Shown here piece after piece: positions 1 through 64,000 of a stretch of DNA of 64,000 nucleotides. A program made the position numbers and the translations under genes. Every line of letters starts with the position of its first letter. The first letter of the stretch is position 1. The DNA is from Prescottella defluvii (GTDB lineage: Bacteria > Actinomycetota > Actinomycetes > Mycobacteriales > Mycobacteriaceae): positions 4,545,872-4,609,871 of the forward strand of contig CP121458.1 in assembly GCA_029690005.1 (NCBI GenBank). Reading direction: 5' to 3'. The notes beneath the pieces were generated by a model, which did no database searches, was not told the origin of the DNA, and saw only the letters and a program-made list of their open reading frames with translations.

Positions 1-44
1 AGCACCCCCGCGACGCGGTCGGCACGGTCCTCGGTCAATCCCAT
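1..44 (-). CDS. N-terminus of probable ADP-ribosylglycohydrolase (partial)
   Basis: Only the first 14 codons are inside the window; the gene runs leftward off the edge. They read MGLTEDRADRVAGV and are preceded by a good ribosome binding site (AAGGGG, about 5 nt upstream). ADP-ribosylglycohydrolase-family proteins commonly open with 'DRaxGvLLGxAxGDALG', so the visible DRVAGV is suggestive but very short. The gene is divergent from a NrtR-like Nudix regulator, and that family is tied to NAD and ADP-ribose metabolism, which supports the call. The start is clear; the identity is an inference from about seven residues plus context. Confidence 0.4.
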   Translation of the reverse strand, partial: MGLTEDRADRVAGV

Positions 45-65
45 CGAACCCCTTGGATCATTCTC

Positions 66-98
66 GCGCTAAAGATTAGATCACGCATGCGCTAATCT
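66..98. promoter_or_regulatory. Inverted and direct repeats between divergent genes
   Basis: The 60-bp divergent intergenic space carries an inverted repeat, AGATTAG (73-79) and CTAATCT (92-98), around a 12-bp spacer. It also has a direct repeat GCGCTAA at 66-72 and 89-95. This is a plausible operator for the adjacent NrtR-like regulator, which in known cases binds its own promoter region and responds to ADP-ribose. Assignment to that protein is inference from position only. Confidence 0.45.
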
Positions 99-104
99 GC
101 AAGG

Positions 105-802
105 GTGACTGGGCGCGCAGCGGGATCCGGGTGGCGGGACGCCGACGGCAAGGCACTCACCGACTACCCACGGCCGTCGGTGGCCGTCGACGTCGCGGTC
201 CTCACCGTGCAGACGGGCCGCCTCCACGTCCTCGTGGTCGACGGCCCCCGCGGCGGGCACGCACTGCCCGGGTCGTTTCTGCGGCCCGGCGAGCGGCTGG
301 CCGACGCGGCCGAGCGGGCACTGTGCACCAAGGCCGGGCTCGTCGGCGCCGACTTCCACCAGCTCGCGATGTTCGATGCCCCCGACCGCGACGACCGCGG
401 CTGGGTGCTGTCGATGGCGCACGGCGCGACACTGCCCCGTGACGAGTTGCCCCACGACGCCGAACTCGTCCGCGTCGACGGGCGCACCGTGGGCGAACCG
501 TTGGCGTTCGACCACGGCGACATGGTGTCGCGCGCCGTCGACGACCTGCGCGCCCGCTACGCCCGCCGGATCGACCCGTCCGGCCTGCTGCCCGACACGT
601 TCACGGTGCTCGAGCTGCGCCGCCTGTACGAGGCCGTGTTCGACCGCCCCTGCCGAAGGATTCGTTCCGGCGACTGGTCATCGATGCGATCGAGCCGACC
701 GGACGGATGTCGACCAGCGGCGCCGGCCGCCCGGCGGAGCTGTTCCGGCGCAGCGGCGACGCCGAACTGCCCGCCGGCGCCGCTGGACTTCTCACGGTTT
801 GA
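105..802 (+). CDS. nrtR: NrtR-like Nudix-domain transcriptional regulator (frameshifted)
   Basis: The reconstructed protein is about 232 aa: an N-terminal Nudix-type domain (about residues 20-150, 'YPRPSVAVDVAVLTV' opening and 'LPGSFLRPGERLADAAERAL' in place of the Nudix box) followed by a C-terminal winged-helix part with the family-typical 'DTFTVLELRRLYEAVF'. Many NrtR proteins have lost Nudix hydrolase residues and act as ADP-ribose sensors repressing NAD genes. One base is missing near 650 in a C run (FDRP-L-PKDSFRRLVIDAIE), after which the frame continues to the stop at 800-802. The GTG start at 105 has AAGG directly in front of it, so leader spacing is poor and transcription may be leaderless. 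Divergent partner: a probable ADP-ribosylglycohydrolase. Confidence 0.72.
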
Positions 803-924
803 CGCACCCGACCGGCCTGCCGCGCCGGACTTGTCGGTCCACCACGCTACGTTGATCTCGACACGGGACCGGCGCCGCGAGCGGCACCCACCCGTGACAC
901 TCGGGCCCGACAGACAGGGGGCAC

Positions 925-2336
925 ATGTTCGACATCACCAGCTTCGACGAGGCCGTCGACCGATCGTGGATCACCTTCCAACACAACCTCGCCGACCACC
1001 TCTCCGCGATGCGGAACGACGACATCCTGATCCTCGACTGGATCGAGGAGTCCACCGTGGAGGGATTCACGCCGTGGATGCAGTTCCTGTTGTGGGACAA
1101 CGAGTTCGTGCGCGCAGAGGTGTCCTCGAACGCGTATCTCGCACCGCTGTACACCCTCGCCCCGGAGGCCGAGGAGCGGCTGTGCGAGCTGGGCTGGGGC
1201 CGGCCGACGCACCTTCCCCACGAGGAGCCGGACGACGGGTCGCCGGCGTTCTTCGTCGACAAGGAGCAGCGCTGGGCGGACCAGATCGCGGCGATGACCG
1301 TCACGACTCTGCGGGAGATCTGGAACGTCCCGCACCCCAGCTTCCTGACCACCGAGATCATCGGCACCCTCGAAGGGACCGACCTCGTCGCCACCGACAT
1401 CGCCGAGGCCGATCCCGAACCCTTCGACCTGGACGACTCCGCGGCCGTCGCGCCCCGAGATCCAGACGAACTCCGTGACCTCGTCGCCCGCACCGTCGAA
1501 CAGGCCATGGGCTTCGCACCCGAACTCGATGAGGACGGGGACGTCGTCCTCAAGCTCGACGACCAACCGGTGTTCGTGATCTCGCATCCCGACCGGCCGC
1601 TCGTGCGGGTGTGGATGCCGCTGCTGTACGCGGTCGCGGGGCGGACCCGGGCGGCCGAGAACGTCTGCGACCTCACCCGGCGTTGGCCGGGAATTCGCTT
1701 CACCCTCGACGACGATCGGCTCAATGCGTCCATCGACGTCTCCGGGAACCCGTTCGTGCCCCGTCATCTCGTCGATGCACTCGACCTGTTCGGCAAGTTC
1801 GTGCCCACGGTCGACACGGCGTTCGCGACACGATTCGACGGTTCTCGGTTCGCCGACGGCGTTCCCCGCGGCGAGTTCGACGAGATGCTCCCGATGCCGC
1901 CGCCGGCGCCGGGGAGGACACGGGCGAACTTCCTCCCGCGCTGCTGACGCTGCTCCACCTCGACCCGAACGGATCCGGGGCGTCGAGCGCACGCGAGGTC
2001 GCGGCGGTGTGTGGCCACGACCGCGACGCGGTCCTCGAGTACCTGAGGATCACCAAGGAGCAGGAGCTCAGCTGGCGTGAATCCTCGAGAACGGCTCGCG
2101 CCGAGGACGATTCGGAGGAAGCCGACGTCTGCGACGGCGAGGCGCGGGCATGGGCGCACACGCACGAATCGCTGCGCGCGGCGCTCCGGCTGATCGCGCT
2201 GCCGGAGCCCCCGCGGCTCACGCCGCCGGCCGCCAAGCCCGATCAGATGGAGCTGTTCGGGAATCAAACCGAGCAGACGCTGTTCGACGCGAACACGATC
2301 GAACCCCCGGACCACACCGTGAAGGGCTCCGAATGA
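925..2336 (+). CDS. TY-Chap family protein (YbjN/T3SS-chaperone-like), frameshifted
   Basis: About 470 aa once a single missing G near 1910 is restored (MLPMPPPAPGEDTGELPPALL). The N-terminal part (FDEAVDRSWITFQHNLADHL...) and the mid-region (DLVARTVEQAMGFAPELDEDG followed by DDQPVFVIS) resemble the TY-Chap domains that unite YbjN and type III secretion chaperones and are predicted to bind peptides. The C-terminus is acidic and ends MELFGNQTEQTLF...KGSE. No catalytic residues are expected. It is followed, with an ATGA overlap, by a 22-codon open frame. Family membership is by pattern; the molecular role is unknown. Confidence 0.6.
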
Positions 2337-2401
2337 CTCCCCACTCGACTCGGGTGACCGACGACTGGCGCCTCGACCGGATCCCGTACAGCGCTGACTG
2401 A
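2333..2401 (+). CDS. Possible 22-aa small ORF overlapping the TY-Chap stop
   Basis: ATG at 2333 overlaps the TGA of the TY-Chap gene as ATGA, the arrangement used for translational coupling throughout this window. The frame encodes MTPHSTRVTDDWRLDRIPYSAD and stops at 2399-2401. Nothing recognisable is in it; Arg/Asp-rich, no hydrophobic segment. It may be chance, but overlap with the stop of a predicted peptide-binding chaperone makes it worth recording. Confidence 0.3.
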   Translation: MTPHSTRVTDDWRLDRIPYSAD

Positions 2402-2501
2402 ATCCGCAGAAAACAGATCGTCGAACACGGTGCCCTGACGGCCCGGCGGGTGGACAATGAGTCTCGCCAGACCACTTCGGACCCCGAGGGAAGGAAGGGT
2501 C

Positions 2502-2909
2502 ATGTCAGAGGCACCAGCGGAATCGGTCGTCCAACAGAGCGTCGCCAAGGGAACCTCGATGGGCGCCGCCGTCCTCCTCGTCACTGTCGGCGTGCTCGAG
2601 TTCCTGCAGGGAATCTCTGCGGTGGCCAAGGACGACGTGTTCGTCGTCGGTCTCCAGTACACCTACAAGTTCGATGTCACGGCGTGGGGATGGATCCACC
2701 TCGTGCTCGGCGTCCTCGTCACGATCGTCGGCGCCGTGTTGTTCACCGGCGCGACGTGGGCGCGGGTCGGCGCGGTCGTGATCTGCGCCGTGTCGATCAT
2801 CGTCAACTTCCTGTGGTTGCCGTATTACCCGCTCTGGGCGATCCTGATCATCGCGCTGAACACCGTCGTGATCTGGGCGGTCACCACCTGGCATCCCGAG
2901 AAGGTATGA
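2502..2909 (+). CDS. DUF7144-type four-helix membrane protein
   Basis: 135 aa, with four hydrophobic segments at roughly residues 15-35, 55-80, 85-105 and 110-130. Landmarks are 'GVLEFLQGISAVAKDD' after helix 1 and 'GWIHLVLGVLVTIVGAVLF' in helix 2, a pattern I associate with the DUF7144 actinobacterial membrane family. The ATG at 2502 is preferred over an in-frame ATG at 2457 because GGAAGG lies just upstream of 2502. No function is known. It precedes a second membrane-protein gene by 16 bp and may be co-transcribed. Confidence 0.7.
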   Translation: MSEAPAESVVQQSVAKGTSMGAAVLLVTVGVLEFLQGISAVAKDDVFVVGLQYTYKFDVTAWGWIHLVLGVLVTIVGAVLFTGATWARVGAVVICAVSIIVNFLWLPYYPLWAILIIALNTVVIWAVTTWHPEKV

Positions 2910-2925
2910 GCTGAACGGAAACACG

Positions 2926-4370
2926 ATGCTGGACGGAAACTCGATGGACGACGGCAAAGCCACCGAACCACTCGATGAGAGCGAACGCGCCGAACTTCTC
3001 CGGTTACGTCACGAAGTGACGGCACTGCGCACGCAGGTCGCCGAAACTCCAGGCGCGCCGGAGACGGTCGCGCACGGACCGCGACACACCATGCGGTGGA
3101 TCGCGGTGACGATCCTGCTCGTGCTGGTGGCGGCGTTGTCCATCGTGTCCGTGACGTCCCGGTTCATGCGCAGTCAGATCCTCGACACCGATCGGTACGT
3201 CACCACCGTCGCGCCGTTGGGTGAGGATCCGGCGATCCAGGCCGAGATCTCCGACCAGATCACGAACGAGATCTTCGACCGGGTCGACGTCGAGGCGCTC
3301 ACCACCGAGGCACTGACGGCGCTCACCAACGCGTCGAACCTGGCCGAGAACGCGCCACGCGTCAATCAGATCCTCGGAGGGCTGGGACCCGTGCTCGCCG
3401 GCCAGGCGAAGAGCTTCATCCACGACACCGTCACCACGTTCGTGCAATCACAGCAGTTCGAGGATCTGTGGATTCAAGCGAACCGTTCCGCACACAATGC
3501 GCTCGTCTCGGTGGTGACGGGCAACTATGGGCCGAGTTCGGTGCAGGTCGACCAGAGCGGCACCGTCAGCATCTCCCTCGCCACCATCATCGACAACGTG
3601 CGCACCGAACTGACCGACCGCGGCTTCACGTTCGCCGAGAAGATCCCGACCGTGGACAAGCAGTTCGTGCTGTTCCAATCCCCGACCTGGTGAAGGCGCA
3701 GCGGGCGGTCAACGCACTCGACAAGGTCTCGGCCGTGTTGCCCTGGTTGACCATTGCGTGCGCGGCTGCGGCAGTCGCCGTCGCGCCCCGTGGGCGGCGA
3801 CTGCACACGCTGTCGCTCGCGGGACTGTCGATCGCTGTGGGGATGCTCATCCTGGCAATCGGGATCCTCATCGGCCGCGCGATCTATCTGAACGAGGTGC
3901 CGCCCGACGTCCTGACACCCGATGCCGCGACCGCCGTGATCGACACGATCCTCGTGCCGATGCGGACGACTCTGCGTGCCGTCGCGGTGTTCGGACTCGT
4001 GATCGCGGTGGGCGCGTACCTGATCGGTGGCTCGTCGTCGGCGACATTCGTACGACGCGGATTCGGGCGGGGACTCGACTTCGCGCGCCACCCCTCTCCA
4101 GACCGGACACCTACCAGCGTGGAACGGTGGGCCGCGCAGGCGCGAGTTCCGCTGCGATGCCTGATCATCGGGGTCGCCGCGCTGCTCCTGGGTTTCTGGC
4201 ACTACCCCACCGGGCTAGTCGTGCTGTGGATCGTCCTCATCGGCCTGGTCGCCCTGCTCGCGCTGGAACTGCTGATCCGTCCAGTGCGGGCCGGCGCACC
4301 GCCCGAGAGCGGCGCCCCCGACGAACAGGAAGCCATCACCGGCCCAGAGCCCGAGACCAAGTCGAGCTAG
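2926..4370 (+). CDS. Actinobacterial integral membrane protein with N-terminal coiled coil (frameshifted)
   Basis: About 481 aa after restoring one C in a C run near 3675 (FVLFQSPDLVKAQRAV). A short leucine-heptad stretch (ERAELLRLRHEVTALRTQV) precedes a membrane helix (about residues 55-80). A long extracytoplasmic domain follows (TDRYVTTVAPLGEDPAIQAEI...VQSQQFEDLWIQANRSAHN) with three or four C-terminal helices. This architecture recurs in actinobacterial integral membrane proteins of unknown function. Alternative start ATG at 2944; both ATGs follow the same local repeat GACGGAAAC(A/T)CG, so the sequence does not decide between them. Confidence 0.65.
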
Positions 4371-4373
4371 GGC

Positions 4374-4781
4374 GTGCATCCAGAGGAACACGCCGCCCGC
4401 ATTCACACACTCGGACTACCCGATACGGTCATGCGCATCGCCGTCGAGGGCGGCGCGACCGTGCACCCGGTTCTGCAGGATCTCGCCGATTCCGTCTGGG
4501 CACCGGCCTGGTCGATCGTCGAGCGCCACCCCGACCTCGTACCGTTGTGGAGCTCCGGGACCACCTCGGTGCTCGCCGCTCCGGATGGCACCGTGCAACG
4601 GTGGAGCGCCGAATACGCGGGCGAACCGCTCAGCTCCTATCCCGACTTCGCGACCGCCGTCCGCGTCCTGCTCACCGACCTCTGGGAACTGGACAGCGAA
4701 GACGATGACCGTCGTACAGTCGCCGGCTTCCTGCTGCCACCCGAGCAGGTCGAGGCAGCCCTCGTTCCGATGGAGCGCTGA
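4374..4781 (+). CDS. Hypothetical protein, SUKH-like by composition
   Basis: 135 aa from GTG 4374, three bases after the stop of the preceding membrane gene. I do not recognise a named family. Visible features are 'WSSGTTSVLAAPDGTVQRWSA', 'SSYPDFATAVRVLLTDLWE' and an acidic SEDDDR stretch. The 'PDFATAVRxLLTDLWE' helix is reminiscent of small Smi1/Knr4-like proteins, but that is a weak resemblance. Soluble, no signal peptide. Confidence 0.55.
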   Translation: MHPEEHAARIHTLGLPDTVMRIAVEGGATVHPVLQDLADSVWAPAWSIVERHPDLVPLWSSGTTSVLAAPDGTVQRWSAEYAGEPLSSYPDFATAVRVLLTDLWELDSEDDDRRTVAGFLLPPEQVEAALVPMER

Positions 4782-4816
4782 GCACCCACGAGACCAGCAC
4801 GAAGCGGCAGAGGAAG

Positions 4817-5194
4817 CTACGAAAGGGCCTTGGCCTTGAGCGCCGCGAACTCCTCGTCACTGATAACTCCGGCGCTCCGCAGTTTCTCCGCGTCGGCGAT
4901 CTGATCGGCCCGCGACTTGCCCGCGATTCGCTGGACGTACTCCTCCTGATGCTCCGCGAACCTCTCGGACGCGGCCCGTGAGCGGCGTGCCATGCCTTCG
5001 CCTCTCACGATCAGATAGATCAGCGCCGAGAAGAACGGCACGACGAACAGGAAGAGGATCCACAACGCCTTCGCCCACCCGCGAGTGTCGTGATCCCTGA
5101 ACAGATCGGCGAGGATCGCGAAGAGCACGATCAGGTACGCGCCGAACGCGAAACACGCGAGGACCACCCAGAAGAACTCCCAGAAGCTGTCCAT
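4817..5194 (-). CDS. Membrane protein with PLDc_N-like and SHOCT domains
   Basis: 125 aa. Two hydrophobic helices with the intervening 'DLFRDHDTRGWAKALWILF' pattern typical of the phospholipase-D N-terminal-type transmembrane domain occupy residues 1-65. The C-terminus (ADAEKLRSAGVISDEEFAALKAKAL) is a clear SHOCT (short C-terminal) helical hairpin. The ATG at 5194 sits directly before MDSFWEFFWVVL. It is the last gene of a DUF6325-SHOCT-SHOCT series. SHOCT domains are thought to mediate oligomerisation; no enzymatic role is apparent. Confidence 0.8.
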   Translation of the reverse strand: MDSFWEFFWVVLACFAFGAYLIVLFAILADLFRDHDTRGWAKALWILFLFVVPFFSALIYLIVRGEGMARRSRAASERFAEHQEEYVQRIAGKSRADQIADAEKLRSAGVISDEEFAALKAKALS

Positions 5195-5231
5195 CACTCG
5201 GCTCCGTTCTCGGCTCGTTGCCGGCTGCCGC

Positions 5232-5515
5232 TCAGGAGGCCAGGATCCGCGCCTTCTCGGCGTTGAACTCTTCCTCGGTGAGGACGCCCTGAGCCTTGAG
5301 CTCACCGAGTTGTTTCAGCGCCTCGATGCGGTCGACCTGACCGACGCCCGGCCCAGGAGGAGCCGGCGGGGCGGGTGGCGGCGGGGCTTGGTATTGCGGG
5401 GGCTGCTCCTGCGCGGCCCAGCGCTCTCCCTGACGACGCGACACTCGGTTGGAGACCGCCGTCGCGGTTCCCGCGACCACCGCGGTCCGGGCCACACCCG
5501 GAGAAGTCCCGGCAT
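5232..5515 (-). CDS. Small SHOCT-domain protein (frameshifted near its start)
   Basis: About 94 aa. With one G restored at about 5494 the start becomes MPGLLRGVARTAVVAG..., preceded by GAGGAGAACACA at 5516-5527, an excellent ribosome binding site. A short hydrophobic/Ala-rich N-terminus is followed by a Gln-Pro-rich linker (QPPQYQAPPPPAPPAPPGP) and a C-terminal SHOCT hairpin (ALKQLGELKAQGVLTEEEFN). It lies 18 bp downstream of the DUF6325 gene and 37 bp upstream of another SHOCT gene, so the three are likely one transcript. Function unknown. Confidence 0.72.
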
Positions 5516-5533
5516 TGTGTTCTCCTCGATCTC

Positions 5534-5983
5534 TCAGCTGGCGGCGTCGAGCGCGTCGAGCGCCGACAGCACGCTTTGGACGGGAATCCTTCCGGAGGCC
5601 ACGAGCTGGGCGCCCTCACGCCGCAGCGCGGCCGCGAACGGTGCGGCCCAACAGTTCTCGTAGACCAGGACCGCGCCGGCGCAGCCCGGTTCGAGGACAG
5701 CCGCAGCCTCCTCGAGATCGGACCGGTCGATGAGGCCCGACGCCGCTTCCGCGAACAGGGTCACGTCGATGCCGCCCTCGAAACCGAGGTCCTCGATCGC
5801 GATTCCGGCCAGGGTCCCGGCGGCGTCCTTCCGGACGAACACCAGGTCGAGGACCCGGATGATGCCCCGCTCGACGAGATCGCGCAGGTGAGGCAGGGCG
5901 GAGCCGTCCGGCTTCCGGTCCGCCGGGAACTCCACCACGAGATAGTCGATGGGTCCGAGTTCGTCGATTTCCGTGTCGTTCAC
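5534..5983 (-). CDS. DUF6325 family protein
   Basis: 149 aa from GTG 5983. The opening NDTEIDELGPIDYLVVEFP and the body (ERGIIRVLDLVFVRKDAAG, GAVLVYENCWAAPFAAALRR, ASGRIPVQSVLSALDAL) are how DUF6325 proteins read. I chose 5983 over an upstream ATG at 6058 because the family begins at this point and GGAAGTGGGG lies upstream. It heads the set with two SHOCT genes, a pairing common in actinobacteria. A resemblance to DUF1269-type two-domain membrane-associated proteins is possible; role unknown. Confidence 0.75.
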   Translation of the reverse strand: MNDTEIDELGPIDYLVVEFPADRKPDGSALPHLRDLVERGIIRVLDLVFVRKDAAGTLAGIAIEDLGFEGGIDVTLFAEAASGLIDRSDLEEAAAVLEPGCAGAVLVYENCWAAPFAAALRREGAQLVASGRIPVQSVLSALDALDAAS

Positions 5984-6192
5984 CGCACGACCCCACTTCC
6001 CGAGGCGACGAACCCGAAACCAGGATGGCTCACCCGGCGCCGGATCCGGCGCGATCATCAGCCGCTCGTAGTTGCGACCTCAGTATCCCATCGGCGGTGG
6101 CCGCACGGGCCGGTCTGCGGGAATATTCCGTCCCGCTGCCGGTGCTGTACCCAGGTAACGTGCGATCGTAAGCAAACGAAAGGAGCCCGGCC

Positions 6193-6471
6193 GTGGCGAA
6201 CAGGATCGAGCACAACGCCGACGAGAATCGGTTCGAGGTCTACGTCGACGACGTACTCGCCGGCTACGCCGACTACGTCGAGGCGAACGGCGTGCGCGAC
6301 TTCGGGCACACCGTCACCGAGTCGGATTTCCGCGGGCAGGGTCTGGCCGGCCAGGTGGTCAAGGCGGCCCTGGACGCGTCCCGCGAGCAGGGCTTCAAGA
6401 TCGTGCCGTCGTGCTCCTACGTGGAGAAGTACGTCGCCACCCACCCCGAGTACGCGGACCTGGTCGCGTAG
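6193..6471 (+). CDS. Small GNAT-family N-acetyltransferase (YidJ-like)
   Basis: 92 aa from GTG 6193 with AGGAG nine bases upstream. Short single-domain acetyltransferase: 'FEVYVDDVLAGYADY' N-terminal strands, 'TESDFRGQGLAGQVVKAALD' is the acetyl-CoA binding R/Q-x-x-G-x-G/A loop, and 'VPSCSYVEKYVATHPEYADL' is the characteristic C-terminus of the YidJ-type family. Substrate unknown. It stands alone, divergent from the DUF6325 set. Confidence 0.88.
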   Translation: MANRIEHNADENRFEVYVDDVLAGYADYVEANGVRDFGHTVTESDFRGQGLAGQVVKAALDASREQGFKIVPSCSYVEKYVATHPEYADLVA

Positions 6472-6526
6472 CCCGCCTTTCCGATAAGTGGGACCCGTTC
6501 GCCCGCGCGGAGACGACGCCGGGTAA

Positions 6527-6540
6527 CTATGAAGTCATAG
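6527..6540. promoter_or_regulatory. Inverted repeat upstream of metallo-hydrolase gene
   Basis: CTATGA-AG-TCATAG forms a perfect 6+6 inverted repeat 40 bp upstream of the metallo-hydrolase ATG. Size and AT content in a G+C-rich setting suit a MarR- or PadR-type operator, but no regulator gene is adjacent. Assignment is inference. Confidence 0.4.
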
Positions 6541-6579
6541 GTAGAACGGGTTCTTCATCTAGCCAACGAGGTTGCGTAT

Positions 6580-7578
6580 ATGAGTGGCGCTTCGGCCATC
6601 GGTGATGGCATCTTCCAGATCACGGTCCCCATGTCCCACAACCCGCTGGGCAGCACCCTCGTATACGCGATGGAGTCGCCGGGCGGCCTGATCCTCGTCG
6701 ACGCCGGCTGGGACGGCGACGAGGGCTGGGACGGTCTGACGTCGGGCCTCGAATCGATCGGTCATTCGGTGGCCGACATCGAGGGCGTCGTGCTCACCCA
6801 CTTCCATCCCGACCACACGGGCCTGTGTGGGCGGGTGCGGGAGGCGTCGGGCGCGTGGATCGCTATGCACGAGGCCGATCACGACATGTTCGAGAAGATG
6901 TCGTCCGGCCGGGACCAGGAGTGGATGGACTACCACGTGGCCAACCTCGCACGCGCCGGCGCTCCGCTCGCCGACCGCGAGGCGTTCGCGCGGGCCACCG
7001 AGGGCGACGCGCCCGTCGGGCCGGAGTCTGCGCCCGACCGGATCCTCGTCGACGACGAACTGATCGCCCTCGCCGGCCGCGACCTGCGAGCGGTATTCAC
7101 GCCGGGCCACACCCCGGCCACGTGTGCTTCTATCTCGAGGACGCCGACGCGATGTTCACCGGCGACCATGTGCTGCAGAAGACCACGCCGCACGTCGGCA
7201 ACTTCGAATACCCGCTCCGAGGAGCGCGACGCGCTCGCCGAGTTCATGGAGTCGCTGCGCCGCGTGCAGAAGATGGACATCACGCGCGGACTCGGCGCGC
7301 ACGGCGTCCCGATCCTGGACGTGGCGGGACGCGCCGGCGAGCTGATCGATCACCACGAGGAACGCCTCGACCACCTCTACGAGGCGTTCGGCGACGACGA
7401 GATCACCGTGTGGCAGGTGGCCGAGCGGATGAAGTGGTACCGCCCGTGGGACAAGTTCCACCCGATGGCCAAGGGCATGGCGCTGTCGGAGGCCGCCGCC
7501 CATCTGCGGCACCTGGTCGCCCGCGGCCAGGTCGCCCAGGTACCCGGCACCGAGCCTGCGCGGTTCGCCCGCAGCTAA
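6580..7578 (+). CDS. MBL-fold metallo-hydrolase with C-terminal winged-helix domain
   Basis: About 332 aa. The metal-binding motif HxHxDH is intact ('VLTHFHPDHTGL', about residues 70-80), a later ligand region is 'FTPGHTPGHVCFYLED', and 'MFTGDHVLQKTTPHVG' supplies the GDH aspartate motif. C-terminal 'VWQVAERMKWYRPWDKFHPM' is the winged-helix tail found in LACTB2-like hydrolases. The frame stays open but about 30 residues (about 7115-7215) read in the wrong frame: one G is missing near 7116 and the frame is restored near 7215, probably by loss of a TC pair. Substrate unknown. Confidence 0.85.
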   Translation: MSGASAIGDGIFQITVPMSHNPLGSTLVYAMESPGGLILVDAGWDGDEGWDGLTSGLESIGHSVADIEGVVLTHFHPDHTGLCGRVREASGAWIAMHEADHDMFEKMSSGRDQEWMDYHVANLARAGAPLADREAFARATEGDAPVGPESAPDRILVDDELIALAGRDLRAVFTPGHTPATCASISRTPTRCSPATMCCRRPRRTSATSNTRSEERDALAEFMESLRRVQKMDITRGLGAHGVPILDVAGRAGELIDHHEERLDHLYEAFGDDEITVWQVAERMKWYRPWDKFHPMAKGMALSEAAAHLRHLVARGQVAQVPGTEPARFARS

Positions 7579-7620
7579 AGCATGTCTCCTGTTTTGTGAG
7601 CTTCGGCCGCGCCGAAGACC

Positions 7621-7653
7621 GCTGCGCCCCGAACGGTTCGGCCGGGGCGCAGC
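7621..7653. terminator. GC-rich hairpin downstream of metallo-hydrolase
   Basis: GCTGCGCCCC (7621-7630) pairs perfectly with GGGGCGCAGC (7644-7653), 10 bp, loop 13 nt, about 40 bp after the metallo-hydrolase stop. There is no T run, as usual for high-G+C actinobacterial terminators. The rest of the 241-bp gap to the lipoprotein gene holds nothing I can name. Confidence 0.5.
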
Positions 7654-7819
7654 TGCTCTGGCACGACGGGGTCGCTGTGGCGAATAGGCCGGGCACGATC
7701 ATGACCTCGTCGGCCTCAATCGTCGCGGGTGTTCGCCTCGGTGTATCCGGCGATCTTGTCGACCCGACGACTGCGGGCCATGCTCGGCAACCCCAGCGCG
7801 AAACCCGAACGCGACCAGA

Positions 7820-8407
7820 CTAGATGCCGATCAGCTGCTTGGCGGCCGACACCGCGGCCGGTCCGTCCAGCGACGGCATGTCGTTCCACTGGCCACCCGT
7901 GATCGACACCGTGACATCGGGTGTCTCGACCCTCGTGACGATCACCCCGGCGACGGCCGTCGACACTGGGAGGGTGTAGGCGACACCGCCAGCCTTCTCG
8001 AGCGCGGCATCCGGAAGGACGGCCAGCTTGCCCGCCTCGAGATCGCTCACCGCCGGAACCTCACCGGTCCCTGGCTCGATGAGCACCTCGACGCCACGAA
8101 TCTCGCTCAGCGAGGTGGCGCCGTCCGGGGTCTCCCAGTTGCAGATCGCGCCGTACTCGTCGACCGCGTTGGACGGGCTCTCCTGCAGTCCCGCAATGTA
8201 CTTCGCAACCGCGGGAGCGACGTCTTCGCAGCTCGAGAATCGCGCAAACACGTCCGTACGCGAGGCGCTCTCGCCAACCGCACCCTGGCCATCCGTGACC
8301 TCGGCCGCCGTGACGTCCTGGGCCGCGGTGTCGCCGTCGTCGGAACCACAGGCGCTCAGCGCCGCAGCAAGCAGCAGGACCGGAAGAAACCGGGCGTTTC
8401 GGATCAT
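7820..8407 (-). CDS. Secreted lipoprotein, unknown function
   Basis: 195 aa. Signal sequence MIRNARFLPVLLLAAALSAC ends in a clean lipobox (L-S-A-C) at residues 17-20, followed by an acidic, Gly/Asp linker. The mature domain begins around 'FSSCEDVAPAVAKYI' and contains 'GAICNWETPDG', a Cys-containing pattern seen in mycobacterial DUF3558-type lipoproteins; family assignment is tentative. Monocistronic by spacing. Confidence 0.78.
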   Translation of the reverse strand: MIRNARFLPVLLLAAALSACGSDDGDTAAQDVTAAEVTDGQGAVGESASRTDVFARFSSCEDVAPAVAKYIAGLQESPSNAVDEYGAICNWETPDGATSLSEIRGVEVLIEPGTGEVPAVSDLEAGKLAVLPDAALEKAGGVAYTLPVSTAVAGVIVTRVETPDVTVSITGGQWNDMPSLDGPAAVSAAKQLIGI

Positions 8408-8535
8408 GTAGGCACTGTACCCACGCCTTCACCGGCTCCGCCCGCAGCACGTGAGGCGGGGACACAACGCATGCCGGCACACCGCGCCGACTTCGCGAAT
8501 CTCATTTGCGAGACACGCCCCGGTCGAGACACGAG

Positions 8536-8565
8536 CAGTGCCCGGCGGTGCACCGCCGGGCACTG
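8536..8565 (-). terminator. Perfect 15-bp palindromic terminator of SPFH-RHH operon
   Basis: CAGTGCCCGGCGGTG followed directly by its exact complement CACCGCCGGGCACTG, three bases after the stop of the ribbon-helix-helix gene. It can fold to an 12-13 bp stem with a small loop. Position and strength fit transcription termination for the operon; no U tract. Confidence 0.65.
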
Positions 8566-8568
8566 TCG

Positions 8569-8769
8569 CTACTCCTCGTCCTTGCGCGGACGCCCCGGCC
8601 GCCGCATCCGCTCGGCGTTCGACGGTGCCCGTCCCGCGTCGTCGAGCGCGCGCCGCAACAGGAACTCGATCTGCGCGTTGGTGCTGCGCAGTTCGTCGGC
8701 GGCCCATCGTGCGAGCGCGTCGTGCACGGCGGGGTCGAGGCGCAGCAACACCTTCTTGCGTTCGACCAT
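8569..8769 (-). CDS. Ribbon-helix-helix DNA-binding protein, SPFH partner
   Basis: 66 aa: MVERKKVLLRLDPAVHDALARW opens with the beta-strand and first helix of an Arc/CopG-type ribbon-helix-helix fold, then 'STNAQIEFLLRRALDDAGR' is the second helix, and the tail is Arg/Pro-rich. It follows the SPFH gene by 11 bp in one transcript. RHH proteins bind short palindromes as dimers; the 16-bp palindrome in the operon promoter is the natural candidate target (inference). Confidence 0.82.
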   Translation of the reverse strand: MVERKKVLLRLDPAVHDALARWAADELRSTNAQIEFLLRRALDDAGRAPSNAERMRRPGRPRKDEE

Positions 8770-8780
8770 GACGGCGCAGC

Positions 8781-9706
8781 CTACTGGTAGAGAGTTCCGG
8801 TGTTGACGATCGGCTGAGCGCTCTGGTCGCCGCACAGCACCACGAGCAGGTTCGAGACCATCGCCGCCTTGCGTTCCTCGTCGAGTTCGACCGTGTGCTC
8901 GCGTTCGAGCCGCTCCAGCGCCGACGCGACCATGCCGACCGCGCCCTGAACGATCTGTTCGCGCGCCGCGATGACGGCGCCGGCCTGCTGCCGGCGCAGC
9001 ATCGCCTGGGCGATCTCCGGGCGTATGCGAGCTGGTCGATCCGCGACTCGATCACCTGCACACCCGCGGAACGAACCCGCTCGCCCACCTCGTCGGACAG
9101 CCGCGAGGTGATCTCGTCGGCGTTCTGCCGCAACGAGATCGACGTCCCGTTGCCGTCGTACGGGTAGCTACCGGCAATGTGCCGCACCGCCGCCTCGGTC
9201 TGGACCGCGACGAACTCCTCGAAGTCGTCGACGTCGAACATGGCGCGGGCGGTGTCGCGCACCTGCCACACGATGACCGCGGAGATCTCGATCGGATTGC
9301 CGTCCGCGTCGTTGACCTTCGCCTTGCCGGTGTCGTGGTTGCGGATTCGCGTGGAGATCGCCCGGCGGGTGTTCAGCGGGTTAACCCAGCGCAGGCCGTC
9401 CTCGCGCAACGTGCCCGAGTACGACCCCTGCAGCAACTGCAGGACCCGGGCCTGGCCGGGCTCGATGAGCACCAGCCCCATCAGCGCGTCGAGCGCAGCG
9501 AAGACGAGCACTGCCCCGACGACGATGAGCGCGACGTTCGGGCCCGACCCGAGAAAGATCCCGGCGGCGATCAGACCGGCACCGCCGAAGAGCGCGAGCA
9601 GCCCGCCGATCGCGAAGGGCCAACCGTTCACGGACCAGCCGGGGCGCTCCTCGACGCCCGTCGAATCGATCGCTTCGCTGGGAGCGAACTCGGTTACCGC
9701 TGTCAT
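8781..9706 (-). CDS. SPFH (stomatin/prohibitin/flotillin) domain membrane protein (frameshifted)
   Basis: About 308 aa from ATG 9706, which has GAGGAGGGCACG in front. Two membrane helices (about residues 25-85) precede the SPFH/band-7 domain ('[20 protein letters not shown]', '[20 protein letters not shown]', '[20 protein letters not shown]'). The coiled-coil tail reads '[19 protein letters not shown]'. One C is missing near 9020 in a C run. SPFH proteins scaffold membrane microdomains. Coupling to an RHH protein is a recognised actinobacterial arrangement. Nothing enzymatic is present. Confidence 0.85.
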
Positions 9707-9751
9707 CGTGCCCTCCTCGTCGGCTCGGTCCCGCACGGACCGCCGAAACAG

Positions 9752-9780
9752 ATATTAAAGTGATATCACTTTTTGGGCAA
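9752..9780 (-). promoter_or_regulatory. Promoter of SPFH-RHH operon with 16-bp palindromic operator in the spacer
   Basis: Reading the minus strand, TTGCCC (9780-9775) is separated by exactly 17 bp from TAATAT (9757-9752), a good sigma-A-type -35/-10 pair. The spacer contains the perfect palindrome AAAGTGATATCACTTT (9757-9772). A protein bound there would block RNA polymerase. The ribbon-helix-helix protein at the end of the operon is the obvious candidate for autorepression. Promoter elements and palindrome are seen directly; the binding protein is inferred. Confidence 0.65.
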
Positions 9781-9872
9781 TCGGCGCCTCGACGCCACCT
9801 TCCGCGAGCCCGACCGACTCACCTGATGCCGGGATCGACCGATTCGGGACGTTCGTGATCTAGCGTGGCTGT

Positions 9873-10279
9873 ATGGACTCGATCGGCTTGCGGGTGGCCC
9901 TGTGCCTGACATTCACGATCGCGGGGGCCGTGATCGTCTGGACCGCACGGGCAGCAGCAAGTGGCCGTTTGGGCCGCAACCCGTACGTCGGCGTCCGCAC
10001 CCCCAGCACGATGGCGAGCGACGCGACGTGGATTGCCGCGCATCGGGCGAGCAGGCCGCTCACCGAGATCGGCGGATGGCTCGCAATCGTCGCCGGACTC
10101 GGCGCCCTGGTGCCGATGGAGGAATCGATGCTCACGGCCCTCGGGATCGCCGGGCGGGATGTCTGGTCGGATTCGCCCTCGCCGGAGCCTGGTTCGGGGT
10201 CCGAGCGGCCCGCGACACGCCACTGGAACCCGAAGACCACGGACCCACTACCACCCAGCAGTCGACAGACGCGCCTTAG
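9873..10279 (+). CDS. SdpI-family membrane protein (frameshifted)
   Basis: About 135 aa. Helix 1 (LRVALCLTFTIAGAVIVWTA) is followed by the family signature 'GRLGRNPYVGVRTPSTMASD', then 'WIAAHRASRPLTEIGGW' and two further helices. One G is missing near 10155, after which the frame continues 'GCLVGFALAGAWFGVRAAR' to the stop at 10277-10279. SdpI of Bacillus gives immunity to the SdpC toxin, but most actinobacterial relatives are short paralogues of unknown role. Confidence 0.75.
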
Positions 10280-10288
10280 GCCAGCGGA

Positions 10289-10898
10289 CTACCCCCAGAA
10301 GTCGGCCTTCGTGTATTCGGAGAGCGGCGAGAATCCCAGGCCACGCAGCCCCGCCGCCTCGCAGGCGCGCTTGAATTCGTCAGTGCAGACGAGCGCGCCG
10401 TCGACGTCGGTGCAGATGAAGGCCGCAGCCTCGGGGACGCGCGCCTCCGCGATCTCGAACCTCGCGACGGAGTCGAATCTCGGCGCGTCCGGGATGTTGC
10501 GATCGCGGGACGGCTCACCGCTGACAGGATCGATCTCGAGCTCGACATCGGATGCCGCCACGTCGATCACCGACGCCCACTCACCCCAGCGCAGGTAGCT
10601 GTACCGCTTCGCCGTCGGTATCCCGCCGGACTGCAGCACTTGCACGGGCACCGCCACGAGCCGGAGCCCGAAGTCCCGGCAGATCCGCACGAACTCTTCC
10701 GATGCGAGCCGGTTCACGCCCCAGTAGTCGACGTCGAGCCGCCGATTGGTCGTGACGAGCTCGTAGTCCGACTCGATCGCGGACTCGACGGGCTCGGGAT
10801 CGAACGCGTCCCAGTCCCACGGGCGGTTGAGTTTGCCCTTCGAGAACCAGCGGGCAACCGGGTTCCCCGGCCACGTATTCGACGATCCACAGCGTCAT
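10289..10898 (-). CDS. Imm11-like immunity-type protein (frameshifted)
   Basis: About 202 aa from ATG 10898 (MTLWIVEYVAG...). One extra G near 10868 breaks the frame; the true run is VAGNPVARWFSKGKLNRPW. The C-terminal 'ICTDVDGALVCTDEFKRACE' followed by 'AAGLRGLGFSPL' matches the closing pattern of Imm11/Imm43-type immunity proteins ('...vSerlkeale.aglTGieF.pl'). Such proteins usually sit beside polymorphic toxins; no toxin gene is visible nearby, so this is an orphan or has been repurposed. Moderate family confidence. Confidence 0.5.
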
Positions 10899-10951
10899 GG
10901 CCCTCATTCTCCCGATCCAGCCGCGTGATCACGCGGTTGAGCGGGGATCGG

Positions 10952-11814
10952 TCAGCCCTCGTCGCGCAGCACCTTCGCCGATTCGGCGAACCGACGCACC
11001 TGCTCGTCCTGCCACACGTGAGCCTGGGTGCCGCCGCCGAGAACGCGACTCGCGAGCGTCGACGACGTCCCGATCGGGACGTCACTCCCGGCGATGACGA
11101 CGTTGCCGTCGCGCCTGCCCTTGAGCATGGCCGGGTCGGCGATGATCGCCGTGTGCTCGAAGACAGCGCCGATGGTCGCGGCCTCCGCCCGGCGCCACGC
11201 AGGTCCGGGGTGTCCCCACAGTTGACGACGTAGATCCCGCCCGGTGACAGCACGCGCCGGGCCTGCCGGGTGAACTCCAGCGTCGTCAACGGCCGCGGGG
11301 TGCTGCGGCCCGCGAACACGTCACGGATAATCAGATCGCGACTGTCCTCGGTGAGGGTCTCGGTGACCGCCCGGGCCTCCCCCACCCGCACTCGCACGAG
11401 CGGGGCGCGGGGCAGGTCGAACCACTCCCGGACCAGGACGGCGAGACGGCCGTCGAGTTCGACGACCACCTGCCGCGCCTCCGGGTACACGGACGCGAAC
11501 GCCCGCGCCAGCGTGCAGGCACCCCCACCCAGGTGGAGGATGCGCAGCTTGTACGACGAATCCCACTGGGAACGAACGAGTTCCGATATCCACCGCATGT
11601 AGTCGAAGGCCAGCGTCTGCGGATCGCCGAGGTCGATGTGCGAACTGGGCTCGCCGTTGATCCGCAGGATCCAGCTCTGCTGATCGAACGGATCCTCCTC
11701 GAGTTCGCACATCCCGGTGTCGATCTCGTAGGTGCCGGCGACCGGCCCACCGTCGCCGCGAGGGCTGCGGCCCTCTGCCCTGCGGCCGCCCCGCTGCCTA
11801 CCCATCGACGCCAT
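10952..11814 (-). CDS. Spermidine-synthase-like methyltransferase-fold protein (frameshifted)
   Basis: About 287 aa (alternative start ATG 11805). 'YEIDTGMCELEEDP' and 'GEPSSHIDLGDPQTLAFDYM' open the domain. 'LRILHLGGGACTLARAFAS' is the nucleotide-binding glycine loop, with the acidic 'VVELDGRLAVL' after it, and 'DLIIRDVFAGRSTPRPLTT' matches the spermine/spermidine synthase core. One base is missing near 11200; the C-terminus is HTAIIADPAMLKGRRDGNVV... These stand-alone actinobacterial members lack experimental substrates; polyamine synthesis is not assured. Confidence 0.75.
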
Positions 11815-11875
11815 CCCTGCTGCTCATCTGCGCCGCAACCTCCGCGGACGCTCGATCACCAGGGTAGCGGTGGGC

Positions 11876-11893
11876 GGCGACGGGGCGGTCGCC
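11876..11893 (-). terminator. Weak hairpin after the organosulfur operon
   Basis: GGCGAC (11876-11881) and GTCGCC (11888-11893) with a 6-nt loop, 13 bases past the last gene of the 8-gene operon. Short stem, no T run; it is simply the best hairpin in the gap. Confidence 0.25.
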
Positions 11894-11905
11894 GGATTCC
11901 GTCGG

Positions 11906-12850
11906 TCAGACCGCGGCTCGACGCCTCGCCTCGACGACGTCGCCGATCCACGGGAGAACCGCGTCGCGCACCGTGACCGCGCGCGGCAGAAGACCGTTGG
12001 CGTGCAGCAGGCTCCGCCGCGCGCTGCTGCTCGTCGAGGAACTCCTCGGTCACCGCACCGATCCCGAACGGCCGTCCGCGCAGCGCCTCCTCCCAGCGAT
12101 CGAGATCGGCCGTGCCGCCATGCCTTTCGGCGTCCTCGACGAAGAAGCGGGCGGCCTCACGGGGATTCGCCACGATCCACGCGTCCGACTCCTGCAGGGC
12201 CGCGACGATCGCCTCCAGCTCCTGCCGGTGGTTCTCGGCGAACTCGCGGCGGACGAACCACAGCGAGGGGTGGCTGAACAGGCCGTCGGTGTCGACGAGC
12301 GTGCGCACCTTCACCGCCGCCTCCACCTCGGCCAGGCCCGGATAGGCGCCTACCCAGGCGTCGATCTCCCCGGCGCGCAGCGCGGCACCGCCGCGGTCGA
12401 CGTCGACGTCCACCGGGGCGATATCCGACCAGGACAGGCCCTCCCGGTCCAGCGCCAGCAGCGCCAGGGTGGCTCTGCCACGACCCGTGCGCGACGCCGA
12501 CCCGCTTGCCGCGCAGATCGGAGACCGTCCGGATCCCCGACTCCGAGAGAGCGACGAGCCGACCGTTCTCGACCCGCGGACCCGAGATGCCGACGTAGAC
12601 CAGGTCCCGGCCCTGACCGAGCGCCGTGATCGGCGGGGTGAAGCCGGTGCCGATGAAGTCGTAGCCGCCGTCCTCGAACAGCCAGTCCGAGTGCAACGTC
12701 GGCAGTCCGCGGCGGGGGTCGACGCGAGGCGTCGGGCAGCTCGCGCAGGTCCACCGACTCGATCTCGGGCAGGCGAAGCTCGAGCAGGCCGTTGTGGCGC
12801 AGCGCGAACAGGGAGTTGTTGTTCGGGAAGTACCCGACACGAATCGTCAT
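11906..12850 (-). CDS. SBP-fold protein without signal peptide, organosulfur operon (three frameshifts)
   Basis: About 313 aa when three extra bases (near 12727, 12467 and 12040) are removed. Starts MTIRVGYFPNNNSLFALRHNG with no signal sequence or lipobox. It has the SsuA/NMT1-type periplasmic-binding fold landmarks: 'SESGIRTVSDLRGKRVGVAHGSW', 'ALRAGEIDAWVGAYPGLAEV' and 'RREFAENHRQELEAIVAALQ'. Final gene of the operon. As the fold is shared with the desulfinase three genes upstream, it could be an enzyme or cytoplasmic sensor rather than a transporter component; I cannot tell which. Annotated relatives would normally be called ABC transporter substrate-binding proteins. Confidence 0.68.
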
Positions 12851-12875
12851 GGGAGCGCTCCTGATCGACGGGGAC

Positions 12876-13583
12876 TCAGACGAGTCCGCGGCGGCGGGCC
12901 TCGTCGAGCAGGCCGCTGCGGCCCCACTGGGCGACGAGGTTGGTCTTGTCGAAGTCGACTGTGCCGCCCACCAGTTCGCCGAGCGCCTGGTACTGCGCGC
13001 CCTCCTCGAGCAGCACCACGAACTTTGCGAGCTCGAGCAGCCCGTCACGTCCGATGACGTTGACGCCGCCGTTGGCCTCGAAGATCGCGACGAGGTCCGG
13101 ATCGTCCACGAGACGGTCGAGGATGAAGTCGCCGGGCGACTGGCTGCGATCGATGTGCGGCGGGATGTCACGCGAGAGCGTCAGGCGCTGCGAGGCCGCG
13201 TACTTGATCCGCAGCGTTCGGTGCGTCTGCGCCCAGCCGCCCAGCCAGGGCGTGTGAACGTGGACGATCGAAGTGATCTCCGGGTGCTCACGGAACACCT
13301 TCGCGTAGCCGGTGACGAATCCGGCCGGGCCGTCGCCGGCGAGCACCTCGCCGTTGAAGGTCGCGAGGATCGGCTTGGCGCTGCGGTCCTCGGCCCACGG
13401 GCCGGGCTCGTTCAGCGCGACGGCGAGTTCCTCACCGGGCACTCGTTCGACGAAATTGACGGTGCCGTTGGCCGAGACGGTTCCGGTCTCGCGGAACACA
13501 CGGAAGGCGGTGTCCGCGGCGCGGCGGGCGTCGTCGACGAACGCCTCGACGGCTGGAGTGATGCGAATCTCGGTGCTGGTCAT
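12876..13583 (-). CDS. Class II aldolase/adducin-like protein with altered metal site
   Basis: 235 aa. Landmarks: 'RVFRETGTVSANGTVNFVER', 'GEVLAGDGPAGFVTGYAKVF' and 'ITSIVHVHTPWLGGWA', which carries the His-x-His zinc pair. In typical members a third His comes from an N-H-G turn before a strand; the equivalent place here reads 'EANGGVNVIGRDGLLELAKF', so the ligand seems replaced. It lies 10 bp after an SsuD-type gene and 25 bp before the SBP-fold gene. A role in processing the carbon product left after desulfonation is possible but unproven. Confidence 0.75.
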   Translation of the reverse strand: MTSTEIRITPAVEAFVDDARRAADTAFRVFRETGTVSANGTVNFVERVPGEELAVALNEPGPWAEDRSAKPILATFNGEVLAGDGPAGFVTGYAKVFREHPEITSIVHVHTPWLGGWAQTHRTLRIKYAASQRLTLSRDIPPHIDRSQSPGDFILDRLVDDPDLVAIFEANGGVNVIGRDGLLELAKFVVLLEEGAQYQALGELVGGTVDFDKTNLVAQWGRSGLLDEARRRGLV

Positions 13584-13593
13584 GGGGATTCTC

Positions 13594-14751
13594 CTATCGG
13601 ACAGAAAGACTGCGGACCTGGGTGGGCGTGGTGCGGCGCAGCAGCGGCAGCACCTCCTCGCCCACGCGGTAGGCCTCTTCGAGGTGGGGGTTGCCGGCGA
13701 GGATGAACGCGTCCACGCCGAGATCGATCAACTGGTCGAGGCGCTCGGCGACCTGCTCGTAGCTGCCGACGAGCCCGAACGCCGGGCCGCCGCGGATGAG
13801 GCTGAAGCCGCACCACACGTTGGGCTGAACCTCGAGATCGCGATACCCGGTGATGGTCTCGGGCACCCAGCCGGCGATCCGCGCGGCGCCGACGGAATCG
13901 CCCTGCGCCGCACGGTTTGCGGCGTCGCGGTCGACGAACGCCCAACCCTTCTCGATCTCGGCCCACGCCGCCTCCTCGGTGTGCCGGGCGACGACGTCGA
14001 TGCGGACGGCGAACTTGGGGGTGCGACCCAGCTTCGCGGAATGCTCACGGACGCCGTCGAATTTGGCCCGCAGGTCCGCGAACGGCTCGAGCCACGACAG
14101 GTAGTAGTCGGCGTGCGCTCCCGCGGCGGCGACGGCCGCCCCGGACGACCCGGAGAAGAACACCTCCGGGAACGGCTGCCCGGCCAGCAGCGGCGGCAGC
14201 GCTGCACCGTCGGTGCGGAAGAAGCGGCCGTCGTAGTCGAACGGCGCCCCGTCCCACACCCCGCGCAGCACGTCCAGGAACTCGGTGGTGCGGGCGTAGC
14301 GGTCGTCGTGCGCGACCTTGTCGCCCCACCACAGCTGCGGCGCTCCCCCACCGCCGCTGATGATGTTGTAGACGAGCCGGCCACCGGTGGCCCGCTGCAG
14401 GCTCGCCGACATCCGCGCCGCCTGCACGGGATGGAGGAATCCGGGCTGGAACGCCACCATGAACCGGTAGGTGTCGCTCTCGCGGGCCAGCGCCGACGCC
14501 GCCGCCCACGGATCCTCGGTGATCGGGAACGACGGCAGCAGACCGCCCACGAACCCGGCGGACTCGGACGCCTTCACCACCGCGGCCATGTGGTCGATGT
14601 AGCTGTAGCCGTCGAGTTCGCCCCCGCGGATCGCGGGCGCGATGTTGCCGGGGCCGTGCCCGCCCGCGTGCCCGCGGTTGTAGCGGCGCGGGGTGCGCAG
14701 CGACGCGTGGTCGCCCTCCATGCCGATGCGCCAGTAGAAGTCGGTGCTCAT
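13594..14751 (-). CDS. SsuD-type FMNH2-dependent alkanesulfonate monooxygenase
   Basis: 385 aa, uninterrupted, from ATG 14751. A bacterial-luciferase-like TIM barrel. The C-terminal run '[20 protein letters not shown]' then '[20 protein letters not shown]' is very close to E. coli SsuD ('[20 protein letters not shown]...[20 protein letters not shown]'). '[20 protein letters not shown]' and '[14 protein letters not shown]' also match. Known members use reduced FMN and O2 to cleave C-S bonds, releasing sulfite. No flavin reductase gene is in the operon, so it must be supplied elsewhere. ATGA overlap with the preceding monooxygenase. Confidence 0.85.
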   Translation of the reverse strand: [385 protein letters not shown]

Positions 14752-15793
14752 GCGGGGATCTCCTGTCCAGCGAGCGTGCGTCCGGCGGGATCGACGAGGT
14801 GCAGCAGGTGCTCGCCCGCGCGGTGCAGCTCCTCGAGATGGGGGTGCCCGGTGAGGACGAACGTGTCGACGCCCTGCCCCTGGTAGCGCGACAGCGCCTG
14901 TGCCACCTGCTCGTAACCGCCGACGAGACCGATCTGGTGCCGATAGCCGATGCGGTCGAAGCCGGCCCAGCGCGCGCCGTCCAGCCCCAACGCCTTCACG
15001 TCGGCCGCGGTCGCGTCCGGATGCACCTCGCGCCACTGCCGCAGCACCCGCGCCCACGACTCGTCCGCGTCCTCCCGGGCGACGATCGGCAGCTCGAGCC
15101 CGATCCGGACGGTGCGACCGAATCTGGCAGCGGCACTGCGAAGTTCGGCAACCTTCGCCCCGACTCCGTGCGGCTGTTCGTCGAGCAGGTGCACGTCGGC
15201 GTGTTCGGCCGCCAACGCGATCGCCTCGGGCGACGTCCCCGACAGGTAGACGGTCGGGAACGGTAGCCCGGACAGGATGCCGCGGAATCCGCCGTCGATC
15301 ACGTTGTAGTAGTCGCCGGCGAACTCGAAGCCGGTGCCGCCGAAGCGTCCCGGCAGTACCTGCCGGTCGTTCCACACCCCCCGTGCGACGGTGAGGAACT
15401 CGCGGGCACGCCGGTACCGGTCGGCCCCGGTGACCCGGTCACCACGAGAGCGCCCATCATCCGGATCGACGTCCACCCGCACTCGCCAGTCGAGCCGCCC
15501 GGCGGACAGGCGCTGCAGCGTCGCCGACAGCTTGGCCGCGTACACCGGGGTGCCGAACGCTGGGTGGAACTCGACGGTGACGCGGGCGTGGCGGGTCTGC
15601 CGCAGGGCCGAGCCTGCCACCACCCACGAGTCGTCACCCTCGGGTCGTACGGAATCACGACGCCGTCGAGCCCGGACAGTTCGGCGGCGAGGATGGCCTG
15701 GTCGAGGAACTCGAACCCGCTGCGGCGGTCGGAGACGGCACCGACATGCCGGCCGTCGCCGCGCACCGGCAGCTCCCACAGGAACTCGGTCAC
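14748..15793 (-). CDS. Second luciferase-like (SsuD-family) flavin monooxygenase (frameshifted)
   Basis: About 348 aa from GTG 15793. Opening 'TEFLWELPVRGDGRHVGAVS' resembles the SsuD start 'MFWFLPTHGDGHYLGT'. Core: 'LSGLDGVVIPYDPEGDDSWV' (one C missing near 15640), 'VEFHPAFGTPVYAAKLSATL', 'VDTFVLTGHPHLEELHRAGE'. It overlaps the desulfinase stop (GTGA) and the next monooxygenase start (ATGA), so the three enzymes should be translated together. Divergence from its neighbour (different linker lengths) suggests a distinct substrate or step rather than recent duplication. Confidence 0.8.
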
Positions 15794-16843
15794 GATGCCA
15801 CCTTTCGATCGGCCGCGAGCAGCTCGCGTGCCTGTTGCAGCGGTTCGGGCGCCACCCACGACGCGAGGTCGAAGTCGGCGGCCAGGAACCCGTGCGTGTA
15901 GAGGAACTGCTTCTGGATGTCGAGCAGCTCGAGCCGTTCGGCCGACAAGGTCGGGTGCAGTCCGCGGTGGAACGTGTCGCCGTACGCGGCCGCAACCCCG
16001 GCGGCGCCCGAACCCGTCTCGCTCGCCAGGACGCCGCGCACCTCGTCGAGGTTGTCGGCGGCCCAGTCAGCGGCGCGCAGTGTCTGCGCGAGGAACGCCG
16101 TCACCAGTTCGGGCCTGGACTCGAGCAGATCGGCGTGCACGGTGATGGGCCGTGGGGTTCCGTTGTTGACGCGCAGGCGCTTCGATTCGGTGGCGTCGAG
16201 GTCGACGGCGACCTGCAGCCCATGCTCACGCGCAGCCTCCTGCGCCCGCGCGCCCTTGACGTAGATCGCGTCGACGTCGCCGCGCAGCAGAGCCTCGACA
16301 CCCCACGTTGTGGTGCGCGATCGGGATGCGCTGCGCACCTGCGGGTTCGATTCGGTGGGCACTTCGACGGCGACGGCGTCGGCGAAGGTGAGGCCACCGA
16401 GCCGCAGCGCCGACGCGAACCCGTGCAGCGCCATCGCCCTCGGGAAGCTGCGCGCGCGGTCGTCTCGCCCACGCGGGGATGCCGATCCGGAGTCCGGCCA
16501 ATTCGTCGGGCGACTCGATCGTTGCCGCGGATCCGACGAGAATCGCCTGCGATTCGTCGATCCAGGTGAGTCCGATGAGCCGAGTCGGGGCGCCCTCCGC
16601 CCGCGCCGCGAGCGCGGGCACGTTGCCGCCCTCACGGATCAGGCCGGGCAGTCCGTGATCGAAGTGACGCCCGGCCAGCTCGGCATCGGCATCGGCATCG
16701 GCATCCTGCAGGATCCCGAACCGTAGTCCGGCGTTGTCTGCGGTCTGGGACAGCCACCCCAGCGAGTTCGCGAGTCCGCTGGCGGTGGGGACGGGGCACC
16801 GCGTGTACCAGAGGGTGTCGAGCGGTGATGCGGAGGCGGTCAC
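15790..16843 (-). CDS. DszB-like aryl/alkyl sulfinate desulfinase (one frameshift)
   Basis: About 351 aa from GTG 16843 (AAAGGAGTACCC upstream). Alignment by eye to DszB of R. erythropolis is convincing along the length: 'DTLWYTRCPVPTA' against 'DTLTYSNCPVPNA'; 'HFDHGLPGLIREGGNVPAL' against 'HFTYDQPAYTRFGGEIPPL'; 'DELAGLRIGIPAWA' against 'ADLAGRRIGVSASA'; 'QKQFLYTHGFL' against 'TQQFLLTNNLL'. The three DszB catalytic residues are present: Cys16, His60 and Arg70, with the His-Arg spacing of 10 conserved. Two bases (GA) are lost near 16470 (true run WARDDRARSFPRAM). DszB cleaves sulfinate from 2-hydroxybiphenyl sulfinate; the substrate here is unknown. It would often be annotated as an ABC substrate-binding protein. 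Confidence 0.8.
16681..16704. repeat. Hexanucleotide repeat inside the desulfinase gene
   Basis: Four perfect tandem copies of CGGCAT (encoding alternating Asp-Ala) between the Cys16 and His60 codons. Six-base steps would change length without shifting the frame. DszB lacks this insert. Confidence 0.85.
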
Positions 16844-17658
16844 GGGTACTCCTTTCGGTGGGGTGGACGTCGACGACGGTTCGGCCGACGCCGAGTTCGG
16901 CGAGGAACGCCGCGCGGTAGCGCAGTGCCTCGGGATCGTTGCGGTCGCGGGGTCGCGCCAGATCGATGTCGACGTCGACCGCGAACGAGCCCTCGTTGAG
17001 GATCAGGACGCGGTCGGCGAGCCGGACGGCCTCGTCGACGTCGTGGGTGACGAGCAGGACGGCAGGTCGGTGCCGGGCTACGAGATCGCCTACCAGGTCC
17101 TGCATCTGCAGCCGGGTGAGCGCGTCCAACGCGGCGAAGGGCTCGTCCAGCAGCAGCAACTCCGGCTCGCGGACCAGCGCGCGGGCCAGCGCGACCCGCT
17201 GCGCCTCACCGCCCGACAGCGTCGCCGGCCAGTCCCACTGCTTGCCGGCCAGGCCCACCTCGTCGAGCGCCTTCGCCCCCGCGTCGCGGACGGCAGCGGT
17301 CCGACGCTGGCCGACGACGACGTTGCCGAGGACTCGCTTGGACGGGATCAGCCGCGGTTCCTGGTAGACGACGGTGCGCTGGTGCGGCACCCGGATCTCG
17401 CCGGCGTCGGGACGCTTCGAGCCCGGTGAGCAGCCGCAGCAGCGTGGTCTTTCCGGTTCCGCTGGGACCGAGCAACACCACGAACTCGCCCCGGTGGATC
17501 GTGAGGTCGACGCCGCCGAGGATCGTCTTGTCGCCGAAGCTCTTCCGCACACCCTGCAGCCGCACCGCGACGGGATCCCCGGCTCGTCGTTCGGCCGCGC
17601 GGGTCGCCGTCCGCTCCCGCTCCGCGAGCGGCGGGAGCGGGGCCTGTGCGGCGCTCAT
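16840..17658 (-). CDS. ABC transporter ATPase, SsuB/TauB type (frameshifted)
   Basis: About 272 aa. Walker A '[16 protein letters not shown]', Q-loop '[14 protein letters not shown]', signature '[16 protein letters not shown]', Walker B '[16 protein letters not shown]', H-loop '[14 protein letters not shown]'. One extra base near 17415 (true [13 protein letters not shown]) and, at the 3' end, one missing C near 16852 in CCCC. With that C the protein ends VDVHPHRKEYP and its TGA overlaps the desulfinase GTG; without it the frame runs on to 16632 inside that gene. Overlaps the permease by ATGA. Confidence 0.85.
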
Positions 17659-18509
17659 CGGACCACCGCCAGACGTCGCCACGGCATCGCGAACCGCTCG
17701 ATGACGCGAACGACCGCGTCGAACACCAGACCGAGCGCGGCGTACAGCACCACGCACAGCACCATGTAGTCGGTGCGGTTGTACTCCTGCGCCAGGGTGA
17801 CCAGGTAGCCGATCCCCTCGCGGGTGCCGACCTGTTCGGCGGCGATGAGACCGGTAATGCTGAGCGACAAGCAGATTCGCAGTCCCATCAGGACACCGGG
17901 CAACGCGGCCGGCAGGATCGCCTCCGCCACCAGCCGCCAGCCGGTGAGCCCGAATCCGCGGGCCGCCTCGACCATCTTGCGATCGACGTTCCGGACGCCG
18001 AGGTACGTGTAGGCGTACATCGGCGCGACCGTCGCGACGGCGATGAGCACCACCTTGAACGTCTCGTCGATCCCGAACCACGCGATGAACAGCGGCACCA
18101 GCGCCAGGAACGGCACGGCCCGGTTGATCTGCATCGTCGAATCGATGAGTTCCTCGCCGAGCGTCGACAGTCCCGACAGCACACCGAGCACCAGGCCGAC
18201 GACGGTTCCGAACAGCACGCCGATCGCGGCCCGCTGCAGCGACGCGAGCGAGAAGTCGACCAGCTGACCGGTCGAGTACAGCTCGGCGAACGCGTCCCAC
18301 ACCTTCGTCGGCGGCGCGAGCACCGCCTCCGAGATCAGTCCGGTGGCCGAGCCGATCCACCATCCGGCGAGCAGGGCGGCGGGCACCAGCAGCCGCAGCG
18401 GCAGCGACAACCACGCGGGCCGGCTGCGCCGCCGGCGGTAGGCGGGCTCCTCCAGGTCCAGTTCACGCGCGCCCGTCGTCCGGGCAGGGCCGCGCAGGGT
18501 CGCGGTCAT
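17655..18509 (-). CDS. ABC transporter permease, SsuC/TauC type
   Basis: 284 aa, intact. Six predicted membrane helices. '[20 protein letters not shown]' then '[20 protein letters not shown]' contains the EAA loop that contacts the ATPase; '[20 protein letters not shown]' is the family-typical entry. It begins 2 bp after the substrate-binding protein stop and shares ATGA with the ATPase. Imports a sulfonate-, taurine- or sulfinate-like anion by analogy. Confidence 0.88.
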
Positions 18510-18511
18510 GA

Positions 18512-19551
18512 TCACGCCCCTGGCTTCGCGGACGCCTTGTTCAAGGCACCCTGCAGATCGAACGTCAGGTCGGCGGCAGTGAGCTGCCGCTGGATCACGC
18601 CGTTGCGGTAGAACAGGTCGGCCACCGACTGCAGGTCGGCCTCGTCGGCCGCGGTCGGATACCGGAAGTCGGTGACCTGGCCGCCGAGCGCGATCGCGTC
18701 GTCGAGACGTTGCCCGCTCAGCGCACGCGGACCGGCCTGCTCGAAGACGTTCTCGAATGCGGCGGGATCCTGCCGCTGACGCTTGGTGAGGTCCTGCGCT
18801 GACCTCGAGGAACTTCTGCACCGCCTCGGGGTGCTCCTGCAGCACCACCGTGCGACCGGCGATGATCGTGTTGTCGACCGACTTGATGTCGCCCTCGGTC
18901 GCGATCTCCTTGGCCCCCTTGGCCTTCGCCTCCTGGTACGGCGCCAGGAACGAGGCCCACGCATCCACCTGACCGGTCGAGAACGCGGACGCCGCATCGG
19001 TCTGCTGCAGCGAACCCGTTCGACGGAGTCGATCGGAATGTTCGCCTCGGTCAGCGCCTTGAGCACGATGTATTCACCCTTCGCCGCCGGGTTCACCGCG
19101 ACGCGCTTGCCCTTCAGGTCCGCCAGCGACGAGATACCCGATCCCGGGGTGGCGATGATGCCGCTCTGATCCTTGTTGTACGGATCCGACGTGGCGAAGA
19201 TCTGCACTCCGACGTCCTTGGACATCGCGCCGACCACGGGACTGTAGGCACCGGTCTGGACGTCCAGTTCACCGGTGTTGAACAGCTTGAGGTTCGAGCT
19301 GAATCCCGGTGTGGTCTTTACCCATTCGATCTTCGCACCGAGGGGCGCCAGCGCTCGCTCGTAGGCGCCGTCGCGCTTGCCGACCGCGATCGCACCCGAG
19401 TTCCCCGGGTCGAAGACCTTGAGCGTGAACGTCGCGCCGCCGGTCGCGCCGGCTTCGCCGTCTCCGCTTCCCCCGCACGCGACTGCCAGCCCTGCCACGG
19501 GAACGAGCGCGAGCGCGAGAACGGCTCGGGCAGTCGGCGCAGACGGAACAT
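18512..19551 (-). CDS. Substrate-binding lipoprotein, aliphatic sulfonate/taurine type (three frameshifts)
   Basis: About 346 aa from ATG 19551 (AAGGAGTCTCCG upstream). The signal peptide ends in a lipobox-like 'AGLAVACGGS' once a missing base near 19530 is restored. Mature domain: 'KVFDPGNSGAIAVGKRDG', 'GSGISSLADLKGKRVAVNPA', 'STGQVDAWASFLAPYQE', 'EHPEAVQKFLEV'. Further indels near 19015 (-1) and 18795 (+1). First gene of the operon; delivers substrate to the permease/ATPase pair downstream. Confidence 0.8.
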
Positions 19552-19861
19552 CGGAGACTCCTTGCAGGAATGGGATTCGAACAGAAATGAATGCGCCACA
19601 CCGACATCCATCGAGTCGGAGGGTCGCGGGGTGACGGAAAGCAACATTAGGACCGGACGGTCGAGAATCCACCGGTTGCCGTTTTCGTGAACACAACGCT
19701 TGACACACCGGCATTTTCGTGTCGCCGGATCGGCGGAAAGGTTCACATCACAAGTGGTCGGGTTTAGACTCGGCTACCAGTGGTAACCCGATCCGGCGTA
19801 AGGCTCGGCGCAGATCCACCGCCGAACCGACCCGCGAGAGATTCCGGACGATGGGCGGTCG
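19552..19861. promoter_or_regulatory. 310-bp divergent regulatory region
   Basis: Separates the organosulfur operon (left) from the P-type ATPase pair (right). It holds two direct copies of GC(C/A)(G)TTTTCGTG-like sequence, at about 19678-19689 and 19710-19721, spaced about three helical turns. It also has TTGACA at 19700-19705 and the small palindrome TACCA-G-TGGTA at about 19777-19787. A regulator of the sulfur operon may bind the direct repeats. I could not pick a confident -10 for either side. Confidence 0.3.
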
Positions 19862-20401
19862 ATGGAGCAGACAGGGAACACCTCGCACAACGGTCACAGA
19901 TCCGGTGGCCGAATGTCGTTCGCCGATGGTGCGGTGCGAACCGTCTCCGGGATCGCCGAGGTGACGACGTCATCGATCGGGGCCCTCGGCGGGGCCGCCG
20001 TCGGGAGCGTCGTGGGCGGCGTTCGGGGAGCTGTCGCCGGAGTCGCCGGCGGGACCCGCCAGGGCATCGAGAGGGGAAGCCACTCCACACCGGCCGCGCT
20101 GCTGACGATGGCCGCCGTGGGTGCGGTCGGGCTCGTCGACTGGCCGGTGATCTTAACTGTCGGGGGCGCCGCGCTCGTGCTGAGGCAACTCCACGAGCGC
20201 GGCGCGCAACCCGGGCGTCAGCAGCCGACGATGAAGACCGAGACGCGCAGCGCCGCCGACGGGAGTCCGAGTAAGGGCGCCGGCGAAACGACGCCGAGGA
20301 AGACGTCCGCGAGCGCGACCACCACCAAGCGCAGCACCTCGAAGAAGACCCCGGCCAAGAAAAGCACCACAACCCGTCCCCGGGGGCGTACCACTCGGTG
20401 A
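19862..20401 (+). CDS. Ala/Gly-rich protein with Lys/Thr-rich tail, partner of CtpI-type ATPase
   Basis: 179 aa. 'VTTSSIGALGGAAVGSVVGG' and 'ALLTMAAVGAVGLVDWPVIL' are small-residue helices that could embed in membrane; the last 50 residues are Lys/Thr/Ser/Arg-rich (TKRSTSKKTPAKKSTTTRP). Its TGA overlaps the GTG of the P-type ATPase, so the two are translationally coupled. A gene of this type precedes ctpI in mycobacteria. Internal alternative start ATG 19913. Function unknown. Confidence 0.65.
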   Translation: MEQTGNTSHNGHRSGGRMSFADGAVRTVSGIAEVTTSSIGALGGAAVGSVVGGVRGAVAGVAGGTRQGIERGSHSTPAALLTMAAVGAVGLVDWPVILTVGGAALVLRQLHERGAQPGRQQPTMKTETRSAADGSPSKGAGETTPRKTSASATTTKRSTSKKTPAKKSTTTRPRGRTTR

Positions 20402-23400
20402 GGATCGCGGGGGTCGGGCAATCGTCGGGCAGGCACGCAGCCTGCCCGGACGGTCCGTGCATGCCGCGCTCACCACCGTCACGGTTGGCACCGCCACCAC
20501 CGCGGGCGTGCTGACGGGACTGCTCGCGCCATCCGGTCGCCGGACACAGACTGTCGCAGGCGCCGCACCAGCGGGACCGCCGCGAGACTGGGACGACGCG
20601 GTGCTCTCGGCCCGAATCACGGCGCTCGCCGCACACTCGCTCGGCTTCGGTCTCGCCACGACCGGCCGGTTGCTGCGGATACCTCGACTGCCCCTCGCCG
20701 TCGCGGCGCCGGTGACCCTCGTCGACTACCAGCCTGCGGTGCGCCGCGTGCTCGAATCGAGCATCGGGCGGGCCCGCACGGACCTGCTCCTCTCGACTTT
20801 GACCGCGGCCAGTTTCACGCTCGTGCAGGCTCCACCACCGCTCGCGATCGAAGCGATGCTGCGGGCGTCGGTCGTGCGCGAGGTGCTCGCGAACCGGCGC
20901 GCATGGAAGCGCAGCCCGCTCGATCCCGCCCCGGCGAACAGACGCCAACTAGCGGTCGGGGCCCCGTCGACCGACATCTCGAACGCGCGGCATGGGCTCA
21001 ACTGGGTGGCACGGCCGCGGTGGGGGTCGCCACCGGCAGCGTTCACGCCGCCGGCACCGCCGCGCTCGTCGCCGCCCCCAAGGCAGCCCGTACCGCCCGC
21101 GAATCGTTTGCCAGCACACTCGGTCGCGGGCTCGCCGACGATCACGACGTGCTGTGCCGCGGACCCGACGTCCTGCGGCGCCTCGACAGGGTGACGGCGC
21201 TCGTCGTCGACCCTCGCGCGCTGCTCACCACTGACCTGAGGGTGAGCCGGATCCTGGGTGTGCGCGACGACCGTCGAGCCGCGGTGTGGGAGGCGGCACG
21301 GATCGCCGTCGACGCCGGTGACCTCGGCGAGGGGTGGCACCTGCTGAGCCGATTCATGGACGCCGTCGACCCGACGACGAGCCCGACGCGTCGGTCCTGA
21401 TCTCCCCGGTCCGAAACGCCCTCGGCGGCGCCCTGCTGGAGCAGGCACGCCAGGCTGGTGTCACGGTCCACTCGATCGACGACGAGGCCTTGGGAACGTT
21501 GCGCTCCGCCTTCGACGACCTCCGCAAACGCAGTGCCACAATCGATTCCGATCTGACCACCATCGTCGCGGATCTTCGGGAAGCCGGCGGGACGGTGGCG
21601 GTGCTCGCGGCGGGCTGCCCGGACACTCTCGCGGCAGCGGACGTGAGCCTGTGCCTGTCGCCGCGCGCGGCGCGGACACCGCCGCCGGACTGCGATCTCG
21701 TCGTGCCGGACCTGGTAGCGGCGTGGCGGATCGTGCGGGCGCTGCCCGCCGCCCGCACCGCCAGCCGACGGGGAATCGAAATCTCCTCCGGTGCATCACT
21801 TCTGGGTGCCCTTCTGATGATTCCCGGCACGCACGGACGCGGCCCCGGCCCGGTGAGCGCGGGCGCGGGCGCCGCCCTGTGGACCGGGCACACGCTCGCC
21901 CGGAGCGTGCTCCGGGCCGATCCCCACACGCGAACCCGCAGTACGACTGGCACGCCATGTCGGTGGACCGTGTCCGCCGGATGCTCGGCAGCCCGCCACC
22001 ACGCACTCCCAGCGAGGGTCCGGGGCGCGTCGGCGCCACGATCGGCTGGGTGCGACGGCCCGTCACAGGAGTGTGGGACTTCGGCAGGTCGCTTCGCACC
22101 GAACTCTCCGACCCGCTCACCCCGATCCTGGCGACCGGATCGGCGGCGAGCGCGGTTCTCGGCTCGCCGGTCGACGCGATCCTGGTCGGAACGGTGCTGG
22201 TCGGCAACGCCGCGCTGTCCGCCACGCAGCGGCTGCACGCCGAGCGCCTCCTCTCCCGCCTGCTCGCGGTCCAGGACCCGCCGGCGCGGATGGTCCGTGG
22301 CGGGACCCCCAGCGGGTCCGAGTCGATCGATGCGCGACTGCTGCAGCCGGGCGACGTGATCGAGGTCCGGTCCGGCGAGGTGGCCCCGGCCGACGGTCGG
22401 CTCGTCGAGGCCGACGGCGTCGAGGTGGACGAGTCCTCGCTCACCGGCGAGTCGATGCCGGCCGACAAACAGACCGATGCCACGCCCGGCGTCCCGCTCG
22501 CCGAGCGCAGCTGCATGCTCTTCGCGGGCACGACGGTCCTGACCGGCACCGCGATCGCCCTGGTCACCGCGGTCGGCGACGACACGGAGACGGGCCGCGC
22601 GGCAGCCATGTCGCCTGCCCCGGTCGGGAAGGTCGGCCTGCAGGCGCAACTCCGGGCCCTGACCGACCGGGTACTGCCGGTGAGCATCGGGGGCGGTGCA
22701 CTGGTCACCGTCACGTCGATGCTTCGTGGCGGCGGTCTCCGCGCGGCGGTTACGAGCGGTGTCGCCGTCGCCGTCGCCGCCGTTCCCGAGGGACTCCCGC
22801 TGGTCGCGACGCTGGCCCAGCAGGCGGCCGCCCGTCGCCTGACCCACGCATCGGTGCTCGTGCGCGCCCCACGGTCGGTGGAGGCGCTCGGACGCGTGGA
22901 TGTCGCCTGCTTCGACAAGACGGGAACGCTCAGCCAGGACCGGTTGCGGGTGACGGAGGTGCGCGGTGTCGGTCCGCACGACCGCGACCGGATCGTCCGG
23001 TCGGCCGCCCGCACGTCCGTGACGCCGGACGGCCGCACCGCCGCCCACGCGACCGACCGCGCCGTCGTCGAGGCCGCGGACGTGCCCGAGGGAACTCTGA
23101 GCTCGGACGTCCTGCTGCCGTTCCGAGCCGGCCGGCCCTACGCCGCGGCGCTGGACGGGACCGAACTGGTCGTCAAGGGCGCCCCCGAGGTGGTCCTGGC
23201 GGCCTGTACCGGCGCCGCCCCGAACACGCTCGAATCGATCGTCGAGGACGTGCAGGCGATGGCCGAGGAGGGCCTGCGCGTGATCGCGGTCGCACGCCGC
23301 ACCGTCACCGCATCCGAGGCCGAGCAGGCCGCGCTGGACCCGGACGTCGTCGAATCACTGTGCGGCCGCGGGCTGGAACCGATCGGGCTGCTGGGGCTGT

Positions 23401-24664
23401 CCGACACCGCCCGGCCCGAGGCCGCGGGGCTGCTCCCGGAGCTCGAGGACCGCGGCGTCTCGGTGCGGTTGATCACCGGCGACCACCCGGTCACCGCCGC
23501 GGCCGTCGCGCGGGACCTCGGGCTCGACGTGGACGCCGACGACGTGGTGAGCGGAAGCGCGTGGGAGTCCCTGTCGCACCGGCTCCAGGAGACCGCGGTC
23601 CGTGAGCGGCGCGTGTTCGCGCGCATGTCCCCGGAGCAGAAGGTTCAGATCGTGCAGACCCTCGAGCGGGCGGGACACGTGTGCGCGATGGTGGGCGACG
23701 GCGCCAACGATGCCGCCGCGATCCGGGCGGCGAGCATCGGTATCGGTGTCACCTCCCACGGCAGCCATCCGGCGCGCAGCGCGGCCGACATCCTGCTGAT
23801 CGGGGGCCACGTCGACGCGATCCTCGACGCCGTCGACGAGGGCCGGCAGTTGTGGCAGCGGGTGCAGTCGGCCGTGGCGGTGCTGCTGGGCGGGAACGCC
23901 GGCGAGGTCGCGTTCGCGCTGATCGGCAGCGCGATCGGGGGCCGGGCGCCGCTCAATGCCCGGCAGCTGCTGCTGGTGAATCTGTTCACGGACGCGCTGC
24001 CCGCGGCGGCCCTCGCGGTGAGCCCGCCCAACCGGGACCACGCGTACGACGGTCGCGGACCGGACCGCGCGGCGCTGTGGCGAACCGTCGCCGTCCGCGG
24101 CGCGGCGACGGCGATCGGAGCGAGCGCCGCCTGGGGCATGGCATCGGTCACCGGGCGGCCCCGGCGGGCCTCGACGGTGGGCCTGGTCGCGCTGGTCGGG
24201 GCCCAGTTGGGGCAGACGCTCATCGATTCCCGCAGCCCGCTCGTCGTGGCGACGGCCGCCGGCTCCATGGCGGCACTGGCCGGGTGATCAGTGTTCCCGG
24301 GTTGAGCCAGTTCCTGGGATGCACGCCGCTCGGTCCGCTCGCCTGGGCGCAGGCCCTCGGGTCGGCGGCGGGTGCGACGGCCGTCGCCGCCGCCACACCG
24401 CGGGTCCTCACCTGGTGGTCGACACGCGGCGCACCTGGCGATCAGTCGACGACCATCACCCCGGCCCGCAGCAGCACCGCGTACGCGTGGCGCAACGGCG
24501 GGGCGAGCACGGAGGTCACCACACCGGTCAACGGGTCGGGCCCGGACGAACGAACGGCGGACGCGAACGCGGAGAACGTCGATAACGAAACGATCACGGT
24601 TCACACGATGGTCGGTGTAGGTGTACAGCAGGTGAACGGCGCGGATGAGGTGGGCAAACGTTAA
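20398..24664 (+). CDS. ctpI: CtpI-type giant cation-transporting P-type ATPase (five frameshifts)
   Basis: About 1423 aa when five single missing bases are restored (about 20420, 20905-20985, 21385, 21940, 24283). GTG 20398 gives VRIAGVGAIVGQARSLPGRS. A long N-terminal region of about 500 residues contains a degenerate P-ATPase-like half ('DRVTALVVDPRALLTTDL', 'GGTVAVLAAGCPDTLAAADV'). The catalytic half has 'VDESSLTGESMPAD', 'VAAVPEGLPLVATLAQQ' (PEGLP ion-site motif), 'VACFDKTGTLSQDRL' with the phosphorylated Asp, 'ELVVKGAPEVVL' and 'AMVGDGANDAAAIRAASIGI'. Ion specificity is unknown; the PEGLP motif points to the P2-like/CtpI group rather than heavy-metal P1B pumps. The tail is Asn/Asp-rich. 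Confidence 0.82.
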
Positions 24665-25941
24665 CGCTTCTCTTGCTGAATGCAGGAGATTTCAAGCTCA
24701 GACCGCAACCGGACCATCCACCCGAAGGAGGTGATCAAATTGTCTGACGTCGTCGACACTCGTGTCGCCGCGTTCTGCCACAGCCAGGATCACCCCGGCA
24801 GCGTTCCGATCCCGACCGTCGGTGTAACCACAGGCCCCGCATCGGAAGAGTCGTTCGTCGAGCCCGAGTTGCTGCTTGGCTCTCGCGAAACAACCCGAAC
24901 ACGTCATCGTCGTGTAGGCGGGCTGCACCAACACCACCCTCCGGCCAGCCCGCACACCACGGTTGATCAACTCCCGCTTCGCCGCACCGATCGCGGCGTC
25001 CGCGGCCTTACGCGCCATCTTCGACCGCGCCAGGAAACGCGGCTTGAAGTCCTCGACCGCGATCAGCGCATGGCGTTCGACGACCTTCTTCGCCCACACC
25101 CGCGTGTCGTGCTGGCTCTGGCGAGCCGCCTTTTTGTACAGCTTCGCGGCCTCCCGTCTCGCACGCTCGTAACCCCTGGACTGCGGTCCGCGCTTCCCGG
25201 TGCGGCGGCGAGCCATCTTCCGTTGCGCCCGCGCCAGTTCCGCCGCGCACCGCTTGCGGTGCCCGAGGTACGGCAGATCGAACTCGGCATCGGTGGTCGT
25301 CGCCGTCGTGGTCACGCCCAGTCGACACCGATCCCACCCACAGCCTCCGGGACAGAGAGGACCTCACGGCGGACGACGAACGAGGCATACCAGTGGCCGA
25401 GCGCATCTCTGGTGATCCGGACACTGGTCGGGTCAGACGGCAGCTCCCGCGACCACACCACCGGCACCGAATCGCCTTTCGGCAGCACCAGCCGGCCGTC
25501 CCGGATCCGGAACCCACGGCGCGTGAACTCCAAAGACAGCAGTGCCTTCTTGCGGCGCTTGAACGCAGGCCTGCCACGACCTGCCACGGTGAACGAATGG
25601 TCCAGTGCCTGCGCATACGTCCGCAACATCTGCTGCTGCGCAACCTGCGACCCGCCCCGCAACCACGCATTACGCGACCGCGACGCTGTCAACAACTTCG
25701 ACAATCGCCCGAACGTCGGCCGCCCACCCGACTTCTGCTGATGGACGGCCTCGTTCCACAGAAACCGGCACCGATGCCACTCCTCGGTCAGCACACGCTG
25801 CGCCTGCGCGCCGGGGCGCAACCTATACGTGTACCGCACCACTTCCCCCATACCCGGCAACCTAATCGACACCACCGACAGAAAAGGAGGAAGGCGCTCC
25901 AACTTCCCGGTCAGCGAGGGAGTCTCCGCGCCAAACCACTG
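24665..25941 (-). mobile_element. Stand-alone TnpB element (ends not resolved)
   Basis: TnpB coding sequence with short flanks between the CtpI gene and a small orphan gene. No TnpA transposase or serine recombinase is present, so the element is likely a non-autonomous IS605/IS1341-like unit. The guide (omega) RNA of such elements usually overlaps the tnpB 3' end, here expected around 24665-24800. I found no clear terminal repeats. Confidence 0.4.
24698..25851 (-). CDS. tnpB: TnpB RNA-guided nuclease, IS605/IS1341 type (one frameshift)
   Basis: About 384 aa. The RuvC-like acidic triad is visible: Asp about 177 in 'GGIGVDWG', Glu about 268 in 'ALIAVEDFKPRF', Asp about 349 in 'GYTDGRDRNAAGV'. 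The zinc ribbon sits between them: 'TCSGCFARAKQQ' and 'FRCGACGYTD'. One G is missing at about 25315 (GVDW-G-VTTTA), which creates the apparent stop TGA there. The N-terminal 'RVLTEEWHRCRFLWNEAV' is typical of TnpB. With the base restored all active-site residues are intact, so this could be an active nuclease. Confidence 0.82.
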
Positions 25942-26225
25942 ATGACGGAAGCAACTCTGGATCGCCGGATCTCCCTGCAATCACACCAAGCAGCGCTCGA
26001 CCGAATCGCGCAGGGTTCGCGCTTCGCCATCCGTCTGCCGCTCGTAGGAGACGTCGGCGTCCCCGTCCCGACCACTTGGCCTACTACGCCGCACTCGGCC
26101 TGCTGGCGGCGTTCGAGGTGATCGAGTGGCCCGTCGCGGTGGCGATCGCCGTCGGGCACGCGCTCGCCGAGAACCAACGCCACCGCGCGCTGCACGAGGT
26201 CGGCGAGGCCCTCGAGACCGTGTGA
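25942..26225 (+). CDS. Small hypothetical membrane-associated protein (frameshifted)
   Basis: About 94 aa after restoring one C near 26058: 'IRLPLVGDVGVPRPDHLAYY' then 'AALGLLAAFEVIEWPVAVAI' (a hydrophobic helix), then 'GHALAENQRHRALHEVGEAL'. I recognise the layout from small actinobacterial proteins of unknown function. ATG 25942 lies next to the TnpB element, whose insertion may have separated it from its original promoter. Confidence 0.6.
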
Positions 26226-26232
26226 TCCGTGG

Positions 26233-26875
26233 TCAGGAACGCAGGTGCGCGAGCACCGCGAGCACCCGCCGGTGTCCGCTGTCGGACGCCGACAGCCCGA
26301 GCTTGGCGAAGATGTTGCCGATGTGCTTGCTCACCGCGGTGTCGCTGACCACGAGCTTGCGGGCGATGTCGGCGTTACCGAGGCCCTCGGCCATCAGCCC
26401 CAGCACCTCCGATTCGCGCGGGGTCAGGGTGCGGATGGGGTCGTCGGCGCGGCGGCGGCTCATCAGCTGCGAGATCACCTCGGGATCCATGACCGTGCCG
26501 CCGTCGACCACCCGCCGCAGCGCGTCGACGAACTCCTCGACCCTGCCCACGCGCTCCTTGAGGAGGTAGCCGACGCCACCGGCACCGCCGGAGAGCAACT
26601 CCCCGCGTACCGGTCCTCGACGTAGGCCGAGAGCACCAGGACGGGGAACCCGGGACGCCGCCGGCGCGCCTCGATCGCCGCCTTCAATCCCTCGTTGGTG
26701 AAGGTCGGGGCATCCGCACGTCGAGCACGGCGCCGTCGGGCGGATCCGCCTCGAACGCCTCCAGGAACTTCTCGGCATCGTCGACGGCCGCGGTCACCTC
26801 GATCCCGACGCTGCCGAGTAGCAGCGCGAGCCCCTCGCGCAGCAGGGCGTCGTCCTCGGCGATCAGAATCCGCAC
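26233..26875 (-). CDS. NarL/LuxR-type response regulator (two frameshifts)
   Basis: About 214 aa from GTG 26875. The receiver domain starts [20 protein letters not shown] with acidic pair ED at residues 7-8 and the phospho-acceptor Asp in '[10 protein letters not shown]'. '[20 protein letters not shown]' and '[10 protein letters not shown]' carry the conserved Ser/Thr and Lys. The C-terminal LuxR helix-turn-helix reads '[20 protein letters not shown]' and '[19 protein letters not shown]'. One base each is missing near 26705 and 26600 (C and G runs). It overlaps the sensor kinase 3' end by 13 bp and is divergent, across the kinase, from an ABC exporter it probably controls. Confidence 0.86.
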
Positions 26876-28112
26876 GGCAGTTGCACCTCGAGTCGGGTCG
26901 GCCCGCCGAGCGGGCTGTGAATGGTCATCGTTCCCTCGAACGCTGCCACGCGACGGCGGATCCCCGCCAATCCGCTGCCCGCCGACTCCACCGCACCGCC
27001 CACACCGTCGTCGACGATGTCGATCAGCATCGTCGCGCCGCGCTCGTCGTCCCGTGTGGCGATGGTCACCTGTACCCGCTCCGCACCGCTGTGTTTCGCG
27101 ACGTTGGTCAGCGCCTCGGCGATGACGAAGTAGGCCGCCGCCTCCACCGCGGCCGGCGCGCGGCGCAGACGGTCGACGTCGAGCACACACGGCACCGCGC
27201 TGCGGCCCGCCAGCGCCGAGACGGCGCCGCCCAAACCGAGTTCGTCGAGAACGGGCGGATAGATGTCGTGGACGAGGGTCCGCAGCTCCGACAACGCATC
27301 GGACGCCGCGTCCTGGGCCCGGAGCAGTTGCGGCAGAGCCTGTTCGGGTGCGACCCGCAACGACCGCTCGGCCAACCCGAGCATCATCACGACGGCCACC
27401 AGACGGTTCTGGGCGCCGTCGTGCAGGTCGCGCTCGATGCGCCGCAGCTCGGCCGCGTGCGCGTCGAGGGCCGCGGCGCGGCTCGCCGTCAGGGCCGAGA
27501 CCCGTTCGGACAGTTCGGTTTCCCGCCTGGGCGCGAGCAACCGGGAAGTGATGCCGGCCACACCGCGCGCCATGAGTGGGATCAACCACCATCCGAGCGC
27601 CGCGTACGCGAGCGCGACGAGCGGCATCACCGCCGCACTCCCCACGACGTGACGGGGAAGACGTTGTTCACCGGTTCGTCGGCCGGCACCGCCCACCAGT
27701 AGAACGGAATCGCCAGCGAGTTGAGCACCCCGAGCGGCAGCCCGATCGCGAGCAACCCGGCACCGAGGGCGACGATCGAGTGGATCATCGCCCACGCGAA
27801 GTCGCGGCGCGTCGACGACGCCAGCAGCAGTCGGCGCAGGTCGTCGAAGCCGGGCCGATCCGGGATCGGCGCGTACCGCTGGGCGATCTCGACGCCGGTG
27901 AACCGGCCGAATCGGTTCCGCGCCAGGCCCGCCCACCAACGCAGCACCCGCAGATAAGAGGGCACGGCGAGCCACCCCACGATGAGGATCAGCATCGAAC
28001 CGACGACGAGCCCGACCACCATCACGCACTGGGACACGAGCGCGGCCGCCGCCTCGACCGCGAGGAAACGGACGGCACGCCACCGCGCCATGAGTGATTC
28101 GTTCCGAGCCAT
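26863..28112 (-). CDS. NarX-type sensor histidine kinase (frameshifted)
   Basis: About 416 aa. An N-terminal sensor part with about five membrane helices and '[20 protein letters not shown]'-type segments carries no large extracellular domain, so it may be an intramembrane sensor. HisKA_3 dimerisation box: '[20 protein letters not shown]' with the phospho-accepting His. ATP-binding: '[15 protein letters not shown]' (N box) and '[20 protein letters not shown]' (G boxes). One G is missing near 27635. Start ATG 28112; an in-frame ATG at 28130 is possible. Confidence 0.86.
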
Positions 28113-28222
28113 CGCTCCATCGTGCCGCACCGCTCCGAGAGCTGTCGGTAGAGCTGGCTACACCATGGATCGGGTACCGCACGGGATGTTCCGTACCGTC
28201 CGCGCTCCATAGCGTTCTTCCC

Positions 28223-28993
28223 ATGTCCTCCTTCACCTCCGCGCCACCGCTTCTCCAGAGCCCTCCGCGGGCCGCCGTCCGGCTCGCCGACGTCAGCAAG
28301 ACGTACGGCTCCGGACGCGCCCAGGTGACCGCCCTCGACAGCGTCAGCCTCAGCCTCGCGCCCGGCAGCTTCACCGCGATCATGGGCCCGTCCGGCTCCG
28401 GCAAGAGCACGTTCCTGCACTGCGCCGCCGGCCTGGACCAGCCTTCGCGTGGCTCCGTGTGGCTCGGAGACACCGAGATCAGCGCGCTGAAGCCCAAGGC
28501 CCGCACCGTCTTCCGACGCGACCACATCGGGTTCGTCTTCCAGGCGTACAACCTGATGGCGGCGCTGACCGTGGAGCAGAACGTGACGCTGCCGCTGCTG
28601 CTCGCGGGCCGCAGCGCCGACCGCGCCCACCTGGACCACGTCCTCGGTGCGGTCGGACTGGCCGACAAGCGCGATCGGCGCCCGGCGGAGATGTCCGGCG
28701 GTCAGCAGCAGCGGGTCGCGATCGCGCGGGCGCTGATCACCCAGCCGCACGCGGTGTTCGCGGACGAACCCACCGGTGCGCTCGACAGTCGCACCGGCCG
28801 TCAGGTGCTCGACCTGTTGCGCCGCACCACCACCGACCTCGGGCAGACGATCGTGATGGTCACCCACGATCCGGTGGCAGCCGCACACGCGGACCGCGTC
28901 CTGTTCCTCGCGGACGGTCGGCTCGTCGGCCGGATGGACACCCCCACCGCCGCCGCGGTCGCCGACCACATGACCCACCTCGGGGAGTGGTGA
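28223..28993 (+). CDS. MacB/LolD-type ABC exporter ATPase
   Basis: 256 aa, intact. Walker A '[18 protein letters not shown]', Q-loop '[16 protein letters not shown]', signature '[16 protein letters not shown]', Walker B '[16 protein letters not shown]', H-loop '[15 protein letters not shown]'. The EPTGALD form is typical of the MacB/LolD/BceA family that drives mechanotransmission rather than import. Its stop overlaps the FtsX-type permease GTG start. Divergent from the two-component pair, a layout common for antibiotic or envelope-stress exporters. Confidence 0.9.
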
Positions 28994-31505
28994 GCATGCG
29001 CCGTTCTCGCCTGCGCACGCTCGCGCGCGCCAATATCCGGCAGCGGCGCGGCGGCTTCGCGGCCGTGTTCGTGGCCGTGTTCTGCGCGGCCCTGCTCACC
29101 TGCGCGCTCGGCGTGCTGTTCGAGTCGGGAATCCGCGGCGGCGTCACCCCGCACCGCTACGCCGGCGCCGACGTCGTGGTCGGCGGCGCCCAGTCGCTCG
29201 ACATCCCCGAGGACATCGACCCGCAGTACGCCGAACGCGCACTGCTGCCTGGATCGACGGTGGCCGAACTGTCCGCGGTGCCCGGCGTCCGGGCCGCGGT
29301 GGGCGACATCAGCGTGCCGCTGACCACCGACGAGGGCCAGCTGCTGGACGGGCACGGGTGGACGTCGGCCGCACTCGCGCCGTACACGCTCACCACCGGG
29401 CGGGCGCCGGCCGCGCCCGACGAGGTCGTCGTGACCGGCGCGGGTGAACCGGGCGACCGGATCACGTTGCGACACGGTGGAATCGGCACCGACTACACCG
29501 TCGTGGGCGTGGCCGCCGCGCCCGCCGCGGAGCCCACCGACCGCCCCGCGGCGGTGTTCCTGTCCGACGACCGCGCCCGCGACCTGTGGCCGCACGGGGA
29601 TCGGGTGGCGGCGGTGGGACTGCTCGCCGACACCGGATTCGACGCGTCGTCGTTGGCCGTCCGGGCGCGTGACGCGCTCGCAGGCACCGACGTCCGCACC
29701 TACACCGGCGACGGCCGCGGCGATGTCGAGTACCTCGACGCCGGTGCGGCTCGCAGCGAACTGATGATGCTGTGCGGTTCGTTCGCTGGGCTGGCGATCC
29801 TGATCGCGATGTTCGTGGTCGCGAGCACGCTGTCGCTGTCGATCCAGCAGCGGCGGCGCGAGTTCGCGCTGCTGCGCGCGACGGGCGCGACCCCTGGCCA
29901 GATCCACCGGCTGATCGGGAGCGAGGTCCTGCTGGTCGCCGGCGTCGCCGCCCTGCTCGGCGCGGGCCCCGGCTATGCGCTCGCGCAGGTGCTTCGTGCG
30001 CAGTTCACCGAGGCCGGTGTCCTCCCGTCGGACTTCGCCCTCGCCTACGGTCCGCTGCCCGCAGTGGTCGGGGTGCTGCTCGCGGTGGGCACCGCACGCG
30101 CCGCGGCCGCCGTCGCCGCTCGGCGCCCGGCCCGCCTCGACCCGACCGAGGCGCTGCGGGAATCCGCCGTCGAACCGGCGACGATCGGACGCGGACGCCT
30201 CATCACCGGTGTGGTGTTCGCAGGCCTCGGGCTGGCCGCGTCGCTGCTGCCCGCGTTCCTCCCCGGCCAGACGGCACTCGCGGGGGCCGGTGGTTCGGCT
30301 GTGCTGTTGGTGATCGCGGTGGCGCTGCTGGGTCCGGTGCTGGTGTCCGGCGCGATTCGACGATTTGGCGGCCCGCTGCGCCGCAGCTCGTCACCCGCGT
30401 TGGTCCTCGCAGCCGCGAACTCCGGGGCCCTCGCGCGGCGCCTGGCGTCCGCGATCACGCCGCTGGCGCTCGCCATCGCGATCGGCTCGGTGCAGTTGTT
30501 CTCCCAGTCCACCGTCGCCACGGCGGCCGACGCCCAGTCTCGCAGCGGCATCACCGCCGACCTCGTCGTGACGGCACCCGCCGGGCTGGCGCCCGCCCTC
30601 GTCGATGCAATCTCCGCGAATCCGGCTGTGCGAGCGGCCAACCCGATCACCCGAAGCCAAGCCCTCTACTCCGCCACGGACCGGGAGACGCCGATGACCG
30701 AACCGTATGCCGTCCAGGGCGTCGACCCCGCGGCGACGGGACCGACCCTCGATCTCGACGTCCGTGACGGCGACCTCGGCCGGCTCCGCGACGGCACCGT
30801 CGCGCTCAGCACGGACGCCGCGTTCGGCATGGGCGCCCGCGTCGGCGACACCGTGCCGATGCGGCTCGGGGACGGCGCGCTGATCACGCCGACCGTGGTC
30901 GCGACGTACGGCCGCGGTCTCGGCTTCGGAGACGTCACGCTGCCGGCGTCGCAGGTGCGGGCGCACACCACCACCGGACTGACCGACATGCTCCTCGTGA
31001 CCGCGGAACCCGGACGGGTCGACGCGGCCCGCGCCGCCATCGCCGCGACGGGCGGGGTGGTCGTGTCGGATCGCGCCGAGTTCGCCGCCGCCGGTCAGGA
31101 GCAGCGCCGCACGCAGGCATGGGTGAGCATCGTGGCGCTCGCCGTGCTGCTCGGCTACCTCGCCGTCGCCGTGGTGAACACGCTCGTCCTCGCCACAGCC
31201 GAACGCGGCCGGGAGTTCGCGCTGCTGCGCCTGGTCGGTGCCAGCACCCGTCAGGTGCGCCGGATGATGCGGGCAGAGTCGGTGATCATCGTGACCGTGG
31301 CCGCAGTGGTCGGTTCCGCGATCGCGCTGCCGCCGCTCGCGGGCGTCGCAGCCGCGGTGTCCGGACGGCCCTTGCCGACCGTCTCCCACTCGCCTACGCC
31401 CTGATCCTCGGCGTCACCGTCGTGCTGGGTCTCGTCGCGATCGCGATCCCCACCCGGACCGCGATGCGGCAGGACCCGGTGACGGCGATCGGCACCCGCG
31501 AATAG
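28990..31505 (+). CDS. FtsX/MacB-type ABC exporter permease, two-copy (frameshifted at 3' end)
   Basis: About 838 aa. Start taken as GTG 28990 overlapping the ATPase stop (alternative ATG 28996). Layout: helix 1 (residues 18-40), a large extracytoplasmic domain, an FtsX core ('QQRRREFALLRATGATPGQI'), a central pair of helices, a second extracytoplasmic domain, then a second FtsX core ('RGREFALLRLVGASTRQVRR'). One C is missing near 31370, after which the last helix 'YALILGVTVVLGLVAIAIPT' completes the protein at 31505. Exports an unknown hydrophobic compound or peptide. Confidence 0.85.
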
Positions 31506-31513
31506 GTCCAACT

Positions 31514-31552
31514 CTGAAGGATTCCTCCCGGCCTCCGGGAGGAATCCTTCAG
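31514..31552. terminator. Perfect 18-bp hairpin terminator
   Basis: CTGAAGGATTCCTCCCGG (31514-31531) and its exact complement (31535-31552) around a 3-nt loop, eight bases after the FtsX-type permease stop. It is by far the strongest hairpin in the window. No T run follows. Confidence 0.8.
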
Positions 31553-31649
31553 GATCCAGTCAGGCGCCCCGACCGGAAAACCGCTCGCGCGGTCTCCGGT
31601 CGCGCTGCTAGCTTCGGGTTCGACGACCGATCGACCCGAAGGCCCCGCT

Positions 31650-32915
31650 GTGACCGCCCCCGATGTGACCACCACTCGACGCCGTGGGCCGTTGATCCTG
31701 CTCAACCTCGCCACGCTGCTGTCCGCGACGGGCAACGGCATTGTGATCGTCGCGCTGCCGTGGCTCGTGCTCGAGCAGACCGGGCGGGCGACGGACGCCG
31801 CGATCGTGGCGGGCGCCGCGACCCTCCCGCTGCTGCTGGCGAGCCTCTTCTCGGGCACGGTCGTCGACCGGTTCGGACGACGTCCCACCTCGCTGGTCTC
31901 GGACGGGCTGTCCGCGCTGTCGGTGGCCGCGATCCCGGTCGTCGCCGCAACCGTGGGCCTGTCCGTCCCGGTGCTCGCGGTCCTGGCCGCGCTAGGGGCG
32001 ACGTTCGACCCGGCGGGGATCTCCGCACGCGAGTCGATGCTGCCGGCCGCTACGAAGGCCGCGGGGTGGCGACTCGACCGCGTCAACAGCGTCTACGAGG
32101 CCAACTACAACGTCGCGTACCTGGTCGGCCCTGGCATCGGTGGTGTGCTGATCGCGCTCGTGGGGCCGGAGAGCACGCTGTGGGTCACCGCGGTGTGCTT
32201 CGTCCTGTCGATCGTCACGATCGCGTTCCTGCGACTCGAGCACGCCGGCCGACCGGACCACGCGGACCGCCCGCCGTCGATGTGGGCGGGCACGCTCGAG
32301 GGGCTGCGGTTCGTGTGGCGGGATCGACTGCTGCGCACGCTCGCACTGGTCGACATGGTGATCGTGGCGCTGTACCTGCCGATCGAGTCGGTGCTGTTCC
32401 CCAAGCACTTCACCGACCTCGGCGAACCCGCCCAACTGGGCTGGGTGCTCATGGCAATGAGCATCGGCGGACTGGTCGGCGCGCTCGCCTACGGCGTGCT
32501 GGCCCCGTATCTGCGGCGCCGGACCCTCATGCTCGTCGCGGTCACCGGGCTGGGCCTGTCGATGATCGGCATGGCCTTCCTGCCGCCGCTGTGGGTGCTC
32601 CTCGCGCTGGCGGTCGTGATCGGCCTGGTGTACGGCCCTGTGGGCCCGATCGCCAACTGGGCCATGCAGACTCGCAGTCCCGAGCACATGCGCGGACGCG
32701 TCGTCGGCGTCATGACGTCCACCGCGTATGCCGCCGGCCCCCTCGGCTACATGCTCGCCGGACCGCTGATCGACCAGGTGGGCATCCGCACGACGTTCTT
32801 CGCCCTCGCGATCCCCGTCGTGGCCGTCGCGGCGGTGTGCTTCAGGCTGCGAGTGCTGCACGAATTGGACGCAGACCGGAACCCACCGACGGCGAGATTA
32901 GGCTCGCCGTCATGA
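31650..32915 (+). CDS. Major facilitator superfamily transporter
   Basis: 421 aa from GTG 31650. Twelve predicted helices; 'GTVVDRFGRRPTSLVSDGLS' is the cytoplasmic loop 2-3 signature (D-R-F-G-R-R) and 'VEANYNVAYLVGPGIGGVLI'-like helix 5 region reads YEANYNVAYLVGPGIGG, close to MFS drug exporters. 'TRSPEHMRGRVVGVMTS' is typical of the MFS_3 (MefA-like) group. The final ATGA overlaps the DUF2470 gene. Confidence 0.85.
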   Translation: MTAPDVTTTRRRGPLILLNLATLLSATGNGIVIVALPWLVLEQTGRATDAAIVAGAATLPLLLASLFSGTVVDRFGRRPTSLVSDGLSALSVAAIPVVAATVGLSVPVLAVLAALGATFDPAGISARESMLPAATKAAGWRLDRVNSVYEANYNVAYLVGPGIGGVLIALVGPESTLWVTAVCFVLSIVTIAFLRLEHAGRPDHADRPPSMWAGTLEGLRFVWRDRLLRTLALVDMVIVALYLPIESVLFPKHFTDLGEPAQLGWVLMAMSIGGLVGALAYGVLAPYLRRRTLMLVAVTGLGLSMIGMAFLPPLWVLLALAVVIGLVYGPVGPIANWAMQTRSPEHMRGRVVGVMTSTAYAAGPLGYMLAGPLIDQVGIRTTFFALAIPVVAVAAVCFRLRVLHELDADRNPPTARLGSPS

Positions 32916-33208
32916 CTTCCTTCGACGCCTCCGTCATCGCCGCGGTGACCGGCCACATGAACGGCGACCACGCCGACGAGAACCTCCTCATCGTGCGCGC
33001 CTTCGCCGAACCGGCCGCGACGTCGGCCCGAATGACCGGGCTGGACAGCGAGTCCGGCGAGTGGGTCGCCGACGTCGACGGTTCGGAGCGAGCCGTTCGT
33101 GTGCAATGGCTCGGCCCGGTCACCGATCGCGCGTCGATCCGCACCGCGGTCGTCGAGCTGCATCGGGCGGCATGCGTCGAGCTGGGAGTCGAACCGAACA
33201 CTCACTGA
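32912..33208 (+). CDS. DUF2470 domain protein
   Basis: 98 aa. 'IAAVTGHMNGDHADENLLIV' is the N-terminal signature of DUF2470, the domain found at the C-terminus of haem-degrading HugZ-like proteins and as a stand-alone protein in actinobacteria. 'RMTGLDSESGEWVADVDGSE' and 'SIRTAVVELHRAACVELGV' complete it. ATGA overlap with the MFS gene suggests joint translation. A link to haem or iron handling is inference from the domain. Confidence 0.82.
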   Translation: MTSFDASVIAAVTGHMNGDHADENLLIVRAFAEPAATSARMTGLDSESGEWVADVDGSERAVRVQWLGPVTDRASIRTAVVELHRAACVELGVEPNTH

Positions 33209-33259
33209 GCGAAGACCCGACCGGCCCGCCTCTCGACTGGACCACGGGTGCGGAAAGCC

Positions 33260-33340
33260 TTGCCATACTAGGCAATTGGAAGCAAGGGTGACCACGCATT
33301 GGTGAGGCTGCCATTGCTGGCGGACGGGCCCGTCGGGCCC
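33260..33340 (+). promoter_or_regulatory. Inverted repeat and hairpin upstream of VIT1-type transporter
   Basis: TTGCC-ATACTA-GGCAA (33260-33275) is a 5+5 inverted repeat. A second element, GGGCCC-GTC-GGGCCC (33326-33340), ends 14 bp before the GTG start and could fold in the mRNA leader. Either may regulate a metal transporter; no known metalloregulator consensus is matched. Confidence 0.3.
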
Positions 33341-33354
33341 TTACTCTCTGCGGC

Positions 33355-34098
33355 GTGAATACCGGTTCCGAGAATTCTGTGGTGACTGACAGCGGTCTGC
33401 ACGAGTACGAGCCGCACGCCTCGGGGCTGTCGTCCCGGCTGAACTGGCTGCGGGCCGCCGTGCTTGGCGCCGACGACGGCATCGTGTCGGTGGCCGGCAT
33501 CGTCGTCGGTGTCGCGGCGGCGACGACCGAGACGGGCCCGGTCCTCACGGCCGGCGTCGCGGGCCTGACCGCGGGTGCGGTGGCGATGGCGCTCGGTGAG
33601 TACGTGTCGGTCAGTTCGCAGCGTGACAGCGAGCGCGCCCTGTTGTCCAAGGAACGCCGCGAGCTGCGCGAGAACCCCGAGGAAGAACTCGCCGAACTCG
33701 CCGCCATCTACCGGAGCAAGGGCCTGAGCGCGGACACCGCCCAGCTCGTCGCCGACGAACTGACCGCCCACGACGCGTTCGCCGCACATGTCGACGCCGA
33801 ACTGGGGATCGACCCGGACGAGTTGACCAATCCCTGGCACGCTGCGCTCTCGTCGGCGATCGCGTTCACCGTCGGTGCACTGCTCCCGTTGCTCGCCGTC
33901 ACGCTGTCGCCGGCGTCGGTGCGGATCCCGATCACCTTCGGCGCCGTGCTGTTCGCGCTCGTGCTGACCGGCAACATCAGCGCGCACCTGAGTGGGAGCA
34001 GCCACACACGCGCGGTCAGCAGGATCGCGGTCGGTGGCGCCCTGGCCATGATCGTCACCTACGGCATCGGCCACCTCGCCGGAGTCGCCGGCATCTGA
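33355..34098 (+). CDS. VIT1/CCC1-family iron/manganese transporter
   Basis: 247 aa from GTG 33355 (in-frame GTGs at 33379 and 33382 also possible). 'LRAAVLGADDGIVSVAGIVV' and 'AGLTAGAVAMALGEYVSVSS' are the hallmark helices of the vacuolar-iron-transporter family, including the Gly-Glu-Tyr metal path. Then comes 'QRDSERALLSKERRELRENP' with acidic cytoplasmic residues (EEELAELAAIY) for metal binding, and three C-terminal helices. In bacteria such proteins detoxify Fe(II)/Mn(II). Confidence 0.9.
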   Translation: MNTGSENSVVTDSGLHEYEPHASGLSSRLNWLRAAVLGADDGIVSVAGIVVGVAAATTETGPVLTAGVAGLTAGAVAMALGEYVSVSSQRDSERALLSKERRELRENPEEELAELAAIYRSKGLSADTAQLVADELTAHDAFAAHVDAELGIDPDELTNPWHAALSSAIAFTVGALLPLLAVTLSPASVRIPITFGAVLFALVLTGNISAHLSGSSHTRAVSRIAVGGALAMIVTYGIGHLAGVAGI

Positions 34099-34189
34099 GC
34101 GCCGGCACCGGCGACCCCAGCCGGCGTCTCGGTCACTGACGCCGAGCTGGGGTTTCCACCGGGCCGATCCCGCCCACTACGATCGCGAC

Positions 34190-34537
34190 GTGGATGAATC
34201 GCTGCCGCCCTGCCCCAACTGCTCGTGCGAGTACGCCTACGAGATGGGTGCACTGCTCGTCTGCCCGGAGTGCGCGCACGAATGGGCGCCCGCCGACCAG
34301 GGGACGGACTCCGATGACGGGGTCATCAGGGATTCCGTCGGAAACGTCCTCGCCGACGGCGACACCGTCACCGTGGTCAAGACACTCAAGGTCAAGGGCA
34401 GCCCGACCGGCATCAAGGCCGGCACGAAGGTCCGCAACATCCGGCTGGTCCAGGGCGTCGGCGACCACGACATCGACTGCAAGGTGGACGGAATCGGCCC
34501 CATGCAGCTCAAGTCGAGCGTCGTCAAGAAGGCCTAG
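34190..34537 (+). CDS. yjdM: YjdM (PhnA-like) zinc-ribbon protein
   Basis: 115 aa from GTG 34190. N-terminal zinc ribbon 'CPNCSCEYAYEMGALLVCPEC'-type (Cys pairs at residues 8/11 and 26/29) followed by 'RDSVGNVLADGDTVTVVKTL' then 'KVKGSPTGIKAGTKVRNIRL', the YjdM/PhnA core. Length is full for the family. Biological role is unsettled. Its stop and that of the converging carboxylesterase share the same CTAG. Confidence 0.93.
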   Translation: MDESLPPCPNCSCEYAYEMGALLVCPECAHEWAPADQGTDSDDGVIRDSVGNVLADGDTVTVVKTLKVKGSPTGIKAGTKVRNIRLVQGVGDHDIDCKVDGIGPMQLKSSVVKKA

Positions 34538-36120
34538 CTGAATCCCATCACCTCGTCGCCCCACGCGACGCGCATCGCGTGGTCGGGGTCGGGCACCAGG
34601 GTGTCGTGATTGTCGATCAGCAGCGTGGACCGGTTCCCCACGGTGTACGGCGCCCAGTGCTTGGAGCCGTCGAGCGCGGCCGGCACCGCGTGCCGCGCGA
34701 ACGCCAGCCACCGTCGCTGCACGCGGCCGGACACCTCGAACGCGCTCTTGCGTCCTCCCAGCCAGAAGGTCGGGTCCGGATTGAGGGTCCCGAAATTGCC
34801 GAACACGTAAGGCAATTCGGTTGCGTGCCCGGCGCCGACACGTGCGGCCTTGAGCAGCGGGGTGGAGTGGTCGAAGCGGTACACCCACGTCGGTGAGTGC
34901 TTGCTGTGCGCGTCGGCCACCCACAGCGCCGGCATCCGGAACGCCGCATCGCGCGAAATCGCGAGCACTCCTCGGGCTTTCGTGTTGTCCGGGTAGGCCG
35001 CGACGATCTCGGCGAGTCGCACCGGTGACAGCCCGGGATTGTCGTCGGCCAGGCCGGCGAACATCTGCTGGACGGCCTCGGCACTGACCGGCAGCAGCGG
35101 CGACCGCATGAACTTGAAGATCGACGCCTCGTCCTTGTTGGAGCCGATGATCAGCGGGATGCGGTGCGAGTACCCCTTCTGGAACGCCGCCACCGGGTAG
35201 TGCGGCACCAGGTCGCGGTCCACCACCGGGGCCATCGCGAGAGTGCCGGGCACCTTCATCGGCACCTCGTCCACCAGCGCATCACCGGCCTTCACCAAAC
35301 GTTCGGCCGGCATGCCCATCAGGTCGGTGACCCGACCGACGGGCACGTCGAGGATCTCGAGGTACCTGTGGGCGACGCTCGCGGCGCGCTCGGCGCCGTA
35401 CACCGACGTCGCCGGCGGGCTCTGCGCGATCGCGCGCTGGAACAGGCCCTCGGCCCGCGGGACCGTCATGAGCGTGGTGATCGCACCGCCCCCGGACGAC
35501 TCACCGAAGACCGTCACCTCGCCGGGGTCGCCGCCGAACGCCGCGATGTTGTCCCGGACCCACTCGAGGGCCGCGATCTGGTCCCGCAGGCCCAGGTTGG
35601 ACTCGAACGTCCGGGCGGCGGTCGAGAACGACGACAGGTCCAGGAACCCGAGCGTCCCGAGCCGGTAGTTGAACGTCACCACCACGACGTCGCCGCGGTG
35701 CGCGAGCAGGCGCCCGTCGTAGATCGCCTGCGCCGACGAGCCCAGGACGTAGGCGCCCCCGTGGATCCAGACCATGACCGGCCGCGGTGTGCCGTCGGGG
35801 CGCGGCGCCCACACGTTGATCGTCAGGCAGTCCTCGTCGATGCGCATCGACGGATCGAGCGGAACGGAGGTGTCGTGGCCCTGCGGCGCCATCGCACCGA
35901 ACGCGGCGCCGTCGTGCACGTCGCTCCACCGGTCGGGCCGCACCGGAGCGCGGAAGCGTAGATCCCCAGTCGGGGGCGCGGCGTACGGGATGCCCTTCCA
36001 CGCGAAGACCGTGCCGGAGCCACCTCCGCCGTATCCGCGGACCGGGCCGAGCGACGTCTCGACGACGAGTGTCTCGGGGCCGCGTGACGCCCCCGTCTCC
36101 AGCACTTCCACTTCTTCCAT
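34534..36120 (-). CDS. Type-B carboxylesterase
   Basis: 528 aa from ATG 36120 (AGGAGGG upstream). Alpha/beta hydrolase of the cholinesterase-like class: 'FAWKGIPYAAPPTGDLRFRA' and 'EDCLTINVWAPR' N-terminal signatures, oxyanion 'VWIHGGAYVLGSS', nucleophile elbow 'TVFGESSGGGAIT'. Glu in 'IIGSNKDEASIF' region and His in 'VGAGHATELPYVFG' complete the triad pattern. No signal peptide, so cytoplasmic. Substrate unknown; some members degrade carbamates or phthalate esters. Confidence 0.9.
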   Translation of the reverse strand: MEEVEVLETGASRGPETLVVETSLGPVRGYGGGGSGTVFAWKGIPYAAPPTGDLRFRAPVRPDRWSDVHDGAAFGAMAPQGHDTSVPLDPSMRIDEDCLTINVWAPRPDGTPRPVMVWIHGGAYVLGSSAQAIYDGRLLAHRGDVVVVTFNYRLGTLGFLDLSSFSTAARTFESNLGLRDQIAALEWVRDNIAAFGGDPGEVTVFGESSGGGAITTLMTVPRAEGLFQRAIAQSPPATSVYGAERAASVAHRYLEILDVPVGRVTDLMGMPAERLVKAGDALVDEVPMKVPGTLAMAPVVDRDLVPHYPVAAFQKGYSHRIPLIIGSNKDEASIFKFMRSPLLPVSAEAVQQMFAGLADDNPGLSPVRLAEIVAAYPDNTKARGVLAISRDAAFRMPALWVADAHSKHSPTWVYRFDHSTPLLKAARVGAGHATELPYVFGNFGTLNPDPTFWLGGRKSAFEVSGRVQRRWLAFARHAVPAALDGSKHWAPYTVGNRSTLLIDNHDTLVPDPDHAMRVAWGDEVMGFS

Positions 36121-36239
36121 GGCGCAACCCTCCTGACCTACGGCGCGCGGGCGGTGCCGGCCGCCAGTCGGACCTTTCGGGCGACGGACAGCCGATTGCC
36201 AACGTACCAATCCTGCGGTGCTAAGGTCGGCTCGTTCAC

Positions 36240-36319
36240 TGACACGGGGTGCTCCGCACGGGCGGGGCTGAGATCACACCCGGGAACCTGCATCAGGTAA
36301 TGCTGACGAAGGGATGTCA
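36240..36319 (+). ncRNA. TPP riboswitch (THI element)
   Basis: Contains the conserved core GGGGTGC...GGGGCTGAGATCACACCCG...GAACCTG-ATCAGGTAATGCTG-CGAAGGGA. P1 closes TGACA (36240-36244) with TGTCA (36315-36319). The ribosome binding site AAGG (36319-36322) of tenA abuts the 3' strand of P1, so ligand binding should mask it: translational control. Thiamine pyrophosphate is the ligand by family. Confidence 0.95.
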
Positions 36320-36324
36320 AGGCG

Positions 36325-37053
36325 ATGACGACGCCTGTCCACGACACATCTGTCCACACCGCCCCAGCGGTCTCACGCTTCACCGATCTGCTGTGGGAAC
36401 GAAGCGCCGTCCTGCGCGCGGCGATCGACGACATGGAGTTCCTGCGCCGCCTCGGCGACGGCACCCTGCCGCTCGACGTGTTCCGCACCTACATCGAGCA
36501 GGACGCGCTCTACCTCGCCGAGTACGCGAAGGCCCTCGCCCTGTTGGCGACCAAGGCGCCGGATCCGCAGACCGCCGCGTTCTGGGCGACGTCGGCCGCG
36601 ACGGCCGCCGTCGTCGAGACCGAGCTGCACGAGGGGCTGATGAGCAGCGGCGTGCTGCCCGAGCGCGTGGGCGCGCTCGAGCATTCGTCGGCGTGCCTGG
36701 GGTACGTGTCGTACCTGACCGCGACCGCGTCCACCGAGCCGTACCCGGTGGCGGCCGCGGCGGTCCTGCCGTGCTTCTGGATCTACGCCGAGGTCGGACG
36801 CCGCCTCGCCGCCGACGCGCACGAGGTGCTCGCCGCCGACCCGACGCACCCCTACGCGCAGTGGGTCACCACCTACGACGATCCGGCGTTCCACGAGTCG
36901 GTGGCGACGGCCCGGCAGCTCGTCGACGCGGCCGCCGACGCCGCGACGCCCGAGCAGCGTGAGGCGATGGTCCGCGCGTTCGTCGTCGCGACGCGTTACG
37001 AGTTCATGTTCTGGGACACCGCCCTGAACCCGCAGCCCTGGCCCGCGTCGTGA
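36325..37053 (+). CDS. tenA: TenA-family thiaminase II / aminopyrimidine aminohydrolase
   Basis: 242 aa. 'DGTLPLDVFRTYIEQDALYL' is the TenA substrate-pocket Asp/Tyr region; 'HSSACLGYVSYLTATASTE' carries the active-site Cys; 'VVATRYEFMFWDTAL' the catalytic Glu. TenA hydrolyses degraded thiamine pyrimidines (formylaminopyrimidine route) to HMP. First gene behind the TPP riboswitch; GTGA overlap with thiY. Confidence 0.92.
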   Translation: MTTPVHDTSVHTAPAVSRFTDLLWERSAVLRAAIDDMEFLRRLGDGTLPLDVFRTYIEQDALYLAEYAKALALLATKAPDPQTAAFWATSAATAAVVETELHEGLMSSGVLPERVGALEHSSACLGYVSYLTATASTEPYPVAAAAVLPCFWIYAEVGRRLAADAHEVLAADPTHPYAQWVTTYDDPAFHESVATARQLVDAAADAATPEQREAMVRAFVVATRYEFMFWDTALNPQPWPAS

Positions 37054-38078
37054 GGAAGGCGTCGCGGCTGCGCCGCGCCCTGGCCACCTCTGCGATCGTG
37101 GCGTCGGCGTTGAGCATCCTCACCGGGTGCTCGAGTTCCGACAATTCCGGAGACACCATCCGCTTCGCCCTCGACTGGACGCCGAACACCAACCACACCG
37201 GGTTGTACGTGGCGCTCCAGGAGGGGTACTTCGCCGACGCCGGGCTGAATGTCGAAGTGCTGCCGTACAACAACACGTCACCGGACACGCTCGTCGACGC
37301 CGGCAATGCCGAGTTCGGTTCCAGCTTCCAGGATTCCGCGACCTTCTCCCGCGCCGCGGGCGCGCAGCCCGTCTCGGTGCTGGCGCCGCTGCAGCACTGG
37401 GCCACGGGCATCGGGGTCAAGGCCGACCGGGCCGACCTCGCGAGCCCGAAGGACCTGGACGGCAAGACCTACGCCGGCTTCGGCTACCCCGGCGAGAAGG
37501 AGATCCTCCGCCAGGTCATCCGAAATGACGGCGGTACAGGCGATTTCAAGACCGTCGTCCTCGGCACGTCCGCGTACGAGGCGGTGTATGGCGGCCAGGC
37601 CGACTTCACGGTCTCGTACTTCGCGTGGGAGGGCGTCGAGGCGGCCCGCCGGGGCACCCCGATGCGCTACTTCCACTACACCGACTACGGGTTCCCGGAC
37701 GCGTACGCGATCGTCGTCAACGGCAACGAGAAGTGGCTCGCCGAGCATCCCGAGCAGGCGCGCAAGTTCGTCCAGGCCCTGCAGCGGGGCTACCAGGTGG
37801 CCGCCGACGATCCCGATCGCGGCGCCAAGGACCTCATCGACGCGAACCCGGGTGTGTTCAGCGACGAGCAGCTGGTGTACGAGAGCCAGCGGATGCTGGC
37901 CGCCGACTACATGAAGGACGCGTCGGGCCGCGTGGGCACCCAGACCCGCGAGCAGTGGGCAGGGTTCTCGGGCTTCCTGTACCAGCACGGGCTGCTCGCC
38001 GGACCCGACGGCAAGCCGCTCGCCACCGAGCCGGACTGGTCGACGTACTTCACCGATGAGTACCTCGCAGCGCCGTAG
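37050..38078 (+). CDS. thiY: Thiamine-precursor ABC transporter substrate-binding lipoprotein
   Basis: 342 aa from GTG 37050. Signal peptide ends 'SALSILTGCSSS' with lipobox L-T-G-C. 'IRFALDWTPNTNHTGLYVAL' is the diagnostic start of THI5/NMT1-type pyrimidine-binding proteins (ThiY). 'GYPGEKEILRQVIRNDGG' and 'DFTVSYFAWEGVEAARRG' follow. Predicted to bind formylaminopyrimidine or HMP at the cell surface. Ends inside the thiX start. Confidence 0.92.
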   Translation: MRKASRLRRALATSAIVASALSILTGCSSSDNSGDTIRFALDWTPNTNHTGLYVALQEGYFADAGLNVEVLPYNNTSPDTLVDAGNAEFGSSFQDSATFSRAAGAQPVSVLAPLQHWATGIGVKADRADLASPKDLDGKTYAGFGYPGEKEILRQVIRNDGGTGDFKTVVLGTSAYEAVYGGQADFTVSYFAWEGVEAARRGTPMRYFHYTDYGFPDAYAIVVNGNEKWLAEHPEQARKFVQALQRGYQVAADDPDRGAKDLIDANPGVFSDEQLVYESQRMLAADYMKDASGRVGTQTREQWAGFSGFLYQHGLLAGPDGKPLATEPDWSTYFTDEYLAAP

Positions 38079-38871
38079 GCGCGCGGCGCCCGCAGAACAC
38101 GGCCCGGTTCGCCGGTTGCTGCCGGCGGTGGTCGTGGTGATCGCGCTCGTCGCGGCGTGGCAGGTCTACGTCGCGGCGAGCGGGATCCGCCCGCAGGTGC
38201 TGCCGTCCCCGGCCCGCGTGCTCGAGCAGGGCTGGGCGCACCGCGACGACATCGCCGTCCACGCCTGGGCCACGCTCCAGGTGACGCTCGTCGGGTTCGC
38301 GGTGTCGCTCGTGGTCGCGTGGGCGCTCGCGATCGCCGTCGACTTCTCCCCCTGGCTGCGACGGGCGTTCGTCCCGCTGTTCGTGGTCTCGCAGACCTTG
38401 CCGATCATCGCGATCGCGCCGCTGATGATCATCTGGTTCGGATTCGGGCTGCTGCCCAAGGTCCTGGTGATCGCGCTCGCGACGTTCTTCCCGATGGCGA
38501 TCGGCCTGATCGAGGGGTTCGCGGCCACCGACCGGGAAGCCGGCGCGCTGCTGCGCAGCATGGGTGCGTCGCGGTGGCAGGAGTTCTGGTACGTGCGACT
38601 GCCGTCCGCGCTCCCCCGCTTCTTCACCGCACTGCGGATCGGCATCACCTACGCCGTGGTGGGCGCGGTGTTCGCCGAATACGTCGGCGCCAGTTCCGGA
38701 CTCGGCATCTACATGAGCGTCCAGAAGAACTCGTTCCGGACCGACCTGGTGCTCGCGGCCGTCGTGGTGACCGCCGCGATCAGCGTCACGCTGTACCTGT
38801 GCACGTTCGCGATCGAACGGATCGTCGCGCCCTGGATTCAGCAGCCGCGGCAGGAGCAGCGTCATGACTAG
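38056..38871 (+). CDS. thiX: Thiamine-precursor ABC transporter permease
   Basis: 271 aa. Six membrane helices. 'VSQTLPIIAIAPLMIIWFGF' and 'EGFAATDREAGALLRSMGAS' (EAA-type loop) are typical of the SsuC/TauC/ThiX permease group. Overlaps thiY by 23 bp and thiZ by 8 bp, so the operon is densely packed. Specificity comes from the riboswitch and the ThiY partner. Confidence 0.9.
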   Translation: MSTSQRRRRAAPAEHGPVRRLLPAVVVVIALVAAWQVYVAASGIRPQVLPSPARVLEQGWAHRDDIAVHAWATLQVTLVGFAVSLVVAWALAIAVDFSPWLRRAFVPLFVVSQTLPIIAIAPLMIIWFGFGLLPKVLVIALATFFPMAIGLIEGFAATDREAGALLRSMGASRWQEFWYVRLPSALPRFFTALRIGITYAVVGAVFAEYVGASSGLGIYMSVQKNSFRTDLVLAAVVVTAAISVTLYLCTFAIERIVAPWIQQPRQEQRHD

Positions 38872-39637
38872 CAATCACTCCGAGGGCCCAGTTGTCGAAC
38901 TGTCGTCGGTCACCAAGTCGTTCGGCGCCCGGCAGGTCCTCGACGGGATCGACCTCGCGGTCCGCCCGGGCGAGTTCGTGTCCGTGATCGGCCCGAGCGG
39001 GTGCGGCAAGAGCACCGTGTTCGGGATCGTGGCGGGCCTCGAGACACCGGACGCCGGCAGCGCCGCGGCCCCGACGTGCGCGCACATGCCGCAGAAGGAC
39101 CTGCTCTTCCCGTGGCGATCGGTCCTCGACAACACCACCCTCGGGCTCGAGGTGCAGCGGATGCCCCGGGCGCAGGCCCGCGCCCGCGCCGCCGCCCTGT
39201 TCCCACGGTTCGGGCTCGCCGGCTTCGAGGACGCCCGGCCGCACCAACTGTCGGGCGGGATGCGCCAGCGGGCGGCCCTGCTGCGGACCGTGGTCCAGGA
39301 CCGCTCGGTCCTGCTGCTCGACGAGCCGTTCGGTGCGCTCGACTCGCTGACCCGCACCGAGATGCAGACCTGGCTGCAGGACGTGTGGCAGCAGTACCGC
39401 TGGACCGTCCTGATGATCACCCACGACGTCCGGGAGGCGGTGTTCCTGTCCGACCGGGTGGTGGTGCTGTCGGCCCGGCCCGCGACCGTGCGCCGCGAGG
39501 TGATCGTGGATCTGCCACGGCCGCGGGAACTCGCGGTCGTCACCTCCCCCGAATTCGCGACGATCGAAGGCGAACTGATCGAGGTCCTGCACGAGGAGTC
39601 CCGCCGCGCGCTGGCCGAACAAGAGACCGCCGGCTGA
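38864..39637 (+). CDS. thiZ: Thiamine-precursor ABC transporter ATPase
   Basis: 257 aa. Walker A 'IGPSGCGKSTVFGIVAGL', Q-loop 'CAHMPQKDLLFPWRSV', signature 'LSGGMRQRAALLRTVV', Walker B 'SVLLLDEPFGALDSLTR', H-loop 'ITHDVREAVFLSDR'. Last gene of the riboswitch-controlled operon. 'KDLLFPWRSVLDNTTLGLEV' is characteristic of the SsuB/TauB/ThiZ group. Confidence 0.9.
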   Translation: MTSNHSEGPVVELSSVTKSFGARQVLDGIDLAVRPGEFVSVIGPSGCGKSTVFGIVAGLETPDAGSAAAPTCAHMPQKDLLFPWRSVLDNTTLGLEVQRMPRAQARARAAALFPRFGLAGFEDARPHQLSGGMRQRAALLRTVVQDRSVLLLDEPFGALDSLTRTEMQTWLQDVWQQYRWTVLMITHDVREAVFLSDRVVVLSARPATVRREVIVDLPRPRELAVVTSPEFATIEGELIEVLHEESRRALAEQETAG

Positions 39638-39657
39638 CCGTAGAACCGGCCGGTCTC
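39623..39657 (+). terminator. Possible terminator overlapping thiZ stop
   Basis: GAGACCG-CCGG (39623-39633) pairs with CCGG-C-CGGTCTC (39646-39657), 11 bp with one bulged C, loop 12 nt. The hairpin spans the stop codon. The remaining 240 bp to the protease gene shows no other clear signal. Confidence 0.4.
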
Positions 39658-39900
39658 CTCGTCACGACCGAATCTCCTTCTCGTTCAAGGGAAACCGGTC
39701 GGTTCACACCCAATCGAGATGATTGCCCGTTATCTCTCGACGAATCGCTGCATCCTCGTTACTCTTCTGTTATGGCACTGGCAGCGGAATAGCGATCTAC
39801 CCGCCAGCGCCCCGGACAGGTCCTCGGTCACGCTCCCCGTCGCACCACACCCGTCCTCTGCCTCATGCCAGGTCGCGCTCATCATGCGAGGAACGACACG

Positions 39901-40596
39901 ATGACGAAACGAATCCTGCTCACGGCGGCCGCCGCACTCGCGGCGCTGGCGCCGGCGTTGGCGATCGCCCCCGCCGCATCGGCGGCCACAGGAACGGTCT
40001 CCAACGGCATCGGCTGGACGGCGAAGCCGGACGCCGGCCCGTCCAACCCGATGCAGAACCAGGAGTATTGCACCCTCGGCGTCGTCGGGACCGACAACCT
40101 CGGCAACAAGATCGCGATCTCCGCGGGGCACTGCGTGTCCGCGGTCGCGGGTGGTGCGACCGAATTCCCTGACGGAGCCACGGTGTACCGATTCGGGTCT
40201 AGCGGAACCGGGGCCCCGATCGGCACCATCGCGTACCGCGACCCGCACATCGACTACGCGGTGATCAAGCTGAACCCGGATACGGTCCTGACCTCCACCG
40301 GACCGGAAGCGCGGATCGACAGTATCGGGCCGTCCCACCCCGAAGGAACACTGTGCAAGTCCGGGGTCCGGACCGGCCTCACCTGCGGGCCGATCTACGG
40401 CCAGGCCGCGCCCCGGATCAACTCGTTCGCCACCGCCAACGGTGGCGACTCCGGCGGCCCCGCCTTCGTCAACGGCAGCCAATTGGTGGGCATGACCCGG
40501 GGACCGTTCGAGTTCATCGACTTCTCGGCGGTGCTCGACAGCATCGCCGCACAGGCCAACCCGATCGGCAAGGGCTTCGTCGTCACGAACGACTAG
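39901..40596 (+). CDS. Secreted trypsin-like serine protease (S1 family)
   Basis: 231 aa from ATG 39901 (GAGGA nine bases upstream). Signal peptide MTKRILLTAAAALAALAPA... cleaves after 'PAASA'. Catalytic triad visible: His in 'AISAGHCVSAV', Asp in 'DPHIDYAVIKL', Ser in 'NGGDSGGPAFVNGS'. Four Cys in the mature chain could form two disulfides. Single domain with no pro-region obvious. Similar secreted proteases occur in Nocardia and Rhodococcus. Confidence 0.9.
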   Translation: MTKRILLTAAAALAALAPALAIAPAASAATGTVSNGIGWTAKPDAGPSNPMQNQEYCTLGVVGTDNLGNKIAISAGHCVSAVAGGATEFPDGATVYRFGSSGTGAPIGTIAYRDPHIDYAVIKLNPDTVLTSTGPEARIDSIGPSHPEGTLCKSGVRTGLTCGPIYGQAAPRINSFATANGGDSGGPAFVNGSQLVGMTRGPFEFIDFSAVLDSIAAQANPIGKGFVVTND

Positions 40597-40609
40597 ATCG
40601 AGATCTCGT

Positions 40610-40626
40610 GCCTGCCCGCGGGCCAG
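40610..40626. terminator. Short GC hairpin between protease and hydrolase genes
   Basis: CCTGCCCG-CGGGCCAGG is an imperfect palindrome 14 bp after the protease stop. A second palindrome, CGAGATCTCG, precedes it. Weak evidence for termination. Confidence 0.3.
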
Positions 40627-40643
40627 GGATACGCGCTACCGTA

Positions 40644-40661
40644 TCGCAGTAGCTACTGCGA
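40644..40661. promoter_or_regulatory. 18-bp perfect palindrome at hydrolase translation start
   Basis: TCGCAGTAGCTACTGCGA is fully self-complementary and ends two bases before the AGGAG ribosome binding site of the downstream hydrolase (ATG 40672). Length and symmetry fit a TetR-family operator. No such regulator gene is in the window. A -10-like TACCGT lies at 40637-40642, so a bound repressor would cover the start of transcription. Confidence 0.6.
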
Positions 40662-40671
40662 CAGGAGTGGC

Positions 40672-41841
40672 ATGACCGATGACAAACGAGTCCTCGACTT
40701 GGACGGCCCCGCATCGGGATTCCACGCTTTCCACCCAGACATCAGTCTGAACTTTCAGTGCAATCGCTGGCTGGAGTGGATCGGCCCCGAGGCACACGCC
40801 GAGATTGCGACGATCGCGCACGCGGCCGGCAGCTACGAGGAGTGGATCGCCGGGTACCTCGCCTTGGCCGAACGGGTGCGTGTCGAGGGGCGCAGTCTTG
40901 CGGGCGCGTACTACGACCGGGCGGCCGAGTTCTTCATGACTCCCGATGACCCGCGCAAGTCGGCCGCGCGGTCCAGGTTCGTGACCACGATGCAGGAATC
41001 GTACGGACTTCACCCGGATCGTGTGCCCTACGAGAACGCATGGCTTCCTGCCTATGATCTGCGTCCGTCGGGGACGCCGACAGGCCCGACCATGGTCATC
41101 TTCGGCGGATTCGACAGCTACATCGAGGAGTTCTTCCCGCTGCTGACGGCCATCACGGCAACCGGGCATCGGGTCGTCGCCTTCGATGGCCCAGGACAGG
41201 GCGGAGCCCTCGAGGATGCCGGTGTAGTCCTCACCCACGAATGGGAACGACCCATCGCCGCGGTCCTCGACCACTACGGTCTCGACGATGTCACCGCGGT
41301 CGGAATCTCGATGGGCGGAGGACTGGTGATCCGCGCCGCGGCATTCGAGCCACGAATCCGCCGGGCCGTCGCATGGGACATCTTCGACGACGAACTCGAG
41401 GTTGTCTCGCGACAAGTCGCTCCTCGTGCGGCACGGATCATCCGAGCAGCACTCGCGCTCCGTGCGCGGCCGGTCATCGATGTCGCAGCCCGCGCCGCGG
41501 CGGTCCGTCGACCCGTCACGCGGTGGGGCCTGTGGCAGGGGATGCATATCACCGGGACCACCTCGCCGTATGAGTTTCTGACCTCGGCCGCGACGATCAC
41601 CACCCGGCGTGTCTCCGGCAGGGTCACCGCGGATGTGCTCTTGATCGCCGGAGCAGCCGACCATTACGTTCCGCTGCACCAACTCCACCGCCAGGCCGGA
41701 AATCTCACAGCGGCCCGCTCGGTCACCACCAGGGTCTTCACCGCGGCCGAGCACGCGAGCAACCACTGCCAGGTCGGCAACAACAGCGCCTGCGCCCGCA
41801 CCATCCTGGCCTGGGAAGACACCCTGCTCTCTGCGGCCTAG
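40672..41841 (+). CDS. Alpha/beta hydrolase, FrsA/DUF1100-like
   Basis: 389 aa. N-terminal helical cap of about 130 residues ('NRWLEWIGPEAHAEIATIAH', 'DRAAEFFMTPDDPRK'), then the hydrolase core: 'MVIFGGFDSYIEEFFPLL', 'VVAFDGPGQGGALEDAG' and nucleophile elbow 'AVGISMGGGLVIRAAA'. The catalytic Asp/His probably lie in 'IAGAADHYVPLHQL' and 'FTAAEHASNHCQVGN'. This layout matches 2,6-dihydroxypseudooxynicotine hydrolase/FrsA-like enzymes. Its stop shares CTAG with the converging STM4011 gene. Confidence 0.82.
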   Translation: MTDDKRVLDLDGPASGFHAFHPDISLNFQCNRWLEWIGPEAHAEIATIAHAAGSYEEWIAGYLALAERVRVEGRSLAGAYYDRAAEFFMTPDDPRKSAARSRFVTTMQESYGLHPDRVPYENAWLPAYDLRPSGTPTGPTMVIFGGFDSYIEEFFPLLTAITATGHRVVAFDGPGQGGALEDAGVVLTHEWERPIAAVLDHYGLDDVTAVGISMGGGLVIRAAAFEPRIRRAVAWDIFDDELEVVSRQVAPRAARIIRAALALRARPVIDVAARAAAVRRPVTRWGLWQGMHITGTTSPYEFLTSAATITTRRVSGRVTADVLLIAGAADHYVPLHQLHRQAGNLTAARSVTTRVFTAAEHASNHCQVGNNSACARTILAWEDTLLSAA

Positions 41842-42710
41842 GCCGGCCGCCCCGACTGGAACGGCAGCCACACCGGCTCGGCCGGAATCCGTTCCAGCAC
41901 ACCACCGGCGAAGACGTCGTACAGCGGGAGCTGCTCGGTGTGCACATACCCGATGTGGCAGTCGCACACCTCCAGCGGGCAAGGCCTCGGCCGCAACGCG
42001 TTTCGGAAGGATCCGTCGTACAGTTTCCCGAGTTCCTCGGGGACGAAGTGACAGCGGCGGACGACGCCGGTGCCGTCGACGGACACCACCGAGTCCCCGG
42101 TGCGGCACGATCGTCCGTGCGTCCGATGCGGATGCCGGCTGAACTCGAAGAGCGGGTCGATCGCGATCCAGTCGGCCGCTTCGGCGTCGGTGTACACGTG
42201 CCCCTCGGCGGCGTTGACCCACAGGTACACCGAATCCGGGAGTTCCGCGCGCAGCCGACGGCCCGCCGCCAGATGCTCCGGCAGTCCGACGACACCCACG
42301 CTGAACCGCACGCCGAGCGCGGTCAGTTCGGCGGTCTTGGTCAGGAACCGGTCGTGGGGCGTCTGACCGGGGTGGTACGTGCACCACAGAGCGACCGCGT
42401 CGCGGTCGGCGTCGTCGAGCCAGCCGGTGCGGCAGCTCAGGTTGGTCTGGATCGCCACCCTGCGCACGTGAGGCAGCCGCGACAGCGTCACCAGAGCCCG
42501 CCGGTACCAGGACCGCACCAGGCCCTCGCCCCAGGGAGTGAACAGGATCGACAGCTCTTGGTCCTGATCCGCCACCCACGCGCAGAATCTGTCCAACGCG
42601 GCCCGGTCGGCGCGCAGCTGCTCGGAGGTGTCCCGGCGTTTGGCGAACGGGCAGTACGGGCAGTCGTAGTCGCAGGACGCCAGCGGGCCCCGGTACAGAA
42701 TGGTCAGCAT
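41838..42710 (-). CDS. STM4011-family radical SAM protein
   Basis: 290 aa, intact. The radical-SAM cluster motif is 'CDYDCPYCPFAKRRD' (residues 12-19, C-x3-C-x2-C). Later Cys residues ('NLSCRTGWL', 'GRSCRTGD', 'RCHFVPEEL', 'PCPLEVCDCHIGYVH') could bind an auxiliary cluster. 'LSILFTPWGEGLVRSWYRR' and 'ALGVRFSVGVVGLPEHLAAG' are barrel strands. Last gene of the five-gene cluster, 2 bp after STM4012. Reaction unknown; the family is named after a Salmonella gene of unknown function. Confidence 0.82.
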   Translation of the reverse strand: MLTILYRGPLASCDYDCPYCPFAKRRDTSEQLRADRAALDRFCAWVADQDQELSILFTPWGEGLVRSWYRRALVTLSRLPHVRRVAIQTNLSCRTGWLDDADRDAVALWCTYHPGQTPHDRFLTKTAELTALGVRFSVGVVGLPEHLAAGRRLRAELPDSVYLWVNAAEGHVYTDAEAADWIAIDPLFEFSRHPHRTHGRSCRTGDSVVSVDGTGVVRRCHFVPEELGKLYDGSFRNALRPRPCPLEVCDCHIGYVHTEQLPLYDVFAGGVLERIPAEPVWLPFQSGRPA

Positions 42711-42712
42711 CG

Positions 42713-44076
42713 TCAGCGGCCTTCGTACTCCGCCATCGCGGCCCGCACCTGCGGCGAGAAGAGCTCCGGCCCGATAGCGTCCGAGTACGCCAGACCGAGC
42801 TCGGTCAGCCGCAGCCTGCCGCCGTCGGACTCCAGCCATCCGCGCTGGGACCACCGGCTCAGCTCGACGCCGAAATGCTCGTTCGGATCGGCCCGAACCG
42901 GGACCGATAGTCGGCCGACGGCATTCCGGTGGCCTGCAGCACGGACTGCAGCAGGTGGCGGCGCCGGGCCTCGTCGTCGGTCATCGCGTGACCGACGACG
43001 GCGCGTCGGAAGTCCTCGACCGTGCCCGCCACATAGTCGTCGATGATGGCTCGCACCTCGTGCGCACCGACCGCGTAGTCGAACGAGTAGTGCAGATCCC
43101 TGGTGTACGACCTTGCGCCACAACCGAGTCCGATCATGCCGTCGGTCTGGCAAGCGTAGTCGTCGGGACCGAGATCGGGTGCGTCGGAGCGGCGAAACAT
43201 GCGCATCGACTCCTGGACGTAGCCCGACGCGATCAGGTGATCGCGGCCGCGGCGGTAGAGATCCAGTCGGTGGGCGTCCCATTCCGGGTCGGGGCCGGCG
43301 CCGCGGCGGGCCAGACCCGTCAGCGGCCGCACGTACAGCGGGTACAGGTACAGCTCCTCGGGACGCCAGGCCAGCGCGGCGTCGAGGGAGGCGATCCAGG
43401 AATCCGGTGTCTGGCCGTCGATCCCGTAGATCAGATCGATGTTGAGGACCTCGATGGCGGCATCCCGGATGCGCCCCAGCGCGGCCTCCACGTCCGCGCG
43501 CCGTTGCGGGCGGACCGCCGCCCGGGCCTCGGTGTCGTCGAAGCTCTGCACGCCGAGGCTCAGCCGCGTGACGCCGCGCTCGACCAGCACCGCGAGCCGG
43601 TCGGCAGTCGCCGTCGCCGGCGACGCCTCCACCGACAGCGGGACCGCTCTCAGGTCGGCGCCCAGGCTCTCGGCGATGTCGCACAGCCCCTCCAACTCCC
43701 CCGCGGTCAGGTAGGTGGGGGTCCCGCCGCCGAACGCCGCCGTCGCGAAGTGGGCCGAGGGCGCCAGCGCCTCGCGCACCGCCTCGGCCTGCCGCTCCAG
43801 GGCGTCCAGGTATCGGGTGGTCAGTTCGCCCGGCGCACCGACACGCGTGAAGAGGTTGCAGAAGCCGCAGCGCACCTCGCAGAACGGCACGTGCAGGTAC
43901 AGCGACAGCGCGTCCTGCGGTTCGTTCGCCCACAGTTCCGTCAGGGTCGGGCGCGGCTGCAGCGGCCGGTACGCCGTCTTGTGCGGGTACGCGTACACGT
44001 AGTTCTGGTACGGCGCAACGTAATCCGCCGCGACAGCATCCGGTGCTACTGATAGGGGCAGGTCGACGGTGGTCAT
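42713..44076 (-). CDS. STM4012-family radical SAM protein, HemN-like (frameshifted)
   Basis: About 454 aa from ATG 44076. HemN-type core: 'LYLHVPFCEVRCGFCNLFTR' with C-x3-C-x2-C, then 'TAAFGGGTPTYLTAGELEGL', 'TRLSLGVQSFDDTEARAA', 'NIDLIYGIDGQTPDSWIASL'. C-terminal HemN-like helical domain 'NEHFGVELSRWSQRGWLESD' follows one missing G near 42890. 'GLGCGARSYTRDLHYSFDY' is family-specific. Overlaps the sulfatase-like gene (ATGA). Being HemN-like does not make it a coproporphyrinogen oxidase. Confidence 0.85.
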
Positions 44077-44878
44077 CTCGGTCCCTCGAGGAAGAAGTGC
44101 GCGTACGGCACCGTCCACACCACCGAGCGTCCCAACCGGTGCCCGGTGTAGCCGTCCTCGCCGTACGCAGTGCCGTGGTCGGAGCACACGATCGCGAAGC
44201 ACCGTCGCCGGCTCGACATGGCGGCGAACAGTCGCCCGATGTGCCGATCCACGTACTCCAGCGCGGCCGCATGCGTCGCCCGGCTGTCCCCATGATCGGC
44301 GGTGGCGCCCTCGGCGAAGAACCAGTTCGGTTGGTGCAGAGCCGAGACGTTGACGAACAGGAACAGGCGACGCTCGGCCGGAAGACCGGCCACCACCCGT
44401 GCCGCCAGGTCCACCTGGGCCTCGAACGACGTCGGCGACGTCACCCCGAGTTCGGGCGACCAGTGCGCCTCGTCGAACATGTCCGGCAGCACCGAGCCCA
44501 ACGCGCCGCGGCGGTTGAAGAAGCCGACGCCGCCGATGCACGCCGTGTGGTAGCCGGCGGAGGCAAGGCCCGCAACGAGATTCGGCTCCGCGAACACGAA
44601 GGTGCCGTCCGCGGTCGACTCGCTGCCACCGAACTCGGCGGCGAACAGCCGCGGATGCGGCCCCTGCCCCACCGGGGTGGGCAGGAATCCGGCGAACATC
44701 GCCTGGTGCGAGGCGTAGGTGAAGCTGCCGGGGCATGGCGCTCCTCCCACCGCCCGCCCGGCAGGTGCCGTGCCAGGTTCGGGATCCGCCCGGCGGCCGC
44801 GAGTTCGCAGGCCACGTCGTAGCGCAGGGTGTCGAGCGTGACCAGCAGAATGTCGTCGGCGCCGACGACGGTGTTCAT
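44073..44878 (-). CDS. STM4013-family sulfatase-like hydrolase (frameshifted)
   Basis: About 268 aa from ATG 44878. 'DDILLVTLDTLRYDVACEL' has the metal Asp of the alkaline-phosphatase superfamily; 'PGSFTYASHQAMFAGFLPTP' (one C missing near 44735) is the nucleophile region but lacks the C/S-x-P-x-R of true sulfatases. 'FLFVNVSALHQPNWF', 'DRHIGRLFAAM' and 'IVCSDHGTAYGEDGYTGHRL' supply the second metal site. Likely a phosphatase or transferase of the fold rather than a sulfatase. Substrate unknown. Confidence 0.82.
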
Positions 44879-44879
44879 G

Positions 44880-45974
44880 TCAGGCAGCGGCATGTTCGGC
44901 CCATCCCGGGATCGCCGACAGTTGCGCCTCGTAGGTGTCCAGCCCGTCGGCGCGTCCGGGGAGCCCGCTCAGGCCCGGGAGCAGGTCACCGAAGGCGTTC
45001 ACCTCACCCACCACGGCACCGCGCCAGTTCGCGGCGGGCAGCAGGTCCACCCCGACGCACAGGGTGCGCGGGAATCGCGCGGCGGCCGATTCCGCTACGG
45101 CGAGCGCACTTTCCCAGCCGTAGCCCGCGGAGTCGAACGCTGCCCGCACGGCTTCGAGATCGCCGCGCTGCCCGCCCAGATGCAGGTTGGTCATCGGGTG
45201 GGTGCTGGTGCGCACCACCGCGTGGGTCGCCCGCCCGGCGACCACCACCACCCGCAGGTCGGCCGTGCGGCCCCGCGACGACGGCTTCGGCAACCACGCC
45301 TCGATGTGCAGGAGTTCACCGGCCAGCGCGTCAACGAGTGCGCCGACGTCGGCCTCGCCCGTGAATCGGCGGACCCGCAGCGAGTTGTAGGCTCCGTCGG
45401 CCGCGATCTCCGCACTGCTGCGGGCCTGCACCCGGCCACCGGGCGCGGTCTCCACCGCGACAACCCCGGCTGCGGAGGATCCGTGCGCGGGTTTGAGGAA
45501 GAACCGTCGCAGCCCGGCAGCGGCGGCCAGCTCGCGCACCTCCGGCCAACTCCCCGGCGCCGGTGCGTCGCTGCCCGACGTCGGTGACAGCGGCACCGGG
45601 ACACCCCCGCCCGCGAGGGCGGCGTGGCACCGGCGCTTGTCGAACAGCACCGCCAGATCGTCGGGATCAGTCAGCAATCGCCCGCTGCGCAAAGTCCCGA
45701 CCGCGGCGAGCAGCGATGCGTACCACCGTGTTCCGTCGGCGATACGTGTCGGGTCGCCGGGTCCGCGGAGCAGTGCGTCTACGTCTGGGTCCTCGCCGGG
45801 CGAGTCGAGTCGCACCAACTCGTCCGGGTCGAACCGAGCCCCGCGCGCCGTGAGCACCTCACGCCACGACACCACCCGTGGGGTCGACGTCCCGTGGCGG
45901 GCCGCGGCGTCCAACAGCATCGTGACGCGGCGGTTGTCCGGGTTGCCCACGACCGCCAAGCGGGGACGCGTCAT
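44880..45974 (-). CDS. STM4014-family ATP-grasp-like protein
   Basis: 364 aa, intact. Reads as an ATP-grasp ligase: N-terminal Rossmann-like lobe (RLAVVGNPDNRRVTMLLDAA), 'LFDKRRCHAALAGGGVPVPL' entry, 'RRFFLKPAHGSSAAGVVAVE' lysine/glycine loop, 'LRVVVVAGRATHAVVRTS', and 'GVDLLPAANWRGAVVGEVNA' ending in the Mg-binding E-x-N (GEVNAFGD). ATP-grasp enzymes join carboxylates to amines or thiols. It sits between the LRR and sulfatase-like genes; acceptor unknown. Confidence 0.82.
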   Translation of the reverse strand: MTRPRLAVVGNPDNRRVTMLLDAAARHGTSTPRVVSWREVLTARGARFDPDELVRLDSPGEDPDVDALLRGPGDPTRIADGTRWYASLLAAVGTLRSGRLLTDPDDLAVLFDKRRCHAALAGGGVPVPLSPTSGSDAPAPGSWPEVRELAAAAGLRRFFLKPAHGSSAAGVVAVETAPGGRVQARSSAEIAADGAYNSLRVRRFTGEADVGALVDALAGELLHIEAWLPKPSSRGRTADLRVVVVAGRATHAVVRTSTHPMTNLHLGGQRGDLEAVRAAFDSAGYGWESALAVAESAAARFPRTLCVGVDLLPAANWRGAVVGEVNAFGDLLPGLSGLPGRADGLDTYEAQLSAIPGWAEHAAA

Positions 45975-46921
45975 TCGCCGACCGCGACCGACCGGTAGAT
46001 CGTTCCCTCGTCCTCGTCTTCCTCGGCGTCCTCGCCATCGAGATTCAGTTGCACGCCGGACGGTTCGAGCGCCGCCCGCAAGCGCTCCCGCATGCTCTCG
46101 CTGAGGTAGTTGTGGTGCAGGTCGAGCGATTCGAGGTGGGTGAGCGACTGCCCCGCGAGCAGCGCCTCGGCGCCGGAGTTCAGCAGGATGCCCTTGGACA
46201 GATCCAGGACCCGCAGCCGCGGAACGATCGGCGCGCTCGCGACAGCGGCCGCGATCTCGTCCTGGTACTCGCTGTTCGCGAGCGCGAGGCGCGTCAGCTG
46301 CGGCAGTCTCTCCCCGGTGAGGATCGGGCGAGATCGCCGACGGTCGAATCGGCGCCGTAGTTCTCGTCGCCCAACCACAGTTCGAGGTCGGTCAGCGCCG
46401 GGAGATCCGACGCGGCCACGGCCCGGACGACATCGGCGGACAGGCCACCGGTCTCGATCACCAGGCTGCGCAGGTGCTCGTGCCGCACCGGGCTGAGCGC
46501 CAGTTGGGTACCGCCGCGCACCCCCAGATGCTCGAGCCGAGGAAACGCCGTCAGCAGGGCTGTGATGTCCGACTGCACGATCCACGAGATCTCCGCAGTC
46601 CTCGAAGGTCATGTCGCCCACGAACAGCGACCGCAGCGCGGGGAGTTCACCGGCGGCCTCTACGAGTGCCTCGACCACGTCGGCCGAGCTGTTCTCGTCA
46701 GGGCTCGGACCAGCCGCCGACCACGATCGCCTGCACGGTCGACGGATCGACCGCGGCCCGGAACTTCGCGAACGCCGCCGGCCACTCCACGGGTTCGTCA
46801 TCGTACGTGGGAACCGAGATTCGCCACGCGACCGGCCCCTCCGTCGGAACGGTGGGGCAGTGTCGATCGGGAACTCGACGACGGGAAGGCCGTGGAACTC
46901 GTTCTGCAGGTCACTGATCAC
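45971..46921 (-). CDS. STM4015-family leucine-rich-repeat protein (several frameshifts)
   Basis: About 316 aa from GTG 46921 (AGGAG upstream). LRR units read 'LPALRSLFVGDMTFEDCGEI', 'FPRLEHLGVRGGTQLALSPV', 'LRSLVIETGGLSADVV', 'LPALTDLELWLGDENYGADS', 'LPQLTRLALANSEYQDEIAA', 'VPRLRVLDLSKGILLNSGAE' and 'LTHLESLDLHHNYLSESMRE'. At least four indels (about 46320, 46590, 46705, 46850) scramble the middle although the outer frame stays open. First gene of the cluster; ATGA overlap with STM4014. Likely a binding scaffold. Confidence 0.78.
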   Translation of the reverse strand: MISDLQNEFHGLPVVEFPIDTAPPFRRRGRSRGESRFPRTMTNPWSGRRRSRSSGPRSIRRPCRRSWSAAGPSPDENSSADVVEALVEAAGELPALRSLFVGDMTFEDCGDLVDRAVGHHSPADGVSSARASGGARRYPTGAQPGAARAPAQPGDRDRWPVRRCRPGRGRVGSPGADRPRTVVGRRELRRRFDRRRSRPILTGERLPQLTRLALANSEYQDEIAAAVASAPIVPRLRVLDLSKGILLNSGAEALLAGQSLTHLESLDLHHNYLSESMRERLRAALEPSGVQLNLDGEDAEEDEDEGTIYRSVAVGE

Positions 46922-47032
46922 CGGGGCGCTCCTGGTCTCGGATGGATTCGATGCCGATTATGCCCGATTCCGAACGGTCGCCTCGAAACCACTGGTCAAC
47001 GCAAACGACCTCGGCCGCACCGTGATCGACGA

Positions 47033-47066
47033 GCGCCCCGCCGCCCGATAACGGACGGCGGGGCGC
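47033..47066 (-). terminator. 11-bp GC hairpin downstream of kstD
   Basis: GCGCCCCGCCG (47033-47043) and CGGCGGGGCGC (47056-47066), perfect, 12-nt loop, 19 bp after the kstD stop on the minus strand. Good terminator candidate without U tract. The rest of the 163-bp gap to the STM4015 gene carries its ribosome binding site only. Confidence 0.65.
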
Positions 47067-47084
47067 AGGCAGTGCGGGTACCGG

Positions 47085-48623
47085 TTACTTGCCGGCCATG
47101 TCCATCGCCGCGAGGTGGCTGAAGAGCATGCTGGTGCCGATCGGGTTGCCACCGCCCGGGTAGACCGTGCCACTCGGCGCGGCCATCGTGTTGCCGGCCG
47201 CGTACAGACCCTTGATCGGGTTGCCGGAGGTGTCGAGGACGCGCGCCGACGTGTCGGTGCGCAGGCCGCCCTTGGTGCCGAGGTCGGAGATGCCGAACGC
47301 GGCCGCGTGGAACGGGCCCTGCTCGATCGTGACAAGCGGCGGCTCACCACCCGAGAACGCGCGGTCGTACGCCTCGTCGCCGCGCCCGAAGTCGGGGTCG
47401 ACGCCGGTGGCGACGAACGAGTTGAACCGCTCGACGGTTGCGACCAGGTTCTCCGCCTGGACACCGATCTTCTCGGCCAGTTCCTCGAGGGTGTCGGCGG
47501 TGTGCCACAGACCCGCTTCGACGTACTTCTCCGTCTCGACCATGGAGACGTTGGTGGCGTTCACCGGCGGACGCTCGCCGTCCTTGTCGTCGTAGATCAT
47601 CCAATACGGCAGCGTGGCCTTGCCGTCTTCCATCTGGGCGATGATGTCGCGGCCGATGCGGTCGTATGCCGCCGACTCGTTGACGAAGCGCTTGCCGTCC
47701 TGATTGACGAAGATGCCGGCGGTGAACCACAGCGCGAACGCCGAACGACCGTCCGGATGCGTCATGCCGGGCGACCACCACGCCTCGCCCATCAGGTCGG
47801 TGTCGGCGCCGACCGCGATGCCGGCTTGGTGCGCCTGGCCCTGGTTGCCCCACGGGCCCATGGTGTCGCGGGCCTCGCCCGGGACGCCGTACTTCTGGCG
47901 CAGCTCGTCGTTGCCCTCGAAGCCACCGGCCGCGAGCAGCACACCCTTGCGGGCACGGATCCCCACCTGCTCGCCGTCGCGCTCGACGATCGCACCGACG
48001 ACGTCGCCGTCCTCGACGACCAGCTCGACGAGCGCGGTGTTCAGGTTCAGCTTGGCGTTCGGGTACTTCTCCATCGCCTTGAGGAAGCGACCGATCAGGG
48101 CACGGCCACCGATCAGGTAGTCCGGGAGCGGGGTGCCGAGGCGGTCGAAGTCCAGCGGTCCGCGCACCAGCTCGTGCAGATCACCGACCTCCGAGATCGG
48201 CAGCGGGCTCGGCATCGTGTGGCGCTGGCCGTCGAGTCGGGCCTTGGGCGCCTTGCCGAAGTAGTCCGGCCACGGCAGCATCTCGAACTTCAGGATCTCG
48301 TCCTGCTCGAGGTACTCGATCAGCGGGGCGCCGCCGCGGACGTACGCGTCCTGCAGCTCACGGGGCGTCCGGTCACCGACCACCGCGTGGTAGTACTCGA
48401 GCGCGTCCTCGATCGTGTCGTCGGTGCCGGCGCGCTTGAGGACCGGGTTGCACGGGAACCACACGCCGCCGCCACCGGAGTAGGCAGTGGTGCCGCCGAA
48501 CTTGTCGGTCGCCTCGACCAGGATCACGTCGAGGCCCTCCCGGGCCGCGGTGTACGCGCCGGTGACGCCGCCGCCACCGGAGCCGGCCACCAACACGTCA
48601 CATTCTTCGTTCCAGTTGACCAT
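47085..48623 (-). CDS. kstD: FAD-dependent 3-ketosteroid delta-1-dehydrogenase family protein
   Basis: 512 aa, intact. FAD site 'CDVLVAGSGGGGVTGAYTAA' then 'VILVEATDKFGGTTAYSGGG'. Active-site Tyr equivalents of KstD1 are visible in 'LPWPDYFGKAPK' and 'GTVYPGGGNPIGTSM'; 'GGRALIGRFLKAMEKYPNAK' and 'GVLLAAGGFEGNDELRQKYG' match the family. Length is normal (about 510). It introduces a 1,2 double bond into ring A of 3-ketosteroids; which KstD subgroup it belongs to I cannot say. VOC gene 91 bp upstream may be in the same transcript. Confidence 0.85.
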   Translation of the reverse strand: MVNWNEECDVLVAGSGGGGVTGAYTAAREGLDVILVEATDKFGGTTAYSGGGGVWFPCNPVLKRAGTDDTIEDALEYYHAVVGDRTPRELQDAYVRGGAPLIEYLEQDEILKFEMLPWPDYFGKAPKARLDGQRHTMPSPLPISEVGDLHELVRGPLDFDRLGTPLPDYLIGGRALIGRFLKAMEKYPNAKLNLNTALVELVVEDGDVVGAIVERDGEQVGIRARKGVLLAAGGFEGNDELRQKYGVPGEARDTMGPWGNQGQAHQAGIAVGADTDLMGEAWWSPGMTHPDGRSAFALWFTAGIFVNQDGKRFVNESAAYDRIGRDIIAQMEDGKATLPYWMIYDDKDGERPPVNATNVSMVETEKYVEAGLWHTADTLEELAEKIGVQAENLVATVERFNSFVATGVDPDFGRGDEAYDRAFSGGEPPLVTIEQGPFHAAAFGISDLGTKGGLRTDTSARVLDTSGNPIKGLYAAGNTMAAPSGTVYPGGGNPIGTSMLFSHLAAMDMAGK

Positions 48624-48713
48624 CGTTCAGCCTTTCCCGGCCACGCCGGATTCGGATTCTCCACCTCGTCGAGGAGGACGGTGGGACTTGATGTCTGAGT
48701 GGTGCGCCCGCCG

Positions 48714-49232
48714 TCAGGCGATCGGCCGGACGGGGTTCGACCCGTCCCATGTCCGGGCCTGCTCGATGCCGTACTCGAGCATCGCGCGCATGCCGTCGCT
48801 CTGGATGTACTCGAAGACGACGCCGGGCTGGGCCGGCGAGTGCACGTAGGCGACCCGGGTGCCGGGCCCTTCGGCGACGAACAGATCCTCGAGCCCGCGG
48901 CCGTGCGCGGCTGCGAGCGCTGCGTCGAGATCGTCCGTGATCCAGGCGATGTGGTGGGGTCCGACCAGCGGCTCGCCGACTTCGTTCGTGTACGGAGACG
49001 GCGTGGACGAGGTGATCTGCATGAGCTCGATCTGGAGTTCGCCCGTGTAGCCCATCGCGACGTCCATGGTGACGACGGTCTCGGCGCCCGCGTAGGTCCC
49101 GTTCAGCGTGACGCCGCGGAACACGGTCCACGGACCGACCCCGGCGTGGGTCAGCCAGTGTTCGACGGCGGCATCGAGATCCGCGACGACATACCCCATC
49201 TGAACGGCAGGTTCGGGTACCTCGTGGCCCAT
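48714..49232 (-). CDS. VOC (glyoxalase-like) family protein
   Basis: 172 aa from ATG 49232 (GGAGG upstream). Two beta-alpha-beta-beta-beta units: 'VQMGYVVADLDAAVEHWLTH' and 'PHHIAWITDDLDAALAAAHG'. Potential metal ligands include His in 'VGPHHIAWI' and Glu in 'VVFEYIQSDG'; 'TGELQIELMQITSSTPSPYT' supplies another Glu. Such proteins include epimerases, dioxygenases and isomerases. Position before kstD hints at a steroid- or terpenoid-related substrate (inference). Confidence 0.82.
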   Translation of the reverse strand: MGHEVPEPAVQMGYVVADLDAAVEHWLTHAGVGPWTVFRGVTLNGTYAGAETVVTMDVAMGYTGELQIELMQITSSTPSPYTNEVGEPLVGPHHIAWITDDLDAALAAAHGRGLEDLFVAEGPGTRVAYVHSPAQPGVVFEYIQSDGMRAMLEYGIEQARTWDGSNPVRPIA

Positions 49233-49323
49233 GCACACCTCCAACGGCGGTCGACGTGGGTGTGATGGTAGCCACGCCCACCTGGGGGCCATCAAGCGTT
49301 CGTCCCACTGAGAGGACGGTCCC

Positions 49324-49355
49324 GGAGTGTCGGTCCGGGAGTGTCGGTCCGGGAG
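49324..49355. repeat. 14-bp tandem repeat
   Basis: GGAGTGTCGGTCCG twice in tandem (49324-49337, 49338-49351) plus GGAG, between the UdgB stop and the VOC start. Probably a slippage product; no function evident. Confidence 0.8.
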
Positions 49356-49361
49356 CCGACG

Positions 49362-50245
49362 TCAGCGGCCCGAGCCGCCGCAGCCCCAGCCGAGTCCGGC
49401 AAGTTCCTTCCCTCGCGCGACGACGTCGTCGAGCATCTCCTCGGTCAGCTTGCCCGTGAAGGTGTTCTGCTGGCTCGGGTGGTAGCAGCCGATCACGTTG
49501 AGCGGCTTGCCGTCCGCGGTGTGCAGGACCGTGACCTCGCCGTGCCCGAACTTCGGCTTGGGGCTGGGCACGGTGCCGCCGGACCGCCGGACCGCGTTCA
49601 GGGTGGCGTCCCAGCCGAAGGAGCCGAGGGCGATGACGGCGCGCACCCACGGCAACACGTCGGTGACCTCGGCGTCCAGCCAGCCGGCGCAGCAGTCCCG
49701 TTCCTCGGTAGTCGGCTTGTTGTCCGGCGGCGCGCAACGTACCGCCGAGATCATCCGCGCACCGAACAGCTTCTGCCCGTCCCGGCGTATTCGGCAGTGG
49801 GCTTGTTCGCGATGCCCGCGCGGTGCAGCGCCCGGAACAACCAGTCGCCGGCCTGATCGCCGGTGAACATCCGGCCCGTGCGGTTACCGCCGTTCGCGGC
49901 GGGCGCCAAACCCATGATCAGCAGCTTGGGCAGGATGTCTCCGAATCCGGGTAGCGGCCGACCCCAGTAGGGCTGATCGGCGAACGACCGACGCTTGACG
50001 TCCGCGGCCTGCTCACGCCAGTCCACCAACCGCGGGCAGGCGCGGCACACGCTGATCCGGGCATCGAGGTCGGCGAGATTCGCCGCCGCGGCGGCCCCCG
50101 CGACGACGTCCTGCGCCGAGCGCGCGACGGGCGTCGCCGCGGTCGCGGGATCACCCGGCCAGCCGGTACCCGGCGGCACCGGTGACGGGAACGACTCCCC
50201 GTGCCGGGGTGCGGCAGCAGCTCGCTGGTCATCGAATCCGCGCAC
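49362..50245 (-). CDS. udgB: Uracil-DNA glycosylase, family 5 (UdgB-like), frameshifted
   Basis: About 294 aa. Iron-sulfur Cys in '[20 protein letters not shown]' and '[20 protein letters not shown]'. Motif A '[20 protein letters not shown]' and motif B '[18 protein letters not shown]' are the hallmarks of UdgB-type enzymes. One G is missing near 49775 ([15 protein letters not shown]). Excises uracil from DNA. The start GTG 50245 is uncertain since the first 35 residues are low complexity. Confidence 0.88.
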
Positions 50246-50334
50246 ACGTTGGCATGCGTCAATTCAACCCGATCGGCGCCACCCGGCCCACTCGGGTGCG
50301 GCCCACCGGAAGCCCTGCGCGCACAATCGACGAC

Positions 50335-51099
50335 ATGGACCAGTTCGCAGTCGATCCGGCACTCGTCGACGCGGCCCGTGCCGCACGCCGCGTGGTGGTG
50401 TTCAGCGGGGCCGGAATGTCCGCCGAGAGCGGAGTGCCGACGTTCCGCGACGCCCAGACCGGCCTGTGGGAACGCTACGACCCCGCCGAACTCGCGACGC
50501 CGCAGGCGTGGGAGAGCAACCCGGCCCTGGTGTGGGCGTGGTATCAGTGGCGCACGGGCCTGGTCCGGCGAGTGCAGCCGAACGACGGCCACCGCGCACT
50601 GGCGACGTGGGCACGGCAGGTACCGATGACGCTCGTCACCCAGAACGTCGACGATCTGCACGAACGGGCCGGCAGCGAAGTCGCCGCGCACCTCCACGGC
50701 AGCCTGTTCACCCCGCGCTGCAGCGTCTGCGCCGCGCCGCACCCGTCGGACGGCGGTCTCGACGTCGAACCCACCGGTCCGGTGACGCCGCCGACGTGTG
50801 CGAACTGCGGTGGCGACGTGCGACCGGGGGCGGTCTGGTTCGGCGAGCCGCTACCGGAGGACGCCTGGACGCGGGCCACCGACGCGGTCGACGCGTGCGA
50901 CCTGATGGTGGTCGTCGGCACGTCCGCGGTGGTGTATCCGGCCGCGGGACTACCGCTGCGCGCGGTCGAGTCGGGTGCCACGGTGATCGAGATCAACCCG
51001 GACGCGACGGACCTGAGCGGACTGGTCCACCACTCGTGGCGCACCACCGCAGCCGTCGGGCTGCCCGCTCTCGTCGCCGCCATCGACGACGGTCGCTGA
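50335..51099 (+). CDS. Sirtuin, NAD-dependent protein deacylase (SirT5-like)
   Basis: 254 aa from ATG 50335. 'RVVVFSGAGMSAESGVPTFR' is the NAD-binding signature; 'LVTQNVDDLHERAG' and catalytic His in 'VAAHLHGSLFTPRC'. Zn Cys pairs are 'CSVC' and 'CANC'. 'WAWYQWRTGLV' has the Tyr-x-x-Arg that marks class III sirtuins (SirT5/CobB desuccinylases). 'VVGTSAVVYPAAGLP' and 'EINPDATDLSG' complete it. Divergent from udgB. Confidence 0.92.
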   Translation: MDQFAVDPALVDAARAARRVVVFSGAGMSAESGVPTFRDAQTGLWERYDPAELATPQAWESNPALVWAWYQWRTGLVRRVQPNDGHRALATWARQVPMTLVTQNVDDLHERAGSEVAAHLHGSLFTPRCSVCAAPHPSDGGLDVEPTGPVTPPTCANCGGDVRPGAVWFGEPLPEDAWTRATDAVDACDLMVVVGTSAVVYPAAGLPLRAVESGATVIEINPDATDLSGLVHHSWRTTAAVGLPALVAAIDDGR

Positions 51100-51224
51100 C
51101 CCCACAAGTCCCGCGCGCCGAACAAACGCTCCGATTCCGAAAGCGGTTCGTGGCAAACACTTCCCGTATCCAGATATTCACCGCGAGTTGGACGACCGTT
51201 CAACTATGACGATCTCGTCTCGCC

Positions 51225-51239
51225 CTGCGTAGTACGCAG
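51225..51239. promoter_or_regulatory. Inverted repeat upstream of glycosyltransferase genes
   Basis: CTGCGTA-G-TACGCAG, a perfect 7+7 inverted repeat 20 bp before the GTG of the first glycosyltransferase. A possible operator or early-transcribed hairpin. Confidence 0.4.
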
Positions 51240-51259
51240 GTTTGCCCTACGATTGCGCG

Positions 51260-52140
51260 GTGCCTCCCCGTCTCGTATCCGTGATCATCCCGGTGCGCAA
51301 CGCGGCGGAACTGATCGACGGACAGCTCGAGGCCCTCGCCCGCCAGGACTACTCGGAAGAGTTCGAAACCGTCGTCAGCGACAACGGATCCACCGACGGA
51401 CTCGCAGCACATCTCGCAGACCATCCCCTCACCGATCGACTGACGCTCCGCTGCGTCGACAGCTCCGGCGGCCGCGGCATGGCGTACGCGCGCAACGTGG
51501 GCATCGCTGCGGCGCAGGGCGACTTCCTCGCGTTCTGCGACGGCGACGACCAGGTGCACGCAGACTGGCTCAGCGAACTGGTACGCGCCGCGGACGGGTT
51601 CGACGCGGTCGGCGGCGCCGTGGACACCACGACACTGAACTCCCCGGAAGTCGCATCGTGGCGAGTCCTGCCCGAGCGTCACGAGCGGTTCGGTGCGGAC
51701 GAATCCTGCCGTACGCAATCGGATGCAACTTCGGGGCCTGGCGGTCGAGCCTCGAGATGATCGGCGGGTTCGACCACACCTTCACCGACGGCGCCGACGA
51801 CGTCGCGACGTCGTGGCGACTGCAACTCGCCGGAATGACCCTGGGGCACGCGCCGGATGCGTTGGTCGCGTACAGATTCCGTGACACCTTCCGCGGCGCC
51901 TGGGACCAGTCGAGTCGGTACGGGCGGAACTCGGTGCTGCTCCACCTCGCATTCCGCGATTACGGGCACGCGCGCCGGTCGATGCGCGCCTTCGGGTCGT
52001 CAGTCCTGGGACTGGTGCTCTTCAATCCGCTCGTGCCGCGGTTCGTCGCTCGTGCCCCGCGGGGACTGTGGGTCTCGGAGACCGCGTTCCTGGTCGGCCG
52101 GCTCCGCGCCGCATGGAAACAGAGGGTCTTCTATGTCTGA
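51260..52140 (+). CDS. Family 2 glycosyltransferase, paralogue 1 (frameshifted)
   Basis: About 293 aa from GTG 51260. GT-A fold: 'VSVIIPVRNAAELIDGQLEA', 'VVSDNGSTDGLAAHLADHPL', DxD 'FLAFCDGDDQVHADWLSEL', acceptor region 'AIGCNFGAWRSSLEMIGGFD'. The tail ends 'KQRVFYV'. One G is missing near 51705. No C-terminal membrane anchor is obvious apart from a moderately hydrophobic stretch (SSVLGLVLFNPLVPRFV). First of three tandem paralogues; overlaps the next by 8 bp. Confidence 0.82.
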
Positions 52141-53035
52141 TGCGATGCGCCCGACTCCCGCGCTGATCTCGGTCGTGATCGCGGCCCTCGACATCAAGGG
52201 AATCATCGACGTCCAGTTGACGGCGCTCGCACAGCAGGATTACGACGGCGTCTTCGAGGTCGTCGTCGCCGACAACGGGTCGACCGACGGACTCGAGGAG
52301 TACCTGCGGCACCACCCGCTCCGCGACAGACTGCAACTGTCTTGGGCGGACGCGTCGGACGCGCGCGGCGTCAGCCACGCCCGGAATGTCGGTGTCGCCC
52401 GGTCTTCGGGCGAGTTCCTCGCGTTCTGCGACGCCGACGACCGCGTCCACCCGGACTGGCTGCGCCACCTCGCCACGGCCGCAATGCGTTTCGATGCAGT
52501 GGCCGGCTCCCTCGATGGGCGCCCACTGTCGAGTGAGCGGGCCGTGGCCTGGCGCCCACTGTCGGACGTGGCGACCCAACCCACCTCGGCCAATGCCCGG
52601 TTCCCGTGGGGCGGCGGCGGGAACATGGGGATCTGGCGCGAGGTGTTCGACGAGATCGGCGGGTGGGACACCTCGTACGTGTACGCGCTCGAGGACATGG
52701 AGTTCAGCTGGCGCCTGCAGTTGACGGGCCACTCTCTGGGTTGGGAACCGCGCGCGGTGGTGGACTACCGGCTGCGCGACGATCTCCGCTCGCTCTACCG
52801 CCAGTCGTTCGCCTACGGCCGCGGCGAGGTGCAGCTCTACCGGGACCACCGCTCGACGTGCATGTCCGGGCGCCCCGTTCCGTACCTCGTCCTGCTGATC
52901 GTGCTCATCGTCATCCGCAATCCGCTCCTGCCGACCACCCTGACGAGACTGCCACGCGGACAATGGCTCTGGCACGTCAGTGCCCTACTCGGACGCGTCG
53001 CCGGGAGTCGCGAGTTCGACGTCTTCTACGTGTAG
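52133..53035 (+). CDS. Family 2 glycosyltransferase, paralogue 2
   Basis: 300 aa, intact. 'ISVVIAALDIKGIIDVQLTA', 'VVADNGSTDGLEEYLRHHPL', DxD 'FLAFCDADDRVHPDWLRHL', 'GGGGNMGIWREVFDEIGGWD', 'EDMEFSWRLQLTGHSLGWEP'. A hydrophobic stretch 'VPYLVLLIVLIVIRNPLLPT' near residue 255 may associate with membrane, and the protein ends 'FDVFYV'. Clearly a duplicate of its neighbours. Sugar donor and acceptor unknown. Confidence 0.85.
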   Translation: MSDAMRPTPALISVVIAALDIKGIIDVQLTALAQQDYDGVFEVVVADNGSTDGLEEYLRHHPLRDRLQLSWADASDARGVSHARNVGVARSSGEFLAFCDADDRVHPDWLRHLATAAMRFDAVAGSLDGRPLSSERAVAWRPLSDVATQPTSANARFPWGGGGNMGIWREVFDEIGGWDTSYVYALEDMEFSWRLQLTGHSLGWEPRAVVDYRLRDDLRSLYRQSFAYGRGEVQLYRDHRSTCMSGRPVPYLVLLIVLIVIRNPLLPTTLTRLPRGQWLWHVSALLGRVAGSREFDVFYV

Positions 53036-53051
53036 GAACCAGGGAGGATCC

Positions 53052-53936
53052 ATGTCACGCACGCCCGCTCTCGTCTCGGTGGTCCTTCCCGCGTTGAACG
53101 CGACGCCGGTCATCGACGTGCAACTCGCCGCGCTGGCGGGGCAGGACTACCCGGGCGAGTTCGAGGTGATCGTCGCCGACAACGGTTCGACCGACGGACT
53201 GGCCCGGCATCTGTCCGGACATCCTCTGGCCGAACGGCTTCGGCTGCGCCGTGTGGACGCCGGGGCGGCACCCGGCGCCGCGCACGCGCGCAACGTCGGT
53301 GTCGACGCCGCCCGCGGCGACTTCATCGTCTTCTGCGACGCCGACGACCAGGCCCACCCGCAGTGGCTCCGACGTCTCGTTGCGCGGGCCGCAGACTTCG
53401 ACGCCGTCAGCGGCCCAGTCGAGACGACCACCCTCAACTCCGCACGCACAGCCGAATGGACGCCGGTCAATGCGCCGACGTCCGTACCGAGGTCCCGGAC
53501 TGTTCCCGGTGGCCGGCAGTTGCAACCTGGGGATGTGGCGCAGCACGATCGACAAGGTGGGACCGTGGGACGTCGCCTGCCTCGGCGGCGGTGAGGACGT
53601 CGACTACTGCCTGCGAATCCAACTCGCGGGGCTCACATTCGGCCACGAACCCGAAGCGATGATGTCCTACCGGGTGAAGAGTTCGTACCCGCAACTGTGG
53701 CGTCAGCAGTACGCGTGGGCCCAGTCGGACGTCGACACGTTCGTGCGGTACCGCGATCGCGGCCACCGCCGCCGGAATCCACTGCTCGCCCTCGCCATGC
53801 CCGTGCTGCTGGTGCTGCGCAATCCGCTGCTCCCCCAATCGGTCACGAAGCTGCCGACGGGGACGTGGATCTGCTACCTCGCCGGGTTCGCCGGCCGCAT
53901 CCGCGGCAGCATCCGGCACGGGTCCTCTACGTGTGA
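53052..53936 (+). CDS. Family 2 glycosyltransferase, paralogue 3 (two frameshifts)
   Basis: About 294 aa from ATG 53052 (AGGGAGGATCC in front). 'VSVVLPALNATPVIDVQLAA', 'IVADNGSTDGLARHLSGHPL', DxD 'FIVFCDADDQAHPQWLRRL', 'VAGSCNLGMWRSTIDKVGPW', 'EDVDYCLRIQLAGLTFGHEP'. An extra base near 53500 and a missing one near 53912; with the latter the protein ends 'RVLYV', matching the other paralogues. Converges on the fourth glycosyltransferase with only three bases between stops. Confidence 0.82.
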
Positions 53937-53939
53937 CTA

Positions 53940-54858
53940 CTACAGGTACAGGTGGCGCTGCTCGATGCTGCCCGGATCCGTCCCGTGACGGCCCCGGCCA
54001 CCCAGTACCACTGGCCGCGGCGCCCGGCCGGCCAGTTCCACGGCAACGCCGGCAGCCGGAACAGCAGCCACCCGAGGTAGCCGAACAGGATCAGCGGATT
54101 GGTGCCGCGGGCGCCCTGGGCCGCGTACTGCTTCGCCAGCCGGGCCTCCGCCATGTTGTACTCGACGGCCTGGTCGAACATCTCCCGGCGGGTGGTGCGA
54201 TAGCGGTACGCGACAAGGGCGTCCGGGTTGTAGCCGAGGTCGTATCCGCGCAGCTGGGCACGCCAACAGAAGTCGACGTCGCCGCCGGCGGTGGGATACG
54301 TGTCGTCCCAGCCGCCGATCTCGTCGAACACCGAACGCCAGATGCCCAGATTGCATCCGAACGTGCTCGGCAGGAAGTGCGCCATCAGCGGCAGCTTGTC
54401 CGGCGGCGGGAGCGCCCGCCACTGCGCGATCACCGGATCGTTGAGGGTCTCCGCTCGAGGAGCCCACCGACGATCCCGTGTTCCTTGGCGGTGACGGTCA
54501 GCGCGGTGAGCCAGCCCGGGTACACGGCGTCGTCCTGGTCGCAGTACGCGACGAAGTCGTACCGGGCGGCCCGGGTGCCGACGTTGCGCGCATGCGACGT
54601 CCCGGCGACGGCACTCGAATCCACCCACCGCAGCCCCAGACGGTCACGCAGGGGGTGCTGCTCGATGTGACTCCGCAGCTCCGCGCTGTTCTGGTTGTCG
54701 CTGACGACGACCTCGAACGCACCGTCGTAGTCCTGACGTGCGAGGGCCTCCAGCTGGATGTCGATCTCCGGGAGCGCGTTGTACGCGGCGACGACCACCG
54801 AAACCCCTGTCGGTGGTCCGAATGTCGCTTTGGCCAGTGGGCGCTCCCGGTCGGTCAC
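53940..54858 (-). CDS. Family 2 glycosyltransferase, paralogue 4, coupled to NRPS (two frameshifts)
   Basis: About 306 aa from GTG 54858, whose GTGA overlaps the NRPS stop. 'VSVVVAAYNALPEIDIQLEA', 'VVSDNQNSAELRSHIEQHPL', DxD 'FVAYCDQDDAVYPGWLTAL', 'STFGCNLGIWRSVFDEIGGW', 'GDVDFCWRAQLRGYDLGYNP'. Missing bases near 54450 and 53957; restored, it ends 'QRHLYL'. The nucleotide-binding DNGSTDG of the others is DNQNSAE here, so it is the most divergent copy. Coupling implies action on the NRPS product. Confidence 0.82.
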
Positions 54859-57800
54859 CTACACTCCTCGCATCGTCGGATGTCGCGATCGGCGCCGGAC
54901 GCATCGGCGGCCATCGTTCGTAGCACCGAAACGAACCGCTCCACGAAGCTTTGCGCGGTCGACTCGTCGAACAGCGCCGTCTGGTACAGCAAACCACCAG
55001 TGACGCCGGTCGGCACGCCGACCGAGTCGTAGTGGTCGTTCAGGCTGAACTCGATTTCGTGCTTCGCGACGGTCGTCGGCACCGGATGCTGTTCGATCGA
55101 CAGCCCGGGGAACTCCGCCGCGAGCCCGTCGGCGGCCCGCTGCAGGATCAGCGTGACCTGGAACAGCGGGTTGTAGGGCGAGTTCGGGTCGAGACCGAGT
55201 GCCCGCTCGAGCCGCGGGTTCGACACGTCCGGGTTCGCGTACGCAGCCAGCGCCGCCGATCGAACCGCGGCGACGAGGTCCGCGACCGACTCCCCCTCGT
55301 CGACGACCACCCGCATCAGAACGTCGTCGGAGAAGTTTCCGACGAGGTCGTCGAGTTCGGGCTCGCCGCGTCCCGCGATGGACGTGGCGACCGTGACGTC
55401 CTTCTCGTTGGCGAACCTGCTGACGCACAACGCGAACGCCGCCTGCAGCACCATGAACAGACTCGCGCCGCACTCCCGGGCCAGCGACACGAGGGCCGCG
55501 TGGGTCTCCGCGTCGAGGTGGACCGGTATGGCTGCTCCCGCCGTGGGACGCACCGCCGGCCGCGGCCGGTCGGTCGGGAAGTCCAGGAACCCGGGCCGGT
55601 CCGCGAGCGCGCGCGCCCAGTAGTCCATCTGGCGGTGTGCCTCGCTCGACGGATCGTCGAACTCACCCAGCAGCGAGTGCTTCCACACCGCGTAGTCGGC
55701 GAACTGCACGGGCAGCGGATCCCACTGCGGTGCGACGCCGATCGCCCGCGCCGCGTACGCCACCACGACGTCGCGGGTGAGCGGCCCGACGCTGAAGCCG
55801 TCAGCCGAGACGTGGTGCACGACGACGCCGAGCACATAGTCGTCCGGTCCGATGCGGAACAACCGCATCCGCATCGGCAGCTCGGCGGCGACGTCGAAAT
55901 TGCCCCCACAGGAACGCGTTCAGCCCGGCATCGAGGGACGCCGGATCCACATCGACGACCTCCACCTGCGGAATCGCGTCCTCCGCAGGCACGATCACCT
56001 GCACCGGACCGTCCGCGGTCGCCGGGTACACCGTCCGCAGCGATTCGTGGCGGGCGACGACGTCGCCGGCCGCAGCGCGCAGCACCGTGACGTCGATCGC
56101 GCCGTGCAGCCGCAGCGCGAACGGAATGTTCCACTCACCGCCGCGGGTGCGCTGGTTGTCGAACCAGATCCGCTCCTGCGCCGGCGCCGACGGGATCCGC
56201 GCCGGCCGCTCCGACGCCGTCAGCCTCGGTCGGTCGAGCCCGACGTGCGCATCCACCCGCGACGCCAACGCCGAGACCGTCGGCACCTCGAAGAACTCGC
56301 GGACCGTCAGCGCAGTCCCGAACGCCTCGTTGATCCGAGCCATGGCCCGGGTCGCCGACAACGAGTTACCGCCGACCTCGAAGAAGCTGTCGTCGGCGCC
56401 GACCCGGGCACCGCCCGTCAGGTCCGCGAAGATGCCCGCGACGATCTCCTCCGTGGCGGTGACTGGCTCGCGGAAACCGCTGCTGCTCGCGAACTCCGGC
56501 GCCGGCAGTGCGCGCCGGTCGAGCTTGCCCGTGACGCCGAGCGGAAGCGCGTCGAGCAGCACGACGGTCGACGGCACCATGTAGCTGGGCACGCGTTCGC
56601 CGACGAACGCCAGCAGTCCGGCAACGTCGGCGCGGTCCCGGGTACCGGCACCGCGTAGCCGACGAGATGCTCGGCGCCACCGGGCGCCCGGTGCACCGTT
56701 ACGACGGACCGATCGACGTCGGGGTGCGCGGACAGCGCAGTCTCGATCTCCCCAAGCTCGATCCGGAAGCCGCGGACCTTCACCTGGAAATCGGTGCGGC
56801 CCAGGTAATCCAGGACGGCTCCCGACCCCCGCGGCAACCACCGGACCAGGTCACCGGTGCGGTACATGCGGGTACCGGCAGTGCCGAACGGGTCGGCCAC
56901 GAACCGGTCGGACGTCAGGTCGGCCCGTCCCACGTATCCGCGGGCGAGCTGAGCGCCCGCGAGGTACAGCTCGCCGGGCACCCCGACCGGCACCGGCTGC
57001 AGGCGTGCGTCGAGCACGTACACGCGGGTGTTCCACTCCGGCACACCGATCGGCACGGACGGACCGTCGTCGGGCCCGCACGCGTGATGCGTGACGCTCA
57101 CCGCGGCCTCGGTCGGGCCGTACAGGTTGAACACCGGGGCGTCGTTCGCCTCGCCGAACCTGCGGACCACCTCGGCGGGCAGCGCCTCGCCGATGCAGAT
57201 CACCCGGCGCAACGCGTCGAGCGGCTCGTCGCCCGCCGACGCGAGGAACGCGGTCAGCAGCGACGGCACGAAGTGCACCGTGGTGACGCGGTGATCGCGC
57301 ATCAGCCGCGCCAGGTACGCCGGATCCTGCTCGCCGCCGGCCTTCGCGACCACCAGCCGAGCACCCGCGGTGAGCGCCCACCAGAACTCCCACACCGACA
57401 GGTCGAACGTCGCCGCCGTCCGCAGCAGCACCGCATCGGTGCCGTCGAGTGCGAACTGCGCCTGCTTCCAGAGCAACTGGTTGACGATCGCCGCGTGCGG
57501 AACCGCGACACCCTTGGGCCGGCCCGTCGAGCCCGACGTGTAGATCACGTACGCCGTGTTCTCCGCGCGCAGCGGTGCCCGCAGCTCGGCGTCGGTGATC
57601 GGATCGGACCGGTGCCCGCTGAGGTCGACGGTGTCAACGTCGATCCGCTCGGCCGTGTCCGGAACCGGAACCGTCTCGCCGCTGGTCGTGAGAACGACCA
57701 TGGGAGAGGCGGATTCGAGTACATACTCGGTCCGCTCGACGGGGTGGTCCGGGTCGATCGGAACGTACGCGCCGCCCGCCTTGGCGACCGCGTACATCGC

Positions 57801-60800
57801 GACCAGCAGCTCGAGCGACCGCCGGATCGCGAGAGCGACCCGGATCTCGGGCCCGACGCCTCGCGAGATCAGCTCCCCGGGCGAGACGATTCGCGAGGGC
57901 GTCGAACTCGGCGTACGTGAGTTCGAACTCCTCGACCACGACCGCCACCGCGTCCGGAGTGGCGCGCACCCGCTGCGCGAACAGGTCGGGCAGCGTCGCC
58001 GACGGCACCTCGTGCCGGGTGGCGTTCCACTCGACCAGCACCGCGCGCCGCTCGGCCTCGCCCTGCAGGTCGATGTCCCCGATCACCGCGCGACGGTCGG
58101 CGACAACGGCACGCAGCAGCCGTTCGAATCGGTTCGCGAACCGCGCGACGGTCGCCCCGTCGAACAGGTCCGCGGCGTACGTGAACGACGCGGCGATGTC
58201 CGCCGGCTCCCCATCGTCGTCGCGATGGTCGACGAGCGTCAGGTGCAGATCGAACTTCGCGGGTTCGAATCCCGCGTCGACGACGTCGATGTCGAGACCG
58301 GGAAGCTCGAACCTGGTGCGGCCGAGGTTCTGCAGCGACAGCGCCACCTGGAACAGCGGGTGCCGCGCGGTGGACCGCTCCGGGTCGAGGACCTCGACGA
58401 TCCGCTCGAACGGCAGGTCCGCGTGGGCGAACGCGGCCAGGTCGATGCCGCGCACCCGGTCCAGCAGGTCCGCGAAGGTGGCATCGGCGTGCACGTCCGT
58501 CCGCAGCGCGAGGGTGTTGACGAACATGCCGACCAGACCGTCGAGTGCCTGCTCGCCGCGACCCGCGATCGGGGTGCCGATCGTGATGTCGCCGGCGCCG
58601 CTGAGCCTGCTCAGCAGGGCCGCGAACGCGGCGTGCACCACCATGAACAGGGTGGCGCCCTGCCTGCGTGCGAGAGCGAGCAGCGCCCGGTGCAGCGACG
58701 CGTCGAGCGTGAACGCGTGTGTCTGCCCGCGGAACGACTGCACGGCCGGACGCGGACGGTCGGTCGGCAGATCCAGCTGGTCCGGCAGGGCCGCGAGCGT
58801 GTCCGACCAGTAAGCGATCTGGCGGGCGGCGAAGGATCCGCCGTCGTTCTCGTCGCCGAGAACCGCTCGCTGCCACAGGCTGTAGTCGGCGTACTGGACC
58901 GGCAGCGGCGCCCACGACGGTTCGAGCCCCTGACGGAACGCGGCGTACGCGACCATCACGTCCCGGGCGAGCGGGGCCACCGAGAACCCGTCGGCGGAGA
59001 TGTGGTGCACGACGAGCACGAGTACGTGGTCGTCGGGCCCGACCCGCAGGAGCGCCACCCGCAGCGGCGCCTCGGCGGTGACGTCGAATCCTGCGCCCGC
59101 CAGTCCGACGACCATCGGCAGGATCTCGGGTTCGTCGACCGCCACCGGTTCCAGCGTCGGAACCACGTGTGCCGCCGGCACGATCACCTGGTGCGGGCCG
59201 TTCGTCGAGTCCCGGGTACACCGTGCGCAGTGCCTCGTGCCGATCGACGGTCGCGGCGATCGCGGCGTGCAGCGCGTCGACGTCGAGCGCACCGGACAAC
59301 CGCAACGCCATCGGGATGTTCTCGGCCCCCGACGTCGGGTCGAAGCGGTTGAGGAACCGACATGCGCTGCTGAGCCGGCGACAGCGGGATCCGGTCGGGC
59401 CGCGCGAGCGTGCCCAGTTCCGGCCGGAGTCGGTGCGGGCCGACTCCGCTCGCGCGGCCAGCGCGGCCGCGGTGGGGTGCTCGAACAGTTCGCGGATGCC
59501 CAGCGCAGTGCCGAGCACCGCGTTGACTCGGGCGATGAGCCGCGTCGCGAGCAGCGAGTTGCCACCCAGGTCGAAGAAGCTGTCGTCCACCGACACCCGC
59601 TCCAGGCCGAGCAGTTCGGCGAACACGCCGACGACCTTCTCCTCCACCGGGTTCGACGGCGCCCGGAACTCGCGGGTCGAGACGAACTCGGGAACGGGGA
59701 GCGCCCGGCGGTCGAGCTTGCCGCCCGCCGTCACCGGCAGCCGGTCGAGCACGACGACCTGGGTCGGAACCATGTAGGCGGGCAGCGACTCACCGATCCG
59801 CTCCCGCAGGCCCTCCGGGTCGAGGGACGCGGCCCGCTCGGGCACGACGTAGCCGACGAGGTGATCGCCGGTTCGGGAGTCGCTGTGCAGCACCACGACC
59901 GACTGCGCGACCTCGGTGCAGCCCACGAGCGCGGCCTCGATCTCACCGAGTTCGATGCGCAGTCCTCGCAGCTGGACCTGAGAGTCGGCGCGGCCGACGA
60001 AGTCGAGCAGACCGTCCCGGGTGCGCCGGACCAGGTCGCCCGTGCGGTACATGCGTCCACCGCCGTACGGGTCGGCCACGAACCGGGACGCTGTCAGTCC
60101 GCGCGCTGGTGGTACCCGCGCGCGACACCAGGACCGGACAGGTACAGCTCACCGATCACACCGACGGGTACCGGGCGCAGCCGCGAGTCGAGGATCGTCG
60201 CGCGGGCACCCGCGATCGGCGTGCCGATCGTGATCCGTTCGCCCACCGACAGCGGCTCGGTCATCGTGATGATGATCGTGGTCTCGGTGGGGCCGTAGCT
60301 GTTGAAGAACCGGCGTCCGGGCGCGAACCGCTCGACCAGTTCGGGCGGGCAGACGTCGCCACCGACGATCACCGTCTCGAGCGAGTCGAGGCCGTCGGTG
60401 TCGACGGTGCCCAGTGCCGCCGGCGCCGTGAGGATGTGCGTCACCTGCTGGTCCCGGATCAGCTCGGCGAGTTCGTGACCGCCGATCACCGCGGGCGGCG
60501 CCACCACGAGGGTGGCGCCGACACTGAATCCGGCGAGCATCTCGAACACCGAGGCGTCGAAGCTCGACGACGAGAACCGCAGCACCCGGGACCGCGGCGA
60601 CAGCGCCAGTTCGGTCCGGGCGTCGGCGCAGAAGGACACGAGGCCGGTGTGCTCGACGACGACGCCCTTCGGCAGTCCGGTGGACCCGGACGTGTAGATC
60701 ATGTACGCCGCGTTGGTGAGCACGATCGGCCCGCCGCGATCCTGTTCGGTGACGGCGGAATCCGAACGCTGCGCGCAATCGCGCTCGAGTTCGTCGGAAT

Positions 60801-63800
60801 CGAGCACCAGCCACTGCGTCGACTGCGGCAGCCGTTCGACGACGGCCGACGTCGTCAGGCCGACGTCCGCACCGGAGTCGGTGAGCATGTGCCGGATCCG
60901 GTCCGCGGGATGTGCCGGGTCGACCGGCACGAACGCGGCGCCGGTCTTGACGACCGCCCACATCGCGACAATCGAATCCACGGACCGCGGGAACGACAGC
61001 GCGACGAACCGCTCGCGGCCGACGCCCCGGTCGAGGAGCACCCGGGCCAGGCGGTTCGACCGCGCGTCGAGTTCGGCGTAGGTGAGGGCGACGCCGTCAC
61101 CGTGGACCGCCACCGCGTCCGGCGCGGACGCCGCACCCGCGGTGAGGATCTCGGCCATCGTGCGCGGGGCGACCGCCAACGGCGCCGGGTCCGGGGACGC
61201 GAGGGCCCGGTCGTGGTCGTCGAGCAGATCGAGGTCGCCCACCGGCAGGGCCGGATCGGTAGTGACCTGCGTGAGCGCGCGCACCAACTTGTCGGCGATC
61301 GCGGCCGCGGTCGCGGGATCGAACAGGTCCGTCGCGTAGGTGAGCGAGCCGAGGAGTCCCGCGGACGCCGAGGCGCGAAGCGTGAACTCGAGGTTGAACT
61401 TGGCGACGTCGGCACCCGGGTCGACAACGGTGGCCGTCACACCGGGAAGCTCGAGGACGGCCTCCCCGTGGTTCTGCAACGACAGCGCGACCTGGAACAG
61501 CGGCGAATATGCCTGCGACCGAGGCGGATCGACCACCTCGACGACCCGCTCGAACGGCACGTCGGACTGTGCGAAGGCCGCGAGATCGACCGACCGGACC
61601 CGTCGCAGCAGCCGGTCCCACGGCTCGGCCGGATCGACCTCGGTACGGAGCACGAGCGTGTTGACGAACATGCCCACCAGGTCGTCGAGTACGCGTTCGC
61701 CGCGTCCCGCGATGGGGGTTCCCACCGAGACGTCGGTGGTGGCGCCCAACCGGGCGAGCACCGCGGCCAGTCCCGCATGCAGCACCATGAACAGCGTCGT
61801 GGCGTGCTCCGCGGCGAGCGCCTCGAGCCGCCGGGCCACGTCCGCGTCGACCGCGAAGTCGACGCGCGCGGCGCGATACGACGCGACCGGCGGGCGCGGG
61901 CGGTCCAGCGGCAACTCGAGCACCGCCGGTGCTCCGTCGAGCCGCTCCCTCCAGTAGCCGAGTTGCTGCGCGGCGAGCGAGCGCGGATCGGCCTCGTCAC
62001 CCAGCACCCGGCGCTGCCACAGCGCGTAGTCCGCGTACTGCACCGCGAGGGGCGCCCAGCCGGGCTCCTCGCCGCGGACGCGGCTCGTGTACGCGGTCAT
62101 CACGTCCCGAGCCAGCGGCAGCGTCGAGACGCCGTCGGCGCTGATGTGATGCACGACGAGGACGAGCAAGACATCGTCGTCGGCCACCCGCAGCAGCCGG
62201 CCCCGCACGGGACGTCCGCGGTGACGTCGAAGCCGCCGGCGACCACCTCGGCGACCGCGTCCTGCAGCGCGGCCTCCCCGGGCACGGTGACCGGGTCGAG
62301 GTCGAGCGGAACCCGGTCCGCCGACACGATCACCTGGTGCGGCCCGTCCTCCGACTGCGGGAAGAACGTGCGCAGCGACTCGTGGCGGCCGAGCACGTCG
62401 CCGATCGCGGCCCGCAGCGCGGGGACGTCGAGACGGCCGGTCAGCCGCACCACGAGCGGAATGTTGTACGCGGGCGACGCCGGATCGAACTGGTTGAGGA
62501 ACCGACATGCGCTGCTGCGCGAGCGAGAGCGGGAGCTCCGCCGGGCGCGGTCCGGCGATCAGCGCGGGACGGTCGTCCTCGTGGCGGGCCCGGTCCACTC
62601 GCACCGACAGCGCGGCGACGGTGGGCGCGTCGAACAGTTCCCTGACACCGATCCTGGTGCGGCGCAGCTCGTTCACCCGGGCGACGACGCGGGTGGCACT
62701 GAGCGAGTTGCCGCCGAGGTCGAAGAAGTCGTCCTCGGCTCCGACACCGACGATGCCGAGGACGTCGGCGAACACGTCGGCGACGATCGCTTCGGTCCGG
62801 GTGCGCGGCTGGACGAACTCACGGGTCGGGAACACCGGTTCGGGCAGCGCCCGGGTGTCCACCTTCCCGGACGGCGTCAGCGGGAGGGCGTCGACCACCG
62901 TGACGACCGACGGCACCATGTATTCGGGAAGCCGGCCACGTGCGTGGACGACGACGTCTCTCGGGTCGACGGCCTGCCCGGACGTCGGCACGATGTACGA
63001 GACCAGCGCGTCGGCGCCACCGCCGCGGTGCCCGACCGTGACCGCGACGTCGACATCGGGATGCGACGCCAGGACCGCGTCGACCTCCCGCAGCTCGATC
63101 CGGTGTCCGCGCACCTTGACCTGGAAGTCGGTGCGGCCGAGGTATTCGAGTGAGCACTCGAGTCCGTTCGGCTGCCAGCGCACCAGGTCGCCGGTGCGGT
63201 ACATCCGGCTGCCGTCGGAGGCGTACGGGTCGGCCACGAACCGCTCCGCCGTGAGCGCCGCGCGATGGTGGTAGCCCCGCGCCAGGCCCTGCCCGGTCAC
63301 GTACAGCTCCCCCGCGACCCCGACCGGGACCGGGTGCAGCCGCCGGTCGAGGACCCGGACGCCGGTGCCGCGCACGGGTGCGCCGATCGACACGGTCTCG
63401 TCCGGGACCATCGGTCCGTAGTGGGTGGCCATGATGGTCGACTCGGTGGGTCCGTACGCGTTGAACATCGCGCGTCCCGGTGCCCAACGTCGTACCAGCG
63501 CAGCGTCGCACGCGTCACCACCGACGACGACCACGCGGACGTGCTCGAGCCCCGCCGGTTCGACGGTTGCCAGCGCGCCGGGCGTCACGAACGCGTGGGT
63601 CACCCGCTGTGCGCGGAGGACCTGCGCGAGTTCCTCGCCGCCGTACACACCGACCGGAACGACGACCGTCGTCGCCGCTCCCCCGACGGCCATGAGCAGC
63701 TCGAGGATCGAGGCATCGAAGCTGGGCGACGCGAAATGCAGTACCCGCGAGGAGGAGTCGACACCGTAGTGGCTCTGCTGTTCGGCCACGAACGCAGCCA

Positions 63801-64000
63801 GTCCGACGTGTGTGACCACCACGCCCTCGGGCACACCGGTGGAGCCGGATGTGTCAGATCATGTACGCCGGGTGCTCGGGGCGCAGCGGCCGCAGACGGT
63901 CGGCATCCGTGATCAGGGCCCCGGAATGCTCGGAGAGCCCGGACAGGACGTCGCCGTCGAGGACGGTCCACGCCACCGTGTCGGGCAGCGCGTCCCGGTG
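54855..64000 (-). CDS. Multimodular non-ribosomal peptide synthetase, 3' part (about ten frameshifts)
   Basis: Runs in from the right edge. Domains in order: A1 (64000 to about 62800), T1 ('[13 protein letters not shown]', about 62700), C2 (about 62520-61250, '[13 protein letters not shown]'), A2 (about 61150-59720), T2 ('[13 protein letters not shown]', about 59550), C3 (about 59370-58080, '[13 protein letters not shown]'), A3 (about 58000-56500), T3 ('[13 protein letters not shown]', about 56370), C4 (about 56190-54855, '[13 protein letters not shown]'). All C domains keep HHxxxDG. There is no epimerase or thioesterase; the chain ends with C4. By-eye 10-residue codes: A1 DALFVGAIMK, A2 DAFLIGSIIK, A3 DLWHIILVSK; A1/A2 look hydrophobic-type and A3 Ser-like, low certainty. 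Indels near 55905, 56645, 57885, 59195, 59360, 60085, 62200, 62505 and 63852. Confidence 0.88.

Follow-up and report, generated by a model that had tools for sequence, protein, structure and literature searches.

A conserved terminal condensation domain with stand-alone relatives, a putative release domain of a lipopeptide synthetase in Prescottella

A nonribosomal peptide synthetase (NRPS) of Prescottella defluvii ends in a condensation (C) domain, which raises the question of how its product may leave the enzyme. The stretch of DNA analysed here (the window, 64 kb) holds the 3' half of the gene (Table 1). The first-pass annotation had read 54855-64000 as an NRPS in which alternating A, T and C domains end with a C domain carrying HHVSADG, followed by the stop. 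The domain order and the ending hold. Since the reading frame is broken, this interval does not form a single ORF, and its A-T-C succession emerges only when several frames are read together.

The whole gene lies on the minus strand (73624-54858), runs past the edge of the window and starts about 9.6 kb outside it. It is split into 15 same-strand segments in changing frames, each more than 78% identical to the P. agglutinans orthologue, which together span that orthologue from end to end, one-residue gaps aside; completeness of the P. defluvii genome is 79%. The domains readable in the window are (C)-A-T-C-A-T-C-A-T-C, and the sequence beyond 64 kb, where the first-pass annotation had suggested looking for a loading module, contributes Cstart-A-T-E and C-A-T. 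In four relatives of the genus the orthologue is a single intact frame of 6,219-6,260 aa with the same end and the architecture Cstart-A-T-E-C-A-T-C-A-T-C-A-T-C-A-T-C, the terminal C being the last domain in all four orthologues read whole, with neither a thioesterase nor a reductase behind it. Likewise, all eight named NRPS loci, three of which are records already represented among these orthologues, stop 3-19 aa after the terminal C match; these loci and the four intact orthologues rule out a corrected sequence extending past the terminal C. The fragmented gene and the incomplete genome might suggest an assembly artefact, with frame errors concealing a thioesterase or a sixth module, but this has practically no probability given the intact ORFs of the four relatives, which share the same end, and the glycosyltransferase (GT2) gene that follows immediately.

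Table 1. Features at the 3' end of the NRPS gene and downstream of it, in window coordinates
Feature	Position	Strand	Remarks
GT2 gene	51263..52137	+	
GT2 gene	52118..53032	+	
Convergent GT2 gene	53052..53916	+	
GT2 gene downstream of NRPS	53943..54858	-	GTG start overlaps NRPS TGA stop (GTGA); frames broken in this assembly
NRPS gene, 3' half, inside window	54858..64000	-	split over several reading frames (this assembly)
Terminal condensation domain	54858..56211	-	HHVSADG 55817-55797; stop codon 54857-54855
T5, last carrier domain	56257..56442	-	FFEVGGNS
A5 adenylation domain	56934..57872	-	orthologue code DLWHIILVSK
C5, elongation-type condensation domain	58042..59359	-	
T4 carrier domain	59450..59641	-	
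A4 adenylation domain (PF00501)	60109..61137	-	orthologue code DAFLIGSIIK
C4, elongation-type condensation domain	61207..62504	-	

Adenylation codes were read with the motif spacing of the phenylalanine-activating reference. Only the module 2 code, DVWHFSLVDK, was given a residue, presumably serine; the other codes were assigned none. The A5 code is common to most terminal modules read in the clade described below, and a literature search for six of the unassigned code strings gave no match.

A stand-alone thioesterase downstream, which the first-pass annotation had named as evidence against its reading, was sought near the locus and not found: there is no PF00975 match above cut-off and no PF00144 (beta-lactamase type) match, the nearest of the latter lying about 0.28 Mb away. 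At six of the eight multi-C loci of the same genome, a thioesterase lies within 2.1 kb. The glycosyltransferase had been described as coupled to the NRPS, and this is borne out by the overlapping start and stop codons and by a GT2 directly downstream in 10 of the 13 genomes with an NRPS-terminal domain. Three to four GT2 genes are present at most loci read, from which we infer that these enzymes act on the NRPS peptide; glycosylation of the lipopeptide is likely.

The terminal C is truly terminal, conserved and keeps its HHxxxDG motif, and it belongs to a clade of its own together with stand-alone C domains. This clade holds 23 of the 77 rows of the tree (13 terminal, 10 stand-alone; SH-aLRT 100), and all 54 internal rows fall outside. 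Similarity to the query guided the choice of the domain sets, a clade profile supplied the further stand-alone members, and 19 near-duplicates were removed before tree building. A family search with a 15-sequence profile (threshold 1e-154) placed the clade in 33 of 401 genomes, at the NRPS end in 13 and in short stand-alone frames in 20; 19 of these frames were read as loci, one (G294) being known by frame length alone, and in another (G718) a stop interrupts the match. Bit scores of full-length members range from 632 to 727, against 505 for the best non-member seen. This search replaced a looser one (threshold 1e-100) that matched 194 of 301 genomes, ordinary C domains scoring there too. Class-wide, 26 of 394 genomes matched at a looser threshold (30 loci), and only three loci carry the diagnostic motif, one in the P. 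defluvii genome itself and two in genomes of the Nocardia-type genus. A scan of named genomes with two short peptide patterns only gave at least 12 loci.

Two other origins for the domain were considered and rejected. Terminal domains are 72-79% identical between orthologues, comparable to the internal C domains, and this equal conservation speaks against a remnant decaying after the loss of a sixth module. A terminal E domain that would depend on a separate cyclase of the beta-lactamase type is contradicted by the tree, where the terminal domain groups with the elongation type and apart from the four E rows (E being the HHLVVDGVSW domain that ends module 1), as well as by the distance of the nearest PF00144 match.

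The acceptor side of the domain was compared by mapping residues onto the numbering of the fuscachelin C3 structure, as given in the part of the source available (PMC8097023); the counts exclude E, Cstart and D-type domains as well as L041 and a long-branch row. The phosphopantetheine-contact Arg (R2906 equivalent) is present in 37/37 elongation-type domains and absent from all 13 terminal domains, including that of the window, and from all 10 stand-alone ones. Phe at the interface position 2580 is found in 37/37 elongation-type domains, as opposed to 3/13 terminal and 0/10 stand-alone. The window's own terminal domain is one of these three, a reading taken from the raw frame, as this domain is a fragment in the alignment, its first quarter gapped by a frame break. 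At interface position 2584, every stand-alone domain shows a deletion, as do the 12 terminal ones that align at this site. The catalytic His is kept in 13/13 and 10/10, and HHxxxDG is intact in 12/13 and 10/10, the exception being a terminal member (G071) with HHISGDA. Position 2919 is Ile in all terminal domains and Ile or Val in all stand-alone ones, and position 2950 is Glu in both sets throughout. Such a uniform acceptor pocket would also fit a fixed intramolecular nucleophile.

Sequences not used for choosing these features agree with them. From 11 further stand-alone and 27 other domains, one repeat each was left out; all 10 remaining stand-alone members conform, and of 26 additional C domains from outside the clade, 25 have the Arg. 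The sole exception there, L104, belongs to an ORF that stops one residue beyond the domain. The Arg is also missing from the D-type C2 domains of the NRPS studied here, so that the docking argument is limited to the elongation-type lineage. Within this lineage, the features predicted to dock a downstream carrier protein (R2906 and 2580 equivalents) are mostly gone from the terminal C, and no A-T module follows it.

A structure model of the terminal C built from 43 sequences is confident (pLDDT 93.6); an earlier four-sequence model was of poor quality (pLDDT 46.7) and was discarded. The confident model has the C-domain fold (8g3i: Z 44.5, rmsd 2.4, 428 aligned). An X domain (4tx2) matches with Z 44.0 (rmsd 2.7, 443 aligned, 30% identity), and HtmB2-CT of the hangtaimycin NRPS (PDB 8z0q) with Z 41.6 (rmsd 2.5, 425 aligned, 28% identity). 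No fungal CT domain is among the 50 structural matches listed, an absence that excludes nothing.

From the sequence we favour, at about even chances, a specialised release domain that would pass a lipopentapeptide to a nucleophile not tethered to a carrier, most likely a small molecule free to diffuse. The starter C domain of this five-module NRPS would acylate residue 1, the E domain would turn it into the D form, and the addition of four further residues would leave a lipopentapeptide on T5. The terminal C would then take this chain and condense it with a nucleophile that, given the loss of the Arg and mostly of the hydrophobic contacts, is presumably not carrier-bound. This nucleophile would most likely be a small amine or hydroxyl compound that diffuses in through the acceptor tunnel, so that the chain would leave as an amide or an ester. 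Glycosylation, of either the peptide or the acceptor moiety, would probably be the task of the coupled GT2 and its neighbours. The interpretation in the first-pass annotation is thus supported in part, namely in its thioesterase-free release via the terminal C, by the conserved end position, the intact motif, the changed docking features and the stand-alone homologues.

Release may instead be intramolecular, by ring closure through the hydroxyl of a serine-type residue, a fatty acyl 3-hydroxyl or an amide of the backbone (giving a diketopiperazine), which we regard as possible and clearly less probable. An acceptor carrier would be unnecessary here, and the putative serine-type code is present in module 2 of the Prescottella enzymes and also in those of Antrihabitans, Speluncibacter, R. 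maanshanensis and R. globerulus. Macrocyclisation is the reaction of fungal terminal C domains, according to the part of PMC11546977 covered, and HtmB2-CT is among the structural matches; hangtaimycin carries a terminal diketopiperazine in the text covered of PMC10624959, presumably formed by this domain. However, the Nocardia stand-alone relatives have the same acceptor-side residues, and among clade members the serine-type residue varies in position (module 2 or 3) and the chain in length (5 to 9 modules). Moreover, the fungal domains are distant (TqaA, E ~4e-7, against 1e-90 for DhbF, the best match) and block their acceptor side (PMC11546977, same portion), whereas the gate Arg and the uniform Glu are kept here.

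It is rather improbable that the terminal C is a non-catalytic platform that, like an X domain, recruits a tailoring enzyme such as the translationally coupled GT2 and leaves release to hydrolysis or an unlinked thioesterase. X domains are indeed close structural matches and nearest to elongation-type C domains, but they are inactive through mutation of HHxxxDG (both in the accessible part of PMC8949500), the very motif that nearly all terminal and all stand-alone members keep intact. In the Nocardia-type genome G202, 88 kb separate the stand-alone domain from the closest other C domain, and the upstream flanks of two further stand-alone members yielded no NRPS domain, so that there is no adjacent peptide for a platform to serve. 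Extension by one residue through docking with an unlinked A-T(-TE) protein is very improbable: a C domain that closes one subunit can in principle cooperate with the next, and L104, outside the clade, also ends its ORF, but the phosphopantetheine-contact Arg is lost here and in L104 too, the next gene is a GT2, and no carrier-protein domain was found within 10 kb downstream on both strands.

Beyond the favoured route, we tentatively suggest a broader role, at well below even chances: this Mycobacteriales C subfamily, with its signature GNF(S/A)DDVL(M/L)R, might be a ligase joining peptidyl chains to one common diffusible nucleophile, free in Nocardia and fused to the ends of glycolipopeptide synthetases, where it might attach the lipopeptide to an envelope molecule, such as a sugar, that the coupled GT2s extend.

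Terminal-C release is described mainly for fungi in the portion covered of PMC11546977. In mostly open-access literature, we recognised no terminal C release domain of this kind in Rhodococcus, Nocardia or Prescottella, and found no description of glycolipopeptide-type clusters in Prescottella, Rhodococcus, Antrihabitans or Speluncibacter, four genera in which the present data flag such a cluster family. With its readable signature and free-standing relatives, this conserved bacterial clade offers an accessible in vitro system for C-domain acceptors without an acceptor carrier, and genome-mining programs should not score clusters ending in a terminal C as incomplete.

Among bacterial systems, the terminal C domains of erythrochelin synthetase (EtcD) and other NRPSs reportedly release their products without a thioesterase, erythrochelin being a diketopiperazine siderophore. 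The rhodococcal lipopeptide NRPS clusters resemble the present one in combining a Cstart NRPS with an acyl-CoA ligase, but the text covered of PMC5550956 describes no terminal C release domain. The X domain of glycopeptide synthetases (teicoplanin) is likewise a non-elongating C-like domain in a terminal module with a close fold, yet it has lost the catalytic motif that is intact here. Fungal CT domains such as TqaA share the end position, the lack of a thioesterase and the retained catalytic motif, although their lineage is not the closest in sequence. HtmB2-CT is bacterial, titled CT and of the same fold, but at 28% identity it is more distant from the clade than several ordinary elongation domains. 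The closest resemblance is to elongation-type (LCL) domains, which share fold, HHxxxDG, gate Arg and overall sequence (best solved structures DhbF and fuscachelin C3, ~36% identity); the terminal C differs from them in that (S/A)DD replaces VNT in motif C5, NP replaces FE in C6, the phosphopantetheine-contact Arg is absent from C7, and the domain stands at the end of the enzyme with no A-T after it.

The NRPS gene lies in a 5.8 Mb genome that is 79% complete. Throughout the window and the genome, long genes, NRPSs above all, are split over frames, and the assembly appears rich in insertion/deletion errors. When only segments above 78% identity are kept, 15 of them, collinear but changing in frame and 80.6-95.1% identical, span residues 1-6260 of the intact P. 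agglutinans orthologue (G001) save for one-residue gaps. Such full coverage means that no domain is missing from the NRPS, and its frame breaks resemble sequencing errors. Four other genus genomes have the gene as a single intact ORF (6260 aa in G001, 6233 in G004, 6219 in G006 and 6248 in G008), and the terminal domain is present in five of 14 genus genomes, its own counted. All four intact orthologues read Cstart-A1-T-E-C-A2-T-C-A3-T-C-A4-T-C-A5-T-C (T2-T5 recognized by pattern in the orthologues, T1 by Pfam in the window's genome), in agreement with the last three modules as called in the first-pass annotation.

Coordinates of the NRPS gene and of other loci mentioned in the text
Feature	Record	Position	Strand	Remark
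Window	CP121458.1	4545872-4609871
NRPS gene	window	~73624 to stop 54857-54855	minus	begins 9.6 kb past window end
SIR2-family gene	window	50407-50940	plus	adjoins GT2 cluster
O-acetyltransferase-like gene (hexapeptide)	L026, genome G008	7971-8576		between GT2 genes
C domain L104	G638:C166	41275-42600		outside the clade
Giant NRPS L139	G202:C1	5295120 onward		14,582 aa; Nocardia-type genome

The end of the NRPS at its terminal C domain is real. Its stop overlaps the GTG start of a glycosyltransferase (GT2) gene, as GTGA, in the window, G001, G004 and G008, bearing out the coupled glycosyltransferase proposed earlier; GTGA is also there in G006, with an ATG in that frame 8 nt past the stop. A scan of a named-genome collection (84,980 species) with two short peptide patterns gave 12 loci, at eight of which the NRPS finishes 3-19 aa past the match (three Prescottella-type records, two of Antrihabitans, Speluncibacter, Rhodococcus globerulus and R. 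maanshanensis); three have the domain as a stand-alone ORF (Nocardia) and one as an internal domain, 29% identical. The first-pass annotation had also described an NRPS without thioesterase, and this holds: neither a PF00975 match above the cut-off nor one to the beta-lactamase-type PF00144 lies near the locus, and the intact orthologues end at the C domain. In the genome as a whole, a PF00975 match lies 1.8-2.1 kb past the last C match in six of eight multi-C loci; the exceptions are the present locus and another at 5.51 Mb.

Beyond the window, upstream of the NRPS, come genes for a MarR-type regulator and for an acyl-CoA ligase. In NCBIfam the ligase matches FadD11 best, at a score far under that model's cut-off; together with the Cstart domain, it suggests that the peptide is N-acylated. 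Surveyed with one GT2 query, 10 of 13 NRPS-terminal genomes have a same-strand GT2 after the NRPS end (0-60 nt from stop to alignment start), in one more the nearby GT2 is convergent, and in two no GT2 turns up within the 1.5 kb examined. Two types of coupled GT2 occur, one common to P. agglutinans, Antrihabitans, Speluncibacter, R. globerulus and G078, the other found in three Prescottella-type genomes. The window holds three more GT2 genes, on the plus strand, and a SIR2-family gene; the O-acetyltransferase-like gene of G008 suggests an acetylated sugar.

Terminal and stand-alone domains form a separate clade. A tree of 77 C domains, obtained by a quick method from rows picked by similarity to the query with 19 near-copies dropped, groups all 13 terminal and 10 stand-alone rows together (SH-aLRT 100) and leaves all 54 internal rows outside. 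With a 15-member profile, the clade is detected in 33 of the 401 family genomes and 8 of 31 genera, with 632-727 bits for full-length members and 505 for the best non-member seen; it stands at the NRPS end in 13 genomes and in open frames of 487-602 aa in 20, the latter all in the genus containing Nocardia aurantia. Among 394 class genomes the same profile returned 30 loci, three with the clade signature GNF(S/A)DDVL(M/L)R (own genome and two of the Nocardia aurantia genus). Terminal domains of the orthologues are 71.6-79.2% identical (six pairs), within the 64-86% range of internal C, E and Cstart domains, which indicates similar constraint. A TetR-type regulator lies near the stand-alone member at three loci of Nocardia-type genomes (a Pfam match at L037 and L038, a reading by eye at L140).

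Clade NRPSs read whole or nearly have five modules (G053, G087, G185, G078), nine (G037) or at least six (G074), and only G185 and G078 are devoid of an E domain. The last adenylation code, read in seven of eight named loci, is DLWH(I/V/L)ILVSK in six and DVWDFILVSK in one. The giant L139 NRPS, with frames of similar length in several other Nocardia-type genomes, ends in E-C plus what by eye resembles a partial adenylation domain, and its closest PF00975 match is ~90 kb off.

The terminal domain is modelled with a C-domain fold (pLDDT 93.6), closest to fuscachelin PCP-C (8g3i: Z 44.5, rmsd 2.4, 428 aligned), tied with the teicoplanin X domain (4tx2: Z 44.0, rmsd 2.7, 443 aligned). We compared 13 terminal, 10 stand-alone and 37 elongation-type domains. 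HHxxxDG is kept in 12/13 terminal and 10/10 stand-alone domains; the terminal member L060 (G071:C12) has HHISGDA and no GT2 within the 1.5 kb examined. From elongation to clade, a ten-residue motif (letters not shown) becomes the signature in most members, PFE becomes (S/P)NP, WQR becomes WKH and AKF becomes AKH. We mapped the changes onto the fuscachelin C3 domain, whose described acceptor-carrier contacts include R2906, touching the phosphopantetheine phosphate (PMC8097023). Its equivalent is Arg in all 37 elongation-type domains; no terminal or stand-alone domain has Arg there, and their loop is changed or shorter. Phe occupies interface position 2580 in 37/37 elongation-type, 0/10 stand-alone and 3/13 terminal domains (G001, R. 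maanshanensis and the window's own, the last taken from its raw frame). Both gate Arg 2577 and the catalytic His persist; acceptor-facing 2919 is Ile in every terminal domain and Ile/Val in every stand-alone one, and 2950 is Glu in all 23.

Among sequences outside the feature choice, 10/10 further stand-alone members, found by the clade profile and so not fully independent, have signature, Ile and Glu and lack the Arg, and further domains outside the clade have Arg in 25/26 and the signature in 0/26. The exception, L104, has Gln for this Arg, and its ORF ends one residue past the match; it may be a terminal C domain of separate origin or mark the edge of a subunit, and, though a single case, it points the way predicted if the Arg accompanies a downstream carrier. 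An internal control in the four intact orthologues gives a mixed picture: the Arg is present in their Cstart and elongation-type domains and absent from their E domains, but their D-type C2 domains lack it although they accept a carrier, and retain Phe 2580. Hence the docking argument is strong for the elongation-type lineage alone, the apparent ancestry of the terminal domain.

An intact catalytic motif with changed acceptor-carrier docking makes it most likely that the nucleophile is not carrier-bound, and the terminal C domain would then release a lipopentapeptide onto it. Ring closure by this domain is a less favoured alternative: since acceptor-side residues are uniform and shared by stand-alone enzymes, we favour, from sequence, a small diffusible acceptor. 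The lipopentapeptide is likely set free as an amide or ester and is probably glycosylated.

Fungal terminal C domains are described as releasing through macrocyclisation or hydrolysis (PMC11546977). Structure matches also include a solved bacterial domain titled HtmB2-CT; the natural product of that system has a terminal diketopiperazine (PMC10624959), which we infer HtmB2-CT forms. In sequence, the present clade is nearer to ordinary elongation domains than to either of these. Many rhodococcal lipopeptide clusters with unknown products have been reported (PMC5550956), and the part of that text consulted does not describe the clade's release domain, its phrase match being 'N-terminal condensation domain'. 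Release by a terminal C domain is itself already known; what is new is its recognisable clade variant.
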